The notes beneath the pieces were generated by a model. The model had not been told where the DNA came from and ran no database searches. It saw nothing but the letters and a program-made list of their open reading frames with translations. Shown here in pieces: positions 1 through 64,000 of a stretch of DNA of 64,000 nt. Both the position numbers and the translations under genes were made by a program. Origin of the DNA: Halegenticoccus soli (GTDB taxonomy: Archaea; Halobacteriota; Halobacteria; Halobacteriales; Haloferacaceae); contig NZ_PEND01000003.1 in NCBI RefSeq assembly GCF_002844195.1, positions 124,001 to 188,000 on the forward strand. The letters run 5' to 3'. Positions within the stretch are counted from its first letter, which is position 1. Every line of letters begins with the position of its first letter.

Positions 1-1004
1 TGGTCGGTATGCCCCTCCGAACCGTATAGCTGCGCGCTGTTGCCCTGGTACTTCCGGAGCGCTATCTCGGGGTTTGACCCGGCGTTGCTTATGTGAATAA
101 CGTTGGCTCGTTCGCTAAGCGAGTCCTCGATGACGGGATAGGTCGCCGAGACGGCACCGCTCGTCTCGACGTGGACGTCGGCCCCCTCGCCGTCGGTCAC
201 GTCGTCGATGGTAGTCACGGGGTCGACATCGAGCGGATCGTACACGTGGTCGAAGCCGAGTCCGTGCGCGATTTCCCGGCGCTCGTCGGACGGTTCGAAC
301 GCGATGACCTTGCCCGCACCGGCGGCCCGCGAGACGTTCATTCCGGTGAGGCCGATTGGACCCACCCCGTGGTAGACGTGGTAGTCCCCGGGGAGGATAC
401 CTTCGGCTCTCCCGAACAGGCCGTAGTAGGAGATGGTGCTGGGTTCGATGGTTGCGGCCGCGCGGAACAGCCGATCCTCGTCGTCGTACTGCCGAGCCAG
501 GTCGGAGACGTCCCAGACGATCTTCTCCGGGACGGCGACGTACTCGGCGAACGCGCCGTCGATGGTGAATCCAAGTTGCTCGAAGTTCTCGCAGTGACCG
601 TGGAACCCCTGTCGGCACATCTGACACCGCCCGCAGTAGTCCGTCACCTCCGCTGTCACCAGGTCGCCCACCTCGAACAGGCTAGTGTCTGAACCGGTCT
701 CGACCACCTCTCCGGCGAACTCGTGACCCGTCACGTTCGGCAACTGCGTGTACGCTGAGTAGTGCATGTATCCCTCGTCGTCCGTCTCGATCATCGAGAC
801 GTCGCTACCGCAGATCCCCGCGTACCGGACTCGAATTAGCACCTCGTCGGTGGCGGGTTCGGGACGCTCGCGTTCTTCGACGCGCAGTTCGGGGTGCTGC
901 CACACCTGACCGCTGTTCATCGCGCGACGTCGTTCCCGCTCGTCGTCGCTCAGGTCGTAGTCTGCACGCGGATTCCACTCCGCATCAAGCACGAGTGCTC
1001 GCAT
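1..1004 (-). CDS. Zinc-dependent MDR dehydrogenase, scyllo-inosose 3-dehydrogenase-like (partial)
   Basis: The frame is open from an ATG at 1004 to the window edge, giving the first ~334 residues of a medium-chain dehydrogenase. GICGSD (Cys65) and GHEFAG (~93-98) mark the catalytic zinc site, and Cys114, 117, 120 and 128 form the structural-zinc lobe. A glycine-rich stretch near VGPIGLTG marks the NAD(P)-binding fold. The N-terminus (MRALVLDAEWNPR, then an RRR-rich linker ending in VWQHPE) and the ETDDEGY motif resemble, from memory, the Thermotoga inositol enzyme that oxidises scyllo-inosose. The aldo/keto reductase follows on the same strand. Family is certain; the substrate is inferred. 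A decayed copy of its N-terminus lies near 5.87-6.06 kb. Confidence 0.85.
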   Translation of the reverse strand, partial: MRALVLDAEWNPRADYDLSDDERERRRAMNSGQVWQHPELRVEERERPEPATDEVLIRVRYAGICGSDVSMIETDDEGYMHYSAYTQLPNVTGHEFAGEVVETGSDTSLFEVGDLVTAEVTDYCGRCQMCRQGFHGHCENFEQLGFTIDGAFAEYVAVPEKIVWDVSDLARQYDDEDRLFRAAATIEPSTISYYGLFGRAEGILPGDYHVYHGVGPIGLTGMNVSRAAGAGKVIAFEPSDERREIAHGLGFDHVYDPLDVDPVTTIDDVTDGEGADVHVETSGAVSATYPVIEDSLSERANVIHISNAGSNPEIALRKYQGNSAQLYGSEGHTD

Positions 1005-1080
1005 GCGTGAACCGAACAGCCACTGTATAATAAGTGTAAGTGTCGAGCGGACCGTCCGACCCGCCGCTCCGCGTGATGGC

Positions 1081-1884
1081 TCACCAAGACATCCAGGACG
1101 GGTCCTCGCACCGGTGCGTTCGATCGATGGCGTCGATTCGTTTGACGTCCTCCGGGTTGAGTTCGAGCGCCTTCGCCCGGTAGTTGTCGCGAAGGTGATC
1201 GACCGAACTCGTTCGGGGAATCGCCGCGACGCCGTCTTTCGACAGGAGCCACGCGAGGCTGACGACGGCGGGCGAGATGTCGTGTTTCTCGGCGACCGCG
1301 AGCACGGCGTCTTGGTCGAACACCTCACCCTGCGCCAGCGGCGAGTATGCGACGAGCTGCGTCTCGGTGTCGCGCAGGTGTTCGCGTAGCTTCGTCTGTT
1401 GAAGCAGCGGATGCATCTCCACCTGGTTGGCGGCGATGGAGATGTCCACGAGGTCACGGGCCAGCGACAGGTCGTCCACGGTGTAGTTGCTGACGCCAAG
1501 GTTGGCGACGGCACCCGTCTCGACGTACTCTTCGAGGACGGGGAGGACGGTTTCGATCTCTTCCTGGTTTCGCGGCCAGTGGTGGTACACGAGGTCAATG
1601 CGGTCGAGCCCGAGGCGCTCGAGGCTCTCATCGATGGCCGTGCGCACGTACTCCGGCGTCTTCTCGGGTTCTTCGAAGTGGGCGACCTTCGTCGCAACGA
1701 AGAGGTCGTCGCGGTCGACGTCCGAGGCAGCGATGGCGTCGCCGACCTCCGACTCGTTCCCGTAGAGGCGGGCAGTGTCGATGTGTCTGTACCCAGTTTC
1801 GAGGGCCGTCTCGATGACGGCCGAACCCTCGTCGCCGACGAGGCTGTACGTTCCGAAGCCGAGTTCCGTCTCTGAATCGAACAC
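1081..1884 (-). CDS. Aldo/keto reductase (2,5-diketogluconate reductase type)
   Basis: A 267-residue NAD(P)H-dependent aldo/keto reductase of the ~270-residue prokaryotic type. The catalytic tetrad is visible: Asp36 in HIDTA, Tyr41, Lys66 in ATKV and His in YHHWP (~101-102). The C-terminus carries IPRTSS, the cofactor-phosphate loop. The frame is open much further upstream, but homology begins at FDSETELGFGTYS. A GTG at 1884 lies 27 bp downstream of a TATA-like GGATAAATG, so I chose that start (leaderless). It probably reduces a keto-sugar or aldehyde made by the neighbouring dehydrogenases. A degraded paralogue lies at ~3.68-3.92 kb. Confidence 0.88.
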   Translation of the reverse strand: MFDSETELGFGTYSLVGDEGSAVIETALETGYRHIDTARLYGNESEVGDAIAASDVDRDDLFVATKVAHFEEPEKTPEYVRTAIDESLERLGLDRIDLVYHHWPRNQEEIETVLPVLEEYVETGAVANLGVSNYTVDDLSLARDLVDISIAANQVEMHPLLQQTKLREHLRDTETQLVAYSPLAQGEVFDQDAVLAVAEKHDISPAVVSLAWLLSKDGVAAIPRTSSVDHLRDNYRAKALELNPEDVKRIDAIDRTHRCEDPSWMSW

Positions 1885-2315
1885 GAAACGAGATACTTGG
1901 GCATCGGATAAATGTGTGACGAACGCTACAGGGAAAGGAGTGCATCGTCGACACAGTACCGCTACGCCCGTCCCAAGACCGGACACCTTTTGATAGGTAT
2001 CATCGGTGCGTAGTGTTTGTAGTCGGTGAGTACGCTCTGTTTTCACGAAAACACTACGCCCCGTATGTTGAAAACCGGAGATTACGTACAGGAATAAAAT
2101 GGGGGCCTGGCCGTCGGTCGCCGGCACGACTCGCTCGGTTCGTCGCATCGGAAAGTATAACATGGGAACTGTCGAAACAGTAAATGATGCGCTTCGGTAA
2201 CACCGGGTGTGTTGTTCGTGTCCTGTCGAGCTCTATGCCGTCCGTTACCCAGCGACGCAGCGCGGACCCATTCCACTCGTAACACGAAACGAAGCGGACA
2301 GGAAATCCACAAACC
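1885..2315. other. Intergenic region between divergent genes
   Basis: About 430 bp separate the aldo/keto reductase (minus) from the dehydratase (plus). It holds the minus-strand TATA box at 1907-1915. No coding frame with homology was seen. AT-rich patches near 2093-2099 and 2155-2162 could be plus-strand promoter elements, but none sits at ideal distance from the ATG at 2316. Confidence 0.5.
1907..1915 (-). promoter_or_regulatory. TATA box of the aldo/keto reductase
   Basis: On the minus strand this reads CATTTATCC, centred 27 bp upstream of the GTG at 1884. That is the usual spacing for a leaderless haloarchaeal transcript, and it decides the start codon. Confidence 0.55.
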
Positions 2316-3551
2316 ATGTACGAAGACTTCGCGTCAACGCTTGCAGCGACGATGTGGGCCGATTTCGACGAGACGCCTCGCCGGGCGGACGGCCCGCTGG
2401 CAGAGATAACGGACCTCGGCACGGTCGTCGTCGACGGAAACTTTCCGTGGACCATCGTGACCGTAGAGACCAGCGAGGGGGTCACCGGTATCGGCGAGTG
2501 CTACCCCTCCCCGGGCGTCCACCAGATCATCACGGACTACCTCAGGCCGGTGCTGGTCGGAGAGAACCCCGCCGACGTCGAGCGGCTCTACAACCTGATG
2601 CGCGAGAGCCTCTCGGGTCGCGGGTCGCAGCAGGGGATCGGAACCATCGCGATCAGCGGCGTGGAGATCGCGCTGTGGGACGCGACGGGGAAGCTCCTCG
2701 GCCAGCCGGTGTACCAACTCCTCGGCGGAAAAATGCGCGAGGAAGTGACGGTGTACGCCGACTGCCACGCCGGGGAGGCGATGGTTGAGTCAGCCGAGGA
2801 GGGACAGGCGACCGAGACGTACGAGCCGGAGGCGTACGCCGCGGCCGCGCAGGCGGCCGTCGACGACGGCTTCGACATCGTGAAGTTCGACCTCGATGTC
2901 CCCTCGGGCCGGGAGTTCGACACGCTCTCTCGGCACTTCGATCCGCCCGAAATCAAGCACAAGCGACGGGTCGTCGAGGCCGTCACGGGCGAGGTCGGTC
3001 ACGACGCCGAGGTGGCGGTCGACCTCCACTGGAACTTTAGCCCGGAGACGGTCGAACGGCTATGCCGCGCGCTCGAACCGTACGATATCGCGTGGATCGA
3101 GGACCCGCTCCCGCCGGAAAACGGCGACGCGATACGGGAACTCAAGCGGCGCGTGAACGCGACCATCCTCACGGGTGAGAATCGGTACGGTCGCCACGGT
3201 TTCCGCGACCTCATTGAAGGGCAGGCCGTCGACTTCCTCGCGCCCGACGTGCCCAAGACGGGTGGTATCGCTGAGACCAAGAAGATCGCCGACATGGCTG
3301 AGGCCTACTACCAGGCGCTCGTCCCCCACAACATCGGCAGCCCGGTCGCGACCGCTGCGACCGCACACGTCGGCGCGACGGTTCCCAACTTCGTCGCGCT
3401 GGAGTATCACGCGCGCGAGGTGCCCTGGTGGGAGGACCTACTCGTGCGGGACGAGCCGTTCATCGAGAACGGTCGCATCCAGATCCCCGACGGGCCGGGG
3501 CTCGGGATCGAACTCGACTGGGACGTCGTCGAGGAGCACCAGAAGGAGTAA
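2316..3551 (+). CDS. Enolase-superfamily acid-sugar dehydratase (MR/MLE group)
   Basis: A 411-residue member of the mandelate racemase subgroup, which abstracts the alpha-proton of a sugar acid and eliminates water to a 2-keto-3-deoxy acid. Visible catalytic elements are VKFDLD (Lys180, Asp182), metal ligands Asp226 in VDLHWN, Glu252 in WIEDPLPPEN and Glu278 in TGENR, and His328 in VPHNIGSP. The Asp-x-His arrangement (226/228) resembles galactonate/gluconate dehydratases rather than the Lys-x-Lys mandelate racemase type. The acid-sugar substrate cannot be fixed from sequence. It is divergent from the aldo/keto reductase. Confidence 0.88.
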   Translation: MYEDFASTLAATMWADFDETPRRADGPLAEITDLGTVVVDGNFPWTIVTVETSEGVTGIGECYPSPGVHQIITDYLRPVLVGENPADVERLYNLMRESLSGRGSQQGIGTIAISGVEIALWDATGKLLGQPVYQLLGGKMREEVTVYADCHAGEAMVESAEEGQATETYEPEAYAAAAQAAVDDGFDIVKFDLDVPSGREFDTLSRHFDPPEIKHKRRVVEAVTGEVGHDAEVAVDLHWNFSPETVERLCRALEPYDIAWIEDPLPPENGDAIRELKRRVNATILTGENRYGRHGFRDLIEGQAVDFLAPDVPKTGGIAETKKIADMAEAYYQALVPHNIGSPVATAATAHVGATVPNFVALEYHAREVPWWEDLLVRDEPFIENGRIQIPDGPGLGIELDWDVVEEHQKE

Positions 3552-3679
3552 CCAACCCCCACGGCCCGTCGCTCGTATCGCTATCAGCGTCGGCACACGG
3601 TCGTACCCGCCCTCGGCTGTCCTCACCGCTTTCGACCGTTGTGGCCACGAACACCGTCCGAATCGTCTTCGGTACGACG

Positions 3680-3920
3680 ATGACGCTGCTTTCGCATCGA
3701 TTCGCTCGACGTCATCGACATCGAGTTCGAACTTGTGCGCTGAGGTTGTCCCGTATGATGCTCGCCCGTGCTCGTCCTTTGGGAGGAGCTACGCGAGGCT
3801 CATGGCGGCTTCGGAGACATCGTGTTTGCCAGCCATTGATTGCATCGACCTCGAATGCCTTCTGATTCGCGGCGATAGGCACGTCGACGAGGCTGCAAGC
3901 GAGCTTCGTCTCGTTGTCGA
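3680..3920 (-). pseudogene. Decayed aldo/keto reductase remnant
   Basis: No intact gene lies between 3552 and 4017, but the minus strand holds pieces of an aldo/keto reductase like the one at 1081-1884. One frame gives SLVDVPIAANQ against DLVDISIAANQ of the intact gene. A second frame gives GKHDVSEAAMSLA-stop-LLPKD against EKHDISPAVVSLAWLLSKD, where the tryptophan codon is TAG (3789-3791). It continues as HKFELDVDDVERIDA against KALELNPEDVKRIDA. Frame change, nonsense codon and deletions show it is dead. Confidence 0.75.
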
Positions 3921-4017
3921 ACGCAGTATCGACTGCGGGGTAACGGTTTAGCGTCTTCGGCGCTTCCCGACACGTCCGAGCGTTAGCGGAACCGACGGTC
4001 GCCGCGCTCGAGGGCTG

Positions 4018-4476
4018 TCAGTCCCGCCGGACGTATGTCACAGGACAGGGCGCGTTGAGAAGCACCTGCTGGACGTGGTTGCCGAAGATGGCCTTGCCAG
4101 CTGGTGACCGACCGGTCCCGCCGATGACGATGCGGTCGACGTCGAGGTCGTTCGCCACGCGAACGACCTCGGACTCGGGCTTCCCGATGACGCCCCGGAT
4201 CTCGTAAGCCACGTCCAACTCTTCGAATCGGCTCGCTGGCGTACTGATACTCGCATGGCGTGCCGCAAGTTCGTCCGGTGGGATGCTCCCGCCCGAGGAG
4301 TCGATCTGTGCGAGGAGATCTTCGTACTCGTCACGCGGAAACACGTGAAGAAGGTAGACTTCCGCGCCGGTCGGGACTGCGATGGCGAGTACTTCGTCGA
4401 GCAGTGCGTCGACGTGATCGCGGTCGTTTGGACCGATAACGAGCAGAATGCTGTTTATCGCTCGTGGCATAGTCAA
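4018..4476 (-). CDS. Universal stress protein (UspA family)
   Basis: A 152-residue single-domain Usp. It starts with a hydrophobic beta strand (INSILLVIGPNDRDH) and ends with the nucleotide-binding signature GGTGRSPAGKAIFGN followed by VLLNAPCPVTYVRRD, close to the canonical G-2x-G-9x-G-S/T pattern. Such proteins bind ATP or nucleotides and modulate stress or metabolic states in the cytoplasm. In haloarchaea they often sit beside transport and catabolic genes, so its place among sugar genes is not unusual. An ATG two codons downstream of the first is equally possible. Confidence 0.9.
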   Translation of the reverse strand: MTMPRAINSILLVIGPNDRDHVDALLDEVLAIAVPTGAEVYLLHVFPRDEYEDLLAQIDSSGGSIPPDELAARHASISTPASRFEELDVAYEIRGVIGKPESEVVRVANDLDVDRIVIGGTGRSPAGKAIFGNHVQQVLLNAPCPVTYVRRD

Positions 4477-4897
4477 CAGTTCAGATCACGGTCGTATATC
4501 GTTTGGGTTCTGGGATGGGAATTTTTAGTGTTCGTCAGAGAGGGGCACACGATGATGACTAATACGCAAAAGACGACTGCCGTGGGCGTCACTGCGGGGA
4601 GCACGTTCGACCTCGATATCGAGGAGGCGGTCTTCGAAGGTTGGACGTGACGACCCGTACGGTCGACGTCCTCGTCTACTGCCAGAATAAGGGTCGGCGG
4701 TGTGGGACGCTCGCTGTTCGTGTGGGCTGAAAGATGTCCACGTCGGAGTCGTTGAACGCGTCGGTCGGCAGCGCGCTGCCGGAGTCCGCCCTCTCCCGGG
4801 TCGGTAGAACCCTTCGGTCGATGGGGGGGACCGGTCGAGCGCTGTGTCAACCTATACTCCAGAAACTATTTTTCAATGGCTCGTGATGGTCGCTACC
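4477..4897. other. Intergenic region with a short unassigned ORF
   Basis: About 420 bp. A 31-codon frame at 4555-4650 (MMTNTQKTTAVGV to EAVFEGWT) is open but has no recognised family and may be chance or a remnant. The 3' part holds the promoter of the next gene (4866-4873). Confidence 0.4.
4866..4873 (+). promoter_or_regulatory. TATA box of the first IolE-like gene
   Basis: CTATTTTT is centred 28 bp upstream of the ATG at 4898. This supports a leaderless start there rather than at upstream in-frame codons. Confidence 0.5.
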
Positions 4898-5713
4898 ATG
4901 GGTACTGGATACACTACTATCATGTACGATGCCGAGGAGATCGAGGACGCGCTCGGGGATATCGCGGCCTGCCGCTACGATGGGGCCGAGATCAGCGTCG
5001 AAAAGATCCGTGCAGCCGGCCCGGAGAACGTCGGCCGGTGGCTCGACGACTACGATCTCGAATTCTACCTCGCGATGGGCGAGTGGATCGAGACGGAGGT
5101 GGCGGTTCAGCGGATGGTCGACGCCATGCCGATGGTGTCCGACCTCGGGGCCGAATTCGTCGGACTCTTACCCCCACAGCGCGGCCGACACGACGAGGCG
5201 ACAGTCGAGGACTGGCTGTCGCGGATCGGCGACGCGGCCGTCGACGCCGGGGTACGTCCCCTCATCCACCACCACGGCGCGACCGCCGTCGAGCAATCGG
5301 ACGAGATACGGCACTACCTCGACGCCGTCGACGGACTGGAGCTCATCTTCGACACTGCCCACTACTACCCGTACGGCGAACACTACCCCGAGGGGGACGT
5401 GACCGACGGCATCGAGCGGTTCGCCGACGACATCGCGTACGTCCACCTCAAAGACATCGACCCGGTCAAGGACTTCACGGCGAACCGCGACGCGCTGTCG
5501 AACGCCGACTTCCACCTCGACAACGTCATCAACTACTTCCGCTCGTTCACCGACCTCGGGCAGGGGATCCTCGACTTCGAGGGAGTCCACGACGCCCTGT
5601 CGGACGCCGGCTACGACGGACACTACACCATCGAGATCGAGAACCGGACCGAACGGCCGCTCGTCCACGCCAAACAGAACTACGACTTCTGGCGGGGGGT
5701 GCGCGGCGACTGA
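4898..5713 (+). CDS. Sugar isomerase/epimerase TIM-barrel protein, IolE-like (copy 1)
   Basis: A 271-residue xylose-isomerase-like TIM barrel. Metal/substrate motifs include PLIHHHGAT with a following Glu, FDTAHYYPYG and AYVHLKDIDP, and the C-terminal YTIEIENRT. This layout fits the family of inosose dehydratase (IolE), hydroxypyruvate isomerase and 5-keto-gluconate epimerases. The start at 4898 (MGTGYTTIMYDAEEI) aligns with the paralogue at 15949 (MGYGYAMLMYGPEDV) and follows a well-placed TATA box. The exact reaction is unknown; inosose or keto-sugar-acid dehydration or epimerisation is likely from the surrounding inositol-like genes. Confidence 0.85.
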   Translation: MGTGYTTIMYDAEEIEDALGDIAACRYDGAEISVEKIRAAGPENVGRWLDDYDLEFYLAMGEWIETEVAVQRMVDAMPMVSDLGAEFVGLLPPQRGRHDEATVEDWLSRIGDAAVDAGVRPLIHHHGATAVEQSDEIRHYLDAVDGLELIFDTAHYYPYGEHYPEGDVTDGIERFADDIAYVHLKDIDPVKDFTANRDALSNADFHLDNVINYFRSFTDLGQGILDFEGVHDALSDAGYDGHYTIEIENRTERPLVHAKQNYDFWRGVRGD

Positions 5714-6205
5714 CCCGGACCGCTCGGACGAACGGACTTCGAGGCCGGACTGCCCGTCTAGCGGGTCGTCGACGGTGTCGAACGGTGTGACGACAGCGGT
5801 TCGTGGATCCCGGTCTCTGCCACCGCTTACTCCTCAGCCCGGTTCTCTCAATCGAGAGCGACCGGGAGTCCCGGCCTTTAACAGCCCGAGGCGAGTAGAA
5901 TGACCAGTGAGTGTACCGAGGCCCTCGTCGCAATCGGTACAGAAGCTGTCGGTGACGACTGCCAGGACGTCGGGCGCTTCGTCTCGCGCTCGGCCGGCGT
6001 CGGTTCGTCGTTGAGACGTGGATTCCGCTCTGCATCGAGTTCCACGGTCCTCGTCGCTCGTATGACTACACAGTCGCGGTACCTGTCGTTGTATGGAGCA
6101 CCGGGAGTTCCCCACCTAGTCTCCAACTTCGTGACGTGTGCTGTCGAGAGAAGCGTGGACTAAAAAACACTGAACGTTTGACCGCTGGCGGACGAACCGA
6201 GCCGT
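5714..6205. other. Intergenic region containing a dehydrogenase remnant
   Basis: About 490 bp lie between two convergent genes. The only recognisable content is the dead dehydrogenase N-terminus near 5870-6065; nothing else was identified. Confidence 0.5.
5870..6065 (-). pseudogene. Remnant of a scyllo-inosose-dehydrogenase-like N-terminus
   Basis: Minus-strand translation gives VELDAERNPR, then PTPAERETKRP and SWQ. The intact gene at 1-1004 has LVLDAEWNPR, then DLSDDERERRR and VWQ. After a frame change the pattern TDCDEG...LGTLTGH resembles ETDDEGY...LPNVTGH. The nucleotide match around GATTCCnCTCnGCATC is also visible. No catalytic domain follows, so only a decayed N-terminal fragment survives. 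The alignment was made by eye. Confidence 0.6.
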
Positions 6206-7267
6206 TCAGGCAACACTGAACGTCTCGATCTGCGTCATGACCGAGTCCACGTTCCCTGCGTGAACGAACGTCGGGCCCGTCGGTGTGTGAGACGGAGTCA
6301 GGATGCCCCACGCTAACTTCGATGTGAGGTAGTGGGCCGCCAGGTAGCCCTGCAGTGCCGGCTGCTGGATGACCTGTGCCAAGTTGTGACCTTCTTGGAT
6401 CGCGGTAGCTTGAGTCTGAGAGATGTCGACCCCTGCATGGTACACCTTGCCCTGGAGTCCTTCGTTCTTGATGTAGTCTATCGCCGGATCTCCGGCGACC
6501 GGACCGAGTGTGAAGACGAGATTCACGTCGGGGTTGTTTGAGCGATGGCTGGCGAGCCGGCTGATCACGCCCGAAGGGTCGCCTGCTGGCACCTCGATCC
6601 AGTCGTGAGGGATGTTGTTGTTATTGAGGACTTCCTCGATCCCCCCCTGGCGGAGTTTGAGTGCCGAGTGGCCCGGATCTTGGTTGAGAATCACAGCCCC
6701 GCTCGGAGGGGAGCCGGTCTTCTCCTTGAACAGAGGAAGGGTCTGGGTCGCCAACTCGTTGCCGACGATGGCCTCTTTCTGACCGATGTAGCCGTGCCAA
6801 GGCATCGTCTTCTCGCCCGTCTCGGTGACGTTCGTGACAATGACGTAGATGCCCTCGTCGGCGGCACGCTGGAGTGCCTCTTGGAACAGCGGCGGGTCAG
6901 GCAACGTTACCGCGATACCGTCTACGCCGGCGTCGATGGCCGTTTCGATGTTGTTAACCTGTTGAGTGAAGTTCGACGACTCGTCCGGACCTTGGTAGGA
7001 CGCCTGCACGCCGAGCTGATCGACGGCCGTTTTCCAGCCATCATTCTGGGCCTCCCAGAACGGGTCCTGACCCGGGGCTCCGTGGGGGATGTACCGTATC
7101 TGGACGTTTTGCGTCTGATTGCTAGCGTCGGACCCATTCTCGTTACCGAGACCTTGGTCAGCACACCCGGCAAGGATGGCTACTCCGGCCGCGCCGGTCG
7201 CTGCTAGTGCCTGGCGCCGGGATATCTGTCCGTACTCGAAACTGTCAGGCATCTGCTTCGGGCTCAT
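6206..7267 (-). CDS. Sugar ABC transporter substrate-binding lipoprotein (RbsB-like)
   Basis: A 353-residue periplasmic-binding-protein-like receptor. The N-terminus carries a Tat motif (SRRQALAATG) ending in a lipobox (AILAGC), so it is exported folded and lipid-anchored. The mature part has type-I sugar-binding signatures: IETAIDAGVDGIAVTLPDP, then a Thr/Glu-containing strand, IVGNELATQ and NQDPGHSALKLRQGG. Ribose, xylose, galactose and inositol receptors share this fold, so the ligand is open; neighbours favour a polyol or pentose. It follows the ATPase gene by 231 bp and has an AT-rich element about 33 bp upstream of its ATG, so it may also be transcribed alone. Confidence 0.92.
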   Translation of the reverse strand: MSPKQMPDSFEYGQISRRQALAATGAAGVAILAGCADQGLGNENGSDASNQTQNVQIRYIPHGAPGQDPFWEAQNDGWKTAVDQLGVQASYQGPDESSNFTQQVNNIETAIDAGVDGIAVTLPDPPLFQEALQRAADEGIYVIVTNVTETGEKTMPWHGYIGQKEAIVGNELATQTLPLFKEKTGSPPSGAVILNQDPGHSALKLRQGGIEEVLNNNNIPHDWIEVPAGDPSGVISRLASHRSNNPDVNLVFTLGPVAGDPAIDYIKNEGLQGKVYHAGVDISQTQATAIQEGHNLAQVIQQPALQGYLAAHYLTSKLAWGILTPSHTPTGPTFVHAGNVDSVMTQIETFSVA

Positions 7268-7498
7268 GCACGTATGATATCAATGAACACGCGCACATAA
7301 GTATGTCGATTATTTCGTACAAATACAGGTCTACGCCGTCATCCACACGCCGTTCATCGCGACGACGGACGCAGCCGTCTCGGCTGCAATGCTGATGTCT
7401 CGTCGAACAGTTGCCGGCGAACACACCGTTGCAGGGAATCGCCGGTTGTCAATCGTTACGGCACCGCTGCGTGAACGGGTGAATCGCATTCCGACCGG

Positions 7499-8260
7499 TT
7501 ACGCGATTGTTCCCCCTCCGGCGACCGTCTTCATCTTATTGATCAGCTCCTTCGGACCCGCGATCTCCTCTTTCCTGAACTCGTCCATCGTCCGGCCCGC
7601 ATCGAGGAGGTGAATTCGGTCGGCGAGTTCGTAGGCGTTGAAAATGTTGTGCGAGATGTAGATGGTGCCGATCCCCTGCTCTTTCGTCCGTTCGACCGTC
7701 TCCAGGACTTTCTCGGATTCCTTCACCGAGAGGTTCCGGAGCGGTTCGTCGAGGATCAGTAGGTCCGCGTCGAAGTGCAGCGCCCGGCCGATCTTGATGC
7801 TCTGGGCCTCGCCGCCCGAAAGGTTCTCCGCTGGCAGGGTGGGGTCGTTCAACGACTCCAGACCGATCTCGTCTAGGACCTTCTTCGTTTCGTCGTACAT
7901 CAGGTCGAAGTCGAGTTTTCCGAAGCGGGTTGTCGGCTCCTTGCCGAGGAACAGGTTCCGCGCGACCGTCAGCGACGGGATCAGCTCCATGTCTTGGTAG
8001 ACGATGCTGAGACCCCGCTCCAAGGCTTCGTCGGGATTCTTGAACGTGACGCGCTCGCCCCTCCAATAGATCTCGCCCGAGTTGGGCTGGTGGTAGCCGA
8101 CGATGTTCTTGATGAGGGTGCTCTTGCCGGCGCCGTTGTCGCCGACGAGGGCGAGGACCTCTCCTTCGTTCACCTCCAGGGACACTCCCTTGAGCGCCTG
8201 GATGGAACCGAAACTCTTCTTGATGTCATTCAGCTGTAATAGTGGTGTACGTTCGCTCAT
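7499..8260 (-). CDS. Sugar ABC transporter ATP-binding protein (RbsA/FrcA-like, single domain)
   Basis: A 253-residue ABC ATPase with Walker A GDNGAGKST (~40-48), Q-loop in VYQDME, signature LSGGEAQ, Walker B LLILDEP and a switch His in YISHN. It is one nucleotide-binding domain, as in FrcA-type systems, not the doubled RbsA form. The residues after Walker B read LRNL where sugar ATPases usually have TAAL, a small oddity. The ATG at 8260 lies just after the permease stop, indicating one transcript with the permease and probably the receptor. Confidence 0.93.
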   Translation of the reverse strand: MSERTPLLQLNDIKKSFGSIQALKGVSLEVNEGEVLALVGDNGAGKSTLIKNIVGYHQPNSGEIYWRGERVTFKNPDEALERGLSIVYQDMELIPSLTVARNLFLGKEPTTRFGKLDFDLMYDETKKVLDEIGLESLNDPTLPAENLSGGEAQSIKIGRALHFDADLLILDEPLRNLSVKESEKVLETVERTKEQGIGTIYISHNIFNAYELADRIHLLDAGRTMDEFRKEEIAGPKELINKMKTVAGGGTIA

Positions 8261-8265
8261 TGAGA

Positions 8266-9267
8266 TCACCGCCTTTTCTGCCGCAGTCTGTTAACGTATC
8301 GGTTGAAAACCACTGCACCGACGAGGACGATGCCGACGAAGAACTGGTACCAGGACGAACTCGCACCGACCGCGATCAGGCCGGCACCGAACGTCCCGAA
8401 CGTCAGCGCGCCGAAGAATCCCGCGTTCGGGCTCCCACGGCCGCCGAACAGCGCACAGCCGCCGAGGACGGCCGCCGCGATCGCCACCAGCGGGAGCTCC
8501 GTCTGGAGGACGGGACGGGCCGACCCGAACCGCGCGACGTGCATCAGGGACGCGAACGAGGCGGCCATACCGGTCAGCACGAACGCGGTGATCCGAGTCC
8601 GGGTCACTTGAATACCTCTGGCGCGCGCGGCGTCCCTGTCGCTTCCGACCGCGTAGAGGTGGTTTCCGTAGGTCGTCCGGTGGACGAGGTACAGCGCGCC
8701 GAGCAGTATGAGGAACATCCACAGGATCGCCGCTTCGAAGTTGGCACCGAAGTCGTAGCTGAAGAGCTGCATGATCGCGGCGTCGCTTTCCAGCTGCGCG
8801 CTCCCGCTGAACAGCAACAGCAGGGCCCCGCGGATGGAGAACCAGCCTCCCAGCGTGATGATGAAAGAGTGGATCCCGGTGGACGTCACCATGACCCCGT
8901 TCAGCAGCCCGATTGCGCCACCCAGCGCAAGGGTCACGAGTATCGCGAGCGACGCTGGGACTCCCTGGTTGACAATGAGAATGAAGAACATTGCCGACAT
9001 CGCGTAGTTGGCGCCGACGGTCATGTCGAAGTCGCCACCGATCATCAACAGGGCGACCAGGATCGCCACCGGGGCGATGAGCGCCGTCTGACGGAAGATG
9101 TTCCCCCAGATGTTCGCCTGGAACATCACCGACGGATTCAAGAACGTGAACAGCGCGGTGACGCCGAGCCAGGTCAAAACGGCAACCAGGACGGGATACT
9201 CGATCAAATATTCGATTATCGGAGCTGTTAGTCTATCGACTACTGTGGACCTCATCTCCACGCTCAT
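8266..9267 (-). CDS. Sugar ABC transporter permease (RbsC/FrcC-like)
   Basis: A 333-residue membrane protein with about 8-10 hydrophobic helices and the BPD_transp_2 signature (YAVGSDRDAARARGIQVTRTR, followed by AAAVLGGCALFGGRGS). It forms the membrane channel of the importer with the ATPase at 7499 and receptor at 6206. The ATG at 9267 is preceded by CTTTATTT about 27 bp upstream. It is the first gene of the operon permease-ATPase-receptor. Confidence 0.93.
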   Translation of the reverse strand: MSVEMRSTVVDRLTAPIIEYLIEYPVLVAVLTWLGVTALFTFLNPSVMFQANIWGNIFRQTALIAPVAILVALLMIGGDFDMTVGANYAMSAMFFILIVNQGVPASLAILVTLALGGAIGLLNGVMVTSTGIHSFIITLGGWFSIRGALLLLFSGSAQLESDAAIMQLFSYDFGANFEAAILWMFLILLGALYLVHRTTYGNHLYAVGSDRDAARARGIQVTRTRITAFVLTGMAASFASLMHVARFGSARPVLQTELPLVAIAAAVLGGCALFGGRGSPNAGFFGALTFGTFGAGLIAVGASSSWYQFFVGIVLVGAVVFNRYVNRLRQKRR

Positions 9268-9534
9268 GAGTGACACAGTGCTCTTGGAGGAAATAAAGGT
9301 TGCTCAACCCATAAGAAATATGTTATATTGGGTGCGATCGCGCTGGGAGGTGCGACGAAGACCGTGAGCTAGCTCTCCGCGATTCTCTGGTGGAGAAGGG
9401 CGATCAGTGACCGAACAGCATGGCTCTGTATCCGGGCACACCGAGTCAGACTTCGATGAGTGAGGGAGGACCCCCGTCGTCGCTTGCCTTCGCGACCGCG
9501 AAGAGCAGGCAACCAGTCGTACCAGGCACCACGG

Positions 9535-10626
9535 TCACGGCTCCTCCCGGTCGGCTCGAGGGTGCTCTCCACGATAGGTCCGGAAGAGATCAATGATGAC
9601 GCGGAGGTCCTCGCGCGCCTCGGCGAACGTGGTCCGGACCTCGGCATCACCCTCGACACACCGGATGAAATATTGCAGTTCGCGCTTGAAGCTCTCGTCG
9701 TACGACGGCGTGTAGACCGTGTCCAATAGTTCCTCGATACCCCGCTTGACGCGGAGTTCGGTCGGCGTGTTCTTGATGAACGGGTTCGAGAAGTCCACTT
9801 TGACCATCCCGTCGGGCCCGTCCACCCGGATGAACTCCTCGAACCACTTGCGGTCGGAGTTGCCGGTCTCCAGCACGCATCGGACGCCGTCCTCGTAGAC
9901 GAGGTGTGCCGAGGCGTATCGTCCCCCCGCAAAGATGTCCACGTGGGCGATGCGCTCGACCTCGCCGAACAGACCTCGGAGTGCGCTCACGTCGTGGCAG
10001 AGGTGGTCGAGCTGAAAGTCGTATGCGTCCACGAGCAGATTGTCGTCGGTACCGATCGCCTGTTCGATGTCTGCCCGTCGCTTGGCGACGCTCTCTTCGA
10101 CGAGGTCCGCCGGTGGGGTCCCGCCGACGAGGTCGTACACCTCGTCGATGATTCGGAAGTGGTCCGGGTCCACGTCGTAGGCGGTGACGAGGTCGATAGC
10201 GTCGAGACCGTCGATCTGTTCCCGTGCCCGTTCGTACGAGGGGTCGTACCGCTTCATGTACGCGACCATCGCGGTCGCGTCGGACGTCTCGGCCGCCTCG
10301 ACCATCGCGGTTGCGTCCTCGAGCGTCGCCGCGAGCGGCTTCTCGACGAGCGTGTGTACCCCCGCCGCTAGCGTGTCGACAACAACGTTTGCGTGTGTCT
10401 GCGCGGGCGTGAGGACGATCACCGCGTCGAGTTCATCACCGCGTTCCTCGAGGAGCGAGTCGTGGCTCGTGTAGACGTGCGGGACGTTGTACCGGTCCGC
10501 GAGCTCGTCGGCCCGGTCTTCGGCCGGGTCGACGAGCGCGTACAGCGCTGCCTTCGGGAGCTCCGCGAGATAGGGAATGTGCATGATCTGTGCGACTGTG
10601 CCACAGCCGATGACTCCGAATTGCAT
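9535..10626 (-). CDS. Gfo/Idh/MocA family NAD(P)-dependent oxidoreductase
   Basis: A 363-residue sugar/polyol dehydrogenase. The Rossmann start is FGVIGCGTVAQIMHIPYL; EKPLA near residue 96 is the family's catalytic-lysine motif, followed by the GFO_IDH_MocA C-terminal sheet. The ATG at 10626 is preferred over a GTG two codons upstream because a TATAAC element lies about 30 bp before it. Its neighbours (sugar importer, second Gfo/Idh gene) suggest oxidation of an imported polyol or keto-sugar; the substrate is not readable from sequence. Confidence 0.88.
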   Translation of the reverse strand: MQFGVIGCGTVAQIMHIPYLAELPKAALYALVDPAEDRADELADRYNVPHVYTSHDSLLEERGDELDAVIVLTPAQTHANVVVDTLAAGVHTLVEKPLAATLEDATAMVEAAETSDATAMVAYMKRYDPSYERAREQIDGLDAIDLVTAYDVDPDHFRIIDEVYDLVGGTPPADLVEESVAKRRADIEQAIGTDDNLLVDAYDFQLDHLCHDVSALRGLFGEVERIAHVDIFAGGRYASAHLVYEDGVRCVLETGNSDRKWFEEFIRVDGPDGMVKVDFSNPFIKNTPTELRVKRGIEELLDTVYTPSYDESFKRELQYFIRCVEGDAEVRTTFAEAREDLRVIIDLFRTYRGEHPRADREEP

Positions 10627-10967
10627 CGTCACATGCGTTTCGGACAGATGGTGTTATACCTTCGGGTGCGGTACCGCTGCCTCTCGTGAGCAACGCAGGG
10701 ATATCTGGCCGGCACGTGGGCGTCCATCAAGCGTACTGTCCCGATGATGTCACAGTTCCCCGAGTTCGGCTTCATGTCCGTTGTACCGCATGGAGTGGCT
10801 GAACGGCGACACGGGCTCCTCGAAACCCGACCAATTATTACACTAGCTTCAGTATGGATACGTGGAAAGACCTCGTGAACCGCCGGCGTCGGTAGACGCC
10901 GGCACTGATACGACATCACAGTGCCAGCGCCTCCCGGTGTGTACGATCCGACAGACGACCCACAACG
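10627..10967. other. Divergent promoter region with a hairpin
   Basis: 341 bp between two divergent Gfo/Idh genes. It contains the minus-strand TATA (about 10652-10658), a plus-strand AT-rich element CAATTATTACAC (about 10832-10843) and a perfect 9-bp stem hairpin at 10882-10903. No ORF of interest. Confidence 0.5.
10882..10903 (+). promoter_or_regulatory. Perfect 9-bp inverted repeat in the iolG-like gene leader
   Basis: GCCGGCGTC and GACGCCGGC flank a GGTA loop. It lies 64 bp before the ATG at 10968 and about 45 bp after an AT-rich promoter-like patch. It could therefore be a leader hairpin or an operator. It is not downstream of either flanking gene, so a terminator role is unlikely. Confidence 0.45.
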
Positions 10968-12065
10968 ATGACACTCACCACTGGATTCCTCGGCTACCGA
11001 TTCATGGGTAAGGCGCACGCGAATGCGCTCGACAGGCTTCTGATGTTCTTCCCCGACGCACCCGCAATCGAGCGCTCGATCCTCATCGGTCGGAACCGAG
11101 ACGCAGTCGAGGAGGCTGCCGATCGGTTCGGATTCGCCCGCGTCGAGACTGACTGGGAGGCGGCCATCGACGACATCGACGTCCTGTACAACCTCGGCCC
11201 GAATCACGTCCACGTCGAGCCGACCGTGACCGCCCTAGAGAACGATGTCCACGTCTTCTGTGAGAAGCCCCTCGCACCCACGCTCGAAGAAGCCCGTCGG
11301 ATGGACTCCGCCGCGCGTCGGAGCGACGCGCTCGCAGGCGTGGCATTCAACTACCGTTACGTGCCCGCGATTCAACTCGCGAAGCGGATGACCGACGCCG
11401 GGGACTTCGGTGACATCCGACGGTTCCGAGGGCAGTACTTACAGGGCTGGTCCGCGGATCCGAACTTTCCGTGGTCGTGGCGCAACGATACCGACATGGC
11501 CGGGACGGGCGTCCTCGGCGACGTCGGCTCACACACCATTGATCTCGCTCGGTGGCTCGTCGGGGACATCGACTCGGTCATGGGCAATCTCGAGACGTTC
11601 GTCGACAAACGTCCCGTCGAGGGATCGGATGAGATGCGACCGGTGACGACCGACGATGAGTTCTCCGCACTCGTGTCCTTCGAATCGGGAGCGATGGGAG
11701 TCATGGAGGGGTCACGCGTCGCGACGGGGCACAAAGGAGGTAACCGCATCGAGGTGTACGGCTCCGAGGGTGGGTTCCGGTTCGACATGGAACGGTTGAA
11801 CGAACTGGAGGTCAGGACTGGAGACGATAACGGGTGGAGGCGCATCCTCGTCACCGACGACGACCACCCGTACATGGACGCATGGTGGCCGACTGGGCAC
11901 ATCATCGGCTGGGAGCACGCCTTCGTCCACGAGAACTACGAGTTCCTCTCTGCCATCGCGGAAGACGGTACGTACAGCCCGAATTTCGCCGAGGGCCTCG
12001 CGACCCAGAAGGTAGTCGATGCGGTCAAGCGGAGTCACAGTACCGGCTCACGCATCACGCTTTGA
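10968..12065 (+). CDS. Gfo/Idh/MocA family dehydrogenase, inositol 2-dehydrogenase-like
   Basis: A 365-residue oxidoreductase. The dinucleotide-binding start GFLGYRFMGKAHANAL replaces the usual GxGxxG with GYRFMG, as in a known subset of the family. EKPLAPTLEEAR carries the catalytic lysine, and GDVGSHTIDLARWL supplies the Asp/His pair typical of inositol and glucose-type dehydrogenases. Probably oxidises a cyclic polyol or sugar with NAD. It is followed 122 bp later by glucose dehydrogenase on the same strand. Assignment to myo-inositol is inferred from the neighbouring inosose-type genes. Confidence 0.87.
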   Translation: MTLTTGFLGYRFMGKAHANALDRLLMFFPDAPAIERSILIGRNRDAVEEAADRFGFARVETDWEAAIDDIDVLYNLGPNHVHVEPTVTALENDVHVFCEKPLAPTLEEARRMDSAARRSDALAGVAFNYRYVPAIQLAKRMTDAGDFGDIRRFRGQYLQGWSADPNFPWSWRNDTDMAGTGVLGDVGSHTIDLARWLVGDIDSVMGNLETFVDKRPVEGSDEMRPVTTDDEFSALVSFESGAMGVMEGSRVATGHKGGNRIEVYGSEGGFRFDMERLNELEVRTGDDNGWRRILVTDDDHPYMDAWWPTGHIIGWEHAFVHENYEFLSAIAEDGTYSPNFAEGLATQKVVDAVKRSHSTGSRITL

Positions 12066-12187
12066 ATCGAACCACTCGACGTGGTCCTCTACATCTCCCG
12101 GGGCCATATTCCGTCGCAAACAACGGTGCACACTCGTCTCACAGGGGAAGTTCTATTACTCGTCTTGATACCACACTACTCGTACCA

Positions 12188-13243
12188 ATGCAAGCTATCG
12201 CGCTGTTTCCGGACGACTCCGAGGTACGCGTAGTCGAGAAAGACGACCCTGTTCCGGACGACAGTGAGGTCTTGGTTCGGACGCTCGCTGTCGGGATCGA
12301 CGGCTCCGACAGACGGATCGCCGCCGACGAAATCGGCGGTGACTCGCCCGCGGGAGAGAATCACCTCGTCATGGGCCACGAGGCGGTCGGCGTCGTCGAG
12401 GATGCCAACGGGACGGCACTGGAGGAGGGGCAGACCGTCATACCGCTGGTTCGACGCCCGCTGGACGGCCAGTCGTCGGACGAGCTCGACATGGCACCGC
12501 CGGGTACGTTCCACGAGTGCGGCATCGTCGGTGCCCACGGCTACCTGTCGGAGGTCTTCACCTGTCGGCCCGAGTTCCTCGTGCCGGTTCCGGACTCACT
12601 CACCGACTACGGTTTCTTCGTCGAACCTGCGAGCCTCGTCGAGAAAGCGCTCGAACAGGCGTTCACGGCTCGCGCGGCGTTCGACTGGCAACCGCAGAGC
12701 GCCTTCGTGCTCGGGAACGGCAACCTCGGACTGCTCGGACTCGCGCGGTTAGCGGCCGGCGATGAGTTCGCCCGAACCTACTGTCTCGGCCGACGTGACC
12801 GGCCGGACCCGACGATCGACTTCATCGAGCGCGTCGACGGAACCTACATCGACTCGCGAAAGACCTCACTCGAGGCGTTCCCTGAAGTGCACGAACCCAC
12901 CGACTTCGTCTTCGAGACGACGGGGTACGCGAGACACGCGATCGACGCGGTGGACGCGCTGGCTCCGAACGGCGTCGCGACGCTTCAGGGCATCCCGACG
13001 TCGGGGACGTTCGAGGTCGACGCGGCCGCCTTCCACGCGGGGCTCGTCACCGCCAACAAGGCCCTCCTCGGGGTGGTCAACTCCCGCCGCGCACACTTCG
13101 AGGCGGCCGCTGCGTGGCTCGACGAGACACCGAACGAACTGCTCGACGACCTAGTTACCGGCGTGTACGGGATCGGGGAGATCGACGAGGCGCTCGCAGA
13201 TTCGGACGAGACGATCAAGACGGTCGTCTCGTTCGAGCGATGA
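12188..13243 (+). CDS. gdh: Haloarchaeal glucose 1-dehydrogenase (MDR)
   Basis: A 351-residue zinc MDR closely resembling, from memory, Haloferax glucose dehydrogenase. Shared stretches include GHEAVGV, GIVGAHGYLSE, SAFVLGNGNLGLL, CLGRRDRPDPTIDFIE and the C-terminal TIKTVVSFE. Asp38 replaces the usual catalytic-zinc cysteine (GIDGSD), a known trait of these enzymes, and no structural-zinc cysteine cluster is present. It oxidises glucose, or a related aldose, with NAD(P) in the semi-phosphorylative Entner-Doudoroff pathway. A TATA-like TTCTATTAC lies about 35 bp upstream of the ATG. Confidence 0.9.
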   Translation: MQAIALFPDDSEVRVVEKDDPVPDDSEVLVRTLAVGIDGSDRRIAADEIGGDSPAGENHLVMGHEAVGVVEDANGTALEEGQTVIPLVRRPLDGQSSDELDMAPPGTFHECGIVGAHGYLSEVFTCRPEFLVPVPDSLTDYGFFVEPASLVEKALEQAFTARAAFDWQPQSAFVLGNGNLGLLGLARLAAGDEFARTYCLGRRDRPDPTIDFIERVDGTYIDSRKTSLEAFPEVHEPTDFVFETTGYARHAIDAVDALAPNGVATLQGIPTSGTFEVDAAAFHAGLVTANKALLGVVNSRRAHFEAAAAWLDETPNELLDDLVTGVYGIGEIDEALADSDETIKTVVSFER

Positions 13244-13276
13244 GGGAGGCGACACGCTCTACAGAGACCGACGCCG

Positions 13277-13660
13277 TCAGCCCAACTGCATCAGCGTGGT
13301 CCCGGCGACGATCGCGGTGATTTCCCCGATAACGCGCGGTGACGTCGGCGGGTGTCGGACAAGTGCGTAGGAGACGGCGACGATGAAGCGCGGATAGACG
13401 TTCGCGAGCAGACCACCGTGACGACTGTTCCGAGCTGAAGCGCGGAGAACCACGCGAGCCAGTTCGCCGCGACGAACACCCCCTGCGGGCGTGAACGTGA
13501 CGAGCACCGTCCGGTCGCGGACGCAGACCTGTCGTCGCGACGATCGAGAGGCACCGAACAGCGCGATAAAGACCGTGCCGTGGTCGGCGACGCGGCCGAT
13601 GCGGTCGACGAACGGATCGTCCTCGTAACTCAGCTCCGGTGAGGCGGGAAACCTTATCAT
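13277..13660 (-). pseudogene. Chimeric pseudogene: isomerase N-terminus joined to DMT-transporter remnant
   Basis: The 5' part (MIRFPASPELSYEDDPFVDR then RVADHG) copies the N-terminus of the adjacent isomerase gene (MIRPSICLEMIYEDAPFVDR then RVADHG). It then runs into unrelated sequence. Downstream, two frames together give EamA/DMT-permease-like segments: VFVAANWLAWFSALQLGTVV in one frame, and NVYPRFIVAVSYALVRHPP plus IGEITAIVAGTTLMQLG in another. The switch between frames shows that the transporter part is frameshifted. It looks like a duplicated gene start fused onto a decaying transporter C-terminus. Confidence 0.75.
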
Positions 13661-13688
13661 CGTGTGCCCGAAATTTACCGGAGACCAT

Positions 13689-14474
13689 CTACTCCGTCAC
13701 GAGTTCTCGAATCGCGGTCAGCGCCCGGTCGTCGTCCTCCGCGGCGGTGTACTCGAATCCGACGTAGCGGTCGTATCCCGCGTCGTCGACCGCCGCGAGA
13801 ATGTTCGGATAGTTCAACTCTCCCGTCCCGGGTTCGTGACGGTCCGGGACGTCCGCGACGTGGAGGTGACCGATGGCGTCGAGGTTCTCCGTCACGGTCG
13901 AGATGATGTTCCCCTCGCTGATCTGCTGGTGGTAGATGTCGAAGTTAATTTTCACCGCTGGACTGTCGACCTCATGGGCGATATCGAAGCCGACGCTCGA
14001 CTGTTCGAGAAAGTAGCCCTCGTGGTCGACAGCAGTGTTTAGCGGCTCGACAATCAGCGTAACGTCCGCTGCTTCGGCCGTCGGCGCGACCTCCTGGAGG
14101 CAGGTCACGACGCTTTCGTACATCTCCGCGTGCGCGTACTCGAGTTCGGGGCCGACGAGGACGATGAGGTTCGAACAGTCGAACCGTTTCGCGACCTCGA
14201 TCGACTTCTCGAAGTCGCCGACGATCGCCTCCTGCTTCGACGGGTCGGTCAACGCTCGCTCGAGTTCTTCGGGACGCCGGAGCTCGGTGTTCGCGGCCAT
14301 TCCGGCGACGGAGACGTCGCGTTCGTCGAGGCCCGCCTCGACGGCGTCGAGGTCCTTGTCGGGCCACGTCCAGAACTCGACGGTGTCGAAGCCGTGGTCG
14401 GCGACGCGGTCGATGCGGTCGACGAACGGCGCGTCCTCGTAGATCATCTCCAGACAGATAGACGGTCGAATCAT
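13689..14474 (-). CDS. Hydroxypyruvate isomerase-like TIM-barrel protein
   Basis: A 261-residue xylose-isomerase-like barrel of the Hyi family. It begins MIRPSICLEMIYED and has metal-ligand motifs VEPLN (Glu), KINFDIYHQQISEGN (Asp, His), HLHVADVPDRHEPGTGELNY and GFEYTA (Glu). This is the canonical layout of hydroxypyruvate isomerase and related 2-keto-sugar epimerases such as the inositol-pathway 5-keto-L-gluconate epimerase. Its neighbours make keto-sugar isomerisation or epimerisation more likely than glyoxylate metabolism. The gene start is partly duplicated just downstream as a pseudogene. Confidence 0.87.
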   Translation of the reverse strand: MIRPSICLEMIYEDAPFVDRIDRVADHGFDTVEFWTWPDKDLDAVEAGLDERDVSVAGMAANTELRRPEELERALTDPSKQEAIVGDFEKSIEVAKRFDCSNLIVLVGPELEYAHAEMYESVVTCLQEVAPTAEAADVTLIVEPLNTAVDHEGYFLEQSSVGFDIAHEVDSPAVKINFDIYHQQISEGNIISTVTENLDAIGHLHVADVPDRHEPGTGELNYPNILAAVDDAGYDRYVGFEYTAAEDDDRALTAIRELVTE

Positions 14475-14582
14475 CGTCGGCGATTCTCCTGTTCCGGACT
14501 GGTGGTTCGCTGTCGTGTCTTCAGTTCGTGTAGCGAGTGCATATGATGGGTCCTGTCCATTGTTGAATGTGAGGGAGACTTG

Positions 14583-15653
14583 CTACGGCTTGACCAGGAT
14601 TTTCACGTGGTCAGTCTCGGAGTCGAGTAACTCCTCGAAGCCCTCCTCGGTGATATCCTCAAGGTCGATCCGGCCGGTGATGAACGCGTCCGTGTTTATA
14701 TTGCCCGCCGCGAGCGATTGGATGATGGCGTCGAACTCGCTTCGGAACGACTGCGGCGGGAACCCGTAGCAGTTCGTTCCCACAACTTTCCGTTCGGTCG
14801 CGACTATATCGAGCATGTTCGTCGTGATGTCGGCATCGCTGATGCTCCCGACGGTGATGGTCCCGGCACGCTTGGTGCTCTGGACGGCTGAATTGAAGGC
14901 GGGTCCGATTCCGGCGAACTCGAAGGCGACCTCCACGCCGTCGGGAGTCCGCTCTTTGATCGTATCGACCGCGTCCTCCTCCATCGGATTGATGCCGATG
15001 TCGGCCCCGAGTTCAAGTGCGACTTCCCGGCGGGTTTCGTTCGGTTCTGATGCGAAGATCCGCTTCGCACCGGCCGCGACCGCGGCGTTGATAACCGTGA
15101 GTCCGATGGGGCCACAGCCGAAGACGCCGACCGCGTCGCCCACACTCATACCTGACTGCCGAACCGCGTGGAGACCGACGGCGAGCGGTTCCACGAGGGC
15201 GCCTTCTTCCAGCGAGACCTCGTCGGGGAGGACGTGAACCTGCTGTTCGGGAACGACCGCGTTCTCGGCGAATCCGCCGGCCCCCGTGTGGAACCCAACG
15301 GCGACTGCGTTTTTGCACAGGTGGTACATCCCGTCCTCGCAGTAGAGACAGTCGCCGCAGGGGATGTTCGGCTCGACCGTCACGCGATCCCCGACGGCGA
15401 TGCGCGATACCTCCGCGCCGACTTCACTCACTGTCCCACTAAACTCGTGACCCATCGTGATCGGGTTACGCTGCCCTGTCTTGGAGTGGGTCTCCTGGGG
15501 TGTGAAGTGGGGGCCCGTCCGGTACTCGTGCAGATCGGATCCGCAGATCCCACACGCCTTTACCTCGATGCGGACGTCCGTCCGCCCAACTGGGGCGCTT
15601 TCGATGTTCTCTACGCGAACGTCTCCTCCGTCGTGGAATCGTGCTGCTCTCAT
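14583..15653 (-). CDS. Zinc-dependent MDR polyol/sugar dehydrogenase
   Basis: A 356-residue sorbitol/threonine/butanediol-dehydrogenase-type enzyme. CGICGSDLHEYRTGPHF gives the catalytic-zinc Cys, GHEFSGTV the His-Glu, and the four cysteines in PCGDCLYCEDGMYHLC the structural zinc. VFGCGPIGLTVI is the NAD-binding turn. Residues before the ATG at 15653 do not resemble the family. The FTPQETHSKTGQRNPITMGHE insert resembles 2,3-butanediol and L-threonine dehydrogenase-like proteins. The role is probably oxidation of a secondary alcohol in a sugar or polyol. Confidence 0.87.
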   Translation of the reverse strand: MRAARFHDGGDVRVENIESAPVGRTDVRIEVKACGICGSDLHEYRTGPHFTPQETHSKTGQRNPITMGHEFSGTVSEVGAEVSRIAVGDRVTVEPNIPCGDCLYCEDGMYHLCKNAVAVGFHTGAGGFAENAVVPEQQVHVLPDEVSLEEGALVEPLAVGLHAVRQSGMSVGDAVGVFGCGPIGLTVINAAVAAGAKRIFASEPNETRREVALELGADIGINPMEEDAVDTIKERTPDGVEVAFEFAGIGPAFNSAVQSTKRAGTITVGSISDADITTNMLDIVATERKVVGTNCYGFPPQSFRSEFDAIIQSLAAGNINTDAFITGRIDLEDITEEGFEELLDSETDHVKILVKP

Positions 15654-15916
15654 TGGCTGACTCCCGGTTGCCGCTCTTGCGTCGACAAGCCGTGTGTGGC
15701 AACACATCACGGTGTTAAGTTACTTTCTATCAATCCACATATAGTTCCTGTCACACAAGTCAGAACCGCTGTCTGGAACGCGTCTTTCGGTATATTCGAC
15801 GTGCACACTCCTTCGTTCTCACCCCCTCTCCATCAACTCCTTATTCGCATCCGTTCTCCCGGGCGAGACCGACGCGAACCGTCTCGAACCAGGGGAACCT
15901 CAGCCAACTGGAGCAT

Positions 15917-15927
15917 GATTTATTACC
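15917..15927 (+). promoter_or_regulatory. TATA box of the second IolE-like gene
   Basis: GATTTATTACC is centred 27 bp upstream of the ATG at 15949. This supports a leaderless start there rather than at the in-frame GTG at 15928. Confidence 0.55.
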
Positions 15928-15948
15928 GTGGCCATCACGAATCGGTTC

Positions 15949-16749
15949 ATGGGCTACGGATACGCGATGCTGATGTACGGTCCAGAAGACGTTCCTGACG
16001 GCCTCAGTGACCTCGCCGCCTGTCCGTACGACGGCGTCGAGATCGGGTTACCGAAGGTCCAGCACATCGGTCCGGACCGACTGCGGGACGACCTGGTCGC
16101 GAACGACCTTGACACGTACTGCGTGATGAGCGGCTGGCTCATCGAAGACGACGACGCCGAGGACGCCGTGGAGGGTGCGTCCGTCGCTGCCCGACTCGGG
16201 GCCGACTTCCTCGGTATCCTCCCCCCGCCGCGAGGGCAGGTCGACGACAGCACGCTGGTGCGGTGGTTGGATGACATCTGTACGGCCGCGGCGGACGCCG
16301 GCGTCGTCCCGGTCGTCCATCACCACGGTGCCGCCCACATCGAACAGCCTGACGAGATTCGCGAGTGGCTCGACCGGGCCCCAGACAACCTCCAGTTACT
16401 GTTCGATACGGCCCACTACTACCCGTACGGAGACGTCTACGATGGAATCCGCCGATTCGCTGACGACATCGCATACGTTCACCTGAAGGACATCGACCCA
16501 CCGGCCAACCTCCAGTACCACGTTGACCGCCTCTCGGCGGGGAAGGTGGATTACGACAGTCTGTTCGCTCTCCTTCATTCGTTCACTGATCTGGGTGAGG
16601 GCGTCATCGACTTCGGACGGGTGCGCGACGAGTTCGAGGAGGTGGGATACACAGGCCGCTTCACGGCCGAAATCGACCAACAACTCGACACACCGTCGGC
16701 TCACGCGAAACGGAACTACGACTACTGGAGAGCGCTGTCGAAGGCGTAG
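15949..16749 (+). CDS. Sugar isomerase/epimerase TIM-barrel protein, IolE-like (copy 2)
   Basis: A 266-residue paralogue of the protein at 4898-5713. Both share YDGxEI, LGILPPPRG/LLPPQRG, VVHHHGAAHIE, LFDTAHYYPYGD and AYVHLKDIDP. The conserved His/Glu/Asp set fits a divalent-metal isomerase or dehydratase of the inosose dehydratase group. Two diverged copies about 10 kb apart suggest two different keto-sugar steps. It stands alone on the plus strand, facing away from the Zn dehydrogenase. Confidence 0.85.
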   Translation: MGYGYAMLMYGPEDVPDGLSDLAACPYDGVEIGLPKVQHIGPDRLRDDLVANDLDTYCVMSGWLIEDDDAEDAVEGASVAARLGADFLGILPPPRGQVDDSTLVRWLDDICTAAADAGVVPVVHHHGAAHIEQPDEIREWLDRAPDNLQLLFDTAHYYPYGDVYDGIRRFADDIAYVHLKDIDPPANLQYHVDRLSAGKVDYDSLFALLHSFTDLGEGVIDFGRVRDEFEEVGYTGRFTAEIDQQLDTPSAHAKRNYDYWRALSKA

Positions 16750-16946
16750 CCGGGAGCTTCGCGCGGTAGTTGAGAGCTGTCACTGGTGTAAACCCGTATT
16801 TTTATAATCTACCGGGGAAAGATATGCGCAAGCGAACCACAGCCAGTGGTCGCACTCAATACCGTGACCGCTTTGATGGCGTTACGGGGAACGCCTATCA
16901 GGGCAGGCGCAGACTGACTCGAACACAACCCCACTACCACACAACT

Positions 16947-17762
16947 ATGACGAATACCTTGAAACAAGCACTGGAGGCGAGATCGTATCCGATGGGAACG
17001 TGGCTGTCGGTCGGCCATCCGGCTATCGCTGAGGTCAGCGCATCGCAGAGCGTCGACTTTGTCCTCATCGACACTGAGCACACGACAATCTCGCTCGAGA
17101 CGGTTGAGAGTATGTCGCGCGGAATCGATGCGGCAGCCAATCCGACAGACTCTATCGTTCGCGTTCCCTGGAATGATCCGGTTCGCCTGAAGCGCGTCCT
17201 CGACATCGGCATCGATGGCGTAATGGTTCCCATGATCGAGAGTGCTGAAGAAGCTAAGGATCTCGTCGACGCAATGCGCTACCCGCCAGAGGGAAGTCGA
17301 GGCATTGCCTCGGGCAGAGCAGCCGAATACGGCGACCGGTTTACCGAATACGTCAAGAACGCAAACGGATCGTTCGTGACGATCGCACAAATCGAGAGCA
17401 AAACCGGTCTGCAAAACGTCGATGAGATAGCAGCCGTCGAGGGAATCGACGCACTCTTTGTCGGCCCAGCGGACATGGCCGGGGCGCTCGGTGTGTTTGG
17501 TGAAAACGACGCGCAGGAACTCACTGAGGCGATGGACCGAGTCGTCCAAGCGGGGCATGATGCGGACATCGCGGTCGGGACGCTAACTGTCGATCCCGCT
17601 GACGTCGCCGATCGAGTCGAACGAGGATTTGACTTTCTCATCGTTGGCAAAGATACGGCGAATCTATCGACAGCAAATGACGAAGCGCGGGCAGTATACA
17701 ACGAGGCAGTGAATCAATACGGTCAAATAGCTCCTGACGATCGCACGCAGAACGAGTGGTAA
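16947..17762 (+). CDS. HpcH/HpaI family aldolase (2-keto-3-deoxy-acid aldolase)
   Basis: A 271-residue class II aldolase. The start GTWLSVGHPAIAEVSAS leads to DFVLIDTEHT (catalytic His); VRVPW carries the substrate Arg, MVPMIESAEEA the metal Glu, and FVGPADMAGALG the metal Asp. These enzymes cleave 2-keto-3-deoxy acids to pyruvate and an aldehyde. The ATG at 16947 matches where the family begins. A strong TATA (about 16797-16806) sits 24 bp before another in-frame ATG (16824), so either the message has a ~115-nt leader or the protein has a 41-residue extension. Base composition is less GC-rich than its neighbours. Confidence 0.88.
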   Translation: MTNTLKQALEARSYPMGTWLSVGHPAIAEVSASQSVDFVLIDTEHTTISLETVESMSRGIDAAANPTDSIVRVPWNDPVRLKRVLDIGIDGVMVPMIESAEEAKDLVDAMRYPPEGSRGIASGRAAEYGDRFTEYVKNANGSFVTIAQIESKTGLQNVDEIAAVEGIDALFVGPADMAGALGVFGENDAQELTEAMDRVVQAGHDADIAVGTLTVDPADVADRVERGFDFLIVGKDTANLSTANDEARAVYNEAVNQYGQIAPDDRTQNEW

Positions 17763-17804
17763 GTAGGAGGCGCGTCTAGTACCTTCGAAAGGAGGGTGGA
17801 TCAG

Positions 17805-19304
17805 TTAGCTGAACCAGCGTTCGATCTCGATCGTCTTCTCTGTGTAGAAATTTATCGCGTCCTCACCCTGCGCATGGAGGTCACCGAAGAACGACTCCTT
17901 CCGACCGCCGAAGTGGAAGAAACCCATCGGGGCGCATACGCCGACATTAACACCGATATTCCCTGCGTCGACTTCGTGACGGTACTGTCGGGCCTCTCCG
18001 CCACGTTCAGTGTAAATTGAAGATGCATTGCCGTACTGGGTCCCGTTCACCATCTCTATTGCCTCATCAAGATCGTCAACCGACGCGAGACACAGGACGG
18101 GACCGAAGATTTCCTCTTGGGAGATCGTCATGTCGGAGGTGACACCTTCAAGCAGGATTGGTCCAATGAAGTTCCCCTCCGGGTAGTCAGGATGTTCGAA
18201 ATCACGTCCGTCAAGAACGAGTTCGGCGCCGTCCTCAACGGCATCATCCACTAAATCGCTGATTCGCTGCCGTGACTCCGGTGTGATGACCGGTCCGACA
18301 TCGGTGTCCTCGTCAAGACCGATACCGACAGTCAGATCTTCTGCACCCGCGGTGAGGCGATCGCGGAGGTCGTCGTAGACATCGCCGACACCGATGACCA
18401 CGTCGTTGGCGAGACAGCGTTGCCCTGCGTTCCCGTAGACGGATCCCAGGACGTTTGGAACGGTTCGGTCCAGGTCGGCACTCTCGGTGACGACGGCGTA
18501 GTTCTTCGCGCCGCCTTGGGCTTGCACTCGCTTACCGCTCTTCGCGGCTGTCTCGTAGACGTGACGGGCGACGCCCGAACTGCCGACGAAGGAGATGCCT
18601 TCGATATCCTCGTGTTTCAACAGCGCGTTCACCGTTTCTTCTCCGCCATTGATGAGATTTACCACACCATCCGGGAAGCCAACAGCGTCGACCGCCTCGA
18701 AGATGAGCTGCGAACTCAACGGGACGCGTTCGCTCGGTTTGAGGACAAAGGTGTTCCCTGTTGCGACAGCATACGGGAGGAACCACAGCGGAATCATTGC
18801 CGGGAAATTAAACGGAATGACGGCAGCAAACACACCAAGTGGTTGTCGGATGGCTGACTCGTCGATTCCGCTGGCGACATCCTCGACGATGCCGCTTTCC
18901 TCTCTGAGCATGTTCGGCACCCCTGCTGCCACCTCCACGTTCTCAATCCCCCGGCGAATCTCGCCGCGAGCCTCTCCGACGGTCTTCCCGTGTTCACGTG
19001 AAAGCGCCTGTGCGATCTCCTCGCTTCGATCCTCAAGCTCGCCTTTCAGACCGAAGAGGTACTGTGAGCGATCCACCGCTGGCGTTCGCCGCCACTCTTC
19101 GAAAGCCTCAGTCGCGCATGAGACGACGTGATCCACCTCCGATTCGGGAGTGAACGTTAGCGACGCTAACTCTTCGCTGGTCGCTGGATCGACGACCGCC
19201 TGTTCCTCCCCGCCACTCGATTTCGTCCATTGACCGTTGACGTAGTTATTGACGGCATCCGGTACTGCTGCACTCTCTGCTGTCCGCTCTTGCATGCCGG
19301 TCAT
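17805..19304 (-). CDS. Methylmalonate-semialdehyde dehydrogenase (CoA-acylating), MmsA/IolA type
   Basis: A 499-residue aldehyde dehydrogenase. AQGGAKNYAVV replaces the usual ELGGK, GNAGQRCLAND supplies the catalytic Cys, and the C-terminus FFHFGGRKESFFGDLHAQG is diagnostic of the MMSDH class. The enzyme makes acetyl- or propionyl-CoA from malonate or methylmalonate semialdehyde, with NAD and CoA. It is the last step of the bacterial inositol route (IolA) and also of valine breakdown. Starts at 19304 or 19295 are both possible. It is convergent with the aldolase gene. Confidence 0.92.
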   Translation of the reverse strand: MTGMQERTAESAAVPDAVNNYVNGQWTKSSGGEEQAVVDPATSEELASLTFTPESEVDHVVSCATEAFEEWRRTPAVDRSQYLFGLKGELEDRSEEIAQALSREHGKTVGEARGEIRRGIENVEVAAGVPNMLREESGIVEDVASGIDESAIRQPLGVFAAVIPFNFPAMIPLWFLPYAVATGNTFVLKPSERVPLSSQLIFEAVDAVGFPDGVVNLINGGEETVNALLKHEDIEGISFVGSSGVARHVYETAAKSGKRVQAQGGAKNYAVVTESADLDRTVPNVLGSVYGNAGQRCLANDVVIGVGDVYDDLRDRLTAGAEDLTVGIGLDEDTDVGPVITPESRQRISDLVDDAVEDGAELVLDGRDFEHPDYPEGNFIGPILLEGVTSDMTISQEEIFGPVLCLASVDDLDEAIEMVNGTQYGNASSIYTERGGEARQYRHEVDAGNIGVNVGVCAPMGFFHFGGRKESFFGDLHAQGEDAINFYTEKTIEIERWFS

Positions 19305-19530
19305 TACGGTTTCACGTGGATAATGAGATGGCAAATAGGTTTTGGTAGGTGCTCCACTTCAGAGTAGACGAATCGAGTTTGGAGGAAACGAACGGGTGCG
19401 GACACGGATTGCGTCGAGCGGTTTAGTGTACTTGAGAGAACTTTCAGAGGAAACACAGACTTCCCCATTCGGGTCATTACGTCGGTCTCACAGCGACAGT
19501 GTACGATTATAAATCATGCGAGTCGTGGCA

Positions 19531-19551
19531 GTTTGTTCGGGAGAACCAAAC
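19531..19551 (+). promoter_or_regulatory. Imperfect inverted repeat, candidate IclR operator
   Basis: Left arm GTTTGTTC and right arm GAACCAAAC flank GGGA, with one bulged base. It abuts the TATA box (ATTATAG, 19553-19559) of the IclR gene, a position suited to autoregulation through the BRE/TATA region. Confidence 0.45.
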
Positions 19552-19552
19552 A

Positions 19553-19559
19553 ATTATAG
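19553..19559 (+). promoter_or_regulatory. TATA box of the IclR gene at 19582
   Basis: ATTATAG is centred 26 bp upstream of the ATG at 19582, the usual leaderless spacing. It decides this start over the longer open frame beginning at 19516. Confidence 0.55.
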
Positions 19560-19581
19560 ACCTGTACTTCAGAAAAGCCCC

Positions 19582-20349
19582 ATGGAAAAGAGCGAATCCC
19601 CTCGAACGGTGGAAGCGGTGGAAACGGCGTTGGGTATCATCGAATACCTCCAGCGAGAAGAACAGGCAGGTGTGACGGAACTGGCCAACGAACTTGGCCG
19701 ATCAAAAGGAACAATCCACAGCCACCTTGCGACGCTCGTCCAGAGTGATTACCTGACGAAGAAGGGGTCGAAGTATCGTTTAAGCCTTCGGTATCTCGAA
19801 CTTGGCGAGACGGTGAAGGATCGTCTCGGGTATTACGGCGTAATCGCGGACGAACTCGACGATTTAGCCAAAGAAAGTGGGGAATTAGCGCAGTTCGCCA
19901 CCGAAGAGCACGGAATGGCCGTGTACCTCTACAAAGCCCGAGGCGAGAAGGCGGTCGAGTCTGCGTCGACCATCGGGAAGCGAGAATATCCACACTGCAT
20001 CTCGCTCGGCAAGGCAATTCTCGCCCATCTTCCACGAAAACGAGTGGGAGCCATTATCGATCGAAACGGCCTCAAGGCGTACACCCCCCAGACAATCACA
20101 ACTCGTGAAGCACTATTCGACGAACTGGAGACGATTCGCGAGCGGGGATACGCAATCGATAACGAGGAGAAAATAAAGGGGCTCAAGTGTATTGCTGCTC
20201 CAGTTACCTCTCCAAATGGGGACGTTCTCGGCGCTGTCAGCGTCTCCGGCCCCTCTAGCCGGATGCAGGGGAAACGTTTCGAAGAAGAGCTCCCACAAAT
20301 GGTCACTCGCTCTGCAAACGTGATCGAAATCAACATCCAGTTTTCCTAA
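19582..20349 (+). CDS. IclR family transcriptional regulator
   Basis: A 255-residue regulator. The winged helix at ~10-70 (ALGIIEYLQREEQAGVTELA, recognition helix SKGTIHSHLATL) is followed by an IclR effector domain (KARGEKAVESAS, SLGKAILAHLP, RGYAIDNEE, CIAAPV, GAVSVSGP). Such proteins in haloarchaea control sugar catabolic genes. It lies downstream of, and divergent from, the MMSDH gene, so it may govern that operon and itself through the inverted repeat at 19531-19551. Confidence 0.93.
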   Translation: MEKSESPRTVEAVETALGIIEYLQREEQAGVTELANELGRSKGTIHSHLATLVQSDYLTKKGSKYRLSLRYLELGETVKDRLGYYGVIADELDDLAKESGELAQFATEEHGMAVYLYKARGEKAVESASTIGKREYPHCISLGKAILAHLPRKRVGAIIDRNGLKAYTPQTITTREALFDELETIRERGYAIDNEEKIKGLKCIAAPVTSPNGDVLGAVSVSGPSSRMQGKRFEEELPQMVTRSANVIEINIQFS

Positions 20350-20976
20350 CTGTGTTCGGACTGTACGAACACACTCTCGGGCCTCTTATCGAGTGCGATC
20401 TTTTCGAGCGAGGCTGTGCGGAAGAGCCGAACAGAAGGTGATGGGTGTATCACTCCCCATTCAGAATCTCACACTTTGGATGCTCCTATACCGCTCGATC
20501 TCGGGATTCTTCAAACCAGCCACTCTCCGATCACTGAGAGAGTCGAGGGAAGAAGCTCCGTACGCTGTACCGCCTTCGAACACGCCGTAAAGCAATACTA
20601 AAGGCATGACAAGATTAGATCCGTAAACCCATGGTCTGTTCGAGACCTTGTCTCGCATCAACTCTGAGAGGAGGATCTTTTCAGCAGAGGGAGCTGATAT
20701 CGAGCAAGGGCTACCCTCCCGCGACTAGTTGTAGGAGTATCGACTGTCGAATACGGAAAAGAGATTACGCAATCGCTCAAACCGGTTGGTTAGACGATGC
20801 CGTTTGTTCCCCATTGGGGAACGAACTGTTAGTCCCTTTCAGGTGTTGCTGATCACTGACGGCATAAATGGGTGGCCAACACGTCAAATTTCTGATTCTG
20901 GTTAAATACTCGGGATCAGACACAAGTCGAATGAATTTTTGCCCAGGTAAAAGTGGGTCACATTCATAGCGCTGTT

Positions 20977-20993
20977 ACGGCTCTGTGAGCCGT
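20977..20993. repeat. Perfect inverted repeat ACGGCTC-TGT-GAGCCGT
   Basis: A perfect 7-bp stem with a 3-nt loop, 6 bp from a second repeat of the same geometry at 21000-21016. Confidence 0.6.
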
Positions 20994-20999
20994 CGAATG

Positions 21000-21016
21000 G
21001 TTCCCGATGCGGGAAC
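21000..21016. repeat. Perfect inverted repeat GTTCCCG-ATG-CGGGAAC
   Basis: A perfect 7-bp stem with a 3-nt loop. The arms resemble the GTTCC/GGAAC repeat before the IclR gene at 35221, though the spacing differs. Confidence 0.6.
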
Positions 21017-21440
21017 ATACCAGATCCCAAAGCTCCAGAAATCAGTCGAAGAGTTGTGTACCATAAACCAGTACTGGTATCTCGTAGCGGCCTCGTTCTG
21101 AGGAGGAGGGACGCGTCGTTTATTCGCCAACCGCGTGTAGTCGTCAGCGATGCTCCACAGGGGTTACTAAACATACGAGGCATGCCGTCTACCCAAGGCA
21201 GAACCGTCAGTAGTAGTTCGGGATACGGGAACGTCGGGCAAGGGGTTCGTCGATTTAGACGTTCGGGTAGCGGCTCAGCCGGACCACTCCTCGTGGGAAG
21301 AGTAGGCGTGTGAGCAACGGACGGCCACAAATAACCCTGTTGACCCGCGCGGACTCAACGCTGAACGAGCCAGTACCCGAATCAGCTACGCCGCCCGAGA
21401 CGACGGCGATGAGTGGGACGATCCACCTGAGTAACAGCCA

Positions 21441-22331
21441 TTACCCCATCGTCAAACGTGGTGCAGTGACCTCCTCGTCGGCCGCTGTTCGCCAGGTGTG
21501 AGTCGGTTCCCACCTTAGCACCGTCTTCGCCTTCTCGTTCGAGAGGGCGGACTCATCTCCCGACAGGTCGCAGTGTTGAGGAAGGCGGCCGAACCACTCC
21601 TTGACGGCATCGGCGGTCGACCGGCCGAGATAGTTCTCGTCCGCCGCAACGATGAACGGTTCGTGCCCGGTCACGTCGGTGTCGACCGCTCGCTCGATAG
21701 CCCGGGTGACGTCCCGGCCGTCGACGTACGACCAAAAGTTACCAACCCCGCGATGGAGGTCGTCGGTCCCCTTACCCACGGAGTAATTTCCTGGATACTG
21801 AACGTTCGAGAGGCGAAGCGAAACCACGGGCACGTCGTAGCTCCGGGTTACCATCGCCGCGAGTTCCTCGCCGAGTACCTTCGAAGCACCGTAGGGGTCC
21901 TCCGGTTCCATCGGGTGGTTCTCGTCGATTGGCAGGTACTCGGGAAGCCGCGGCTTGGCGGCGAACGGGAAACCGTAGGCGCTCTCGCTCGACGCCCATG
22001 TGACGGGGATACCGTCCCGTCCGGCGCTCGTCAGGACGTTGTAGGTGCTCATGACGTTGTTTTCGATGATACGCGGTCCCGCGTGCACCTCGGGGTTTGG
22101 AATCGCCGCTAGATGGACGACGTGGTCCGGTGCGGACTCCTCGACGATGGCTCGCGTTTCACCAGCGTCTGTCAGGTCGACCGCTCGGAACGTTATTCCC
22201 GGGCGGGGCGTCTGGCCGAATCCTGGATGGTCGACATCGACGCACGTTACGTTCCATCCCGCCTCAACGAAGTGATCGACCGTCCAGCGGCCGAGCCTCC
22301 CTAAACCGCCGGTCACGAGGATAGTAGACAT
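21441..22331 (-). CDS. NAD-dependent epimerase/dehydratase (extended SDR)
   Basis: A 296-residue extended short-chain dehydrogenase. ILVTGGLGRLGR is the NAD-binding TGGxGxxG motif; HLAAIPNPE, then an active-site Ser in WASSESAYG and the YGASK catalytic Tyr-Lys pair. Related proteins include UDP-sugar epimerases and uronate/aldose dehydrogenases. It is the last gene of a minus-strand set behind two GH4 glycosidases, so it may oxidise or epimerise the sugar they release. The exact substrate is unknown. Confidence 0.87.
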   Translation of the reverse strand: MSTILVTGGLGRLGRWTVDHFVEAGWNVTCVDVDHPGFGQTPRPGITFRAVDLTDAGETRAIVEESAPDHVVHLAAIPNPEVHAGPRIIENNVMSTYNVLTSAGRDGIPVTWASSESAYGFPFAAKPRLPEYLPIDENHPMEPEDPYGASKVLGEELAAMVTRSYDVPVVSLRLSNVQYPGNYSVGKGTDDLHRGVGNFWSYVDGRDVTRAIERAVDTDVTGHEPFIVAADENYLGRSTADAVKEWFGRLPQHCDLSGDESALSNEKAKTVLRWEPTHTWRTAADEEVTAPRLTMG

Positions 22332-22418
22332 GTGACACGAGGGCCTTCGAGGAGGCTGCGAATAAAGGTTGGTGTCGTTGCCAACAGAGATCGCCGACGA
22401 ACGTGCCGGGCGGGCCTG

Positions 22419-24029
22419 TTACACCGAAATCCGGTCCGACTCGGCGAGCACGTCGGCATGTTCGAGGTCCCAGTCGTCGAAGAACTGCCGTTCCGCGTCG
22501 ATGAGGTCGGCGAACAGGTCGCGGGCCACATCGACCTGGAGCGTTTTGACCTGCGGATCGTTCAGGAACCCCTGGAAGGCCCGGTCGACGTCGTAGCCGT
22601 CGAAGGCCGCCTCGATGATGGTCTCCTGGTTGTGGACGTGAGTCATGATCTGCGTGTGAACGGGACGGGGAAGGCGACCGGCGACGAGTGGTTTCACGTC
22701 GTTCTCCCCGAGCAGGGCGTTTGTCTCGACTACCGCGTCCTCAGGTACGTCGAGCATCTGTCCCTCGTTAGGGAGGTTTACGTGCGTCTCGAAGGACTTC
22801 AGCCCGCTCAGCGCTTCCAGAACGTCCACGATAACCTCGCCCGAGGACTCGAACTCGTAGTCGGCCTCGCCGGTCATGTACCGCTCGACCCGCTCTGGGT
22901 CCTCATTCCACGGCGAGGTGAGCTTGAGACTGTCGAGGGCGTGGAGGACGTCCTTTGCCACCGCCTCGTCGGCGTCGAGTGCACCGCCGTCCAGGTAGCG
23001 GTCGAGCTCGTCGTGGTCGAGCGCACCGTTCCACCGGTTGATGCGGTACTCGCTGGTCGTCCGCTTCACACCCCAACGCAGGAGGTCCTCGGGCATCTCA
23101 CCATTGAGGAACCAGGTGGCGTACTCGACGAGGTGGCGGTCCCCGGCGGCGGGGAGGACGCCGAACCGGTCGTACAGTTCGTATGTCACCTGGTTGTTGT
23201 CGACGAACCCCGACTCGCCGTCCATCTCCTCGGGGGTGTACGGTCGCCGAACGCTCGGCTGGTCCATGTGGTGTTCGACGAGTGGCAGGAGATCCTGTCC
23301 CTTCCACTGTGCCTCATCGACCCACGTGAAGTGGTTGATGCCCTTCACGTTCACGTCGATGTCGTCGCGGCTCACGTTGTCGGCGCCGCAGTACTCCTCG
23401 ACGAGCGACGCGAGGAGCGACTGGAGGTGGAAGACTTCGTGACAGAATCCGATCGCCTTGATGTCCGGGAACTCCTCGTAGAGCGTTCGGGTGACGAACG
23501 TCATGGGGTTGGTGTAGTTGAGCACCCACGCTTCGGGACAGTGCTCACGGACGGCCGCCGCGATGTCGCGGTAGGGGGGAATCGTTCGCATCGCGCGCAT
23601 AATGCCGCCGGGGCCGATAGTAGCGGCGACCGCTTGGTAGATGCCGTACCGCTTCGGGATTTCGAGGTCGTATCTGAACGTGTCCTTCGTCGGGAACTGC
23701 GTCGAGAGGATGACGAAGTCGGCGCCCGTGAGAGCCGCTTCACGGTCGTCCGTTGCGGTGTAGGTCCAGTCCCCGACTGCGCCGTCGCGTTCCTGAATCC
23801 AATTACCGAAGCGCTCGTTGCGGCGCGCGCTGTCGATATCGATGTCGTACAGCACGACTTCGCCGCCGAGGTCGGGCGTCTGTGCGAGGTCGTTGATGAG
23901 TTCGAGCGCCCACAATCGACTCCCGCCGCCGATGTAGCCGATTTTGATGTCCTCCGGATCGATCGCACCGTCGGTGGTCAGCGCGACGCGTTGTTCGCTC
24001 TCCGGCGCTGCTAGTTCTTCTGTTGCCAT
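22419..24029 (-). CDS. Glycoside hydrolase family 4 enzyme (copy A)
   Basis: A 536-residue GH4 glycosidase. The NAD-binding start is IKIGYIGGGSRLWA; LNYTNPM follows, then GFCHEVFH (metal-binding Cys and His) and VKGINHFTWV, all family hallmarks. GH4 enzymes use NAD and a divalent metal and cleave by oxidation-elimination. From memory, CHEV in the metal motif marks the alpha-glucosidase subgroup, against CHSV for alpha-galactosidases. No signal peptide is seen, so it acts on imported oligosaccharides in the cytoplasm. The N-terminus is about 25 residues longer than usual. It lies 54 bp after its paralogue, in one operon. Confidence 0.92.
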   Translation of the reverse strand: MATEELAAPESEQRVALTTDGAIDPEDIKIGYIGGGSRLWALELINDLAQTPDLGGEVVLYDIDIDSARRNERFGNWIQERDGAVGDWTYTATDDREAALTGADFVILSTQFPTKDTFRYDLEIPKRYGIYQAVAATIGPGGIMRAMRTIPPYRDIAAAVREHCPEAWVLNYTNPMTFVTRTLYEEFPDIKAIGFCHEVFHLQSLLASLVEEYCGADNVSRDDIDVNVKGINHFTWVDEAQWKGQDLLPLVEHHMDQPSVRRPYTPEEMDGESGFVDNNQVTYELYDRFGVLPAAGDRHLVEYATWFLNGEMPEDLLRWGVKRTTSEYRINRWNGALDHDELDRYLDGGALDADEAVAKDVLHALDSLKLTSPWNEDPERVERYMTGEADYEFESSGEVIVDVLEALSGLKSFETHVNLPNEGQMLDVPEDAVVETNALLGENDVKPLVAGRLPRPVHTQIMTHVHNQETIIEAAFDGYDVDRAFQGFLNDPQVKTLQVDVARDLFADLIDAERQFFDDWDLEHADVLAESDRISV

Positions 24030-24083
24030 TATTCGTCTACCACCGTGAGTTCGAGTACCATTAACATTGGGTTGTCGGAAACG

Positions 24084-25589
24084 TCACTCGAGGATAGCCG
24101 CGTCGGCGAGATCCCAGTGATCCGTGAGGTAGGGTTCGACGGCGGCGACCACCTCGGCGAACAGCGAACGTGCCTGATCAAACTGGAGCGTGACGAGCGG
24201 GTCGTTCAGGAACGCTCGGAAGGCGAGGTCCACGTCGCCGGCGAACGCCGCGTCGATCAGCGTCTCCTGGTTGGAGACGTGGGTCGTGATGAGAGAGCGT
24301 ACCTGTGTGGGGAGTGAGTCAGCTTCGAGGGGACGGATTTCGTCAGTCGCGACCAGCGCATTCGTCTCGACGACGGCACCGTCGGGCAAGTCGGGCATCT
24401 GGCCCCGGTTCGGGAGGTTGACGTTCGTCTTCAAGTCCCCGAGGCCGAGGAGGGCGCGCATGATGTCGACGCCCTCCTCGCCCGAGTCGAAGAACTCGAA
24501 CGACTCCTCGCCCGCCATCGGCCGGCGGAACTTCGCCAACGCGTCCTCCTGACGATTTCGCCGGTACTCGCTCGGCGTCAAGCGGATGCCCCAGCGCTGT
24601 ACTTCGCTAGGATCATCGACGCTGAGGTACCAGGGGACGAACTCCGCGAGGTGGCGGTCGCCCGCTGCGGGGAACGCTGCGTCCGACGTCGCGGTCGGAC
24701 GCCCGAACCGCTGGTAGAGTTCGTACGCGACGAGTTGATTGTCCACGAACCACGACTCGTCGTCCAGATCGCCGGGGTCGAACGACCGCTCGCTGATCGT
24801 CTCCCGGAGGTGCCGCTCGATGAGCGGAAACAAATCCTCGCCGCGCCAGGTCGCCGAATCGAGCCACGTGAAGTGATTGATTCCTTTGACGTTGACCTCG
24901 ATGTTGCGCCGCGGAGGTTGGTCAACGTCGCGGTAGCGGGCGACGAGCGAAGCGAGATGTTCCTGCGCGTGGAAGACTTCGTGACACAGGCCGACCGCCT
25001 TCACGTCCGGGAACTCCTCGTAGAGCGTTCGAGTGCACAGGGTCATGGGGTTGGTGTAGTTGAGCACCCACGCCTCGGGGCAGTGCTCGCGGACGGCCGC
25101 CGCGATGTCGCGGTAGATGGGAATCGTCCGCATCGCGCGGACGACACCGCCGGGGCCGACCGTATCGCCGACCGTCTGGTGGATACCGTACTCCGCGGGG
25201 ATGTCGAGTTCGTGGGCAAACGTCTCGCTTGGCGGGTCCTGAGTGGAGAGGACGACGAAATCGGCATCCGCGAGTGCCGTCTCTCGGTCGCGAACAGCGG
25301 TGTAAGTCCAGTCGCCGACCGCGTCGTCTCGCTCCTGCACCCAGTTACCGAATCGCTCGTTCCGTTTCGCCCCCTCGTAGTCGACGTCGTAGAGCGCGAC
25401 TTCACCAGATATCTCGGAACACTGTGCCAGGTCGTTGATGAGCGTGTACGCCCACCCTCGGCTCCCGCCGCCGACGTACCCGATTTTGACGCGCTCGGCC
25501 GCCGTCGGCCGCCGTGAAGCGACGGCACCGCTGGTCTTGTTACCGATCTCGTCTGTCTGCATGCCGGGGGATGCGAGAGAGTCGCACAT
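24084..25589 (-). CDS. Glycoside hydrolase family 4 enzyme (copy B)
   Basis: A 501-residue paralogue of the next gene. Motifs are VKIGYVGGGSRGWA for NAD, LNYTNPM, GLCHEVFH and VKGINHFTWL. The metal motif again reads CHEV. Length and missing signal peptide indicate a cytoplasmic enzyme acting on imported glycosides. The two copies differ through the middle and C-terminus, so they may handle different linkages or aglycones. An ATG at 25562 is an alternative start, nine codons in. It lies between the ABC ATPase gene and the second GH4 gene on the same strand. Confidence 0.92.
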   Translation of the reverse strand: MCDSLASPGMQTDEIGNKTSGAVASRRPTAAERVKIGYVGGGSRGWAYTLINDLAQCSEISGEVALYDVDYEGAKRNERFGNWVQERDDAVGDWTYTAVRDRETALADADFVVLSTQDPPSETFAHELDIPAEYGIHQTVGDTVGPGGVVRAMRTIPIYRDIAAAVREHCPEAWVLNYTNPMTLCTRTLYEEFPDVKAVGLCHEVFHAQEHLASLVARYRDVDQPPRRNIEVNVKGINHFTWLDSATWRGEDLFPLIERHLRETISERSFDPGDLDDESWFVDNQLVAYELYQRFGRPTATSDAAFPAAGDRHLAEFVPWYLSVDDPSEVQRWGIRLTPSEYRRNRQEDALAKFRRPMAGEESFEFFDSGEEGVDIMRALLGLGDLKTNVNLPNRGQMPDLPDGAVVETNALVATDEIRPLEADSLPTQVRSLITTHVSNQETLIDAAFAGDVDLAFRAFLNDPLVTLQFDQARSLFAEVVAAVEPYLTDHWDLADAAILE

Positions 25590-25711
25590 GACCGCTGGTG
25601 AACCGGAAATCGGTGCCGGGTTTCATCGACCACGCGACTCATTCGGTCGAGGTGCGCGGAACGAAGGCGAGATGGCGACGCGGAGGCGCGAGTACCAAGC
25701 GTCGAAACCGG

Positions 25712-26869
25712 TTAGTCGCCGGTGGCTTCCTTCTGGTCAGGGGTGAAGTCCAACCCGTCAATGGTCTCCTCCTCGATGTCGGGGTTGTGCAGGGCATCGC
25801 CGGTCTCGCCGTCGAAGAGGTGGACGCGCTCTTCTGGAAGGTGGATTGCGACCCGCTGTCCTTCGGTCGCGTAGCGGGTCCCGGGCACTTCGACGATGCG
25901 CTCCTCCCCGTCGACATCGACGTAGATGTAGTTGATAGAGCCGAGCGGTTCGACGACGTTGACCGTCCCTGAAACGGTGTGCGGTCCGGGGGTATCGACG
26001 AGATCTGCACTCTCCGGCCTGATACCCAGGACAATCCGTTCCGCGTTATCGACGTCCGCCAGAAGACCGTCCGAGAGAGCGTAGTCGAGTCCGCTTCCGA
26101 CGAGGCGGTCGCCCTTTCGGCGAGTTTCGAAGAAGTTCATCGAGGGTTCGCCGATGAACCCCGCGACGAACTGATTCGCCGGGCGGTGATAGCACTCGAG
26201 CGGCGTCCCCAGCTGTTGGAGTTCGCCTCCGTTAAGGACGGCAATACGGTCGCCCATCGTCATTGCCTCCGTCTGGTCGTGGGTGACGTACACCGTCGTA
26301 ATACCGAGGTCCTGCTGGAGCTCCTTTATTTCCGTCCGCATGTGCGCGCGGAGCTTCGCGTCGAGGTTAGAAAGCGGTTCGTCGAGCAGGAACACCTGCG
26401 GTTCGCGGACGATCGCGCGTCCGAGCGCGACACGCTGTTGCTGGCCGCCGGAGAGTTCGCCCGGCTTGTCCGCGAGCAGGTCCTCGATTCCCATCATCGC
26501 CGCTACGCGCTCAACCCGGTCGTTGATTTCCGACGCCGACAGATCCGTCGTCATCTTCAGTCCGAACGCCATGTTCTGCCGCGCGGTCATGTGGGGATAG
26601 AGCGCGTAGTTCTGGAACACCATGGCGATGTCCCGATCCTTCGGCTCTTGCTTGTTAACCACTTCGTCGCCGATGCGGATGTTCCCGCTCGTCGGCGATT
26701 CGAGCCCTGCAATGCTACGGAGCGTTGTCGACTTCCCGCAGCCGGACGGGCCGACGAGAACGAGGAAGTTTCCCTCGTCGAGTTCGATGTCCAATTCCTC
26801 CACCCCGACCACTGGATTGGAGTGGGCGTTGTACACCTTCGTGAGACGCTCTAATTGTAAGGTCGCCAT
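25712..26869 (-). CDS. Sugar ABC transporter ATP-binding protein (MalK/UgpC type)
   Basis: A 385-residue ATPase. Walker A is GPSGCGKST, Q-loop VFQNYALYPHM, signature LSGGQQQRVALGRAIV, Walker B VFLLDEPLSNLDAKLR and H-loop THDQTEAMTMGD. A C-terminal TOBE/OB regulatory domain (LGIRPESADL) marks the MalK/UgpC family. It energises the importer encoded divergently (27001-30385) and heads the GH4 operon. An operator-like palindrome (26887-26899) lies between its TATA element and its start. Confidence 0.94.
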   Translation of the reverse strand: MATLQLERLTKVYNAHSNPVVGVEELDIELDEGNFLVLVGPSGCGKSTTLRSIAGLESPTSGNIRIGDEVVNKQEPKDRDIAMVFQNYALYPHMTARQNMAFGLKMTTDLSASEINDRVERVAAMMGIEDLLADKPGELSGGQQQRVALGRAIVREPQVFLLDEPLSNLDAKLRAHMRTEIKELQQDLGITTVYVTHDQTEAMTMGDRIAVLNGGELQQLGTPLECYHRPANQFVAGFIGEPSMNFFETRRKGDRLVGSGLDYALSDGLLADVDNAERIVLGIRPESADLVDTPGPHTVSGTVNVVEPLGSINYIYVDVDGEERIVEVPGTRYATEGQRVAIHLPEERVHLFDGETGDALHNPDIEEETIDGLDFTPDQKEATGD

Positions 26870-26886
26870 CTCTGATAGTGTGTACT

Positions 26887-26899
26887 GTCAACGGTTGAC
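26887..26899. promoter_or_regulatory. Palindromic candidate operator between divergent ABC genes
   Basis: GTCAAC-G-GTTGAC is a perfect 6-1-6 palindrome. It lies between the minus-strand TATA-like element (CTAATAGAT, 26899-26907) and the ATPase start at 26869, where a bound protein would block transcription. Confidence 0.5.
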
Positions 26900-26967
26900 T
26901 AATAGATTTCCCTCAAGTAGTCGAAACTATTCGCACTACCACCAGATGTACGCGGCACGCGACGAAG

Positions 26968-26976
26968 GATTTAAGC
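26968..26976 (+). promoter_or_regulatory. TATA box of the MalF-type permease gene
   Basis: GGATTTAAG is centred about 29 bp before the ATG at 27001. It overlaps the alternative ATG at 26977, so the downstream start is favoured. Confidence 0.5.
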
Positions 26977-27000
26977 ATGACATACGAGAACACGGCTGTG

Positions 27001-27924
27001 ATGTCTTCCGCACAAGCGGCATGGCAGGAGAAAGCACGCCGGATCCTCGACGAGGCCGACTGGTATACCCGGGAGACGTGGGTCGGATATGGGCTCGTCA
27101 TCCCGGCGACCGCGCTAATGCTGGTCATCATCGTCTATCCAACTCTTCAGGCAATCTGGATCAGTTTCCATCAGCGGTCGTTCCTCCACCCGGAGCAGTC
27201 AACGTGGGTTGGCTTAGCGAACTACGGGCAGTTACTCGAAGACCCGGTGTTCGCGACAGCGTTCATCCACACAGTAATCTTCACCGTCGGGGCTGTCGGG
27301 GCGATGTACCTCCTCGGTCTCGGACTCGCCCTGCTGTTGCGGCACAACCTCCCTGGCCTCGGTCTCCTCCGCAGTCTCTCGATGGTGCCGTGGGTGATTC
27401 CGCCGGTCGTCATCGTCATTATCTGGACGTGGATGTTCCAGGTCGACTACGGCCTGGTCAATCTCATCTTGGTACAATTTGGCGGCCCGAACAAATACTG
27501 GTTCGGCGACATCAATTTGGCGCTCCCGTTGGTGATGATGCTCCGAGTCTGGAAGGACACCCCGTTCGTAGCGATCGCATTGCTCGCAAGCATGCAGTCA
27601 ATTCCCGACGAATACTACGAGGCGGCACGAATCGACGGAGCCGGGAACCTCGAACAGTTCCGCTACATCACGCTTCCAAACATCTCCTACATCTCAATGG
27701 TGATGATCGTCATCGAGGTTATCGCGGCATTCAATTCGTTTCAAATGATCTACATCGCTACGGGCGGCGGTCCGGTGAACGCGACAGAGGTTCTCGGGAC
27801 GTACGTGTACGAACAGGCGTTCGGTCAATACGTGCTTGGATACGCATCGGCCGTCGGCGTGGTGATGCTCGTCCTGCTCACCGTCTTCACTGCGATATAC
27901 ATCAAGCTGGAGAACACATCATGA
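27001..27924 (+). CDS. Sugar ABC transporter permease, MalF/UgpA type
   Basis: A 307-residue membrane protein with six predicted helices. The EAA loop reads EYYEAARIDGAGNLEQFRYITLP, the ATPase-docking signature of this permease family. It forms the heterodimeric channel with the product of 28006-28932. An in-frame ATG at 26977 would add eight residues, but it coincides with the TATA box. A 31-codon ORF begins at its last codons. Confidence 0.93.
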   Translation: MSSAQAAWQEKARRILDEADWYTRETWVGYGLVIPATALMLVIIVYPTLQAIWISFHQRSFLHPEQSTWVGLANYGQLLEDPVFATAFIHTVIFTVGAVGAMYLLGLGLALLLRHNLPGLGLLRSLSMVPWVIPPVVIVIIWTWMFQVDYGLVNLILVQFGGPNKYWFGDINLALPLVMMLRVWKDTPFVAIALLASMQSIPDEYYEAARIDGAGNLEQFRYITLPNISYISMVMIVIEVIAAFNSFQMIYIATGGGPVNATEVLGTYVYEQAFGQYVLGYASAVGVVMLVLLTVFTAIYIKLENTS

Positions 27925-28016
27925 CCCAGACATACTCCCGACCCCAGATCCGACCAGCGCACAACCAGCCGACCGCTATCGAGACCCGCCCGACGGAGCG
28001 TGCCCATGGCGAGTGA
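27921..28016 (+). CDS. Short overlapping ORF between permease genes (31 aa)
   Basis: The ATG overlaps the MalF-type stop (ATGA), and the frame ends inside the start of the MalG-type gene. It encodes a polar, proline-rich 31-residue peptide (MTQTYSRPQIRPAHNQPT then AIETRPTERAHGE) with no recognised domain. It could be a coupling device that keeps ribosomes on the message through the 81-bp gap, or chance. Confidence 0.3.
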   Translation: MTQTYSRPQIRPAHNQPTAIETRPTERAHGE

Positions 28017-28932
28017 GACAGGGCCGGAACTCAATCCGGATACGACCGGGGGACGGCTCCGCAGATACCTCAACGTCGAGCGGTACTTAGACGAGACCAC
28101 GAGCCCTCGGCGTGCGCTCTTGGTATATGGTCTCCTCTTCTTGTACTTCGCCTGGTTTCTCGTTCCGGTCATCTGGCTTGCCCTCTCGACCGTCAAATCA
28201 GGAGCGATTATCCAGGCGGACCGGCTTATCATCATCCCGTCGGCGGAGCACTTCACTTTAGGACACTACGAACAGGTCTTGACCAATCCCCAGTTCATCC
28301 GACTGTTCGTCAACTCAACGGTCATCGCTCTCAGCACCGTCGTCCTGACGCTGTCCGTCGGTATCCTCGGCGCGTACTCGTTGAGTCGGTTTTCCTACCC
28401 CGGCCGCTCGGCGATCCTCGTCAGTTTCATGGCGACGAAGATGCTCCCGCCGGCACTCATCATCATTCCCTTCTTCCTCATGATGTACTCGTACACCCTC
28501 GTCGACACGTACCTGGGGATAATCCTCGCCCATTCCATCCGAGCGTTGCCGCTCGCGCTGTGGCTCCTGAAGGGCTTCTTCGACGACATCCCACAGGCGC
28601 TCGACGAGTCTGCGCGCATCGACGGCTGTTCGCACTTCCGGACGCTGGTGCACATCATCATCCCCCTCGCCCTCCCAGGTATCGCCGTTGCGGCGTTCTA
28701 CACGTTCGTCACCTCTTGGAACGATTTCCTCTTCGTCTCCGTGCTCTCGCAGAGTGGCACAACGCGCACCTTACCGTTCGGCCTCTTCCTCTTCCAGAGC
28801 CAAAACAGTATCAACTGGGGTGCGACCATCACCGCGGCGACCATCACCGCGGTTCCCTCCATCGTACTGTTCGCCCTCGTCCAGAATGAGATCGTCGAGG
28901 GACTCGCCAGCGGCGGGATGCACGGCGAATAG
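28006..28932 (+). CDS. Sugar ABC transporter permease, MalG type
   Basis: A 308-residue membrane protein with six hydrophobic helices. The EAA loop is ALDESARIDGCSHFRTLVHI, then IIPLALPGIAVAAF. The ATG at 28006 was preferred over an in-frame GTG two codons upstream. It follows the MalF-type gene in the same operon and precedes the receptor gene by 127 bp. Confidence 0.93.
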   Translation: MASETGPELNPDTTGGRLRRYLNVERYLDETTSPRRALLVYGLLFLYFAWFLVPVIWLALSTVKSGAIIQADRLIIIPSAEHFTLGHYEQVLTNPQFIRLFVNSTVIALSTVVLTLSVGILGAYSLSRFSYPGRSAILVSFMATKMLPPALIIIPFFLMMYSYTLVDTYLGIILAHSIRALPLALWLLKGFFDDIPQALDESARIDGCSHFRTLVHIIIPLALPGIAVAAFYTFVTSWNDFLFVSVLSQSGTTRTLPFGLFLFQSQNSINWGATITAATITAVPSIVLFALVQNEIVEGLASGGMHGE

Positions 28933-29025
28933 TGGTTCCGGTCGTTTTTCGTCGGACGGACACGGCGCACGCGAGCAGCTATGGGTGGCGCGGCTCGTCG
29001 GGAACTGACAGACGTCGAACACAGT

Positions 29026-29035
29026 ATTTTTATAT
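29026..29035 (+). promoter_or_regulatory. TATA box of the sugar-binding lipoprotein gene
   Basis: TTTTTATATT is centred about 29 bp upstream of the ATG at 29060. The receptor is therefore probably also transcribed from its own strong promoter, giving excess receptor over channel. Confidence 0.55.
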
Positions 29036-29059
29036 TAACAACTTGTGATTGGAGTTAGC

Positions 29060-30385
29060 ATGGGTAGAGATAGCTACAGTCGACGCCAGTACATACAGCT
29101 CGGGACCGCACTCGCCGCCGGTGGACTCGCCGGTTGTACCGACGGCACAGGTAAAGGCGACCAGTCGGGAGGCGGTGACGGAAACTCCGGCAATAAGGGA
29201 ATCACCATTTGGACCGACGCATGGGACTCGCAGGTGAACAACCTGCAGAGCCACATCAAAGACCAGACCGGGGTGAAGGTCACCTTCAACGATATGCGGT
29301 ATGACACCATCAAGCAGAAGTTCTTGACGGGTGCGAAGACCGGCACCCCGGACGTCGTCGAGGCCACGCCGAACCACAGAGGGGATTACGTATCGGCCGA
29401 CCTCATCGAACCGCTGACCGACCGCGTCAACGAACTCGACTACTCGGACGACTACATCGGTCTCGACACGATGACGTACCAAGATGACGTCTGGGCGCTC
29501 CCCTACATCGGAAACGGCCGCGGGTTCGTCTATCGGCAGGACATAGTGGAGGAGTACGGGGAGATTCCGGACGACTGGTCGAAGTTCATTCAGATGGCTT
29601 CGGAAATTACGAGGGGCGAAGACGGCATGTACGGCTTCACCTTGACCAGTGAGAAAGGTAACACCCGGATGCTCCAGGAGTTCTTCTCGTTCCTCTTCCA
29701 GCGGGTCGACTCCATCTTCGAACCGAAGGGTGACGGGTGGGAACTAGCTGTCAGCCAGAAAGACTTCGGTCAGGTATTCAAACAGTACTACTGGGATCCA
29801 TTCTACGCGACAGACCCGCCGGCCACGAATCCGAACGCACGCGGTATCGGGTCGCTCGAACACGACATCGCGTACGTGAACGGGAACTACGCCGCCATCT
29901 CCACCGGTCCGTGGATTCCCGGCGTGGCACAGGGGTCGGACAACTCGAACGCGAAGGCGATGGAGAACTACCGGGCGAGCGCTGCGACGCACAACCCTCG
30001 AATCGAGGGGGGTGAGAAGGGGACGTACATGGAGGTAAAGCCCATCTTCATGAATAAACACTCGCAGAACAAGGACGCAGCGTGGAAGGCAATCAAAGCG
30101 GGTACCAGCCCGGAAGGTATCAACATGTTCCTCAAGAACGACCCCGGCAACCTCCCGGCTCACAAGGACGTCGAGTGGAAGGGACCAGAAGAGACCGACA
30201 ACCCCGACTGGGCGGGGTTCAGAGACGTTTTCAAGACGGGCAAGTCCTACGGCTTCTGGAGTGTGAGCAAGGTTTCGGACTCCTTCTTTGATCTCAGTCA
30301 GGCCGTCATCTACGACAAAACCGACCCGATGGAGGCCGGCAAGCAGCTGCACAAGCAGTGGTCGCAGGCGGCCAGTCAAATCTGA
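29060..30385 (+). CDS. Extracellular sugar-binding lipoprotein (MalE/UgpB type)
   Basis: A 441-residue solute-binding protein family 1 receptor. The Tat signal (SRRQYIQLG) ends in a lipobox (GGLAGC); a Gly/Ser/Asp-rich tether follows. The mature part has a typical fold with DVWALPYIGNGRGFVYRQD, the Trp/Tyr-rich ligand cleft, and YAAISTGPWIPG. It collects an oligosaccharide or glycoside for the channel encoded just upstream. Linkage to GH4 genes suggests an alpha-glucoside or similar. Confidence 0.93.
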   Translation: MGRDSYSRRQYIQLGTALAAGGLAGCTDGTGKGDQSGGGDGNSGNKGITIWTDAWDSQVNNLQSHIKDQTGVKVTFNDMRYDTIKQKFLTGAKTGTPDVVEATPNHRGDYVSADLIEPLTDRVNELDYSDDYIGLDTMTYQDDVWALPYIGNGRGFVYRQDIVEEYGEIPDDWSKFIQMASEITRGEDGMYGFTLTSEKGNTRMLQEFFSFLFQRVDSIFEPKGDGWELAVSQKDFGQVFKQYYWDPFYATDPPATNPNARGIGSLEHDIAYVNGNYAAISTGPWIPGVAQGSDNSNAKAMENYRASAATHNPRIEGGEKGTYMEVKPIFMNKHSQNKDAAWKAIKAGTSPEGINMFLKNDPGNLPAHKDVEWKGPEETDNPDWAGFRDVFKTGKSYGFWSVSKVSDSFFDLSQAVIYDKTDPMEAGKQLHKQWSQAASQI

Positions 30386-30489
30386 GACACGTCGACGAGC
30401 CAAACTTCGTTTTCCAGCAACGAGATATCAAAGACCACCATCTCAGAGCGTTGGCCGTGAGACCGTTCGAAAGTATCTGCCGGCGACTT

Positions 30490-31128
30490 CCAGTTAACCT
30501 TCTGACGCATGTCTGCGTCGGTACGCGTCCGCGATGCAGCGGACCTGTTCGTCGGAGAGAGCGACCTGTGCGGACGCGGTGTCTTGAGCCGCCACGTGCG
30601 TCGCTCGGCCAGAGCCCCGTCGCCAGCTGCCACGTGGTCCTCATACTCGCGCCAAGATAGTTGCTCTTCCCCTCGCGAATCAAATCGTCGAGAGTCGCGA
30701 GTGTCTCGCGGACAGGCGTCCGTTCGTCCCACCGGTGGATGTAGTACAGGTCGAGGTAGTCAGTCCCGAGTCGGCCGAGGGTTTCCTCGATTTTCGCTCG
30801 GATGTGTTTCCGAGAGACCTCGACCGTTCTCGGATTCGTGCTGTCCATCTCCCCGTACACCTTCGAGGCGAGGACAAACTGCTCTCGGTCGTGATCGACC
30901 AGCCACTCCCCCGCTGTATCGCTCACTCTCGCCGGGGGGAGACCCGTAGACGTTCGCCGTGTCGATGAAGTTGATCCGTGCCCACGCCGCGTCGAGAGGG
31001 TCGTGTGCCGCCGCGCGGTCCGTCTCGACTACGCCGTTCGTCTCCTTTGTGAAGCGCCACGTTCCGAGACACAGCTTGGACACCGTAGTCCCGGGAGACC
31101 CGAGGGTCGTATACTCCACAGTCGTCAA
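30490..31128 (-). pseudogene. Aldo/keto reductase pseudogene (frameshifted, deleted)
   Basis: The N-terminus reads MTTVEYTTLGSPGTTVSKLC then FIDTANVYG (catalytic Asp and Tyr). The frame shifts near 30930 and continues as DREQFVLASKVYG (catalytic Lys), LGRLGTDYLDLYYIHRWD and IREGKSNYLGAS. After a further frame change only a C-terminal scrap survives (TASAQVALSDEQVRCIADAYRR). A full enzyme is ~330 residues; about a third of the coding sequence is missing and two frame breaks are visible. It belongs to a different aldo/keto reductase subfamily from the gene at 1081. Confidence 0.85.
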
Positions 31129-31238
31129 GCCGCACCCTCTGCGTAAAATAGCACGGACGGCGGCAACGGGGTTCGGCGTAGTGCGCGACGGTTCGCCGAG
31201 AGGGAACTGATTTAGGGCCGTGCCGTGAGACCACGTCC

Positions 31239-31685
31239 ATGGAAAAACAACCCCGAAACCCGAGCGTCACGGGGCGGGCCCGTACCGGACGCAGGTACTG
31301 GTACGTGCTGGCCGCGCAGATCGTCAGCGGGGTAGTGGTGACGATCTACCTCGCTATCGCCGCGGCTCACGTGGTAGTCGCGCCGTCGGATCTTCTAACG
31401 GGTATCGTCCTCTCCGTGGCGAGCCTGCTGAGCGTGGCGGTGTACCCGTCACTGTTCAAGGACGCCATATACGTCAACCGGGAGCACGTCGAGTGGGAAC
31501 CGCGCTGGTGGCAGTACGTCGGTATCGGCATCGGCGTCACCTTCCTTGCGTACCTTGCCGTGCGTACTGTTGGCCGCGACGAAGTCCTCGCGCCGGTCCT
31601 GTTACTCTTCGTCCTCATTGCCGTCTCGGCGGGCATCTCTACCGTATATCTCTACCGACGACACCGTGCCGTTGGCGTTCCGTGA
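31239..31685 (+). CDS. Small four-helix membrane protein of unknown function
   Basis: A 148-residue protein with about four hydrophobic segments (~20-43, 52-70, 90-108, 114-138) and a basic N-terminus (RARTGRR). The ends are short and polar. No domain family was recognised. It resembles the many small membrane proteins of haloarchaea with no assigned role. It sits between the aldo/keto reductase pseudogene and the DapA-family gene and has strong haloarchaeal codon bias, so it is probably expressed. Confidence 0.7.
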   Translation: MEKQPRNPSVTGRARTGRRYWYVLAAQIVSGVVVTIYLAIAAAHVVVAPSDLLTGIVLSVASLLSVAVYPSLFKDAIYVNREHVEWEPRWWQYVGIGIGVTFLAYLAVRTVGRDEVLAPVLLLFVLIAVSAGISTVYLYRRHRAVGVP

Positions 31686-31767
31686 ATGCGGCGTCCTGGG
31701 ACTGGGCAGCAGCCTCGATCAGGTGTCGAGGGCGGAGCAGACGGAAGCTCAGAGGTGGGCGTACGGT

Positions 31768-31778
31768 GGATTTATTAG
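31768..31778 (+). promoter_or_regulatory. TATA box of the DapA-family gene
   Basis: GGATTTATTAG is centred 28 bp before the ATG at 31801, so the transcript is probably leaderless. Confidence 0.55.
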
Positions 31779-31800
31779 TACTGCCTTGCGTGATAACACC

Positions 31801-32736
31801 ATGCAACGGCAGTCAGAGCCGACGCAGCTAGAGGTCGGTCTACGCGATGTCGCGACGGGAATCCTCACTCCGTTTGGTGAGGAAGATGGGGAGATACGCT
31901 ACGACGCGCTCCGGTCGAACGTGCAGGCCCTCTACGACGCCGGCGTCCGGACCTTCCTGGCTTGTGCGAACATCAGCGAGTACCACTCCCTCTCACACGA
32001 AGAGCGCATCACGATCACCGAAGAGAGCGTCGATGCGCTGGCGGCCGACGCATGCGTCCTCGCGGGCGCGGGAGGAAGCCTGAAGACGACTACCCGACTC
32101 ATTGGGGCGTTCGAACGAACCGGCGTCGACGGCATCATGGTTATGCCGCCGATGCACGCGTACAAACATGAGCAGGGACTCCTGCGGTACTACCGTGAGC
32201 TGGCGGAGGTGGCCGATACGGGGATCATCCCCTATATCCGTGGATTCTCTCCGTCCGTCGAATTCCTCGCAGCGCTGACCCATATCGACAACGTGGCCGG
32301 AATCAAGTACGCGCTGGACGACATTGTAACGTTCCGCGAGGCGATATCCGCGGGGAGCGACGACGTGATCTGGGTGGCGGTCACCGAAACGCTCGCTCCT
32401 GAATTCTACATGGAGGGCGCTGAGGGCTTCACAGCCGGCGTCAGTAACTTCCGCCCCGAAATCGGCCTCGCGCTCATGGAGGCGCTCGAAGCGGGCGACT
32501 TCGAGCGCGCGAAGGAGATACGAGACGTAACACTCGAGTATCAGCGGTTTCGGACCGAATGCGGGCACGATAACACCTTCGACGGGGCAGTCAGCATTCC
32601 GGCGGTCAAATACGGTCTCGAACTCGCCGGACTCACGGGCGGTGCGGTCCGACCGCCGCTGGTCGAACTCTCGCATGAGGATAAGGCGCGAGCCGAGGAG
32701 ATGTACCACCGTATCGAGGCGGCCGACGTTCCATGA
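31801..32736 (+). CDS. DapA/NAL-family aldolase or dehydratase (2-keto-3-deoxy-acid type)
   Basis: A 311-residue TIM barrel of the dihydrodipicolinate synthase superfamily. The Schiff-base Lys lies in VAGIKYALDD and the catalytic Tyr in IIPYIRG. The usual GTTGE loop is replaced by LACANISEYHSLSHEER. This points away from lysine synthesis toward 2-keto-3-deoxy-sugar-acid aldolases or 5-keto-4-deoxyglucarate dehydratase. The following enolase-superfamily dehydratase and the aldehyde dehydrogenase at 38683 suit a sugar-acid route ending in pyruvate plus aldehyde or in 2-oxoglutarate semialdehyde. Confidence 0.87.
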   Translation: MQRQSEPTQLEVGLRDVATGILTPFGEEDGEIRYDALRSNVQALYDAGVRTFLACANISEYHSLSHEERITITEESVDALAADACVLAGAGGSLKTTTRLIGAFERTGVDGIMVMPPMHAYKHEQGLLRYYRELAEVADTGIIPYIRGFSPSVEFLAALTHIDNVAGIKYALDDIVTFREAISAGSDDVIWVAVTETLAPEFYMEGAEGFTAGVSNFRPEIGLALMEALEAGDFERAKEIRDVTLEYQRFRTECGHDNTFDGAVSIPAVKYGLELAGLTGGAVRPPLVELSHEDKARAEEMYHRIEAADVP

Positions 32737-32841
32737 GTCCGGGCAGCTCTGATATCCGAATCGGCGCTCACTGGCTACAGCGGGTGGTGAGATCTATCGA
32801 TGGGACACCCTCGATGACGATGGAATGGAGGACCAAGTGAT

Positions 32842-34050
32842 ATGGAAGTTCGTTCAATAACTGCAATTCCGCTCTCCCACTCACTCGGCGAGGGACAGGG
32901 ACTCGGTGGCGCGCGAGGAATCACACAGTCTCGGTCGGCCGCGCTCGTCCGCATCGAGACGGCCGACGGGACGGTCGGTTGGGGGGAGGCCCTCGCACCG
33001 CCCCGGTCGGTCGCAACTGTCGTCGACGAAGTACTCGCCGAGCGGGTCCGGGGCATGGACCCGTACGACGTCGAGACGCTTACAGCCGACATCTACGTCG
33101 ACGAGTACCACTTCGGCCGCGGCCCGCTCATTCACAGCGCGGCGAGCGCCGTCGACATCGCACTGTGGGACATACTCGGGAAGGCGACCGGGAGACCGGT
33201 GTCCGACCTCCTCGGGACGTCCAGCGCGTCGGCGTTCCTCGGCGGCGACGATCCGACCGAGGTGATCCCCTACGCCTCGACAATGTACATAACCGAGTGG
33301 GACGAAGACCCAGCAGCGCCGGTGCGAGCCGCGGCGGACGAGGGATTCACCGCAGCGAAAATCAAAGTCGGGCGAAACGTCGCGGACGACGTAGAGCGCG
33401 TCGCCACGGCGCGGGAGATACTCGGGGACGATGCGCATCTCATGGTCGATTTCAACGGGAACTATCGCCCGAAACAGGCCGCCCAGGCGGCGACAGCGCT
33501 GGAACCGTACGATATCACCTGGATAGAAGAGCCGGTTCCGCCGGAAAATCTGTCGGGATACGCCGAACTCAACCGATACACGAGCATCCCGCTGGCCGCG
33601 GGGGAGGCGCACTTCAACCGATTTGAGTTCAAGCGGCTCATCGACGATCGACACGTGGACATCGTCCAGCCGAACGTGACCCACTGCGGTGGCCTCTCCG
33701 AAGCGCGGTTCATCGCGAAATTGGCGGCGACGGAGAACGTTGCGGTGCTACCGCACGTCTGGAACGGCGGTGTCGGTCTGGCAGCGGCGCTCCACTTCGC
33801 TGCCAGCGTTCCGAGCTACCCGCACGCAGGGAGTCTCCCGGAGCACAAGTTGTTCGAAGTCGACCGAAGCAAGAACCCCCTGCGGGATGAACTCCTGTCG
33901 GATCCGCTTGACCCGACGGGCGGTACCATCTCGGTCCCACGTGGTCCAGGACTCGGCATCGATGTCGACGAGGCCGCGGTCGAACGATACCGAATCGACC
34001 GAGGAGACGAGCGCGCCCTCGGCGGAACCAAGGTAGACGGTAGAGGATGA
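32842..34050 (+). CDS. Enolase-superfamily sugar-acid dehydratase/racemase (MR group)
   Basis: A 402-residue mandelate-racemase-type protein with the full catalytic set: Lys173-x-Lys175 (AKIKVG), metal ligands Asp203 (MVDFNGNY), Glu229 (WIEEPVPPEN) and Glu255 (AAGEAHF), and His305 (VLPHVWNGG). With both bases it could dehydrate or epimerise an acid sugar. It follows the DapA-family gene by 105 bp and is probably cotranscribed; the dehydratase would make the 2-keto-3-deoxy acid that the other enzyme uses. The C-terminus (residues ~385-402) is an untypical acidic/glycine tail. Confidence 0.9.
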   Translation: MEVRSITAIPLSHSLGEGQGLGGARGITQSRSAALVRIETADGTVGWGEALAPPRSVATVVDEVLAERVRGMDPYDVETLTADIYVDEYHFGRGPLIHSAASAVDIALWDILGKATGRPVSDLLGTSSASAFLGGDDPTEVIPYASTMYITEWDEDPAAPVRAAADEGFTAAKIKVGRNVADDVERVATAREILGDDAHLMVDFNGNYRPKQAAQAATALEPYDITWIEEPVPPENLSGYAELNRYTSIPLAAGEAHFNRFEFKRLIDDRHVDIVQPNVTHCGGLSEARFIAKLAATENVAVLPHVWNGGVGLAAALHFAASVPSYPHAGSLPEHKLFEVDRSKNPLRDELLSDPLDPTGGTISVPRGPGLGIDVDEAAVERYRIDRGDERALGGTKVDGRG

Positions 34051-34122
34051 AGAGACAAACACCCTGTAGACGGCGCGTCACAGCCGGCATCAGTACGATC
34101 ACCAGGGAATCATTGCGAGTAC

Positions 34123-34797
34123 TCACTGGAATCGGAGTCGTCCGAAACACTCGGGGCTGTGGAACTTCGGTTCGTCCGTGTCAACCGGGTTCCAGGTGAC
34201 CTCCTGCGACGGTGTCTCGACACCCGTGCGGTGGAAGTTCGCCCGCCAGACGGATCCCGTATCAGGCGTGAACGGGAGACCAGTGAGGGCGCGCAGGACG
34301 GCGAACGGAATCTCGGCGGCCAGCCACCACGACTCGTCGTCTGCGGTCGGTTGGCGCGTCGGCCCCGGTTCGGACGCCGCCACGCGCACGTCGGCGGCGA
34401 GGGACGGCGTCACGAGATCACGGTCGAGTCCGCGAACCTGCCACCCTCGTTTCTGCCACGCGAGTTTAAACGTTCCACAGCAGTTAGCCTCGAAGTTGAG
34501 GTAGTGGTTCGGGTGACGGCTAGCAGGGGTAGCGAAGAACTCGACGCAACTATCCTCGAAAGTTGGACCGTTCAGTTCGGTGACGCTCGCCGAGATGGAC
34601 TGGTCCTCGACGTGAAACAGGAGATACAACGCCTCGGCGTCGTAGAGCGCCCTCGCTGTAGCTTCCAGTTGCGGGCCGGATTCGTACCAGTTGAACTCGT
34701 TGAGCGTGGCGACGGCGGTAGCTTCCCACGGGGTATCGCTGACGTCTCCGGTGAGCGGAACCTGTCGGTCGGTTCGCTCCACATCGTAGGTCTTCAT
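34123..34797 (-). CDS. CBM9-like carbohydrate-binding domain protein
   Basis: A 224-residue beta-rich protein resembling the CBM9-like/DOMON-type domain. Signatures are LTGDVSDTPW at the N-terminus, ALYDAEALYLLFHVED, DSCVEFFATP, YLNFEANCCGTFKLAW and WRANFHRTG, ending EPKFHSPECFGRLRF. Standalone proteins of this type are often beside sugar genes. No signal peptide or lipobox is present, so it seems cytoplasmic or is exported by an unknown way. It points toward the enolase gene and shares no obvious operon. Function unknown; sugar binding is inferred. Confidence 0.75.
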   Translation of the reverse strand: MKTYDVERTDRQVPLTGDVSDTPWEATAVATLNEFNWYESGPQLEATARALYDAEALYLLFHVEDQSISASVTELNGPTFEDSCVEFFATPASRHPNHYLNFEANCCGTFKLAWQKRGWQVRGLDRDLVTPSLAADVRVAASEPGPTRQPTADDESWWLAAEIPFAVLRALTGLPFTPDTGSVWRANFHRTGVETPSQEVTWNPVDTDEPKFHSPECFGRLRFQ

Positions 34798-35169
34798 ACG
34801 CCCGAACGGTGATGCGGCCGGGTACTAAACGCTTCGCCGGAGGAAGGACGATGGCGGCTTACCGGTCACGTGTCGCCCCTGCGTTCTTGGGAGGGGAACG
34901 TCCGGGCAGGAGAAAGCGGCGAAAGTGTGGCATTCGTCGACGGGCCGACACGTATATTCCCCTCACGGGAACACGTGCTACTCGTGCCTCCCTGCTGAAT
35001 CCCGGTGCAACCTCTCTCACCGCTCGGAGGTACCAAGCCGGGGTGTCGAACGCCGTCACCGGTTCACAGACCGAGGTTATCACCGGAACGGATTTGGAAC
35101 GTTAACGCGGAAATGCAGGTGAAACGCCACGAACGATTTCGTCGGCGACCTTCGTTGTAGCTCCCAGCC

Positions 35170-35186
35170 GTTCCCCTACTAGGAAC
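35170..35186 (+). promoter_or_regulatory. Inverted repeat, candidate IclR operator
   Basis: GTTCC and GGAAC flank CCTACTA, immediately upstream of the TATA box of the IclR gene. The first IclR gene has a repeat in the same position. Confidence 0.45.
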
Positions 35187-35197
35187 AGAATTAAGTA
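35187..35197 (+). promoter_or_regulatory. TATA box of the IclR gene at 35221
   Basis: AGAATTAAGTA is centred about 28 bp before the ATG at 35221. Confidence 0.5.
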
Positions 35198-35220
35198 ACT
35201 GGGATAATGTCGTACGAAGC

Positions 35221-36012
35221 ATGAACACGAGCACAGATATCGACGAACCAGCCCGACAGCCGCGGACGATACGGGGGGTGAATATCTCGTATCGCATCCT
35301 GGAAGCAATCAAATCGCTCAACGGTGCGGGCGTCTCGGAGATCGCGTCACACGTCGGTCATTCGAAGAGTACGGTCTACAGTCACCTCACCACGCTAGAA
35401 CAGAACGAAATTATCGTGAAGGAGGACAACGAGTACCGGTTCGGCCTCCGGTTGCTGAGCTTCGCGGGGCGGGTCCGCGACCAAATAGGCAACTACGACA
35501 TCATCACGGCCGAACTGGACTCGGTCGCCGAGGAGATGGACGAAGTCATCCAGTTCGGCCTTGAAGAACACGGGCGGGTGAAGTACCTCTACAAGGCCAG
35601 CGGTGAGCGTGCGGTCGTTACCGCATCGCGACCCGGGTCCCACTCGCCGGTCCACTCTACGTCGCTCGGCAAGGCGATTCTCGCCCACCTTCCCGAAGAA
35701 CGCGTCGACGAAATCATCCGCGAGCGAGGGCTGCCGGCGCGAACACCGAACACGATAACTGACCGTGACAACCTTATGGAGGAATTGGCGACGACGCGTG
35801 AGCGGGGGTACGCCCTCGACGACGAGGAGAATCTCGAAGGAGTACGGTGCGTCGCGGCACCGGTTATGAATGGGGACGACGTGTTCGGCGCGGTGAGTAT
35901 CACCGGTCCGTCGCATCGGTTCTCCCACAGGCATCTCGAACGCGAATTCGCCGAACTCGCCCAGGAGACCGCGAACGTCATCGAACTCAACACCAAGTAC
36001 TCATCGTTGTGA
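35221..36012 (+). CDS. IclR family transcriptional regulator
   Basis: A 263-residue regulator. The winged helix occupies ~20-75 (NISYRILEAIKSLNGAGVSE, recognition helix SKSTVYSHLTTL). The effector domain has YKASGERAVVTAS, TSLGKAILAHLP, RGYALDDEENLEG, CVAAPV and GAVSITGPSHR. It shares the domain layout with the regulators at 19582 and 59862. The mannonate dehydratase gene follows 110 bp downstream on the same strand, making that enzyme and the sugar-acid genes to the left likely targets. Confidence 0.93.
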   Translation: MNTSTDIDEPARQPRTIRGVNISYRILEAIKSLNGAGVSEIASHVGHSKSTVYSHLTTLEQNEIIVKEDNEYRFGLRLLSFAGRVRDQIGNYDIITAELDSVAEEMDEVIQFGLEEHGRVKYLYKASGERAVVTASRPGSHSPVHSTSLGKAILAHLPEERVDEIIRERGLPARTPNTITDRDNLMEELATTRERGYALDDEENLEGVRCVAAPVMNGDDVFGAVSITGPSHRFSHRHLEREFAELAQETANVIELNTKYSSL

Positions 36013-36121
36013 ACGCAGAAGTCGACGTTTCGTGCCCCTGATCGGGCCAGGATGTTGACACCACTCACACGGGTGGGCATTCATCCCCCTACTATTTGTC
36101 CCTCCATGGACATCGGTACCC

Positions 36122-37189
36122 ATGAACAGGAGCACTGCGACGGCTGAGGCGGCTACCGACGCGAACGTTCGCGTCGGTGTTCGGACGCGAGCACTCTCGA
36201 AACCTCGACTTCAGTACATTAGACAGCTAGGCGCAACCGATATTTTCGTCGACCACGCCGACACGGACGAAGAGCCGGACGAGTTCAACGATCGAGACGG
36301 CACCGACACGCTCTCCGTCGGCCGGGATGCAATACCCACCGTCGCCGAACTCGATGCGGCCCGTGAGCGCGTCGAAAGCGCGGGGCTCACCCTCACCGGC
36401 ATCCAGTCACTCCCATATTCGTTGTACGGGGACATCATGTTCGGACGCGACGGGGCAGAGGAAGCGCTCGACCAGATTACGACGCTCGTGCGCAATCTCG
36501 GCGAGGCAGACATCCCGATTCTGGGCTACCAGTGGAACCCCCGCGGGGTGGTTCCGATGCGGACCGCGCCGGTCGAACTTCGCGGCGGCGCGGTCGGCAC
36601 CGGCTTCGACCTCGACGACCTCGACGATCCGGACGGCCTAGCCCCCGGTCTCGATCGGGCGTACACCGAAGCGGAGTTTTGGGAACACTACGAGTCGTTT
36701 CTGAAAGCCGTCCTGCCGGTCGCCGAGGAGGCAGGCGTCAGACTCGCGCTGCACCCTGTCGACCCGCCAGTGCTTGAATCGCTCGGAGGCATTCCGCGGC
36801 TGTTCCGAAACGTCGAGAATTTCGAGCGGGCGATGGACCTCGTTCCGAGTGATAACCACGGACTGAAGCTCTGCCTGGGCTGTTTCTCGCAGATGGGCGA
36901 GGACATAGACGCGGTGCTCCGTCGGTTCGGCGAGCGCGATCAGATCGTCTTCGTCCACTTCCGCGACGTCGAGGGAACCGTCCCGCGATTCAATGAGACG
37001 TTAGTCGACGAGGGGAACTTCGATACCAGCGAGGCCGTCCGGACGCTCCACGAAATCGGCTTCGACGGTGTCGTCATTCCCGATCACGTCCCGAAGGTCG
37101 TCGGGGACGACGACTGGCGACACCGTGCCCGAGGGTTCACTGTTGGGTACCTTCGAGGTGTCATCGACACGGTGCGTTCGGGGAACTAA
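36122..37189 (+). CDS. uxuA: Mannonate dehydratase (UxuA family)
   Basis: A 355-residue TIM barrel of the UxuA family, which dehydrates D-mannonate to 2-keto-3-deoxy-D-gluconate. Metal-ligand motifs are present: LALHP (His), LCLGCFSQMGEDI (Cys), FVHFRDVEGT (His) and VIPDHVPK (Asp). The usual HPDDPP reads HPVDPP here, a substitution next to the active site that may alter substrate. The first ~15 residues are a polar extension, so a later start is possible. In an inositol or hexuronate context it would feed the Entner-Doudoroff intermediate. Confidence 0.85.
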   Translation: MNRSTATAEAATDANVRVGVRTRALSKPRLQYIRQLGATDIFVDHADTDEEPDEFNDRDGTDTLSVGRDAIPTVAELDAARERVESAGLTLTGIQSLPYSLYGDIMFGRDGAEEALDQITTLVRNLGEADIPILGYQWNPRGVVPMRTAPVELRGGAVGTGFDLDDLDDPDGLAPGLDRAYTEAEFWEHYESFLKAVLPVAEEAGVRLALHPVDPPVLESLGGIPRLFRNVENFERAMDLVPSDNHGLKLCLGCFSQMGEDIDAVLRRFGERDQIVFVHFRDVEGTVPRFNETLVDEGNFDTSEAVRTLHEIGFDGVVIPDHVPKVVGDDDWRHRARGFTVGYLRGVIDTVRSGN

Positions 37190-38682
37190 ATCGAGGAGCG
37201 ACGCCCTACAATCGAGTTCCGTCGTTTGACTGATTGTATCTGTCGCATCCCGTTCGAGTAACCGTGTCCCGCTGCTGCTCTTCGGTTCCGCCCTTCTGCA
37301 ACTCGAGATAGGTGTCGCCCAGCGGCACCCTCGGCGGTCCTCGAACCTTCGGCTCGAATAGATGTCTGTCAGGTCACTCGCTGGTTGCCGGGGTTCGCCC
37401 TACAACCGTCGAAGAGCGAGCGTAAGGACTAGGCGGGCTACCTCCTGCCACGACAGACGATTTAACCGCCGATGCCGACAGAACGGCTCTGTCATCATGT
37501 CGGCTCTGTCTCCGTGCTCCAAGAGGCGCTCACTCTGACGAGCGTGATCCAGCTCACACCCACGTCAGCGCGTTCACCGATACAGGACGAATTACTCCCC
37601 GAGGAGAAAGACACCGGAGCCGGCGAAAAGCCAACGCCGAACCGTGTGTCGCTACCATCTTCCAATAAAGACATTAGTGGTGAGAAACTGGATGTCGAGT
37701 ATCTAATTCGCCGAGTTTGCACTCTGAAAACGCGTAGCACAAGTAATTACTCTCTCACGCGGTCCTGTGCACCGATGACGAACCGCTTCGAAGCCATAGT
37801 TACAACAGTATAGCTGTAATCACTACCGAGAACAAAGAACCGGAACCGGCCGTCATGGCTGTTCTCTACAAGCAATCCGCCACTGTCTGGGAGTTTCTGC
37901 ATTCGGCTAGTTTTTTGGATTTGTTTTGAGTAAGCGCCGGGACACTCACAAGTGAGGTGATTGCGGTAGTACCGCGTCGCTTGTTCAGTCTTATCGGACA
38001 CCAAAGTTTCGATCTGACGAAGAGAGTCATGGAAAACGTTGCAACATTCGTTTATTCTCTAAGAAGATTTTTGATACTGCTCTATATCCATCAACGATAT
38101 GGCCGCTATTACGCTCGATCTAGTATACTTCCCATTGATGGTATCAGCCTTATACGTTCGTCATCAACGAATGCAGGGACAAAGCTTGTCGACTGCAGGG
38201 ATTTTACGCTACGCGGGCAGGGAGGTCCCCGAGTAGGCGCGGTTTCCTCTGCGGTTTCTGTCGGGTCGAAATAAAGGACAGCGTGCGGTAAGACGTTCTG
38301 CGAGGTCTGCGACCGTTTAGGGAAGTGGCCGCGGTCTATCTCGGAATCGGCGAACCGCTTCGACACTGCGATAAGCTGTCTGTCCACGGCGTCGACACGG
38401 ATTGGTGCATTCTAAGACCTGAATCTCTCATCGTCTGCACCCAAAAGAAAAGCAGCTCTCATCCGTCACGGCACCGCCCAGTTCTCGGCGGCGGTGGAGA
38501 TGTGTCTCGGTCTACTATCCCCCACGATCGTCGACCAACACCTCGAAATCAGTATTCTCGACGCTGAGCGTCTCAACGCCGAGTGGTTCGTCGCCCTCGT
38601 TGCCGGAATCGCGACGCTTCCAGCGTCCAATTGTCGGGGTTCGAGGATAAGGTTCATTCACTTGCTCCTGAATACGAACAGT
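37190..38682. other. 1.5-kb region without a clear gene
   Basis: Lower-GC DNA between mannonate dehydratase and the aldehyde dehydrogenase. Frames here are short and none matches a family I recognise; one small minus-strand ORF is listed separately. The mixture of AT-rich segments and broken frames looks like decayed genes or mobile-element debris, but no terminal repeats were identified. Confidence 0.4.
37747..38004 (-). CDS. Possible small hypothetical protein (85 aa)
   Basis: The frame reads MVSDKTEQATRYYRNHLTCE and ends KRFVIGAQDRVRE. The central part (GGLLVENSHDGRFRFFVLGS) looks like folded, non-repetitive protein sequence. No family was recognised, and base use is lower in GC than its neighbours. 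It could be a genuine small haloarchaeal protein from transferred DNA or a chance frame. Confidence 0.3.
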   Translation of the reverse strand: MVSDKTEQATRYYRNHLTCECPGAYSKQIQKTSRMQKLPDSGGLLVENSHDGRFRFFVLGSDYSYTVVTMASKRFVIGAQDRVRE

Positions 38683-40122
38683 ATGTCGGAGACAGACGTA
38701 TACGGTCTGCTAATAGACGGCGAATCCGTTCCCGCAGCGTCCGGAAAGACGTTCACCACCTACGATCCAGCGACTGAAGAGCCACTTGCTGAGGTAGCGA
38801 GAGGAGCGGAGGCGGACATCGACCGTGCGGTGGAGAGTGGACGAGAGGCGTTCGAGAAGTGGCGGACGACTCCACCGGAGGAGCGTGGTCGACTACTCAC
38901 GCGCCTCGCCACGGCGATCCAGAATGACATCGACCGCCTAACAGAACTCGAGGTGCGGGACAACGGCAAACCGCTGTCGCAGGCCCGAGCCGACGTCGAA
39001 GGCTGTGCACGCTACTTCGAGTACTATGCGGGCATCGCGGACAAAATCCACGGCGACACCATTCCGCTGACGCACGGCTATACGGACTACACAATCCACG
39101 AACCGCTTGGCGTTACGGGACAGATTATCCCGTGGAACTTCCCAATCAACCTTGTCGGCCGGACCACTGCGCCGGCACTCGCAGCAGGCAACGTCGCAGT
39201 CGCCAAACCCGCCGAGGAGACGTCGCTTTCGGCGTTGGAGGTCGGAAAACTTGCCGTAGACGTTGGGTTTCCCTCGGGTGTTCTTAACGTCATCCCCGGC
39301 TTCGGCGCGGAGGCGGGGGCCGCCTTAGCAAGCCACCCCGATGTCAACGGGATCAGCTTCACGGGGTCAGTTGCGACCGGGCGGCAGGTCGCCAAGCTCG
39401 CTGCGGACAACGTTACGCCGACCCACCTCGAACTCGGTGGAAAGAGCCCGAACGTCGTCTTTCCCGACGCCGACCTTGACGTCGCACTCGACGAGACGAT
39501 CAAGGCGATCTTCGGCACCAATGCGGGGCAGGTCTGCTCGGCCGGGTCGCGACTTCTTGTCCACAAGGAGATCCACGACGTCTTCGTAGACGAGCTTGCG
39601 AAGCGGACTGCCGACCTCTCGATCGGGCCGGGGAGTGACGACCCAAACGTCGGCCCACTCGTCTCCGCCGACCAGTATGAGAAGGTGCAGAAGTACGTCA
39701 ACATCGGTCGAAGTGAGGTCGGCGATCCGATTGTCGGCGGCGACGCCCCTCACCGGAACGGGTACTTTATCAGGCCGACCATCTTCGACAACGTCGACAA
39801 CGGCATGCGTATCGCCCAAGAAGAGATCTTCGGGCCGGTTTTGAGCGTTATCGAGTTTGAAAATGATGACGAGGCGATCGAACTGGCGAACGATGTCGAC
39901 TACGGACTCGTTGCCGGTATCTTCACCACCGACGTCGGTCGCGCCCACCGCTTTGCACGTGATGTCGACGCCGGTCAGGTTTACGTCAACGAATGGTTTG
40001 CGGGCGGCGTGGAGACGCCTTTCGGCGGGTACAAGCAGAGCGGGATCGGTCGCGAAAAGGGGCTCGAAGCGATCGAGAGCTACACGCAAGTAAAGAACGT
40101 CTGCCTCAAGATCGACCAATGA
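38683..40122 (+). CDS. NAD(P)-dependent aldehyde dehydrogenase
   Basis: A 479-residue aldehyde dehydrogenase. VIPWNFP-type motif (QIIPWNFPIN), FTGSVATGRQ coenzyme loop, ELGGKSPNVVF (general-base Glu) and NAGQVCSAGSRLLV (catalytic Cys) are all present, with FGGYKQSGIGRE near the C-terminus. The frame is open 63 codons further upstream, but homology starts at MSETDVYGLLIDGESVPAAS, so I chose 38683. In this context oxidation of 2-oxoglutarate semialdehyde, glyceraldehyde or lactaldehyde is plausible. Confidence 0.93.
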   Translation: MSETDVYGLLIDGESVPAASGKTFTTYDPATEEPLAEVARGAEADIDRAVESGREAFEKWRTTPPEERGRLLTRLATAIQNDIDRLTELEVRDNGKPLSQARADVEGCARYFEYYAGIADKIHGDTIPLTHGYTDYTIHEPLGVTGQIIPWNFPINLVGRTTAPALAAGNVAVAKPAEETSLSALEVGKLAVDVGFPSGVLNVIPGFGAEAGAALASHPDVNGISFTGSVATGRQVAKLAADNVTPTHLELGGKSPNVVFPDADLDVALDETIKAIFGTNAGQVCSAGSRLLVHKEIHDVFVDELAKRTADLSIGPGSDDPNVGPLVSADQYEKVQKYVNIGRSEVGDPIVGGDAPHRNGYFIRPTIFDNVDNGMRIAQEEIFGPVLSVIEFENDDEAIELANDVDYGLVAGIFTTDVGRAHRFARDVDAGQVYVNEWFAGGVETPFGGYKQSGIGREKGLEAIESYTQVKNVCLKIDQ

Positions 40123-40544
40123 TGAAGCCACCACGGACGACGCACGGTCAGTACTCGACGATCAAGCGTTGGAGCGCACCGAGATACGGATCAGAACGGA
40201 CGATGGGTGCTGTGACGGGAGGGGGTCGCGGATGGGCGTGTCCGACAGACTCAGGACACATGGCGATCGGACCGGTACTATCGACAGGGTTGATGTGGTG
40301 ACGCCGTCCCGCCGTTGGGACCACGACAAGCATACGCTCTCACGTTCGGTATTGCTGACGTGGCCGGCGTTGGATCGTTGTTTGATGTACCACACACAAT
40401 CTGACTGACGGTCAGCGGACGGCGACGCGAAAATGAGGCCTAAAAGACGCTGTCATCGATATTCGGGCTTTAAGACAAGTGCGTCGTGTGATGATGGATG
40501 CCTCCAGGTGTCCCGGTGCGACCATCGGGCACCCACGATCGTCC
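40123..40544. other. Intergenic region between convergent genes
   Basis: About 420 bp. No gene was recognised. A short inverted repeat CTGAC-TGACG-GTCAG lies at 40401-40415; as both flanking genes end here, it could mark a terminator or a lost regulatory site. Confidence 0.4.
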
Positions 40545-41651
40545 TCAGTGTTTGTGTTCTGGGATCAGCGTCGCCCGAGTGACCGCACGGCTGTCAGATT
40601 TATGGAGCGCTTCCTCAACGTCGTCCAATGCAAACTCTGCGTCGATCAGCTCGTCGTACGGGTAGCTGTCGCTATTCTCGTCGAGAAAGTCGAGCGCTCG
40701 GTGGAGATACCAGGGGTTGTATCGGACAACGGAGGTGATGTCGATCGACTTACGGGTGAGCGCTCCGGGGTCGAACTGCGTGGTATGACCGGGACTGACG
40801 TTCCCCATCTCCAGATAACGACCCCCATCGCGAAGCAGGTGGATCCCCTCGGCGAAGGCGGCTGGCACGCCTGCTACTTCGACAGCCACATCGGCACCGA
40901 TGCCGCCAGTGAGTTTCCTGACACGCTCGCTTCGGGCTTCAACTGTGTCGTACTCTCGGAAGTCGACGACGTAGTCGACGCCGAACTCGCGGGCCCGTTC
41001 GATTCGCCCGTCGACCCCCTCAACGACGATCGTCTCTGCGCCCTGCTCGTTCGCGTACGCGATCGCGTTGAGGCCGAGGCCGCCTGCACCTTGAACGACG
41101 ACCGTGTCGTCGTACTCGACGCCTGTCTCATCGAGACCGAACATGACCTGCGAAAGCGCACAGTTCGCGCCCGCAGCGATACCCGGATCGAGTCCGTCCG
41201 GGACCTTGTAGAAGTACTGGTCGGGATGGACATAGTAGTGTGTTGAAAAGGTGCCGTGAAAGTGCGGGGGCTCCTCCGGAGGCTTTGACCAGTAGCGATA
41301 GGCATTCTGGCAGAGGTGGAACTGGCCCGCCTGACAGGAATAACACCGCTGGCAGGTGATGTAGTAGACGGGCGCGATCAGGTCGCCCACCTCGATCGGC
41401 TCGCCGGCGTAGTCGGTTGTGACGCCGTCGCCGAGTTCGGCGACACGACAGAGCACCTCGTGACCGAGCACCCCCTCCTTCACCTGCGGGTGGTGTCCCC
41501 GCCAGATGTGCAGTTCGGAACCGCAGACGTTCGCGCGTACGACCTCGGCGATCAGAGCGCCGGGTTCGGGTTCCGGAACCTCGTACTCTTGGGTCTCCAG
41601 CTTCTCCGGCTCGTCGAGGTAGATGAGCCTACCGGTGGGACGAGATGCCAT
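40545..41651 (-). CDS. Zinc-dependent MDR dehydrogenase, candidate HpsP-role enzyme
   Basis: A 368-residue Zn dehydrogenase. VVRANVCGSELHIWRGHHP holds the catalytic Cys; GVLGHEVLCRV the His-Glu; ITCQRCYSCQAGQFHLC the four structural-zinc cysteines; VVVQGAGGLGLNAIAYA the NAD fold. An aromatic-rich segment (YRYWSKPPEEPPHFHGTFST) sets it apart from the other Zn dehydrogenases here. It has its own TATA (about 41676-41684) before the ATG at 41651. Next to an HpsN-like gene and an SDR, it could oxidise DHPS at C2, but that role is inferred only from neighbours. Confidence 0.87.
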   Translation of the reverse strand: MASRPTGRLIYLDEPEKLETQEYEVPEPEPGALIAEVVRANVCGSELHIWRGHHPQVKEGVLGHEVLCRVAELGDGVTTDYAGEPIEVGDLIAPVYYITCQRCYSCQAGQFHLCQNAYRYWSKPPEEPPHFHGTFSTHYYVHPDQYFYKVPDGLDPGIAAGANCALSQVMFGLDETGVEYDDTVVVQGAGGLGLNAIAYANEQGAETIVVEGVDGRIERAREFGVDYVVDFREYDTVEARSERVRKLTGGIGADVAVEVAGVPAAFAEGIHLLRDGGRYLEMGNVSPGHTTQFDPGALTRKSIDITSVVRYNPWYLHRALDFLDENSDSYPYDELIDAEFALDDVEEALHKSDSRAVTRATLIPEHKH

Positions 41652-41724
41652 AGCGTCTATCCCCTATCGACCCTCATAAAAGTACTGCTGGGCGGTACCA
41701 TGGCTCACTCCGGGACGCTGCCGA

Positions 41725-42498
41725 TTAGTACCAGACCGTGCCCGCGTCCACATTGATGTCTTGCCCGGTGATGTGTCGCCCGCGCTCGCTCAGCAGGTAG
41801 GCGGTCAACTCGGCGACATCGCGAGCCTCGACGAGGGATCCGAGCGCCGCCGTGTCGGTGAACACGCACGCTTTCGCCTCCTCGTAGGTGATACCTCGAC
41901 GCTCCGCCTGCCGCTCGATAACCCGTTCGATCCGGGGACCGCGGGTCGCGCCGGGACAGATCGCGTTCACCCGAACGCCATCCTCGCCGAGTTCGAATGC
42001 GAGAGTTCGCGTGAGTCCGATTACCGCCATTTTGGCGGCCGTGTACGGGGTACGGTGTTCGAGCGGCCGCTTCCCGCTGATCGACGAGATATTCACGACG
42101 GCGGCCCGGTCACTCCGACGGAGGTGCGGCGTGGCGTGTTTAACCGTGAGAAACATTCCAGTGACGTTCACGGCAAACGTCCGGTCCCACGCCTTGCGGT
42201 CAACTTCCTCAACGGGGGCCGTCGGTCCGGCGATGCCGGCATTGTTCACCAGCCCGTCGAGCCCGCCGAAGGTCTCGACCGTCTCCTCGATTGCCGCAGT
42301 AACCGATGCTTCATCTGTGACGTCGGTTCTGACGGCGAGGGTGCGGGTCGGTTCGCCGATCGCTTCAGCCGTCTCCTCAATCCCGTCGCTTCGACTCGCC
42401 AGCGCGACGTTGGCCCCGGCCTCCGCCAGTGTGACTGCGATCTCCCGGCCGATACCGCGACTCGCGCCGGTGACGAATACCGTGTCGTTCGATAGCAC
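41725..42498 (-). CDS. Classical short-chain dehydrogenase/reductase, candidate HpsO-role enzyme
   Basis: A 257-residue SDR. TGASRGIG is the cofactor motif, NNAG the structural motif, and Ser (VNISSIS), YTAAK the catalytic triad; it ends with ITGQDINVDAGTVW. The start is a GTG at 42498, placed 25 bp after a TATAAA on the minus strand (leaderless). It is divergent from the HisD-family gene. It would oxidise a secondary alcohol with NAD; in DHPS clusters an SDR accompanies HpsN, which is the basis for the suggested role. Confidence 0.88.
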   Translation of the reverse strand: MLSNDTVFVTGASRGIGREIAVTLAEAGANVALASRSDGIEETAEAIGEPTRTLAVRTDVTDEASVTAAIEETVETFGGLDGLVNNAGIAGPTAPVEEVDRKAWDRTFAVNVTGMFLTVKHATPHLRRSDRAAVVNISSISGKRPLEHRTPYTAAKMAVIGLTRTLAFELGEDGVRVNAICPGATRGPRIERVIERQAERRGITYEEAKACVFTDTAALGSLVEARDVAELTAYLLSERGRHITGQDINVDAGTVWY

Positions 42499-42602
42499 GG
42501 TAAGGGGTGTGACGAGGAGTTATAAATGCATTACGAGTCGCAGAATCGACCGACGAGCAGGATTTATCACGTGACCTACCGACAGACAGTGTGAGGACGA
42601 GT

Positions 42603-43910
42603 ATGACAGAAGGTGTCACGTACTTCAAGGAGACAGAGAGCGAGTCGATCGATATCGACCAGGAAGTAACCGACTCCGTCCGGGACATCCTCTCGGAAGT
42701 CCGACGACGGGGTGACGAGGCGCTCCACGAACTCACGCGGCGGTTCGACGGCGTCGAGCGGGAGGATCTCCGAGTGAGCGACGAGGAGATCGAGACCGCC
42801 GCGGAGGCGCTCTCCGACGAGAAACGGGAGGCGATCGAGAGCACGATCGCCAACGTGCGCGAGTTTCACGAAGAACAGCGAGAACACATCGAGGGGTTCG
42901 AACGGGAGTTCACCGAGGGAATCAGGCTCGGCCAGCGCATCGTTCCCGTCGAGTCCGCAGGGACATACATCCCTGGCGGCCGCCATCCACTGGTCGCAGC
43001 GCCTGCGATGTCGATCGTGCCGGCGAAAGTTGCGGGCGTCGAGACGGTGATCACGTGCGCGCCGCCACAGGAGGACGGAAGCGTCCAGCCGGCGCAGCTG
43101 TACGCGATGGATCGAGCCGGCGCCGACGAGATATACGCCGTTGGCGGTGCGCAGGCGATCGGTGCGATGGCGTACGGCACCGAGACGGTTCCGGCGGTTG
43201 CGAAGGTTACTGGTCCAGGGAACGTCTTCACGACCGAGGCCAAGCGTCAGGTGTTCGGCCATGTAGGGATCGACTTCCTCGCCGGCCCGACGGAGATTCT
43301 GATCGTCGCCGACGAGACTGCCGATCCGGACCTCGTCGCGACTGACCTACTGGCGCAGGCAGAGCACGACCCCAACTCCCGGCCGGTCCTCGTCTCGACG
43401 GACGAAGACCTCGCGAACGCGGCGATCGATTCGGTCCGCGAACAGCTTCCGCATTTACGGACCGAGGAAACTGCCCGCGAGTGCTGGGAGACCAACGGTG
43501 AGGTGCTCGTCGCCGACACTCTGGACAGCGCCGTCGACGTCGCAAACGACTACGCCATTGAACATCTGCACCTAATGATCGACAATCCGCGGTCGATCGT
43601 TGACGACCTCCACAACTACGGGTCGCTCTTCCTCGGCGAACACTCGCCGGTTGTCTTCGGCGACAAGGCGGTCGGGACGAATCATAGCCTCCCGACGCTC
43701 GAAGTCGCCCGGTACAGCGGCGGGATCTGGGTCGGAACGTATCTGAAGACACTCACCCACCAGCAGGCGACGGCCGAGGGCGCAGCGCGAATCGCCCCGC
43801 TCGCGGCGAAGATCTGCGAACTGGAAGGCACGCACGCACACCAGCTTTCCGCGGAGGCTCGAATCCCCAGCGACATCCGGAACGACGGGACGGAGGTCGA
43901 AGACGACTGA
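42603..43910 (+). CDS. HisD-family dehydrogenase, sulfopropanediol 3-dehydrogenase (HpsN)-like
   Basis: A 435-residue histidinol-dehydrogenase-family enzyme. DLLAQAEHDPNS carries the zinc-ligand Gln/His, EHLHLMI the catalytic Glu-His, and GTHAHQLS a C-terminal His. The tail YGSLFLGEHSPVVFGDKAVG then TNHSLPTLEVARYSGG resembles remembered HpsN proteins, which oxidise the primary alcohol of 2,3-dihydroxypropanesulfonate to sulfolactate. In a catabolic island with an SDR, a Zn dehydrogenase and a nearby symporter, a histidine-biosynthesis role is less likely. GAGGA lies 6 nt before the ATG; an in-frame GTG at 42591 fits a leaderless start. Confidence 0.82.
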   Translation: MTEGVTYFKETESESIDIDQEVTDSVRDILSEVRRRGDEALHELTRRFDGVEREDLRVSDEEIETAAEALSDEKREAIESTIANVREFHEEQREHIEGFEREFTEGIRLGQRIVPVESAGTYIPGGRHPLVAAPAMSIVPAKVAGVETVITCAPPQEDGSVQPAQLYAMDRAGADEIYAVGGAQAIGAMAYGTETVPAVAKVTGPGNVFTTEAKRQVFGHVGIDFLAGPTEILIVADETADPDLVATDLLAQAEHDPNSRPVLVSTDEDLANAAIDSVREQLPHLRTEETARECWETNGEVLVADTLDSAVDVANDYAIEHLHLMIDNPRSIVDDLHNYGSLFLGEHSPVVFGDKAVGTNHSLPTLEVARYSGGIWVGTYLKTLTHQQATAEGAARIAPLAAKICELEGTHAHQLSAEARIPSDIRNDGTEVEDD

Positions 43911-44068
43911 GGCGGGAACAACCTCCGAGCCTGACCGCCTTTGCCTCGGAACGACGGTGAGAGCTTTCCCGTCGTTAGCTACTCGCGCATCATAGATATG
44001 GGTTCGTATGTAACGGTAGACGATCGGACTACGTCGATCATTCGAGCTGCCCGGTTCCTATCAGATTA

Positions 44069-44647
44069 TCAGTATTTCTCTTGATAAACTTCCTCGTAGT
44101 ATCCCTTTATAGGCTTGAGTGAGACGAGTTCTTCCACCTGTTTGGTGAGCCCGCTGACGGCGAAACTATTGGCCACTGTTCCGTAGTCCACCACCCAGTA
44201 CGGAACGTATATGAGTTCCAGCTCGTCGAGGGAGAAATCTGGACGTTTGAACGGGCGAAATCGGCGATCAACGTACGAAAAAAGCCAATCCTTCCACTCT
44301 TCTCTGGCTTCGTCCGGCGTTAACTCCCGGGCGATCACCTTGTCAGGATCCGCTTCGACGGTGTTCCGTGATGGTAGTTCGATGTCTATTTCGCCGACAC
44401 GACCGGTCACAGCATCGATGCCGACGAGGAATTTCTGGGTTCGATCGCTTGTGAGGTAGTGATACAACTCCACGGTCGTGAAGGCGATGTAGTCAGGATA
44501 GTAGACGATCGAAACATCGAGAGGTTCCTCGGAAATCCCGAGCAACGCGGCCGCCCTCGCTCGCAGAAACGTGCCAATCGTAATTCGGTCAGCGCGAGCG
44601 ACCGCAGTTTCGGCGTCAAGCCGCGGGTCGAACGTCCGAATCTCCAT
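44069..44647 (-). CDS. Uncharacterised protein next to the sodium symporter
   Basis: A 192-residue soluble protein of unknown family. It has an N-terminal segment (ARADRITIGTFLRARAAALL), a beta-rich centre around VSIVYYPDYIAFTTVELYHY and LVGIDAVTGRVGEIDIELPS, and a C-terminal ELIYVPYWVVDYG. The 'YVPYWVVDY' phrase resembles small domains found in proteins with a single-sheet fold, but I cannot name one. It lies 44 bp downstream of the symporter gene on the same strand and is probably cotranscribed, so a role in transporter function or regulation is possible. GC is a little lower than surrounding genes. Confidence 0.75.
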   Translation of the reverse strand: MEIRTFDPRLDAETAVARADRITIGTFLRARAAALLGISEEPLDVSIVYYPDYIAFTTVELYHYLTSDRTQKFLVGIDAVTGRVGEIDIELPSRNTVEADPDKVIARELTPDEAREEWKDWLFSYVDRRFRPFKRPDFSLDELELIYVPYWVVDYGTVANSFAVSGLTKQVEELVSLKPIKGYYEEVYQEKY

Positions 44648-44691
44648 CGATGGATAACACGTCTCTGCGATTACTTAGTGATTGGCGTCAC

Positions 44692-46251
44692 TCAATCGTC
44701 GCTGGTACCTCCGTCGGGGGTTACTTCTCGCTCGGGTCGGAACACGTCGTCGAGGTGGCTTTCGGGAAGCGGTTCGGTGAACTTGCTAATCAGGTAGGTG
44801 AGGAAACACGAGCAGACAAATCCTATAGCGGAAGAGGCAAACGGATTCTCATTGTAAGGATACCACCCCTCGTAGAGACCAAATTGTGGCCCTAAGTGGA
44901 TGACGAAGTAGATACCGAAAGAGACGATAAACGCCACAAGAGCGGCCATCTTTGAGGTTTCCTCGCGGAACGTACCTATGAAATACGGACCGCCGTAGGC
45001 CGCGATGATGCCGCCGATGCCGACCCACAGGAGAATCGCCAGGTATTCGGGCGGCGTCATCACGGCGGCTACAGCCGCGATCGTCACGACAATCGTCGAG
45101 ACCCGCGAAATCCACAGCGCTCGCTGATTCACCCGATCACTGTTGGGGTCGCCTCCCGTCCAAGGGACGTACGACTTCCGATAGAGATCGTTGGCGAAGA
45201 TCTGTGAAACCGCGATAATCAGCCCGTCGGCCGTAGAAATGATCGCGCTGAGAATCGCCACACCGAGGAACGCAGCCAGTATCGGAGGGAGGTTTTCCAC
45301 GAAGAGCATCGGAATGATTGCGTCGGGATTTTCGATTTGAATCCCCTGGGCGCGTCCGAGAACACCGCCTAAAAACATCAACGGCAGTGCCATACCGATA
45401 ACTGCGGCGACGCTCATGAACTTCTTCATGTACTGTGTCCCTTTGATCGCGAAGAACTTGTTACCGAGATGAGGGAGCGCGGTAAAGCCGATGTGTGCGA
45501 TGAACAGAAGGAAGATTACCCACCAATTCGCGAACGTCGGGTTAGCTGGATCCGTATGGGAGTCCCACTGCATCTCAGCGGGCAGCGCGGCGTTGACTCC
45601 AGTGATGCCTCCATCGACTCCCCACCCCGTGACGAACATCACTACGATCAGAACCGTAACGCCAACCATGATAACGCCCTGAACCGCGTCGGTGATGATA
45701 TCGGCGTGTGATCCCCCTGCGGTCAAGTACAGGAGGAGCAACCCACCGGCAACCCAAATCGCCAATTCATACTGCAAGCCGAGAATGGTGTCGAACATCC
45801 ATCCTGCTGCAGCGATTTGCGCCATGATGTAAAAGAGCAAAAACAGCGCCAGCAGAGCGGCTAAAAGGCGCAGCAGTGGACTCTGATAGCGGTCACCGAG
45901 GAAATCGGGCACTGATTGGGAACCGAATCGATCACCCACCTTCTTGGTGATGCGAGCGACGAACAGCATCCCCAGATAGATACCGATGGGATAGATAAGA
46001 GCATAGTATCCGGCCTTGAAACCCATTCCATAGGCCATACCGGGGATGCCCATGAACGTCGATCCGCTGGCGACTGTCGCCGCGTAGGCGAAGGCCAATG
46101 CGAGAAATCCGAACCCTCCGCGGGCGGTTGCGTAGTCGTCCTGAGAGTCCGTTCGTTTGTATCCTAAATAGCCAAGACCGATCATCAAAAGAATATATGC
46201 GATGAGAAAGCCCCACCCCCAAGTCACGATTGTCCTCTCAACCTCGACCAT
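44692..46251 (-). CDS. Sodium:solute symporter (SSS family)
   Basis: A 519-residue membrane protein with about 13 hydrophobic helices. Characteristic segments are GGFGFLALAFAYAATVASGS, the GxPGMAYG loop, SVPDFLGDRYQS, AVQGVIMVG and AILSAIISTADGLIIAVSQI (sodium-site Ser/Thr). The C-terminus is acidic and cytoplasmic. The family takes up sugars, acetate, proline, pantothenate and other organic solutes. The start codon overlaps the stop of a one-helix small protein (TAATG). Position beside the HpsN-like gene makes a sulfonate or small organic acid a candidate substrate. Confidence 0.92.
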   Translation of the reverse strand: MVEVERTIVTWGWGFLIAYILLMIGLGYLGYKRTDSQDDYATARGGFGFLALAFAYAATVASGSTFMGIPGMAYGMGFKAGYYALIYPIGIYLGMLFVARITKKVGDRFGSQSVPDFLGDRYQSPLLRLLAALLALFLLFYIMAQIAAAGWMFDTILGLQYELAIWVAGGLLLLYLTAGGSHADIITDAVQGVIMVGVTVLIVVMFVTGWGVDGGITGVNAALPAEMQWDSHTDPANPTFANWWVIFLLFIAHIGFTALPHLGNKFFAIKGTQYMKKFMSVAAVIGMALPLMFLGGVLGRAQGIQIENPDAIIPMLFVENLPPILAAFLGVAILSAIISTADGLIIAVSQIFANDLYRKSYVPWTGGDPNSDRVNQRALWISRVSTIVVTIAAVAAVMTPPEYLAILLWVGIGGIIAAYGGPYFIGTFREETSKMAALVAFIVSFGIYFVIHLGPQFGLYEGWYPYNENPFASSAIGFVCSCFLTYLISKFTEPLPESHLDDVFRPEREVTPDGGTSDD

Positions 46252-46391
46252 TAGTGTCGACCTCCGTTACCGTTCATCGACGCTCGTTCTTCTTCCCTCG
46301 TTTGAAGGAGATCCTCCATCTTGGTTATCCACAGCGCTACGAATACGAAGTACGCGATCGTCGTTATCGTTAGGATTTGCAAGACATTCAC
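46251..46391 (-). CDS. Small one-helix membrane protein coupled to the symporter (46 aa)
   Basis: From a GTG at 46391 the minus strand encodes VNVLQILTITTIAYFVFVAL, then WITKMEDLLQTREEERASMN and GNGGRH. It has one transmembrane helix, then a basic/acidic amphipathic tail. Its TAA shares bases with the symporter ATG (TAATG). Small membrane partners precede several SSS transporters, so it is likely a subunit. A TATA-like element (AATTTAAT reading) lies ~35 bp upstream. Confidence 0.65.
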   Translation of the reverse strand: MNVLQILTITTIAYFVFVALWITKMEDLLQTREEERASMNGNGGRH

Positions 46392-46517
46392 TGTCGTGCA
46401 CCTGACGGTAGATACGCAGAGACAGAATTAAATGTTTTCCCTACGCTCAGGCGCGTTAGTCATCGAACAGAACGAACGGTCTCGGCGACGGGTGATCGCC
46501 CGACGAGGTATAAAGCG

Positions 46518-46895
46518 CTACAGTCGTTCAACGAGTTCTACGACATAGCCGTCAGGATCCTCAACGAACCCAACCCGACGGTCTATCTGCTCTATCGTCG
46601 TCGGTTCTTCGACGATAAGCGGATCGCGGTGCTCGAGGAGCGCCTCAAAGGCCTCATCAGCGCTCTCGACGCCGAGAGCGACGTGGGCGAACCCGCCTCC
46701 CGGCCCCGTCTCGTGGTCACCAGCAGGATCGTATTTGAATTGGAACTCACCATGGGGACCACCGAGGTAAACGTTCCGCACGCCGTCGCTCGTGAACTCC
46801 CAATTGTGGTCGAGACCGAGACCGCCGACGTAAAAGTCGATGGTGTCGTCGATGTCCGATACCCAAAGCGCGGTGTGAATGGCGTCTCGCACCAT
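46518..46895 (-). CDS. Glyoxalase/VOC-superfamily protein
   Basis: A 125-residue VOC protein. It has the paired beta-alpha-beta layout: AIHTALWVSDIDDTIDFYVG (first metal His), FQFKYDP (Glu-position Gln/Lys), FAHVALGVESADEAFEALLE (second His) and GFVEDPDGYVVELVERL (terminal Glu). The GFVEDPDGYxVELVE ending matches glyoxalase I-like and methylmalonyl-CoA epimerase-like proteins. Start is the ATG at 46895 (MVRDAIH). Function unknown; lactoylglutathione-like detoxification is not assumed, as haloarchaea use other thiols. Confidence 0.85.
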   Translation of the reverse strand: MVRDAIHTALWVSDIDDTIDFYVGGLGLDHNWEFTSDGVRNVYLGGPHGEFQFKYDPAGDHETGPGGGFAHVALGVESADEAFEALLEHRDPLIVEEPTTIEQIDRRVGFVEDPDGYVVELVERL

Positions 46896-47353
46896 ACCTG
46901 GCAACGCCCGAGGAGAAGCATAACCTTTGGCCTACCGGATGCTAACACTCGGTCACGGACAACGCTGACCGAGTGTTCTCGATCTAACCTCTCACGACGA
47001 GGCTGGATCCAGCGACAGCCTCTGCAAGGAGGTCGAGGAGAGATCCGCTTCGGAGTGAGTGATGTCCAGTGAACGGTCGGATCGAGGGTACCAGCGCCCT
47101 GAGCCAGCGCGTGGGCGGTCGTCTCAAGCGTCCATCCGTGTTAAATACGCGATACGTGCGACTAGTTTCCTCGACACGTTCCCGACGTTCAACCGATGAT
47201 GCGGCTTCCTGGGGTCTGCACTCGTCGTAGGAAGTAGACGATAGAGTTCAGCGTCGTCTCGGGGGTCGATGACGTCACTGTCGAAAACCGAGGGCATACA
47301 AGTGATACGCGCCAATCGTCCCCGTACTTTGTCCGTTGGCACGTCCGACGCTC
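46896..47353. other. Intergenic region, no gene seen
   Basis: About 460 bp between the VOC gene (leftward) and the downstream end of the DJ-1/PfpI gene. Nothing was recognised in any frame. Confidence 0.45.
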
Positions 47354-47977
47354 TCACTGCGACCGGTGGTTTTGGGTCGGCTCGGAGTAGACCGGCCCGC
47401 GGGGTTCGTACTCCATGCGGTCGGCGACGGCGTCGGCTATCTCGTCGCCGAACTCCCGACGCAGAAGATGGAACGCGAGGTCAAGACCCGAGGTGACGCC
47501 TCCGGCGGTTACCAGGTCTCCATCGTCAACGACGCGAGCATCGACCACCTCTGCGCCCGACCTTCGGAGGTCGTCCACTGCGCTGGCGTGGGTTATCGCA
47601 GGGCGTCCGTCGGTGATCCCCGCTCGTGCGAGGAGCATCCCACCAGTACAGACGCCCGCGACGGAGACGCCCTCGTCGAAGAGGCGAGCGATTGTCTCCG
47701 GAAAGGTGCCGCGTTCTGCTTCGGCCCAGGCGCCAGTCTCACCGCGTGCTCCCCATTGACCGCCTGGAACGAGGACGAGATCCGGCGAGAGGTCGACGAG
47801 TTGGTGGTCGGTTCTGACCTGGAGGCCGTGGCTCGCGGTTACCTCAGCGAGGTCATCGATCGTACAGAGCGTCGCTGTCACGTCTGCCCCCTCTTCGTGT
47901 GCGTTCTCGAACACCTCGTAGGGAGCAATCGCGTCCAATTCGTCGAATCCCTCGAAGAGGACAATCGCGATCTTCAT
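47354..47977 (-). CDS. DJ-1/PfpI family protein
   Basis: A 207-residue class I glutamine-amidotransferase-like protein. IVLFEGFDELDAIAPYEVFE gives the conserved Glu; VAGVCTGGMLLARAG gives the nucleophile Cys; the following ITHASAVDDL contributes the His region. The family includes proteases, chaperones, deglycase-like proteins and isonitrile hydratases; this one resembles isonitrile-hydratase/ThiJ-like members. Its C-terminal ~20 residues extend beyond the core. It lies between VOC and TRAP genes as a single transcript. Confidence 0.88.
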   Translation of the reverse strand: MKIAIVLFEGFDELDAIAPYEVFENAHEEGADVTATLCTIDDLAEVTASHGLQVRTDHQLVDLSPDLVLVPGGQWGARGETGAWAEAERGTFPETIARLFDEGVSVAGVCTGGMLLARAGITDGRPAITHASAVDDLRRSGAEVVDARVVDDGDLVTAGGVTSGLDLAFHLLRREFGDEIADAVADRMEYEPRGPVYSEPTQNHRSQ

Positions 47978-48049
47978 GGTCCGTCTCAGCCCGGAATCGG
48001 TAAAGCTGTTTGGACGAGCACAACGGCGAGGTCGGTGTAGCCGACGGAG

Positions 48050-50170
48050 TTACTTGCGCTCCACCTTCCCCGTCTGTGGCCGTTTTCTGCTCGTGGAGCC
48101 GACCGTACGGCGGAGAACGCCGATCGGTTTCGGTCGTCCGACGGCCGTCTGGACAACGTACATCGCGACGGCGACAATCAGGGCGAGCGCCTGCACCAGC
48201 CGTGAGGGATGTAGCATCATGACGATGCCCGTCACAGTGAACGCGAATCGGGCCGGGAGAGTAATTGGCTTGCCGAACGCGAACGGATAGTTGATTCCGT
48301 GGATCATCGCAATTGCACCGACCATCGCGAATGCGCCGGTTAGAAACACCTGCGTATCGAACTGTGCGGAGACCATCTCGGGATGGTAGACGAACGCGAA
48401 CGGGAGGACGAACAACGGCGCCGAGAGCTTGACGGCCTCCCAGCAGCTCTTCCAGAAGTCGGCACCCGCTATACCACAGGCCACGGCGACGCAGGTCGCG
48501 ATCGGTGGTGTGAGCCCAGCGAGGATCGCGGCGTAGAACACGAAGAAGTGTCCCGCGAGCTCTGGGAGAAAGAACTGGTTGATGAGTGTCGGTGCGATGA
48601 GCAGCGCAACGATGGTGTACGATGCCGTTGTCGGCATTCCGAGTCCGAGGATAATGCAGATGATCATCGCAAGGACGGCCGCGACCCAGAGCACGCCACC
48701 TGAGAGTTCCATCAGCGTGAGCGAGATAGACGTTGGGACGCCGGTCGCGGTGAGGACGTCCACAACGCCGTTAATCGCACCGAGAATGATCGCAACCGGC
48801 GCAAGGACGACCACACCCTCACGCGCACCATCGAGCGTCTCCCAGACGCTGCGCCGAGCAGATGCCGAGATGGATTCGTCGCTCATCCCCGCCATGGCCA
48901 AGAGCAGAGGCGTCAGTGTGCCGGTAAGCAGCATCGCCGTGGCCGTCCACAGCGCCGCTGTCATCACCGTCACCTGCTCGATCCCCAACTTGTATATCAG
49001 GATCGCCAGCGGAACCCCGTATTTCACAATCTCAATTAGGAACGCCATACGCGGCATTGGATCTTGGATAAGGTCTTCGGGGTCTGTGTTGTCGAGTTGC
49101 GGCACGGAGACGTAATGGACCGCGATGAAAATCGTCACCACTAGCACCGCCGCCGGAATCAGGCCAGCGACGATGACGTCTGCGTAGGTGATCCCAGTGA
49201 TTAGCGACGCCATGATGAACGCGGCGGCACCCATGACCGGCGGAAGCACTTGCCCCGAGGTAGAGGCGACGGCCTCAATCGCACCCGCGGTCTCGGGTTT
49301 AATCCCGTTACGCTTCATCAGTGGGATGGTGAACGATCCGGTCATGCCGGCGTTGGCGGTTTGGCTCCCGTTGACTGACCCGATGACAGCGGACGACAGC
49401 ACCGCGGTCTGTGCGATTCCAGAGTCGATGTACCGGGCCGAGCGGAACGCCAGGCGCATGATCAGATCAAACGCACCGTAGGCCTTCAAAAAGCCCGCAT
49501 AGAGCAGGAACAGAGCAATCCACGCCGCGACGAGTTGGGTTAGAAACCCGAAGAACCCGTCGACGCTGAGGACGAAAATGCGCATGAGTCGATCCCAGCC
49601 AATGCCGCCATGCGCAAGTGGACCGGGGGCGAACATGCCCCACCGACCGTAGGCGATCCCCAGTAGAATAATCGATAAGAACGTCGTGCCGAACGACCGC
49701 CACGTTAGGTAGATGACGACGAGTGTAAAGATCGCCGCCATGTAGATCTCGTGCTGGAATGCGCGCCCCTGTCTGGTGACGTACAGCGTCTGGAAATTTA
49801 TTGCGATGTACGCGCAGGTGATCGCCACGTCGATCGCCGAGAGTGTGAGCAGCGCCGACTCAATCCGGTTTGCCTGGCCGTAGACCCGCTTGAGGTCGAC
49901 AAAGAGCTCGTCTCGCCCACCGCCCGCGAGATCCATCAGCTCAGAGAGTATGAACAACTCGAGGACGGCACCGAAGAAGATGACGCCGTACTGGGCCCGT
50001 GGAATAGTCTGGTCCCAGGCGTACCAGATGACAATCATCCAGAAGACGACTGAAAGCCCGATGAGGACGTTGCGCATTGACTCAGCCTCAGCATCGCCCG
50101 GACTTTCAGTGTCGAATCCCTGCCCAGTCTCGGGTTCAAAGTCGTCTGATAGCGGTTCGCTCACGGCCAT
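48050..50170 (-). CDS. TRAP transporter, fused membrane subunits (4TM/12TM)
   Basis: A 706-residue membrane protein. The N-terminal ~170 residues form the small four-helix part (DctQ-like) and the rest the large DctM domain, with signatures GSVNGSQTANAGMTGSFTIP and GLGMPTTASYTIVALLIAPT. Such fusions pair with TAXI receptors. The C-terminus ends in a basic tail. The receptor gene at 50293-51375 lies 122 bp upstream on the same strand. The importer is driven by an ion gradient and typically carries carboxylates. Confidence 0.94.
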   Translation of the reverse strand: MAVSEPLSDDFEPETGQGFDTESPGDAEAESMRNVLIGLSVVFWMIVIWYAWDQTIPRAQYGVIFFGAVLELFILSELMDLAGGGRDELFVDLKRVYGQANRIESALLTLSAIDVAITCAYIAINFQTLYVTRQGRAFQHEIYMAAIFTLVVIYLTWRSFGTTFLSIILLGIAYGRWGMFAPGPLAHGGIGWDRLMRIFVLSVDGFFGFLTQLVAAWIALFLLYAGFLKAYGAFDLIMRLAFRSARYIDSGIAQTAVLSSAVIGSVNGSQTANAGMTGSFTIPLMKRNGIKPETAGAIEAVASTSGQVLPPVMGAAAFIMASLITGITYADVIVAGLIPAAVLVVTIFIAVHYVSVPQLDNTDPEDLIQDPMPRMAFLIEIVKYGVPLAILIYKLGIEQVTVMTAALWTATAMLLTGTLTPLLLAMAGMSDESISASARRSVWETLDGAREGVVVLAPVAIILGAINGVVDVLTATGVPTSISLTLMELSGGVLWVAAVLAMIICIILGLGMPTTASYTIVALLIAPTLINQFFLPELAGHFFVFYAAILAGLTPPIATCVAVACGIAGADFWKSCWEAVKLSAPLFVLPFAFVYHPEMVSAQFDTQVFLTGAFAMVGAIAMIHGINYPFAFGKPITLPARFAFTVTGIVMMLHPSRLVQALALIVAVAMYVVQTAVGRPKPIGVLRRTVGSTSRKRPQTGKVERK

Positions 50171-50292
50171 TCACCTCGCCCAACCATCAGTAATCTAACG
50201 TTTGTTGTGTGTTCTTGCATGATATGTGGTCGCGATCACGGTGGCGTCCGAGCCATGTCCAGATACGCGGAACGTTCGCTCCGAGTAGAGAG

Positions 50293-51375
50293 TCACTCAT
50301 CCGTCGCACCTTCTTGCCACTCATCGTTCCAAACATCATTTTCCTTCCAGTACTTGGCAACGCCCGGGTGGATCTCGAGTTCGGGGAGGATCGCGGTAGT
50401 CATCGACTTGACGCCCGAGTGGTCAAGCGCGGTCGGGTCGGCCTCGCGGATAGACTCGTGATGTTCGGCAGAGAGGCGGGCAACCTCCTTGGCCGCATCG
50501 ACGGGGACCTCGGGGCCAAATGCCCACTGACCGGCGAGGACCCATGCGGCGGTGGTATCCGTGACGCGGGTGACGTCTTGCTCCCACTTATAGGGATAGT
50601 TATCAAACTCCTTCAGGATTGCACCGGGTACGGTCTCAATAGCCTGGCGGAAGTTGTCGTCGATCTGCATGAGGTACAAGCTACCGTTACTTCGGACGTC
50701 AACCTCCTGCACCCAGCTAGAGAGGTTGACGCCGTTCGCGCCGTAGATACAGAGGGCATCAACACGTCCCTCCTCAACGGCACCGGGGATGTCACTGGTG
50801 TCAACGTTGAGGATCTCGTTCTGATCCCAGAGACCCGCCTTCTTGATCACTTCTTCAGTGAGCAAGCGAGTCCCAAAGCCAGGCTGGATCGGGTAGATGG
50901 TGTAGCCACCCTCTTTGAGATCAGCAGTTGACTTGATGCCTGATCCCTCCATTGCGACCCAGTGAATTTCGAGGTTTGTAAAGACGAACCCTTGCATCGG
51001 GAGGGAGTCAACCGGGTCCTCTGCAAATGGCCCCTCATTATTCATCGCCTTCGAGAGAGAGTTGTTGTCAACACCGATCGTGTGGAAGTTGTCGTCGTTG
51101 TACTCGTAGAGGTTTGCCGTCCAGCCGTCGGTGACTTGGACGGTGATAGAGAGGTTATCACTGTGCTGGCTAGCAGCCCGCGCAAGGGCCTGAGCAGCCT
51201 GTTGTGTCGACGATCCGGAACTGGTGCCGGCGATGACCATCTGATACTGTTCGCCGCCACCGCCGCTACCGCCACTGCTGCCAGTGATCGTCTCAGTACA
51301 GCCAGCCAAACTTATCGCCCCGAGCGTCGTTCCCCATTTCGTTACCTCACGGCGAGATATGTTATCTTCAGGCAT
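50293..51375 (-). CDS. TRAP transporter solute receptor, TAXI family (lipoprotein)
   Basis: A 360-residue receptor. The Tat signal (SRREVTKWG) ends in a lipobox (SLAGC), followed by a Gly/Ser linker (SSGGSGGGGEQ). The TAXI core has VIAGTSSGSSTQQAAQALAR, VQVTDGWTANLYEYN and IHWVAMEGSG; later stretches EGRVDALCIYGANG and IDDNFRQAIETVPGA match the family. It feeds the fused TRAP channel at 48050. The organic-acid genes upstream on the same strand suggest a di- or tricarboxylate ligand. Confidence 0.93.
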   Translation of the reverse strand: MPEDNISRREVTKWGTTLGAISLAGCTETITGSSGGSGGGGEQYQMVIAGTSSGSSTQQAAQALARAASQHSDNLSITVQVTDGWTANLYEYNDDNFHTIGVDNNSLSKAMNNEGPFAEDPVDSLPMQGFVFTNLEIHWVAMEGSGIKSTADLKEGGYTIYPIQPGFGTRLLTEEVIKKAGLWDQNEILNVDTSDIPGAVEEGRVDALCIYGANGVNLSSWVQEVDVRSNGSLYLMQIDDNFRQAIETVPGAILKEFDNYPYKWEQDVTRVTDTTAAWVLAGQWAFGPEVPVDAAKEVARLSAEHHESIREADPTALDHSGVKSMTTAILPELEIHPGVAKYWKENDVWNDEWQEGATDE

Positions 51376-51493
51376 GCACAATCGATGACTCTCATTGTTA
51401 TTCATAAATGTTTTGTCTTCCGTAACGGTCAAGACAGCGTGTATTAGACTCGGGGGAGATCAACAGTAAATAAAGAAGTTCTGATGTCGCCTT

Positions 51494-52936
51494 CTATCGG
51501 GACACAAAATCGGCGTTTAACGGGACGTGTCCACCATCCTCAAGGGCGCGGTCCCTGTACCTTCGGAGATCGTCACGGAAGTCCGGGTGGGTAACGTCGA
51601 TCATCGCGTCCATCCGCTCAGTCGGACTCAATCCACGGAGGTCGGCAACACCGTGTTCTGTGACTATGACGGAGTGGTCGTGTTCGGTGTGGTCGACGTG
51701 CGGAACCGCCGGGACGATTCGCGAGATGTCACCACCGCCGGCCGTCGACGGGAGCGCGATGATTCCGAGACGGCAGTTGCGATTGAAGTCACCGCCACCA
51801 CCGATGCCGTTGACGAGTCGTGTGCCGCCGATGTGAGTTGCGTTGGCGTTCCCATAGAGATCAACGTCAACGGCGCTGTTGACTCCTACCACTCCGAATT
51901 GGTCGATGAGAGCGGGGTTGTTAGACACGTCAGCCGGACGGAGCACGACGTGCTCCGCGTATCGGTCGACATCCTCGAACAGTCGCTTCTGCCCCTCAAC
52001 CGAGAGAGCGAGCGATGTCGCACTCGCCCCCGACAACAGTCCTTCGTCGATGGCATTCAACAAACCGTCCTGGAACACTTCGCCGAAGTACACCACCGTA
52101 CGATCTCCGAAATCGATCTCGGAGAGCGCGCCCATGAGTGCGTTTCCGAGACTGCCAACGCCGAACTGGAGATGGACGCGGTCCTGGAGCGTTGGATTCC
52201 GCTCTAGCTCCGCTTCCAAGAACGACCGCAGGGTATCAGCAATGGTGGTGTCGACGACGGTTGGCTCCCGAAAATTGTACGGGTCATCGGGGCGATCAGT
52301 TTCGACGATGGCAGCAAGTTTCCCCGCGTCGAACGTGACTTCCGGCGAACCGATTCGCTCAACCGGATCCGTTATCGGGATCGGCTCGCGGTTTGGAGGG
52401 AGATCACGCTGGTAGACGTCGTGAACGTGTTCGAGGGCGCGGGGTTGTCGGCGGTTCACCTCTACGACGAGCCGGTCGGCGGCGGCGACGAACGACGGTG
52501 TGTGGCCGATCGAGGTTGACGGGATCAACCAGTCTTCGCCGACGGCGACGGCTTCGACGATGGCGACATTCGGATCGCCGAAGTCGCCAAGGCGCACCTC
52601 GTCCCCGAACCGGGAGATGTGTCGGTCGTGGAAAGCGACCTCGTCCTCGTTGATTGCTGCCCGGGAAATTCTCCGGGTTTGGAACGGGAACCGGCGAGCC
52701 ACTTGGTTAGCCTCGATCAGCGCGTCATCTATTTCACCACCAACGCCGCCCCCGGAGATAACCGTCAATGACAGGTCACGGTCGGCGTCGGCCAACGCTA
52801 TCGGAACTCGTTTAGGGTAACCGACACCGCCGAACCCGCTGACCAGGACAACGTCCTCGGGATCGACAATGTCGGCGGCCGTTGACTCGTCGGTCACGGG
52901 GAGGCCGTCCGCGATCCGATCGTCGGGGTTAGTCAT
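51494..52936 (-). CDS. Acetyl-CoA hydrolase/transferase (4-hydroxybutyrate CoA-transferase type)
   Basis: A 480-residue family I CoA-transferase. The nucleophile Glu is probable in VVYFGEVFQDGLLNAID, and the glycine-rich CoA loop is in GGTRLVNGIGGGGDFNRNCR. The C-terminal EHGVADLRGLSPTERMDAMI is diagnostic of acetyl-CoA hydrolase/CoA-transferase proteins. The ATG at 52936 overlaps the end of the MaoC gene by a few bases (ATGACTAA), so both are translationally coupled. It would activate an imported carboxylic acid to a CoA ester. Confidence 0.92.
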   Translation of the reverse strand: MTNPDDRIADGLPVTDESTAADIVDPEDVVLVSGFGGVGYPKRVPIALADADRDLSLTVISGGGVGGEIDDALIEANQVARRFPFQTRRISRAAINEDEVAFHDRHISRFGDEVRLGDFGDPNVAIVEAVAVGEDWLIPSTSIGHTPSFVAAADRLVVEVNRRQPRALEHVHDVYQRDLPPNREPIPITDPVERIGSPEVTFDAGKLAAIVETDRPDDPYNFREPTVVDTTIADTLRSFLEAELERNPTLQDRVHLQFGVGSLGNALMGALSEIDFGDRTVVYFGEVFQDGLLNAIDEGLLSGASATSLALSVEGQKRLFEDVDRYAEHVVLRPADVSNNPALIDQFGVVGVNSAVDVDLYGNANATHIGGTRLVNGIGGGGDFNRNCRLGIIALPSTAGGGDISRIVPAVPHVDHTEHDHSVIVTEHGVADLRGLSPTERMDAMIDVTHPDFRDDLRRYRDRALEDGGHVPLNADFVSR

Positions 52937-53516
52937 CCGTTCCCTTGTCGCCGGCTGGCTGGGTGCCAATACCCTCGGGCCACCCTGGCGGCTGCGCGGC
53001 GCTGGGTTGGGCGTGCTCGCGTTTCAACACCATTGGCGTCCGCTTGAGCGAGAGGACCTTCTCAGCGTTCTGGTTGTACGCCCGGAGCTCCGTCTCGACG
53101 ATGCCTACGTGATCCCGGGAGCTGCTTTCCCGTTTGGAGAGTACCTCGCTCTCGGCAAAGATGGTGTCGCCGTGGAAGACGGGGGCGTGGTGGCGGATGT
53201 CATCGTAACCGAGGTTCGCGGTGGCGTTGACGGAGACATCGATGACGCTCATACCTACCGCGAGCGCGATGACGAACGTTCCGTCGACGAGGCGTTCACC
53301 GAACTCCGTCTCGGACGCATACGCCTCATTGAAATGCATTGGATTGAGGTTCATGGTTACGTTCGTCATCCAGACGTTGTCTGTCTCGGTGACTGTACGC
53401 CCGAATGGGTGTTTGTACACGTCACCGACGTCGAAATCCTCGTAGTAACGCCCGTGCCATCCTTCAACGAGTCGAGTCTCCGCCGTATCGTTCGTCGTAG
53501 TGTCGTTATCGCTCAT
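52929..53516 (-). CDS. MaoC-family enoyl-CoA hydratase/dehydratase
   Basis: A 195-residue hot-dog-fold protein. Signatures: YYEDFDVGDVYKHPFGRTVT, then TMNLNPMHFNEAYA where the catalytic Asp-x-Asn-Pro-x-His of hydratases reads Asn-Leu-Asn-Pro-Met-His, as in mesaconyl-CoA/itaconyl-CoA hydratase-like members. FGERLVDGTFVIALAVG matches too. It likely hydrates an unsaturated branched-chain dicarboxyl-CoA. Coupled to the CoA-transferase gene downstream and close to acyl-CoA dehydrogenase, it forms a CoA-ester pathway. Confidence 0.9.
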   Translation of the reverse strand: MSDNDTTTNDTAETRLVEGWHGRYYEDFDVGDVYKHPFGRTVTETDNVWMTNVTMNLNPMHFNEAYASETEFGERLVDGTFVIALAVGMSVIDVSVNATANLGYDDIRHHAPVFHGDTIFAESEVLSKRESSSRDHVGIVETELRAYNQNAEKVLSLKRTPMVLKREHAQPSAAQPPGWPEGIGTQPAGDKGTDD

Positions 53517-53544
53517 CGTTCTGCGTGTCTCATGTGGTTGCTCG

Positions 53545-54753
53545 TCAGTACGACCGGGGGAGCCCGAGCACGTTCTCCCCCAGGTAGTTCAACGCTAGCT
53601 CCTGCGTAATGGGGACCAGGCGGGTGAGCCGCGCCTCACGAAAGTACCGCTCAACGTCGTACTCGCGGGCGACACCGCGTCCGCCGTGGGCCTGCACGGC
53701 GGCGTCCGCGGCCTCGAAGGCGGCCTCGGCGGTGAGATACTTCGCCATGTTCGCTCGCGCGCCGATGGCCTTCCGATCTGCGTCGTCCGTTTGCATCGCC
53801 GCGTTGAACGTGAACTGCTTCGCGGCTTGGACGCGGGCGAACGCTGCGGCCAGCGGATGCTGAATCGCCTGGTTCTTCCCGATAGGACGGTCGAACACTT
53901 CGCGGTCGGTCGCGTAGGCGACGCCTTTTTCGATGGCGAGTTCGCCCAGACCGACCGTTTCGGCAGCGATGACCAACCGCTCCTCGTTGAGGCCGTCCAG
54001 CACCTGATAGAATCCTGCGTCCTCCACCCCGATTAGCTGGTCAGCAGGAATTCGGAGGTCATCGTAGGTGACACGGAAGGAGCTAACCACGCCGCTGACG
54101 GTCTTTTCTATCTCCTCCAACTTGATGCTTCCCGCGTCGATCCCGCGCTCGATATCGACGAGGAACAGTGAGATACCATCGGTCTTCTTTTCGACCTCGT
54201 TCAGCGGTGTAGTGCGCGCGGCCAGGACGAGATAATCGCTGACGTCAATCCGAGAGGTCCAAAGTTTCTCACCGTTTACTACGTACTCATTGCCGTCCCG
54301 TTCGGCATAGGTGGTGATCGCGGTCGACTCGGATCCCGCTTTCGGTTCGGTGAGGCTAAAACACTGGATCCACGCGTCACCACTCGTAACCTGCGGAAGG
54401 AGCTCCTCTTTGAGGTCGTCACTGCCGTATTTCACGATCGGCGTTGAGTTGTAGATAGCGGCGTGAACCGTCTGTGCACCGCTGAATCCTGCACCGCTCT
54501 TTGCGATCTCGTACATCAGCACTACAGCCTCCTCGGTTCCGTATCCCTTCCCGCCGTACTTCTCGGGAAGGAGAATGCCGAGCCAACCTGCTCTGGCGAG
54601 AGCATTCACGAACTCATGAGGGTACTCCCCCTCAGCGTCTCGCTCACGCCAGTATGTCTCATTGAACTCGCGACACACCACTTGTACTTCCTTGCGAACC
54701 GCTTGCTGCGTCGGAGATAGTAGCCGTTCGCTGTCGATACAGGTTGCCATCAC
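53545..54753 (-). CDS. Acyl-CoA dehydrogenase
   Basis: A 402-residue flavoprotein. The N-domain reads ILLPEKYGGKGYGTEEAVVL; the FAD/substrate strand CFSLTEPKAGSES and TYAERDGNEYVVNGEKLWTS; the C-domain VFDRPIGKNQAIQHPLA and VQAHGGRGVAREYDVERYFR. These are typical of acyl-CoA dehydrogenases. It makes the double bond in an acyl-CoA. In this operon it likely acts on the same branched or dicarboxylic acyl-CoA as the MaoC protein. The catalytic Glu position was not fixed by eye. Confidence 0.92.
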   Translation of the reverse strand: MMATCIDSERLLSPTQQAVRKEVQVVCREFNETYWRERDAEGEYPHEFVNALARAGWLGILLPEKYGGKGYGTEEAVVLMYEIAKSGAGFSGAQTVHAAIYNSTPIVKYGSDDLKEELLPQVTSGDAWIQCFSLTEPKAGSESTAITTYAERDGNEYVVNGEKLWTSRIDVSDYLVLAARTTPLNEVEKKTDGISLFLVDIERGIDAGSIKLEEIEKTVSGVVSSFRVTYDDLRIPADQLIGVEDAGFYQVLDGLNEERLVIAAETVGLGELAIEKGVAYATDREVFDRPIGKNQAIQHPLAAAFARVQAAKQFTFNAAMQTDDADRKAIGARANMAKYLTAEAAFEAADAAVQAHGGRGVAREYDVERYFREARLTRLVPITQELALNYLGENVLGLPRSY

Positions 54754-54862
54754 TCAACACGTATTCGATGGTCGCATTAAACGTATTGGAGGCACACACC
54801 GATTTCCGCATGGTGGGCTCAGAACCGATGTGACGGTGACCGGACTCAGCACGGGTGGGGGG

Positions 54863-55669
54863 TTAGGGCGACATCTCGTCCAGCCAGCCACCGTCCAGCG
54901 CGAGCGTCTCACCGGTGATGAAGTCGGCTGCCGGCGAGGCAAGGAAGGCTACAGCACGGCCGAACGACGGCGGATCACCGAGTTTCCGCACCGGCAGTTC
55001 GTCTGTGCGGCGTTTCCTTGCTTCTCCGACAGAAATGGACTCACGGTCGCCGAGGAGTTCGATTTTGTCTTCAAGGCGGTCCGTGACAATCCCCCGTGGG
55101 CAGACGCAGTTCACCCGGATACCTTGCGGCCCGTACTCCTCGGCCAGGCTCTTCGAAAGCGCGTAGATGACCGGCCGGAACGCTGCCTGCAGTACGTCTC
55201 CTGCGGTCGGTTCAGCCGCCGTCGTGGAGGCGATGTTCACAATTGACGCCTCGGTGCCACCGTCGGCGAGAACGGGAAGGGCGGGTTGAAGTGCTATAAC
55301 GGTGCTGCGGAGGACGAGTTCGTACGTTCGATCCAGCGTTCCCACGTCCACCTCACCGATCGGCTGGACCGGTGGACCGCCGTGGTTGGTCACCAGCACA
55401 TCGAGACCATCGAACTCATCAGTGGCGGCCTCAACGGTTCGTTTAATGTCGTCCAGCGCGACGAGATCGCAGGCGTACGTGCGAACGGAATCGGGATCTA
55501 CACCTGCGTTGTCAACGACGTGTGCCTTTGCCTCGGTGAGGTTAGCCGGATTTCAGGCGGCGATCGCTATCCGTGCGCCCTCTCGGGCGAGTTCCGTCGC
55601 GTCGGCACGGCCAAGACCTTTGCTGGCGGCGAAGAGGAGCACCCGATTGTCGGCGAGTTTAAGATTCAT
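54863..55669 (-). pseudogene. SDR dehydrogenase interrupted by one in-frame TGA
   Basis: From an ATG at 55669 the frame reads [20 protein letters not shown] for cofactor binding and ends with GETLALDGGWLDEMSP, a complete SDR of 268 codons. At 55555-55553 (codon 39) a TGA interrupts IAIAA-stop-NPANLTEAKAHV. Everything downstream stays in frame and intact, including VTNHGGP, SIVNIAST and the YALSK Tyr-Lys. Candidate sense codons are one base away (Cys, Arg, Trp, Gly). Either a recent nonsense mutation or a sequence error; a GTG restart at 55399 would lack the cofactor motif. It belonged to the organic-acid set. Confidence 0.85.
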
Positions 55670-55671
55670 CG

Positions 55672-55932
55672 TCACCTGCCGCTGAGAACTGGTCCGTCGC
55701 CATTCAGAAGGACACTTATCATACCGTTCTCACGCTCAGCCTTTCCGACCGATGTTAGTTCTGAGGCCGCAACGAGGGTCTCGATCGCCGTGACGTCATT
55801 GGGAACATCGCGGATGGCCGCTTCGTGATCGCCGCCTCCCACCGCCACGGTGGTCAGTACGCCGTCGCCATCGGTCTCGGTAACTGAACTGATGCCGGTG
55901 GTGGCCGCTTCGTCCAGAGGGGTATCTATCAC
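55672..55932 (-). CDS. Short hypothetical ORF upstream of the broken SDR (86 aa)
   Basis: From a GTG at 55932 the frame ends at 55672, two bases before the SDR ATG. Sequence is [20 protein letters not shown], then [17 protein letters not shown] and [17 protein letters not shown]. It is acidic with haloarchaeal composition. No family recognised. The frame stays open upstream only to about 56030, without an ATG, so it may be the 3' remnant of a longer gene. Confidence 0.35.
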
Positions 55933-56387
55933 CTCGTGAACGTAGGGGTCGGTGACTCCACTATCATCTCGCTTGAAGATAGCGTGTGACGCGCCAGACT
56001 GCCTGTTGAGTCGCTCTCGTCCACTGTCGCGTAATCTGGGAACTCACCTTATACAGAAGTCATCGCCATGGTTCCTCATTAGCGTTTTCAGTCGGTTAGG
56101 GGCTGAAAAACGAAGAGCGGTAGGTTTCCTCCGCTTTCTTCACATTCTGGAGATCACTTTCACGAGAAAGTAAGAGGAACCCGACATACCGTTCGGCACC
56201 GGAACCCGTAAACTGCAGTATGATGAGGGCGTGGTGAGCATCCTCCAACCCCACCTCATCGGTACGGCGGTCTCACGGAGAATGTACGGTTCGCCAAGTA
56301 GACGGCGACCCACAACGTGCGACGGTAAGGCAACAAGTAACGTATCCCGATCATCTGCGCAACTGCGCGATACACGGGCGATAGATA
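55933..56387. other. Intergenic region, no gene seen
   Basis: About 455 bp between the MFS gene end and the hypothetical ORF. It is less GC-rich than its neighbours. No feature with support was found beyond the open 5' part of the short ORF. Confidence 0.4.
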
Positions 56388-57743
56388 TCACTCTTTGAGG
56401 TGAGTTGGTGGTGAGCGGTTCACGATACCCAAAGACACGATACCGATTGTAGCTGCAACCAGCCCCGTTCCGACCCCTACGAGCCGTACCGACGCGCTGA
56501 ACTCCATCCACCGTGTTGCGATGGCAATGGTAGCACCCATACCAATTGGCGTAAGAGTCGACGTGATCCGGCCAACACCTTCTGCGAGGCTTACGAGGCC
56601 GCCACGGGCCGAGGGTGAAGCCAAATTCGTAATGATGCTTCGGTAAAGTGAGAGGGTGAGACCGAATCCGATCCCCAAGAAAACGATCCCGACGAAGGCT
56701 AGGAGGAGCGTTCTAGCGATAAACACGATACAAAGACCGCTTGCCATCGCGACGTTCATTACGATGAGCGGGAATAGCCGACTGTCGAATCGAGCGGAGA
56801 GACGTCCGGCCTGGGTAGCCGAGAGTGCGTAGCTGAGACTCCCGAGGGCGGCGAGCAAACCGGCTTCTGTGGCCGTGCCACCTATAAGATCGACGACGAT
56901 GATCGAGTTGTAGGTGAGGAACCCGAGCCAGACAATGTTTGGCGTTCCACGTACGATCACCATCGCCCACACACGCCGCTGTGAGACGAGACTCCATAAC
57001 GCACGGAGTTGCTGTCTCACGTTTTTCACGCCGGAGTCGCTAGCAGCGTCCGAATCAACTGGTTCCTCGAAATAAATGTAGACCACCGCTGCAATCGGGA
57101 AGGCAATAGCGTACAACAGGAATGGATACCGCCACGCCAAACCGACGAGCACGCCTGCTCCGAGTGGGAAAATCGTCTGTGAGATGCCGGAACCCGTGAA
57201 CCGTAGTCCCTGGGCTGTCGCTTCTTTTGTTCCAGCGTAAAGATCACCGATGCTGGTGATGATAATCGGCGTGAGTGCGGCAAAGCCGATCCCTTGGAGC
57301 ACCCGTAGGAAAAGCACAAGCTGAAAGTTGGTTGTCAGCGCTATCGCGGATCCGGCGACACCGAACCACACCAGTCCGAAGAGAATCACCGGCCGCCGGC
57401 CATATCGATCAGCGATCACTCCAACGATGGGAATCGTGATAATCGCAGGTGCGGTAAAAGCCGACATCACGAGGCCGATGTTCGCTGGTGTCGTACCAAG
57501 TGGATCGATGAGCGATCCGAGCACGGGAGAAAGAAGGGCCGTTCCAAGGGGTGGGAGCATATTGGAAAGGAAAAGAAGCTGGAACGGCCTTTCCTGGAGT
57601 AATTCAGCCTCATCGCCGACCACCGATGAAAGCAGGCGCACTTCTATTCGCTCTTCCTCAGCCAAATTAAGCGTACCGTCTGAAGCGCGGTGAGTATCTG
57701 ATGCGTGCGTCAGGGTGGTGAGCCGTAGGAAACGTTTCACCAT
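56388..57743 (-). CDS. Major facilitator superfamily transporter
   Basis: A 451-residue MFS protein with 12 hydrophobic helices preceded by a ~55-residue hydrophilic N-terminus. The motif GVIADRYGRRPVILFG between helices 2 and 3 is the MFS signature A, and FLRVLQGIGFAALTPIII matches motif B-like helix 4. The related subgroup includes drug exporters and organic-acid transporters, so direction and substrate are open. The start codon is uncertain: several ATG/GTG codons precede the first helix. It sits between the MmgE/PrpD gene and the dehydrogenase genes. Confidence 0.9.
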   Translation of the reverse strand: MVKRFLRLTTLTHASDTHRASDGTLNLAEEERIEVRLLSSVVGDEAELLQERPFQLLFLSNMLPPLGTALLSPVLGSLIDPLGTTPANIGLVMSAFTAPAIITIPIVGVIADRYGRRPVILFGLVWFGVAGSAIALTTNFQLVLFLRVLQGIGFAALTPIIITSIGDLYAGTKEATAQGLRFTGSGISQTIFPLGAGVLVGLAWRYPFLLYAIAFPIAAVVYIYFEEPVDSDAASDSGVKNVRQQLRALWSLVSQRRVWAMVIVRGTPNIVWLGFLTYNSIIVVDLIGGTATEAGLLAALGSLSYALSATQAGRLSARFDSRLFPLIVMNVAMASGLCIVFIARTLLLAFVGIVFLGIGFGLTLSLYRSIITNLASPSARGGLVSLAEGVGRITSTLTPIGMGATIAIATRWMEFSASVRLVGVGTGLVAATIGIVSLGIVNRSPPTHLKE

Positions 57744-57872
57744 CTCCTCGAAGTGATCACAATGCCACATCTCACCTTCGATTCGCTATGTCTTCCGAGA
57801 TGAGAAATCCCGCCCCCACCGATAGATGACCGTGAGAAGAAGGTGGCTCTCAAAGCTCCCTAGTGCTGCGCG

Positions 57873-59213
57873 TCAGTGGTCGCTAGAGATTGCCGACGAG
57901 ACGCCTGCTTGTGCCGGTAGCGATGATAAAACGTCGTACAACCGATCGACTTCTGCATCCTTGAGGATTGTGCCGCTGCAGTCCTCAAATTTAGCACGTA
58001 GTTCGTCTTCCGTCAGGGGGTTATTGTGAGTACCAGGCGGATTCTCTTGGTATCGCTCATAGGTTTTGCCGGCAGTAGTAATACGCACTGTCGCCTTGTG
58101 GGAATCGTAGGCCAGATCTCCATCGACAATGAAATCAACTCGGTCACGTATCCGTTGGACTTGAGGATCGTCGATGGGAGAGTCCATGAACGTGGACAAT
58201 CCAACACTATCTCGGACAATAGCGCTGGCGACGGCATACTCCATCGAGAACTTCGCCTCAAGACCAGTGTCTGGATCGGCGTAATGAAGCGCGTCGCCTG
58301 CCCCCGGTGACGCCGTAACCGTTACACATTCAATCTCATCGGGATCGATACCTTCGTTGGTGAGTGTCTGGGCTGCCGCGATAGAAGTGTGGGTAAAGTA
58401 ACAGCAGGGGTACGCCTTGATGTGTATTCCCTCCTCCTGGAGCGCCCAGCGATCGCCAATAGAAAATTGACCCCCTCCGTCTCGGCTGTAGAGATCCCAA
58501 AATCCCCGTTCACCGCTTATTGCTGCAGTGTCGGCGGTGAATCCATCTATGGCGAGGAGACTTGCAGTGACCCCGGACCGGGAACAGAGACCGGCGTGCA
58601 GCGGCTTGGTCATTGACCCGAAGTTTCGCTTGAGTCCAGACGGCATCGAGGCAGCAATATTGAGCGCGTGCGCGGTCTCTGTTGCATCTAAGCCGAGAAG
58701 GTTAGCCGCCGCCGCAGTTGCGCCAAACGTCCCGAACGTGGCCGTTGCGTGCCATCCTGCCTCATAGTGAGTGGGGCTAATCGGTTCGGCAACAGCACAT
58801 TCCGTCTCAAAGCCGGCTGCGTATGCCGTAATGAGGTCACGGCCACTTGCGCCGGTCTCATCAGCGAGGGCAAGGAGCGCAGGAATCAGGGTTACACTCG
58901 GATGTCCGTTCATTGCCCACGAGAGGTCGTCAAAATCGAGCGCGTGGCTAGCTGTTCCAGTCCGCAGAGCAACAGAGTCAGGTGGAGCAGCCACGTTGAC
59001 GCCGAGCAACTCCCCCACGTCAGCGTTTGCTGGGTCGACCCCCGCTGACTTGGCCGTTGTCCTGCCAGCTCCTTCGACCGACCCCGCTATCATTACGCCA
59101 ACCGTGTCGATGAACGCTCTCGTGACTGTCTTGATGCTCTCCGCCGGGAGGTCATCGTACGTTATATTGGTGACGAATTCGCTGATAGCCATTTCTGGCG
59201 ATGTCGATTCCAT
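57873..59213 (-). CDS. MmgE/PrpD family protein
   Basis: A 446-residue member of the family containing 2-methylcitrate dehydratase and cis-aconitate (itaconate-forming) decarboxylase. Signatures include IDTVGVMIAGS, SHALDFDDLSWAMNGHPSVT (active-site Asp/His), YEAGWHATATFGTFGATAAA and KPLHAGLCSRSGVTASLLA; KAYPCCYFTH follows. The ATG at 59213 lies ~27 bp downstream of a TATA-like element (CGTTTATG on the minus strand). It may process an imported or central tricarboxylate. Linked CoA-transferase and MaoC genes suggest methylcitrate- or itaconate-type chemistry. Confidence 0.92.
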   Translation of the reverse strand: MESTSPEMAISEFVTNITYDDLPAESIKTVTRAFIDTVGVMIAGSVEGAGRTTAKSAGVDPANADVGELLGVNVAAPPDSVALRTGTASHALDFDDLSWAMNGHPSVTLIPALLALADETGASGRDLITAYAAGFETECAVAEPISPTHYEAGWHATATFGTFGATAAAANLLGLDATETAHALNIAASMPSGLKRNFGSMTKPLHAGLCSRSGVTASLLAIDGFTADTAAISGERGFWDLYSRDGGGQFSIGDRWALQEEGIHIKAYPCCYFTHTSIAAAQTLTNEGIDPDEIECVTVTASPGAGDALHYADPDTGLEAKFSMEYAVASAIVRDSVGLSTFMDSPIDDPQVQRIRDRVDFIVDGDLAYDSHKATVRITTAGKTYERYQENPPGTHNNPLTEDELRAKFEDCSGTILKDAEVDRLYDVLSSLPAQAGVSSAISSDH

Positions 59214-59861
59214 GCAATGCACTATCCGTCATCGATTCATAAACGTTCGGCTGATACGTATTCGATAATCCACCCAGGGTACCAAACAAGGCTCCAAGTT
59301 AGCTGAGTGACGCGCAACTATACGTGGCCGTACTACAAAGTATGCGCCAGTTCTCGGGCTTCGATCCGACGGGAAGTGTAGGGGTGGGTTCGGGATTATC
59401 GAACGGGCTACCGCCGCCTAAGACTGTACCTCCCGGCCTTCGGCTTTACACGGCCACAGACGGCAGTTGTCATCGCATCTCCGTCAAGGCAGCTAATAAT
59501 CATTCGGAATAATCAACCTCGGTGTTCCTCTTCAGTCTTCCCCATGGAGGTCAGGAGTAGAGAACATGAATTCAAAGCCACTGTTTGGAATTCTGCTCTC
59601 GTGACGCGGAGTAAGGGTACGGCGCCGTATTCTCTACCGTCATTCGATTTCCATTCGGTAATCACGAATATTGGACGTAGACGCGGTCGGCACCCTCTAG
59701 AATAGGTGGCCAAAGTCGCGAAAGCGGGTTTCCTCCCGATCTACAGGTAGCTGGTCTGGAATCCTCTTTCGCTAGAATTGCTGTTGAGAAAACGAATTCG
59801 AACTGGAGAGCTACTAACAACTTCCGAACGATATATAAAGTGGGGCCTAATACCAACCAAT
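59214..59861. other. Intergenic region between divergent genes
   Basis: About 650 bp. It holds the MmgE/PrpD promoter (near 59236-59243) and the IclR TATA (59831-59839). The middle shows only short frames without recognised family. Confidence 0.5.
59831..59839 (+). promoter_or_regulatory. TATA box of the third IclR gene
   Basis: ATATATAAA is centred 27 bp before the ATG at 59862. It decides that start over the longer frame beginning at 59778. Confidence 0.6.
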
Positions 59862-60632
59862 ATGCAGGGTGAAAACACACGACGTGGTCAGCTCAAATCG
59901 GTCCGGCGAGCGTTCGAAATCGCCGAACGCATCCGTGAACTCGAAGGTGTGAGCGTCTCCGCACTCGCGGACGACATGAACGTTGCAAAGAGCACCCTCC
60001 ACGCGTACCTCGCCACGTTGAACGAAATGGGGTACCTCATCAAAGAAGGCGATGAGTACCAAGTGGGAACACGGTTCCTCCTCCTGGGAGAGTATTCACG
60101 TACGAGGAAAGAAGAATATAGGATGGCCGCAGAAAAGGTCGAGGAACTAGCGGAAAAGACAGACGAGCGATCTCAGTTCGTAATCGAAGAGCGGGGAAGG
60201 GGCGTGTTCCTGTATCGAGCGTTCGGAAATCATGCGGTCGAAACCGGTTCGGAAACGGGAAAGCGAATGTTCCTCCACTCGACGGCGGCCGGGAAATCTA
60301 TTCTAGCGCACTTGCCTGAATCCAGGGTGCGAGAGATCATCGAAGAGCGTGGATTGCCCGCCGTGACACCCAACTCGATAACCGACGAGGAAGAACTGTT
60401 CGCTGAACTCGAGCAGATTCGCGAGCAGGGATACGCGTACAACGAAGCGGAGAATATCGAGGGGCTCCACGCGATCGGCGTGCCTGTTAGAGGAAAAAAC
60501 AAGGAAGTCATCGGAGCCCTGAGCGTCTCTGGACCGACACACCGTATGAAGGGCAACGTGTTCGTTAAGGAACTCCCCGACCTCCTCCTCGGCACTGCCA
60601 ATGAGCTTGAGTTGAACATCGCGTATCTCTGA
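59862..60632 (+). CDS. IclR family transcriptional regulator
   Basis: A 256-residue regulator with winged helix (SVRRAFEIAERIRELEGVSV, recognition helix AKSTLHAYLATL) and effector domain (YRAFGNHAVETGS, TAAGKSILAHLP, GYAYNEAENIEG, GALSVSGPTHRM). It is divergent from the MmgE/PrpD gene across 0.65 kb and is the natural candidate to control the organic-acid cluster (48-59 kb). Its TATA box is unusually strong. Confidence 0.93.
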   Translation: MQGENTRRGQLKSVRRAFEIAERIRELEGVSVSALADDMNVAKSTLHAYLATLNEMGYLIKEGDEYQVGTRFLLLGEYSRTRKEEYRMAAEKVEELAEKTDERSQFVIEERGRGVFLYRAFGNHAVETGSETGKRMFLHSTAAGKSILAHLPESRVREIIEERGLPAVTPNSITDEEELFAELEQIREQGYAYNEAENIEGLHAIGVPVRGKNKEVIGALSVSGPTHRMKGNVFVKELPDLLLGTANELELNIAYL

Positions 60633-61777
60633 GGCTCGCAAACGTTGTCCAGGCTTCATTCCCGAAACCGTGTCTTGACCACCCTGCGGATTCACCCCGC
60701 TTCTCTTACTCTCAGGCCTCCGAAGAACAGATATAGTAGTGTAATGGAGAGAGGAGTATCTTTGGTTAACAATCCCCCCCCCCTGTGGGTCGTACTATTG
60801 GCACTACGCTAAACGATCAGATTCCAGTAATCGTTCAACTTAGTACTAGTATCGTCTCATCGAATCACTGTGTAGCGGCGAGGCATTCTTCGGGCTTCCG
60901 TGCTCCAGTATATCGATATTAGACATGACGGGCGATAACTCGTCGGACTCGTGGTGGATTGATCCCGAATTTCGGCGTTCACACGGAATAGCGTGAATTA
61001 AAAAACCCGTTCAAATCCTGCTCTCTCCGAGTTATCGCTCGGAATGCACGGTTTCAATGTCGACCAGAGTGCCTCACTCACGAGCGCTCAGGCTTCAGAG
61101 GTGATCCACCACGATATCTACGATAATCGCGAACCGAGATGCCAATTGAATTGGGGGTTCGACTCTCTGTTACTACGAGTTCGAAAAGTGATCTAGCTGA
61201 CAACCTGCTCATCCATCGGGTCTCAGTCGATAACTGATTAATGTTTGATCATCAGACGTGAGAAGATGAGGCGTCCGGTAATGGCGAACGCTCAGAAAGA
61301 GCGACGTAGATTTCAAAGAGTATTAAATAACCCGCCGGTCCGGCCGTCGACCGTAGCGAGTTACAGCCAGATCTCGCAGTAACCACGTCTCGTGAGAAGC
61401 CGGTGTCGGCCAGTACGAGGAGCAGCATCATGCGCTCGTCTTAGCGCCCCTATTCCTTGCTCTGCTCCATTACCCCCCTGATCGCTTTGAGACCTTCAAA
61501 CACCATACAACCAAAGACGCGACCGTCCCTGTCGAAGACGCTGTAGGTCTCTCTGCCGGCGTTGGACCCGTGAGAGGCTCGTCCTTCCCCTGTACTCCGC
61601 GTGCCGCCAGTCGGCGATTCGCGGGTGGAAAACGATACGAGCCATAGACTTCTTCGCTCGAACGGCGGAATCACGGCTGGTACGCCGATCAGCTCACGCG
61701 GCTGTAGTTCGTTGTGAAGCGTATCGAGACGTTCTCACCCGTCAAACCAAGCGGAAATCGCCCGATGGGAGCACCGC
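60633..61777. other. 1.1-kb gene-poor region
   Basis: Lower-GC DNA with a ten-base C run near 60773-60783 and no recognised family. The minus-strand frame 61450-61674 ends with VFDRDGRVFGCMVFEGLKAI but has no known match and could be a fragment. The AT-rich patch TATTAAATAA (about 61320-61329) resembles a promoter without a following gene. Confidence 0.4.
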
Positions 61778-62812
61778 TTACAGGTCCGCGAACGAGAAGA
61801 CAGGTTTACACGTTTCCGACTCGAGAAACGCCTCGAACGCCGCGGTCGGATCGACGACGCTGTAGGAGGTATCGATGATCGCCTCTGCGTCGACGGCACC
61901 GGTGGCCAGCAGACGGATCGCCTGTTCGAAGTTCCGCCACGTCGAACCATAGGACGCGTTCAGGTCGATCTCCCCGCGGACGACGGGAGTCATGAACAGC
62001 TCGCTCGGCTCCCCCGGAAGACCGACGATGACGATGTGGCCCCCTTTTCGGACGTGGTTAACCGCCATCTCGACGCCGCTTCGGTGCCCGGTCGTGTCGA
62101 AAACGGCGTCGAAACCGATACCGCCAGTCCGATCGTCGACGACCGCCTCGAGATCGGCATCCTCGATATCGACCGTTTCAACACCGAGTGTTTCGACGAG
62201 CGGAAGGCGATACTCACTGTCCTTGCCGAGACCCGAAACAACGACGTCGGCACCCATCGAATCGGCGACCGCGGCGACCAGCACGCCGATCGGTCCTGGC
62301 CCCTCGACGAGGACGGTATCACCCGGCGTTACAGAGGACTGGGTGAACACCGCTCGGGTTGCGATGCTGAGCGGCTCGGTGATCGCCGCCTGGTTGAGCG
62401 GAACCTCTTCGGGAATGTGGTGGAGATCACGAGGATGTACGGTCGTGTACTCAGTGTAAGCGCCGTCGGTGTGCATGCCAGTAATTTCGAAGTTCTGGCA
62501 GACGTTGGGCTGGCCGTTCTTACACTGAAAGCAGAACCCGCAGTCGTGGATCGGTTCCTCCACGACGTGGTCGCCGACCGAGAAGTCGGTGACGGCGTCG
62601 CCAATCTCGACGATCTCACCGGAATACTCGTGTCCCATGATCCGCGGAACTGGAATCCACTCGTAGCCTCCTTCGTACTTGTACGCGTGGGCGTCGCTCC
62701 CACAGAGGCCGGCGGAGTGGACTTTGACGAGGCACTCGTCGTCCTCGGGCTGCGGTTTCTCGCACTCACGAATCTCGACGGACCGTGGACCGGTCTGAAC
62801 TATCGCTTTCAT
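61778..62812 (-). CDS. Zinc-dependent MDR polyol/sugar dehydrogenase
   Basis: A 344-residue Zn dehydrogenase. HSAGLCGSDAHAYKYEGGYE gives the catalytic Cys, MGHEYSGEIV the His-Glu, and EPIHDCGFCFQCKNGQPNVC the structural-zinc cysteines. VEGPGPIGVLVAAVADSMGA is the NAD fold. It is of the L-iditol/threonine/galactitol dehydrogenase type. Divergent from a rhamnonate-dehydratase-like gene 312 bp away, it may oxidise the corresponding sugar or a product of the same pathway. Confidence 0.9.
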   Translation of the reverse strand: MKAIVQTGPRSVEIRECEKPQPEDDECLVKVHSAGLCGSDAHAYKYEGGYEWIPVPRIMGHEYSGEIVEIGDAVTDFSVGDHVVEEPIHDCGFCFQCKNGQPNVCQNFEITGMHTDGAYTEYTTVHPRDLHHIPEEVPLNQAAITEPLSIATRAVFTQSSVTPGDTVLVEGPGPIGVLVAAVADSMGADVVVSGLGKDSEYRLPLVETLGVETVDIEDADLEAVVDDRTGGIGFDAVFDTTGHRSGVEMAVNHVRKGGHIVIVGLPGEPSELFMTPVVRGEIDLNASYGSTWRNFEQAIRLLATGAVDAEAIIDTSYSVVDPTAAFEAFLESETCKPVFSFADL

Positions 62813-63124
62813 GGTGGTATGCCGTTGTGCTCTGGCCGAGCTGCCAGTAAATCAGAGACTCTCGTAGAAATATCTTTAGGTGCGCTAGCGCCGCCAGCGG
62901 TGTGGGGGGCCACTTCCCGTTAAGACGTGATGAAAGGCGACGGTGAGAACGTAACAAAGGGGTGATCCGCTCACACGCCCTTCGTTTCGTGGAATCCAAC
63001 GACGCGACTCCGTTTGCCCCCTCTCGATCCCCCTTCCAGCGGTTCGTCAATTCTCCGGGTCATAAACGCTTATGTGAGCAGTGAACACACTCGGTACCGA
63101 GTTGATGGGAGTGACCATTCAGTC
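62813..63124. other. Divergent promoter region
   Basis: 312 bp between the Zn dehydrogenase (minus) and the dehydratase (plus). A short inverted repeat CATAA-ACGC-TTATG at 63061-63074 may include a promoter or operator for the plus-strand gene. AT-rich GAAATATCTTTA near 62867-62878 could serve the minus-strand gene, though it is far from the ATG. Confidence 0.45.
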
Positions 63125-64000
63125 ATGGAGATAACGAACGTAGACGTCACGAAGGTCAGTACCGAGTCCTGGGGCGAATTCGTCGAATTTCCGCTCGTCA
63201 CGGTCATGAGTAAGTTCGACGAGTACAACAACGCCGACGGCGACAACCCACAAGCACGCCGGAAGTGGATGGGGCCGGTCGGCGACGTCGTTGTCGAAGT
63301 CAAAACGGACGCTGGCATCACCGGTATCGGCGTCGGTAACTGGGCAACAGGTTCGATCGAAACCATCGTCGAAGAGACGCTCTCGAAGCTGATCGTCAGA
63401 GAGGATCCCCGCGAGCGTGAACGCCTGTGGGATACGATGTACCGTGCGACGATCCCCTTCGGCCGAAAGGGTGCCGCCGTTGAGGCTATCAGTGCCGTCG
63501 ACCTCGCGCTTTGGGACATCGCCGGCAAGGAAGTCGGCAAGCCCGTGTACGAACTTCTCGGCGGTCCCGTCAAGGAGGAGATCGCCTGTTATGCGAGCAA
63601 CCTTCACCCGGTCGATCACGAGAAACTTGAGCGAGAGGCACTCGACTACGCGGAGAAGGGCTTCGACGCGATGAAACTGCGCTTTCGATACGGGCCCGAG
63701 GCTGGTCGCGTGGGAATGAAAGAGAACGAGAAGATTGTGAGGACTGTCCGCAATGCCGTCGGCGACGACATCGCGGTCGCCGGCGACGCCTACATGGGTT
63801 GGAACGTCCGGTACGCCAAGAAGATGGTAAAACGCCTGGAACGCTATGACATGGAGTGGATCGAAGAGCCGGTCATCCCGGACGACATCGACGGCTACGC
63901 CGAGGTCCGCGAGGCTTCGAACGTGCCCATCTCCGGCGGTGAACACGAGTTTACCCGATGGGGACATAAGGAACTTATCGAGCGCGGGGCCGTGGACATC
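63125..64000 (+). CDS. Enolase-superfamily dehydratase, L-rhamnonate dehydratase-like (partial)
   Basis: The frame runs off the window after 292 residues. AMKLRFRYGPEAGRVGM (residues ~182-198) and GGEHEF (Glu263) match remembered rhamnonate dehydratase features, with Asp211 in GDAYMGW and Glu237 in WIEEPVIPDDIDGYAE as metal ligands. Rhamnonate dehydratase converts L-rhamnonate to 2-keto-3-deoxy-L-rhamnonate, a step known in haloarchaeal rhamnose use. The catalytic His and the C-terminus are outside the window. Confidence 0.85.
   Translation, partial: MEITNVDVTKVSTESWGEFVEFPLVTVMSKFDEYNNADGDNPQARRKWMGPVGDVVVEVKTDAGITGIGVGNWATGSIETIVEETLSKLIVREDPRERERLWDTMYRATIPFGRKGAAVEAISAVDLALWDIAGKEVGKPVYELLGGPVKEEIACYASNLHPVDHEKLEREALDYAEKGFDAMKLRFRYGPEAGRVGMKENEKIVRTVRNAVGDDIAVAGDAYMGWNVRYAKKMVKRLERYDMEWIEEPVIPDDIDGYAEVREASNVPISGGEHEFTRWGHKELIERGAVDI

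Follow-up and report, generated by a model that had tools for sequence, protein, structure and literature searches.

Organization of the three-gene unit

The window analysed here is the whole 64,000-nucleotide stretch of Halegenticoccus soli DNA (contig NZ_PEND01000003.1, positions 124,001 to 188,000 of the forward strand). It carries a unit of three closely spaced genes on the minus strand, read from position 46391 to 44069 in the order peptide, symporter and soluble protein (Table 1). The first gene encodes a single hydrophobic helix followed by a charged tail, with a best 17-residue Kyte-Doolittle mean of 2.29. The base at position 46251 is common to the TAA stop codon of this ORF and the ATG start codon of the next, which creates a TAATG overlap. 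The second gene encodes a sodium:solute symporter (SSS), and its stop codon is followed after a gap of 44 bp by the gene of the soluble protein. When the ORF coordinates were re-read, all three ORFs, their strand, the overlap and the spacing were found where the first-pass annotation had placed them. That annotation had also considered the peptide gene too short for routine calling, which is borne out by one of three annotated plasmid relatives, where the gene is omitted, but not by the other two, where it is listed as a hypothetical protein. A second trio is encoded in the same genome approximately 100 kb before the start of the window, again with all genes on the minus strand.

Table 1. Coordinates of the three-gene unit, of the second trio in the same genome and of two neighbouring genes; unprefixed positions are those of the window
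Feature	Position	Strand	Remarks
One-helix peptide, 46 aa	46251..46391	-	GTG start; conserved 5' of orthologous symporters; third-position-biased divergence
Sodium:solute symporter (SSS/SLC5 family), 519 aa, predicted transport core	44692..46251	-	ATG start; PF00474 match; Foldseek
Soluble alpha/beta protein, 192 aa, unnamed family	44069..44647	-	Alignment A1; model; SSS linkage; fusion at L166
Second trio, peptide	just upstream of SSS	-	
Second trio, SSS	C3:20236-21516	-	
Second trio, soluble protein	C3:19449-19886	-	
HisD-like dehydrogenase	42591-43910		Second genome copy at C1:869238, 44% identical
Fused TRAP transporter permease and TAXI-type binding protein	48050-51432	-	TIGR02123, 390.7 bits; just upstream of the trio's neighbours

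Families and predicted folds of the symporter and soluble protein

The symporter is a member of the SSS/SLC5 family, with a score of 144.6 bits against PF00474 (cut-off 22.8). It scores below every NCBIfam equivalog cut-off (PutP, PanF, ActP, MctC and MctP), the best being panF (164.8 bits; cut-off 328.05), and family membership therefore does not reveal its substrate. The AlphaFold model of the protein (pLDDT 83.5) displays the SSS fold, which is LeuT-type as in the solved SSS structures. Its best Foldseek matches are the sialic acid symporter SiaT (5nva; E 4.9e-14, probability 1.00) and human SGLT2-MAP17 (8hb0).

The soluble protein was originally described as having no recognised family, and Pfam and NCBIfam searches agree, as neither this protein nor the peptide produced anything above chance; searches of PDB sequences with the soluble protein were likewise empty. 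An alignment of 34 sequences of the soluble family (profile A1) contains only two invariant residues, P51 and D88. The structural model built from the family alignment has a pLDDT of 91.5, and when it was searched against PDB folds no match was credible (lowest Foldseek E 0.058, highest VIA Z 5.2). The best hit of a viral fold search had an E-value of 7.8e-5 with an rmsd of 16.6 and is not credible. A repeated "Y-P-x-x ... D-x-x-T-G" pattern is present in the protein, and profile-profile comparison of the two halves gave a local E-value of 0.0012 in a single comparison, with a probability of 19%. These values are suggestive only of a possible internal duplication.

Conservation of the trio in haloarchaea and bacteria

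Orthologous loci were collected as a set of 25 that encode relatives of the symporter in haloarchaea, Actinobacteria and Firmicutes. In 21 of these a one-helix peptide ORF runs up to the symporter start, stopping there or slightly short of it; the 21 include haloarchaea, Actinobacteria (Ornithinimicrobium, Allosalinactinospora and Nocardiopsis), Clostridiales and Bacillaceae. Absence of the small ORF upstream of orthologous symporters had been named at first pass as the outcome that would count against the proposal, and it did not occur. Of the other four loci, one begins at a contig edge (L015) and the other three (L030-L032) encode symporters of only 36-38% identity in alphaproteobacterial and myxobacterial MAGs, where the soluble family is also missing from the whole genomes. 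The soluble gene adjoins the symporter in 22 of the 25 relatives, 18 identified by tblastn and four more by profile. At one MAG locus (L020/L036/L072), the orthologous symporter frame is broken, with residues 1-330 and 445-515 remaining, and the peptide and soluble genes are intact.

Among 293 Halobacteriales genomes, the symporter is present in 11 (E<=1e-120) and a homologue of the soluble protein occurs in the same 11 (E<=1e-44). Another 15 genomes gave only weak matches to the soluble protein, which are real relatives in a new setting. Profile A1 located the soluble family in 68 of the 293 genomes, at 80 places in total. The remaining 225 genomes are without it, which indicates that many SSS symporters work without the soluble protein. 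At 70 of the 80 places the soluble gene directly follows an SSS gene on the same strand, as separate genes in 69 cases and as a single fused gene in one; at five others the SSS gene lies tail-to-tail with the soluble gene, so that 75 of 80 are next to an SSS gene. At three places all that is left of the SSS gene is a remnant or the scar of a deletion (L168, L176 and L175), and two have no SSS gene nearby (L131, G256:C1; L174, G190:C2), from which it follows that the soluble protein can persist alone. L131 had been considered as a second fusion with a frame of 705 aa, and this candidate was dropped since the frame holds no SSS. The fused gene (L166, G227:C2:710900-716157) encodes a natural fusion of 721 aa in which a PutP-like SSS occupies residues 10-499 and the soluble domain residues 570-719. 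The soluble protein, which was the least certain member of the unit at first pass, is therefore linked as tightly as the peptide, given its occurrence in the same 11 genomes as the symporter, its position beside SSS genes of several further subfamilies and this fusion.

The SSS partners of the soluble family span several subfamilies. Many are PutP-like (366-370 bits to TIGR02121, cut-off 515.5) and others fall between PutP and PanF. Pairwise distances between the SSS proteins and between the soluble proteins of 60 chosen loci are correlated (r = 0.93; 0 of 2000 permutations), as expected of long co-inheritance.

Several loci deviate from the usual arrangement. In five genomes (L163, L164, L165, L167 and L177) the soluble gene is located behind an oxidoreductase gene and tail-to-tail with the SSS gene; the oxidoreductase looks FAD-dependent from a GGGIMG motif recognized by eye. 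Among the decaying copies, L175 (G017) has lost the symporter and retains a peptide-like stretch next to a truncated soluble gene, and L168 (G249) and L176 (G229) contain symporter remnants only.

The first-pass annotation had suggested that gene-neighbourhood conservation be examined in other haloarchaea; the trio recurs there, and it is also found in bacteria. Of 14 bacterial genomes to which the first loci had led, 11 contain the soluble family by profile A1, as do 6 of 249 genomes in a sample of one Firmicutes-side phylum, 2 of 246 in an Actinobacteria sample and 11 of 151 in a sample of a Bacillaceae-side family, all three samples including the starting genomes. Each of the 23 bacterial places has an SSS gene on the same strand, directly adjoining in 22 and after an 870-nt gap in one, and a one-helix ORF was found by inspection at every SSS start. 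The order is soluble protein, peptide, SSS in 12 of the 23 places, in place of peptide, SSS, soluble protein, so the linkage survives rearrangement. The original observation was correct, and larger in extent than first thought.

The one-helix peptide is a real gene

Inside the window's clade the peptide is present in 10 of 11 places, the eleventh being at a contig edge. Outside this clade, all 59 places with a same-strand or fused SSS have a one-helix ORF at the symporter start. This count is partly a judgement by eye. The rule was satisfied at 52 of 59 loci, equivalent to 51 of 58 distinct loci because one place had been fetched twice; the seven that it missed were all found by eye, as was the ORF of the fusion. 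A one-helix ORF likewise accompanies each of the five convergent SSS genes; it is complete in four, and in the fifth only its tail remains.

SSS paralogs of the same genome that have no adjacent soluble gene could not be used as a negative control because most of them bear a short hydrophobic ORF at their start. Random positions and the other genes of the window were used in their place. Applying the same rule within the window, a short hydrophobic ORF was detected at the start of the symporter gene and at none of 17 other genes tested. Of random positions in related haloarchaeal loci, 247 of 4000 (approximately 6%) satisfied the rule with a search span matched to it, and 169 of 6000 did so with a narrower span. 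A chance hydrophobic, out-of-frame ORF of a GC-rich genome, located beside an operon of unrelated genes, would draw on this background rate, but such a reading is contradicted by the 51 of 58 distinct loci that satisfy the rule, with the ORF visible by eye in the remainder, by the 35-53% identity of the peptides to the haloarchaeal peptides of the window's clade, and by their synonymous bias. Conservation across phyla already refutes it, and we give this reading practically no credence.

Codon differences among 11 related haloarchaeal peptides number 554, 260 and 766 at the first, second and third positions, respectively (1595 codon pairs), and this concentration at third positions is the pattern of a translated gene. 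On this sequence evidence, we regard the small ORF as a real gene.

A coding ORF might still serve to control how much symporter is made, as a leader peptide or translational coupler whose product has no role in the membrane, and a coupler would require the position seen at almost all loci, where the ORF touches or overlaps the start of the symporter gene. We consider this very improbable, as it is the residues and not only the open frame that are conserved, a hydrophobic helix with a charged tail being retained from haloarchaea to Bacillaceae with third-position-biased change, and as the peptide stays in bacteria where the gene order varies.

The sequence type of the peptide tracks the type of symporter: the window's clade, for example, has MNVLQVL...W..KMED, and the PutP-like clade has MSTLDWIGLVVPFVVFFVMLIVYYVWEGRRERRLREEY. 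Across subfamilies the peptides are 10 to 53% identical to that of the window, and they are too short and varied for sequence comparison to prove one common ancestor for all subfamilies. In every clade there is almost no charge before the helix and many charged residues after it, which by the positive-inside rule would place the tail inside the cell. The name "symporter small accessory protein", which we take to be an NCBI protein name, returned no Pfam or NCBIfam match and no open-access PMC paper bearing it.

In the same genome (G000), a short or hydrophobic ORF runs up to the start of seven of the eight SSS genes inspected, namely the window gene, L002-L006 and L008, with L007 the exception. 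The ORFs at L003 and L004 are one-helix ORFs at SSS genes that have no soluble-family gene.

Neighbouring genes and possible substrate

The genes near the trio in the window encode a HisD-like dehydrogenase, an SDR, an alcohol dehydrogenase, a TRAP-TAXI transporter and a CoA-transferase-like protein, the last named by eye and from the annotated neighbours in plasmid relatives. In 6 of the 25 relatives the symporter has the HisD-like gene at a distance of about 4 kb or less, and in two of three annotated plasmid records this gene is also close by. The HisD-like protein of the window is probably catabolic, and the recurrence of the gene near the symporter had pointed to sulfopropanediol as a candidate substrate. 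The best PDB matches are sulfopropanediol dehydrogenase (307 bits) and histidinol dehydrogenase (302 bits); these scores do not separate the two enzymes. Other orthologous neighbourhoods include CoA-transferase, acyl-CoA dehydrogenase and MmgE/PrpD genes. Together, the catabolic dehydrogenase and the CoA-transferase genes suggest an oxidised small organic compound or organic acid as the substrate, perhaps a sulfonate.

A proposed three-part symporter

We consider it likely that the three genes encode one cation-coupled SSS (SLC5-type) uptake system with three parts. The first-pass idea of a two- or three-component symporter gains support from the linkage, the co-distribution and the fusion; a physical complex of the three proteins, its orientation in the membrane and the roles of both partners are inferred. 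Linkage and co-inheritance are also what would be seen if the proteins did no more than act in one pathway.

In the proposed system, the 519-aa symporter would be the LeuT-fold transport core. The 46-aa peptide would be a dedicated one-helix subunit with its N-terminus outside and its charged C-terminus inside, in contact with the symporter's outer helices; by analogy with MAP17 and human SGLT2, the closest working model, it may be needed for symporter folding, stability or activity. The 192-aa protein is predicted to be a subunit in the cytosol, bound to the inner face of the symporter in the region of the symporter's C-terminus. PutP has 13 helices with the N-terminus outside and the C-terminus inside; applying this helix count to the L166 fusion would place its soluble domain in the cytoplasm. 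By analogy with SbtB and SbtA, the soluble protein would most likely gate or tune transport in response to cellular state. This role is the weakest step of the mechanism, coming as it does from analogy for a putative regulator whose fold has no convincing match.

The soluble protein may instead be an enzyme or binding protein for the imported substrate, with a transporter composed of the peptide and symporter only. The peptide-bearing SSS genes L003 and L004, with no soluble protein nearby, indicate that peptide and SSS can do without it, and in the window the soluble gene lies beside catabolic genes. However, a protein that follows several SSS subfamilies, including PutP-like members, is unlikely to be one substrate-specific enzyme; the two invariant residues do not form a catalytic-looking conserved set, and the protein is naturally fused to a symporter in one genome. 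A two-component transporter of this kind is therefore judged unlikely.

Closer to the three-part system is the possibility that the soluble protein is an SbtB-like regulator (PII-like, inhibiting SbtA when AMP-bound) that only shuts the transporter, with the peptide an unrelated stabiliser. SbtA-SbtB and other cytosolic transporter switches are listed in the part of a review available to us (PMC10710835), and in the L166 fusion the soluble domain follows the last symporter helix, on the cytosolic side by the PutP topology given above. The predicted fold matched no PII protein among the Foldseek and VIA matches listed, a result that does not exclude one, and an SbtB-like regulator would itself be a special case of the three-part system. 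We regard this narrower possibility as rather doubtful, though a serious candidate.

More broadly, and more tentatively than for the trio itself, an unnamed class of archaeal and bacterial SSS transporters might consist of obligate three-subunit machines, formed by the core, a one-helix subunit equivalent in function to MAP17, and a gate in the cytosol that belongs to a new family with possibly a new fold. The seven of eight SSS genes with an ORF at their start in this genome raise the possibility that a small subunit is the rule for prokaryotic SSS and not the exception; we hold this broader proposal to be somewhat less probable than its opposite.

SSS symporters are usually studied as lone proteins. 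If a large group of them needs two more subunits, transport assays, heterologous expression and structures that use the core only may fail or mislead. Two protein families would gain a function from gene context, and current annotation would be overlooking these SSS subunits or leaving them unnamed. The one-helix partner would also offer a simple microbial system for asking what MAP17 does in human SGLT2, a long-standing drug target.

Comparison with known systems

MAP17 is a one-helix protein. In the passages of PMC10203128 that we draw on, it is described as an auxiliary subunit of hSGLT2 that binds TM13, stays fixed through the transport cycle and is essential for uptake. Human SGLT2-MAP17 (SLC5A2) resembles the proposed system in its transporter family and fold, being among the best Foldseek matches, and in its dedicated single-helix partner. 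It differs in that the peptide of the trio is encoded beside its transporter and that the trio has a third, soluble partner. No sequence relation was found between MAP17 and the trio peptides: the search of peptide profile A2 against all PDB chains, which contain MAP17 in entries such as 7vsi, gave 22 weak matches with none named MAP17 (E up to 10), one-helix peptides being at the detection limit.

Genes of short membrane proteins lie directly beside SSS genes in several other systems, including YjcH/DUF485 with ActP, YhdT/DUF997 with PanF, DUF4212 and DUF3311. All four of these families are two-helix proteins. The trio peptides are one-helix and match none of these models (0 of 30 peptides in Pfam and NCBIfam, E up to 10). 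The acs-yjcH-actP genes form an operon according to the portion of PMC6498577 consulted.

SbtA-SbtB, as covered in passages of the review cited above (PMC10710835), resembles the proposed three-part system in linking a soluble protein to the cytoplasmic side of a cation symporter. It differs in that no relation to any known family or fold was detectable for the soluble family of the trio. The same passages describe AcrZ, MgtS, MgtU and other one-helix membrane proteins, shorter than about 55 aa, which modulate transporters by binding to them. Their partners are RND pumps, P-type ATPases and other families, and these passages include no SSS with a one-helix partner. A comparable arrangement in haloarchaea is the acs7-HVO_A0155-ssf-uspA28 acetate operon of Haloferax volcanii, which in the available passages of PMC7746861 combines an SSS gene, a "hypothetical protein" gene and a soluble-protein gene on one transcript; its soluble gene, unlike that of the trio, encodes UspA. 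Open-access PMC searches found no literature on an SSS class with both a one-helix and a conserved soluble partner. SSS transporters with small partner genes and one-helix modulators of other transporters are already known; as far as these searches reach, the SSS trio is new.
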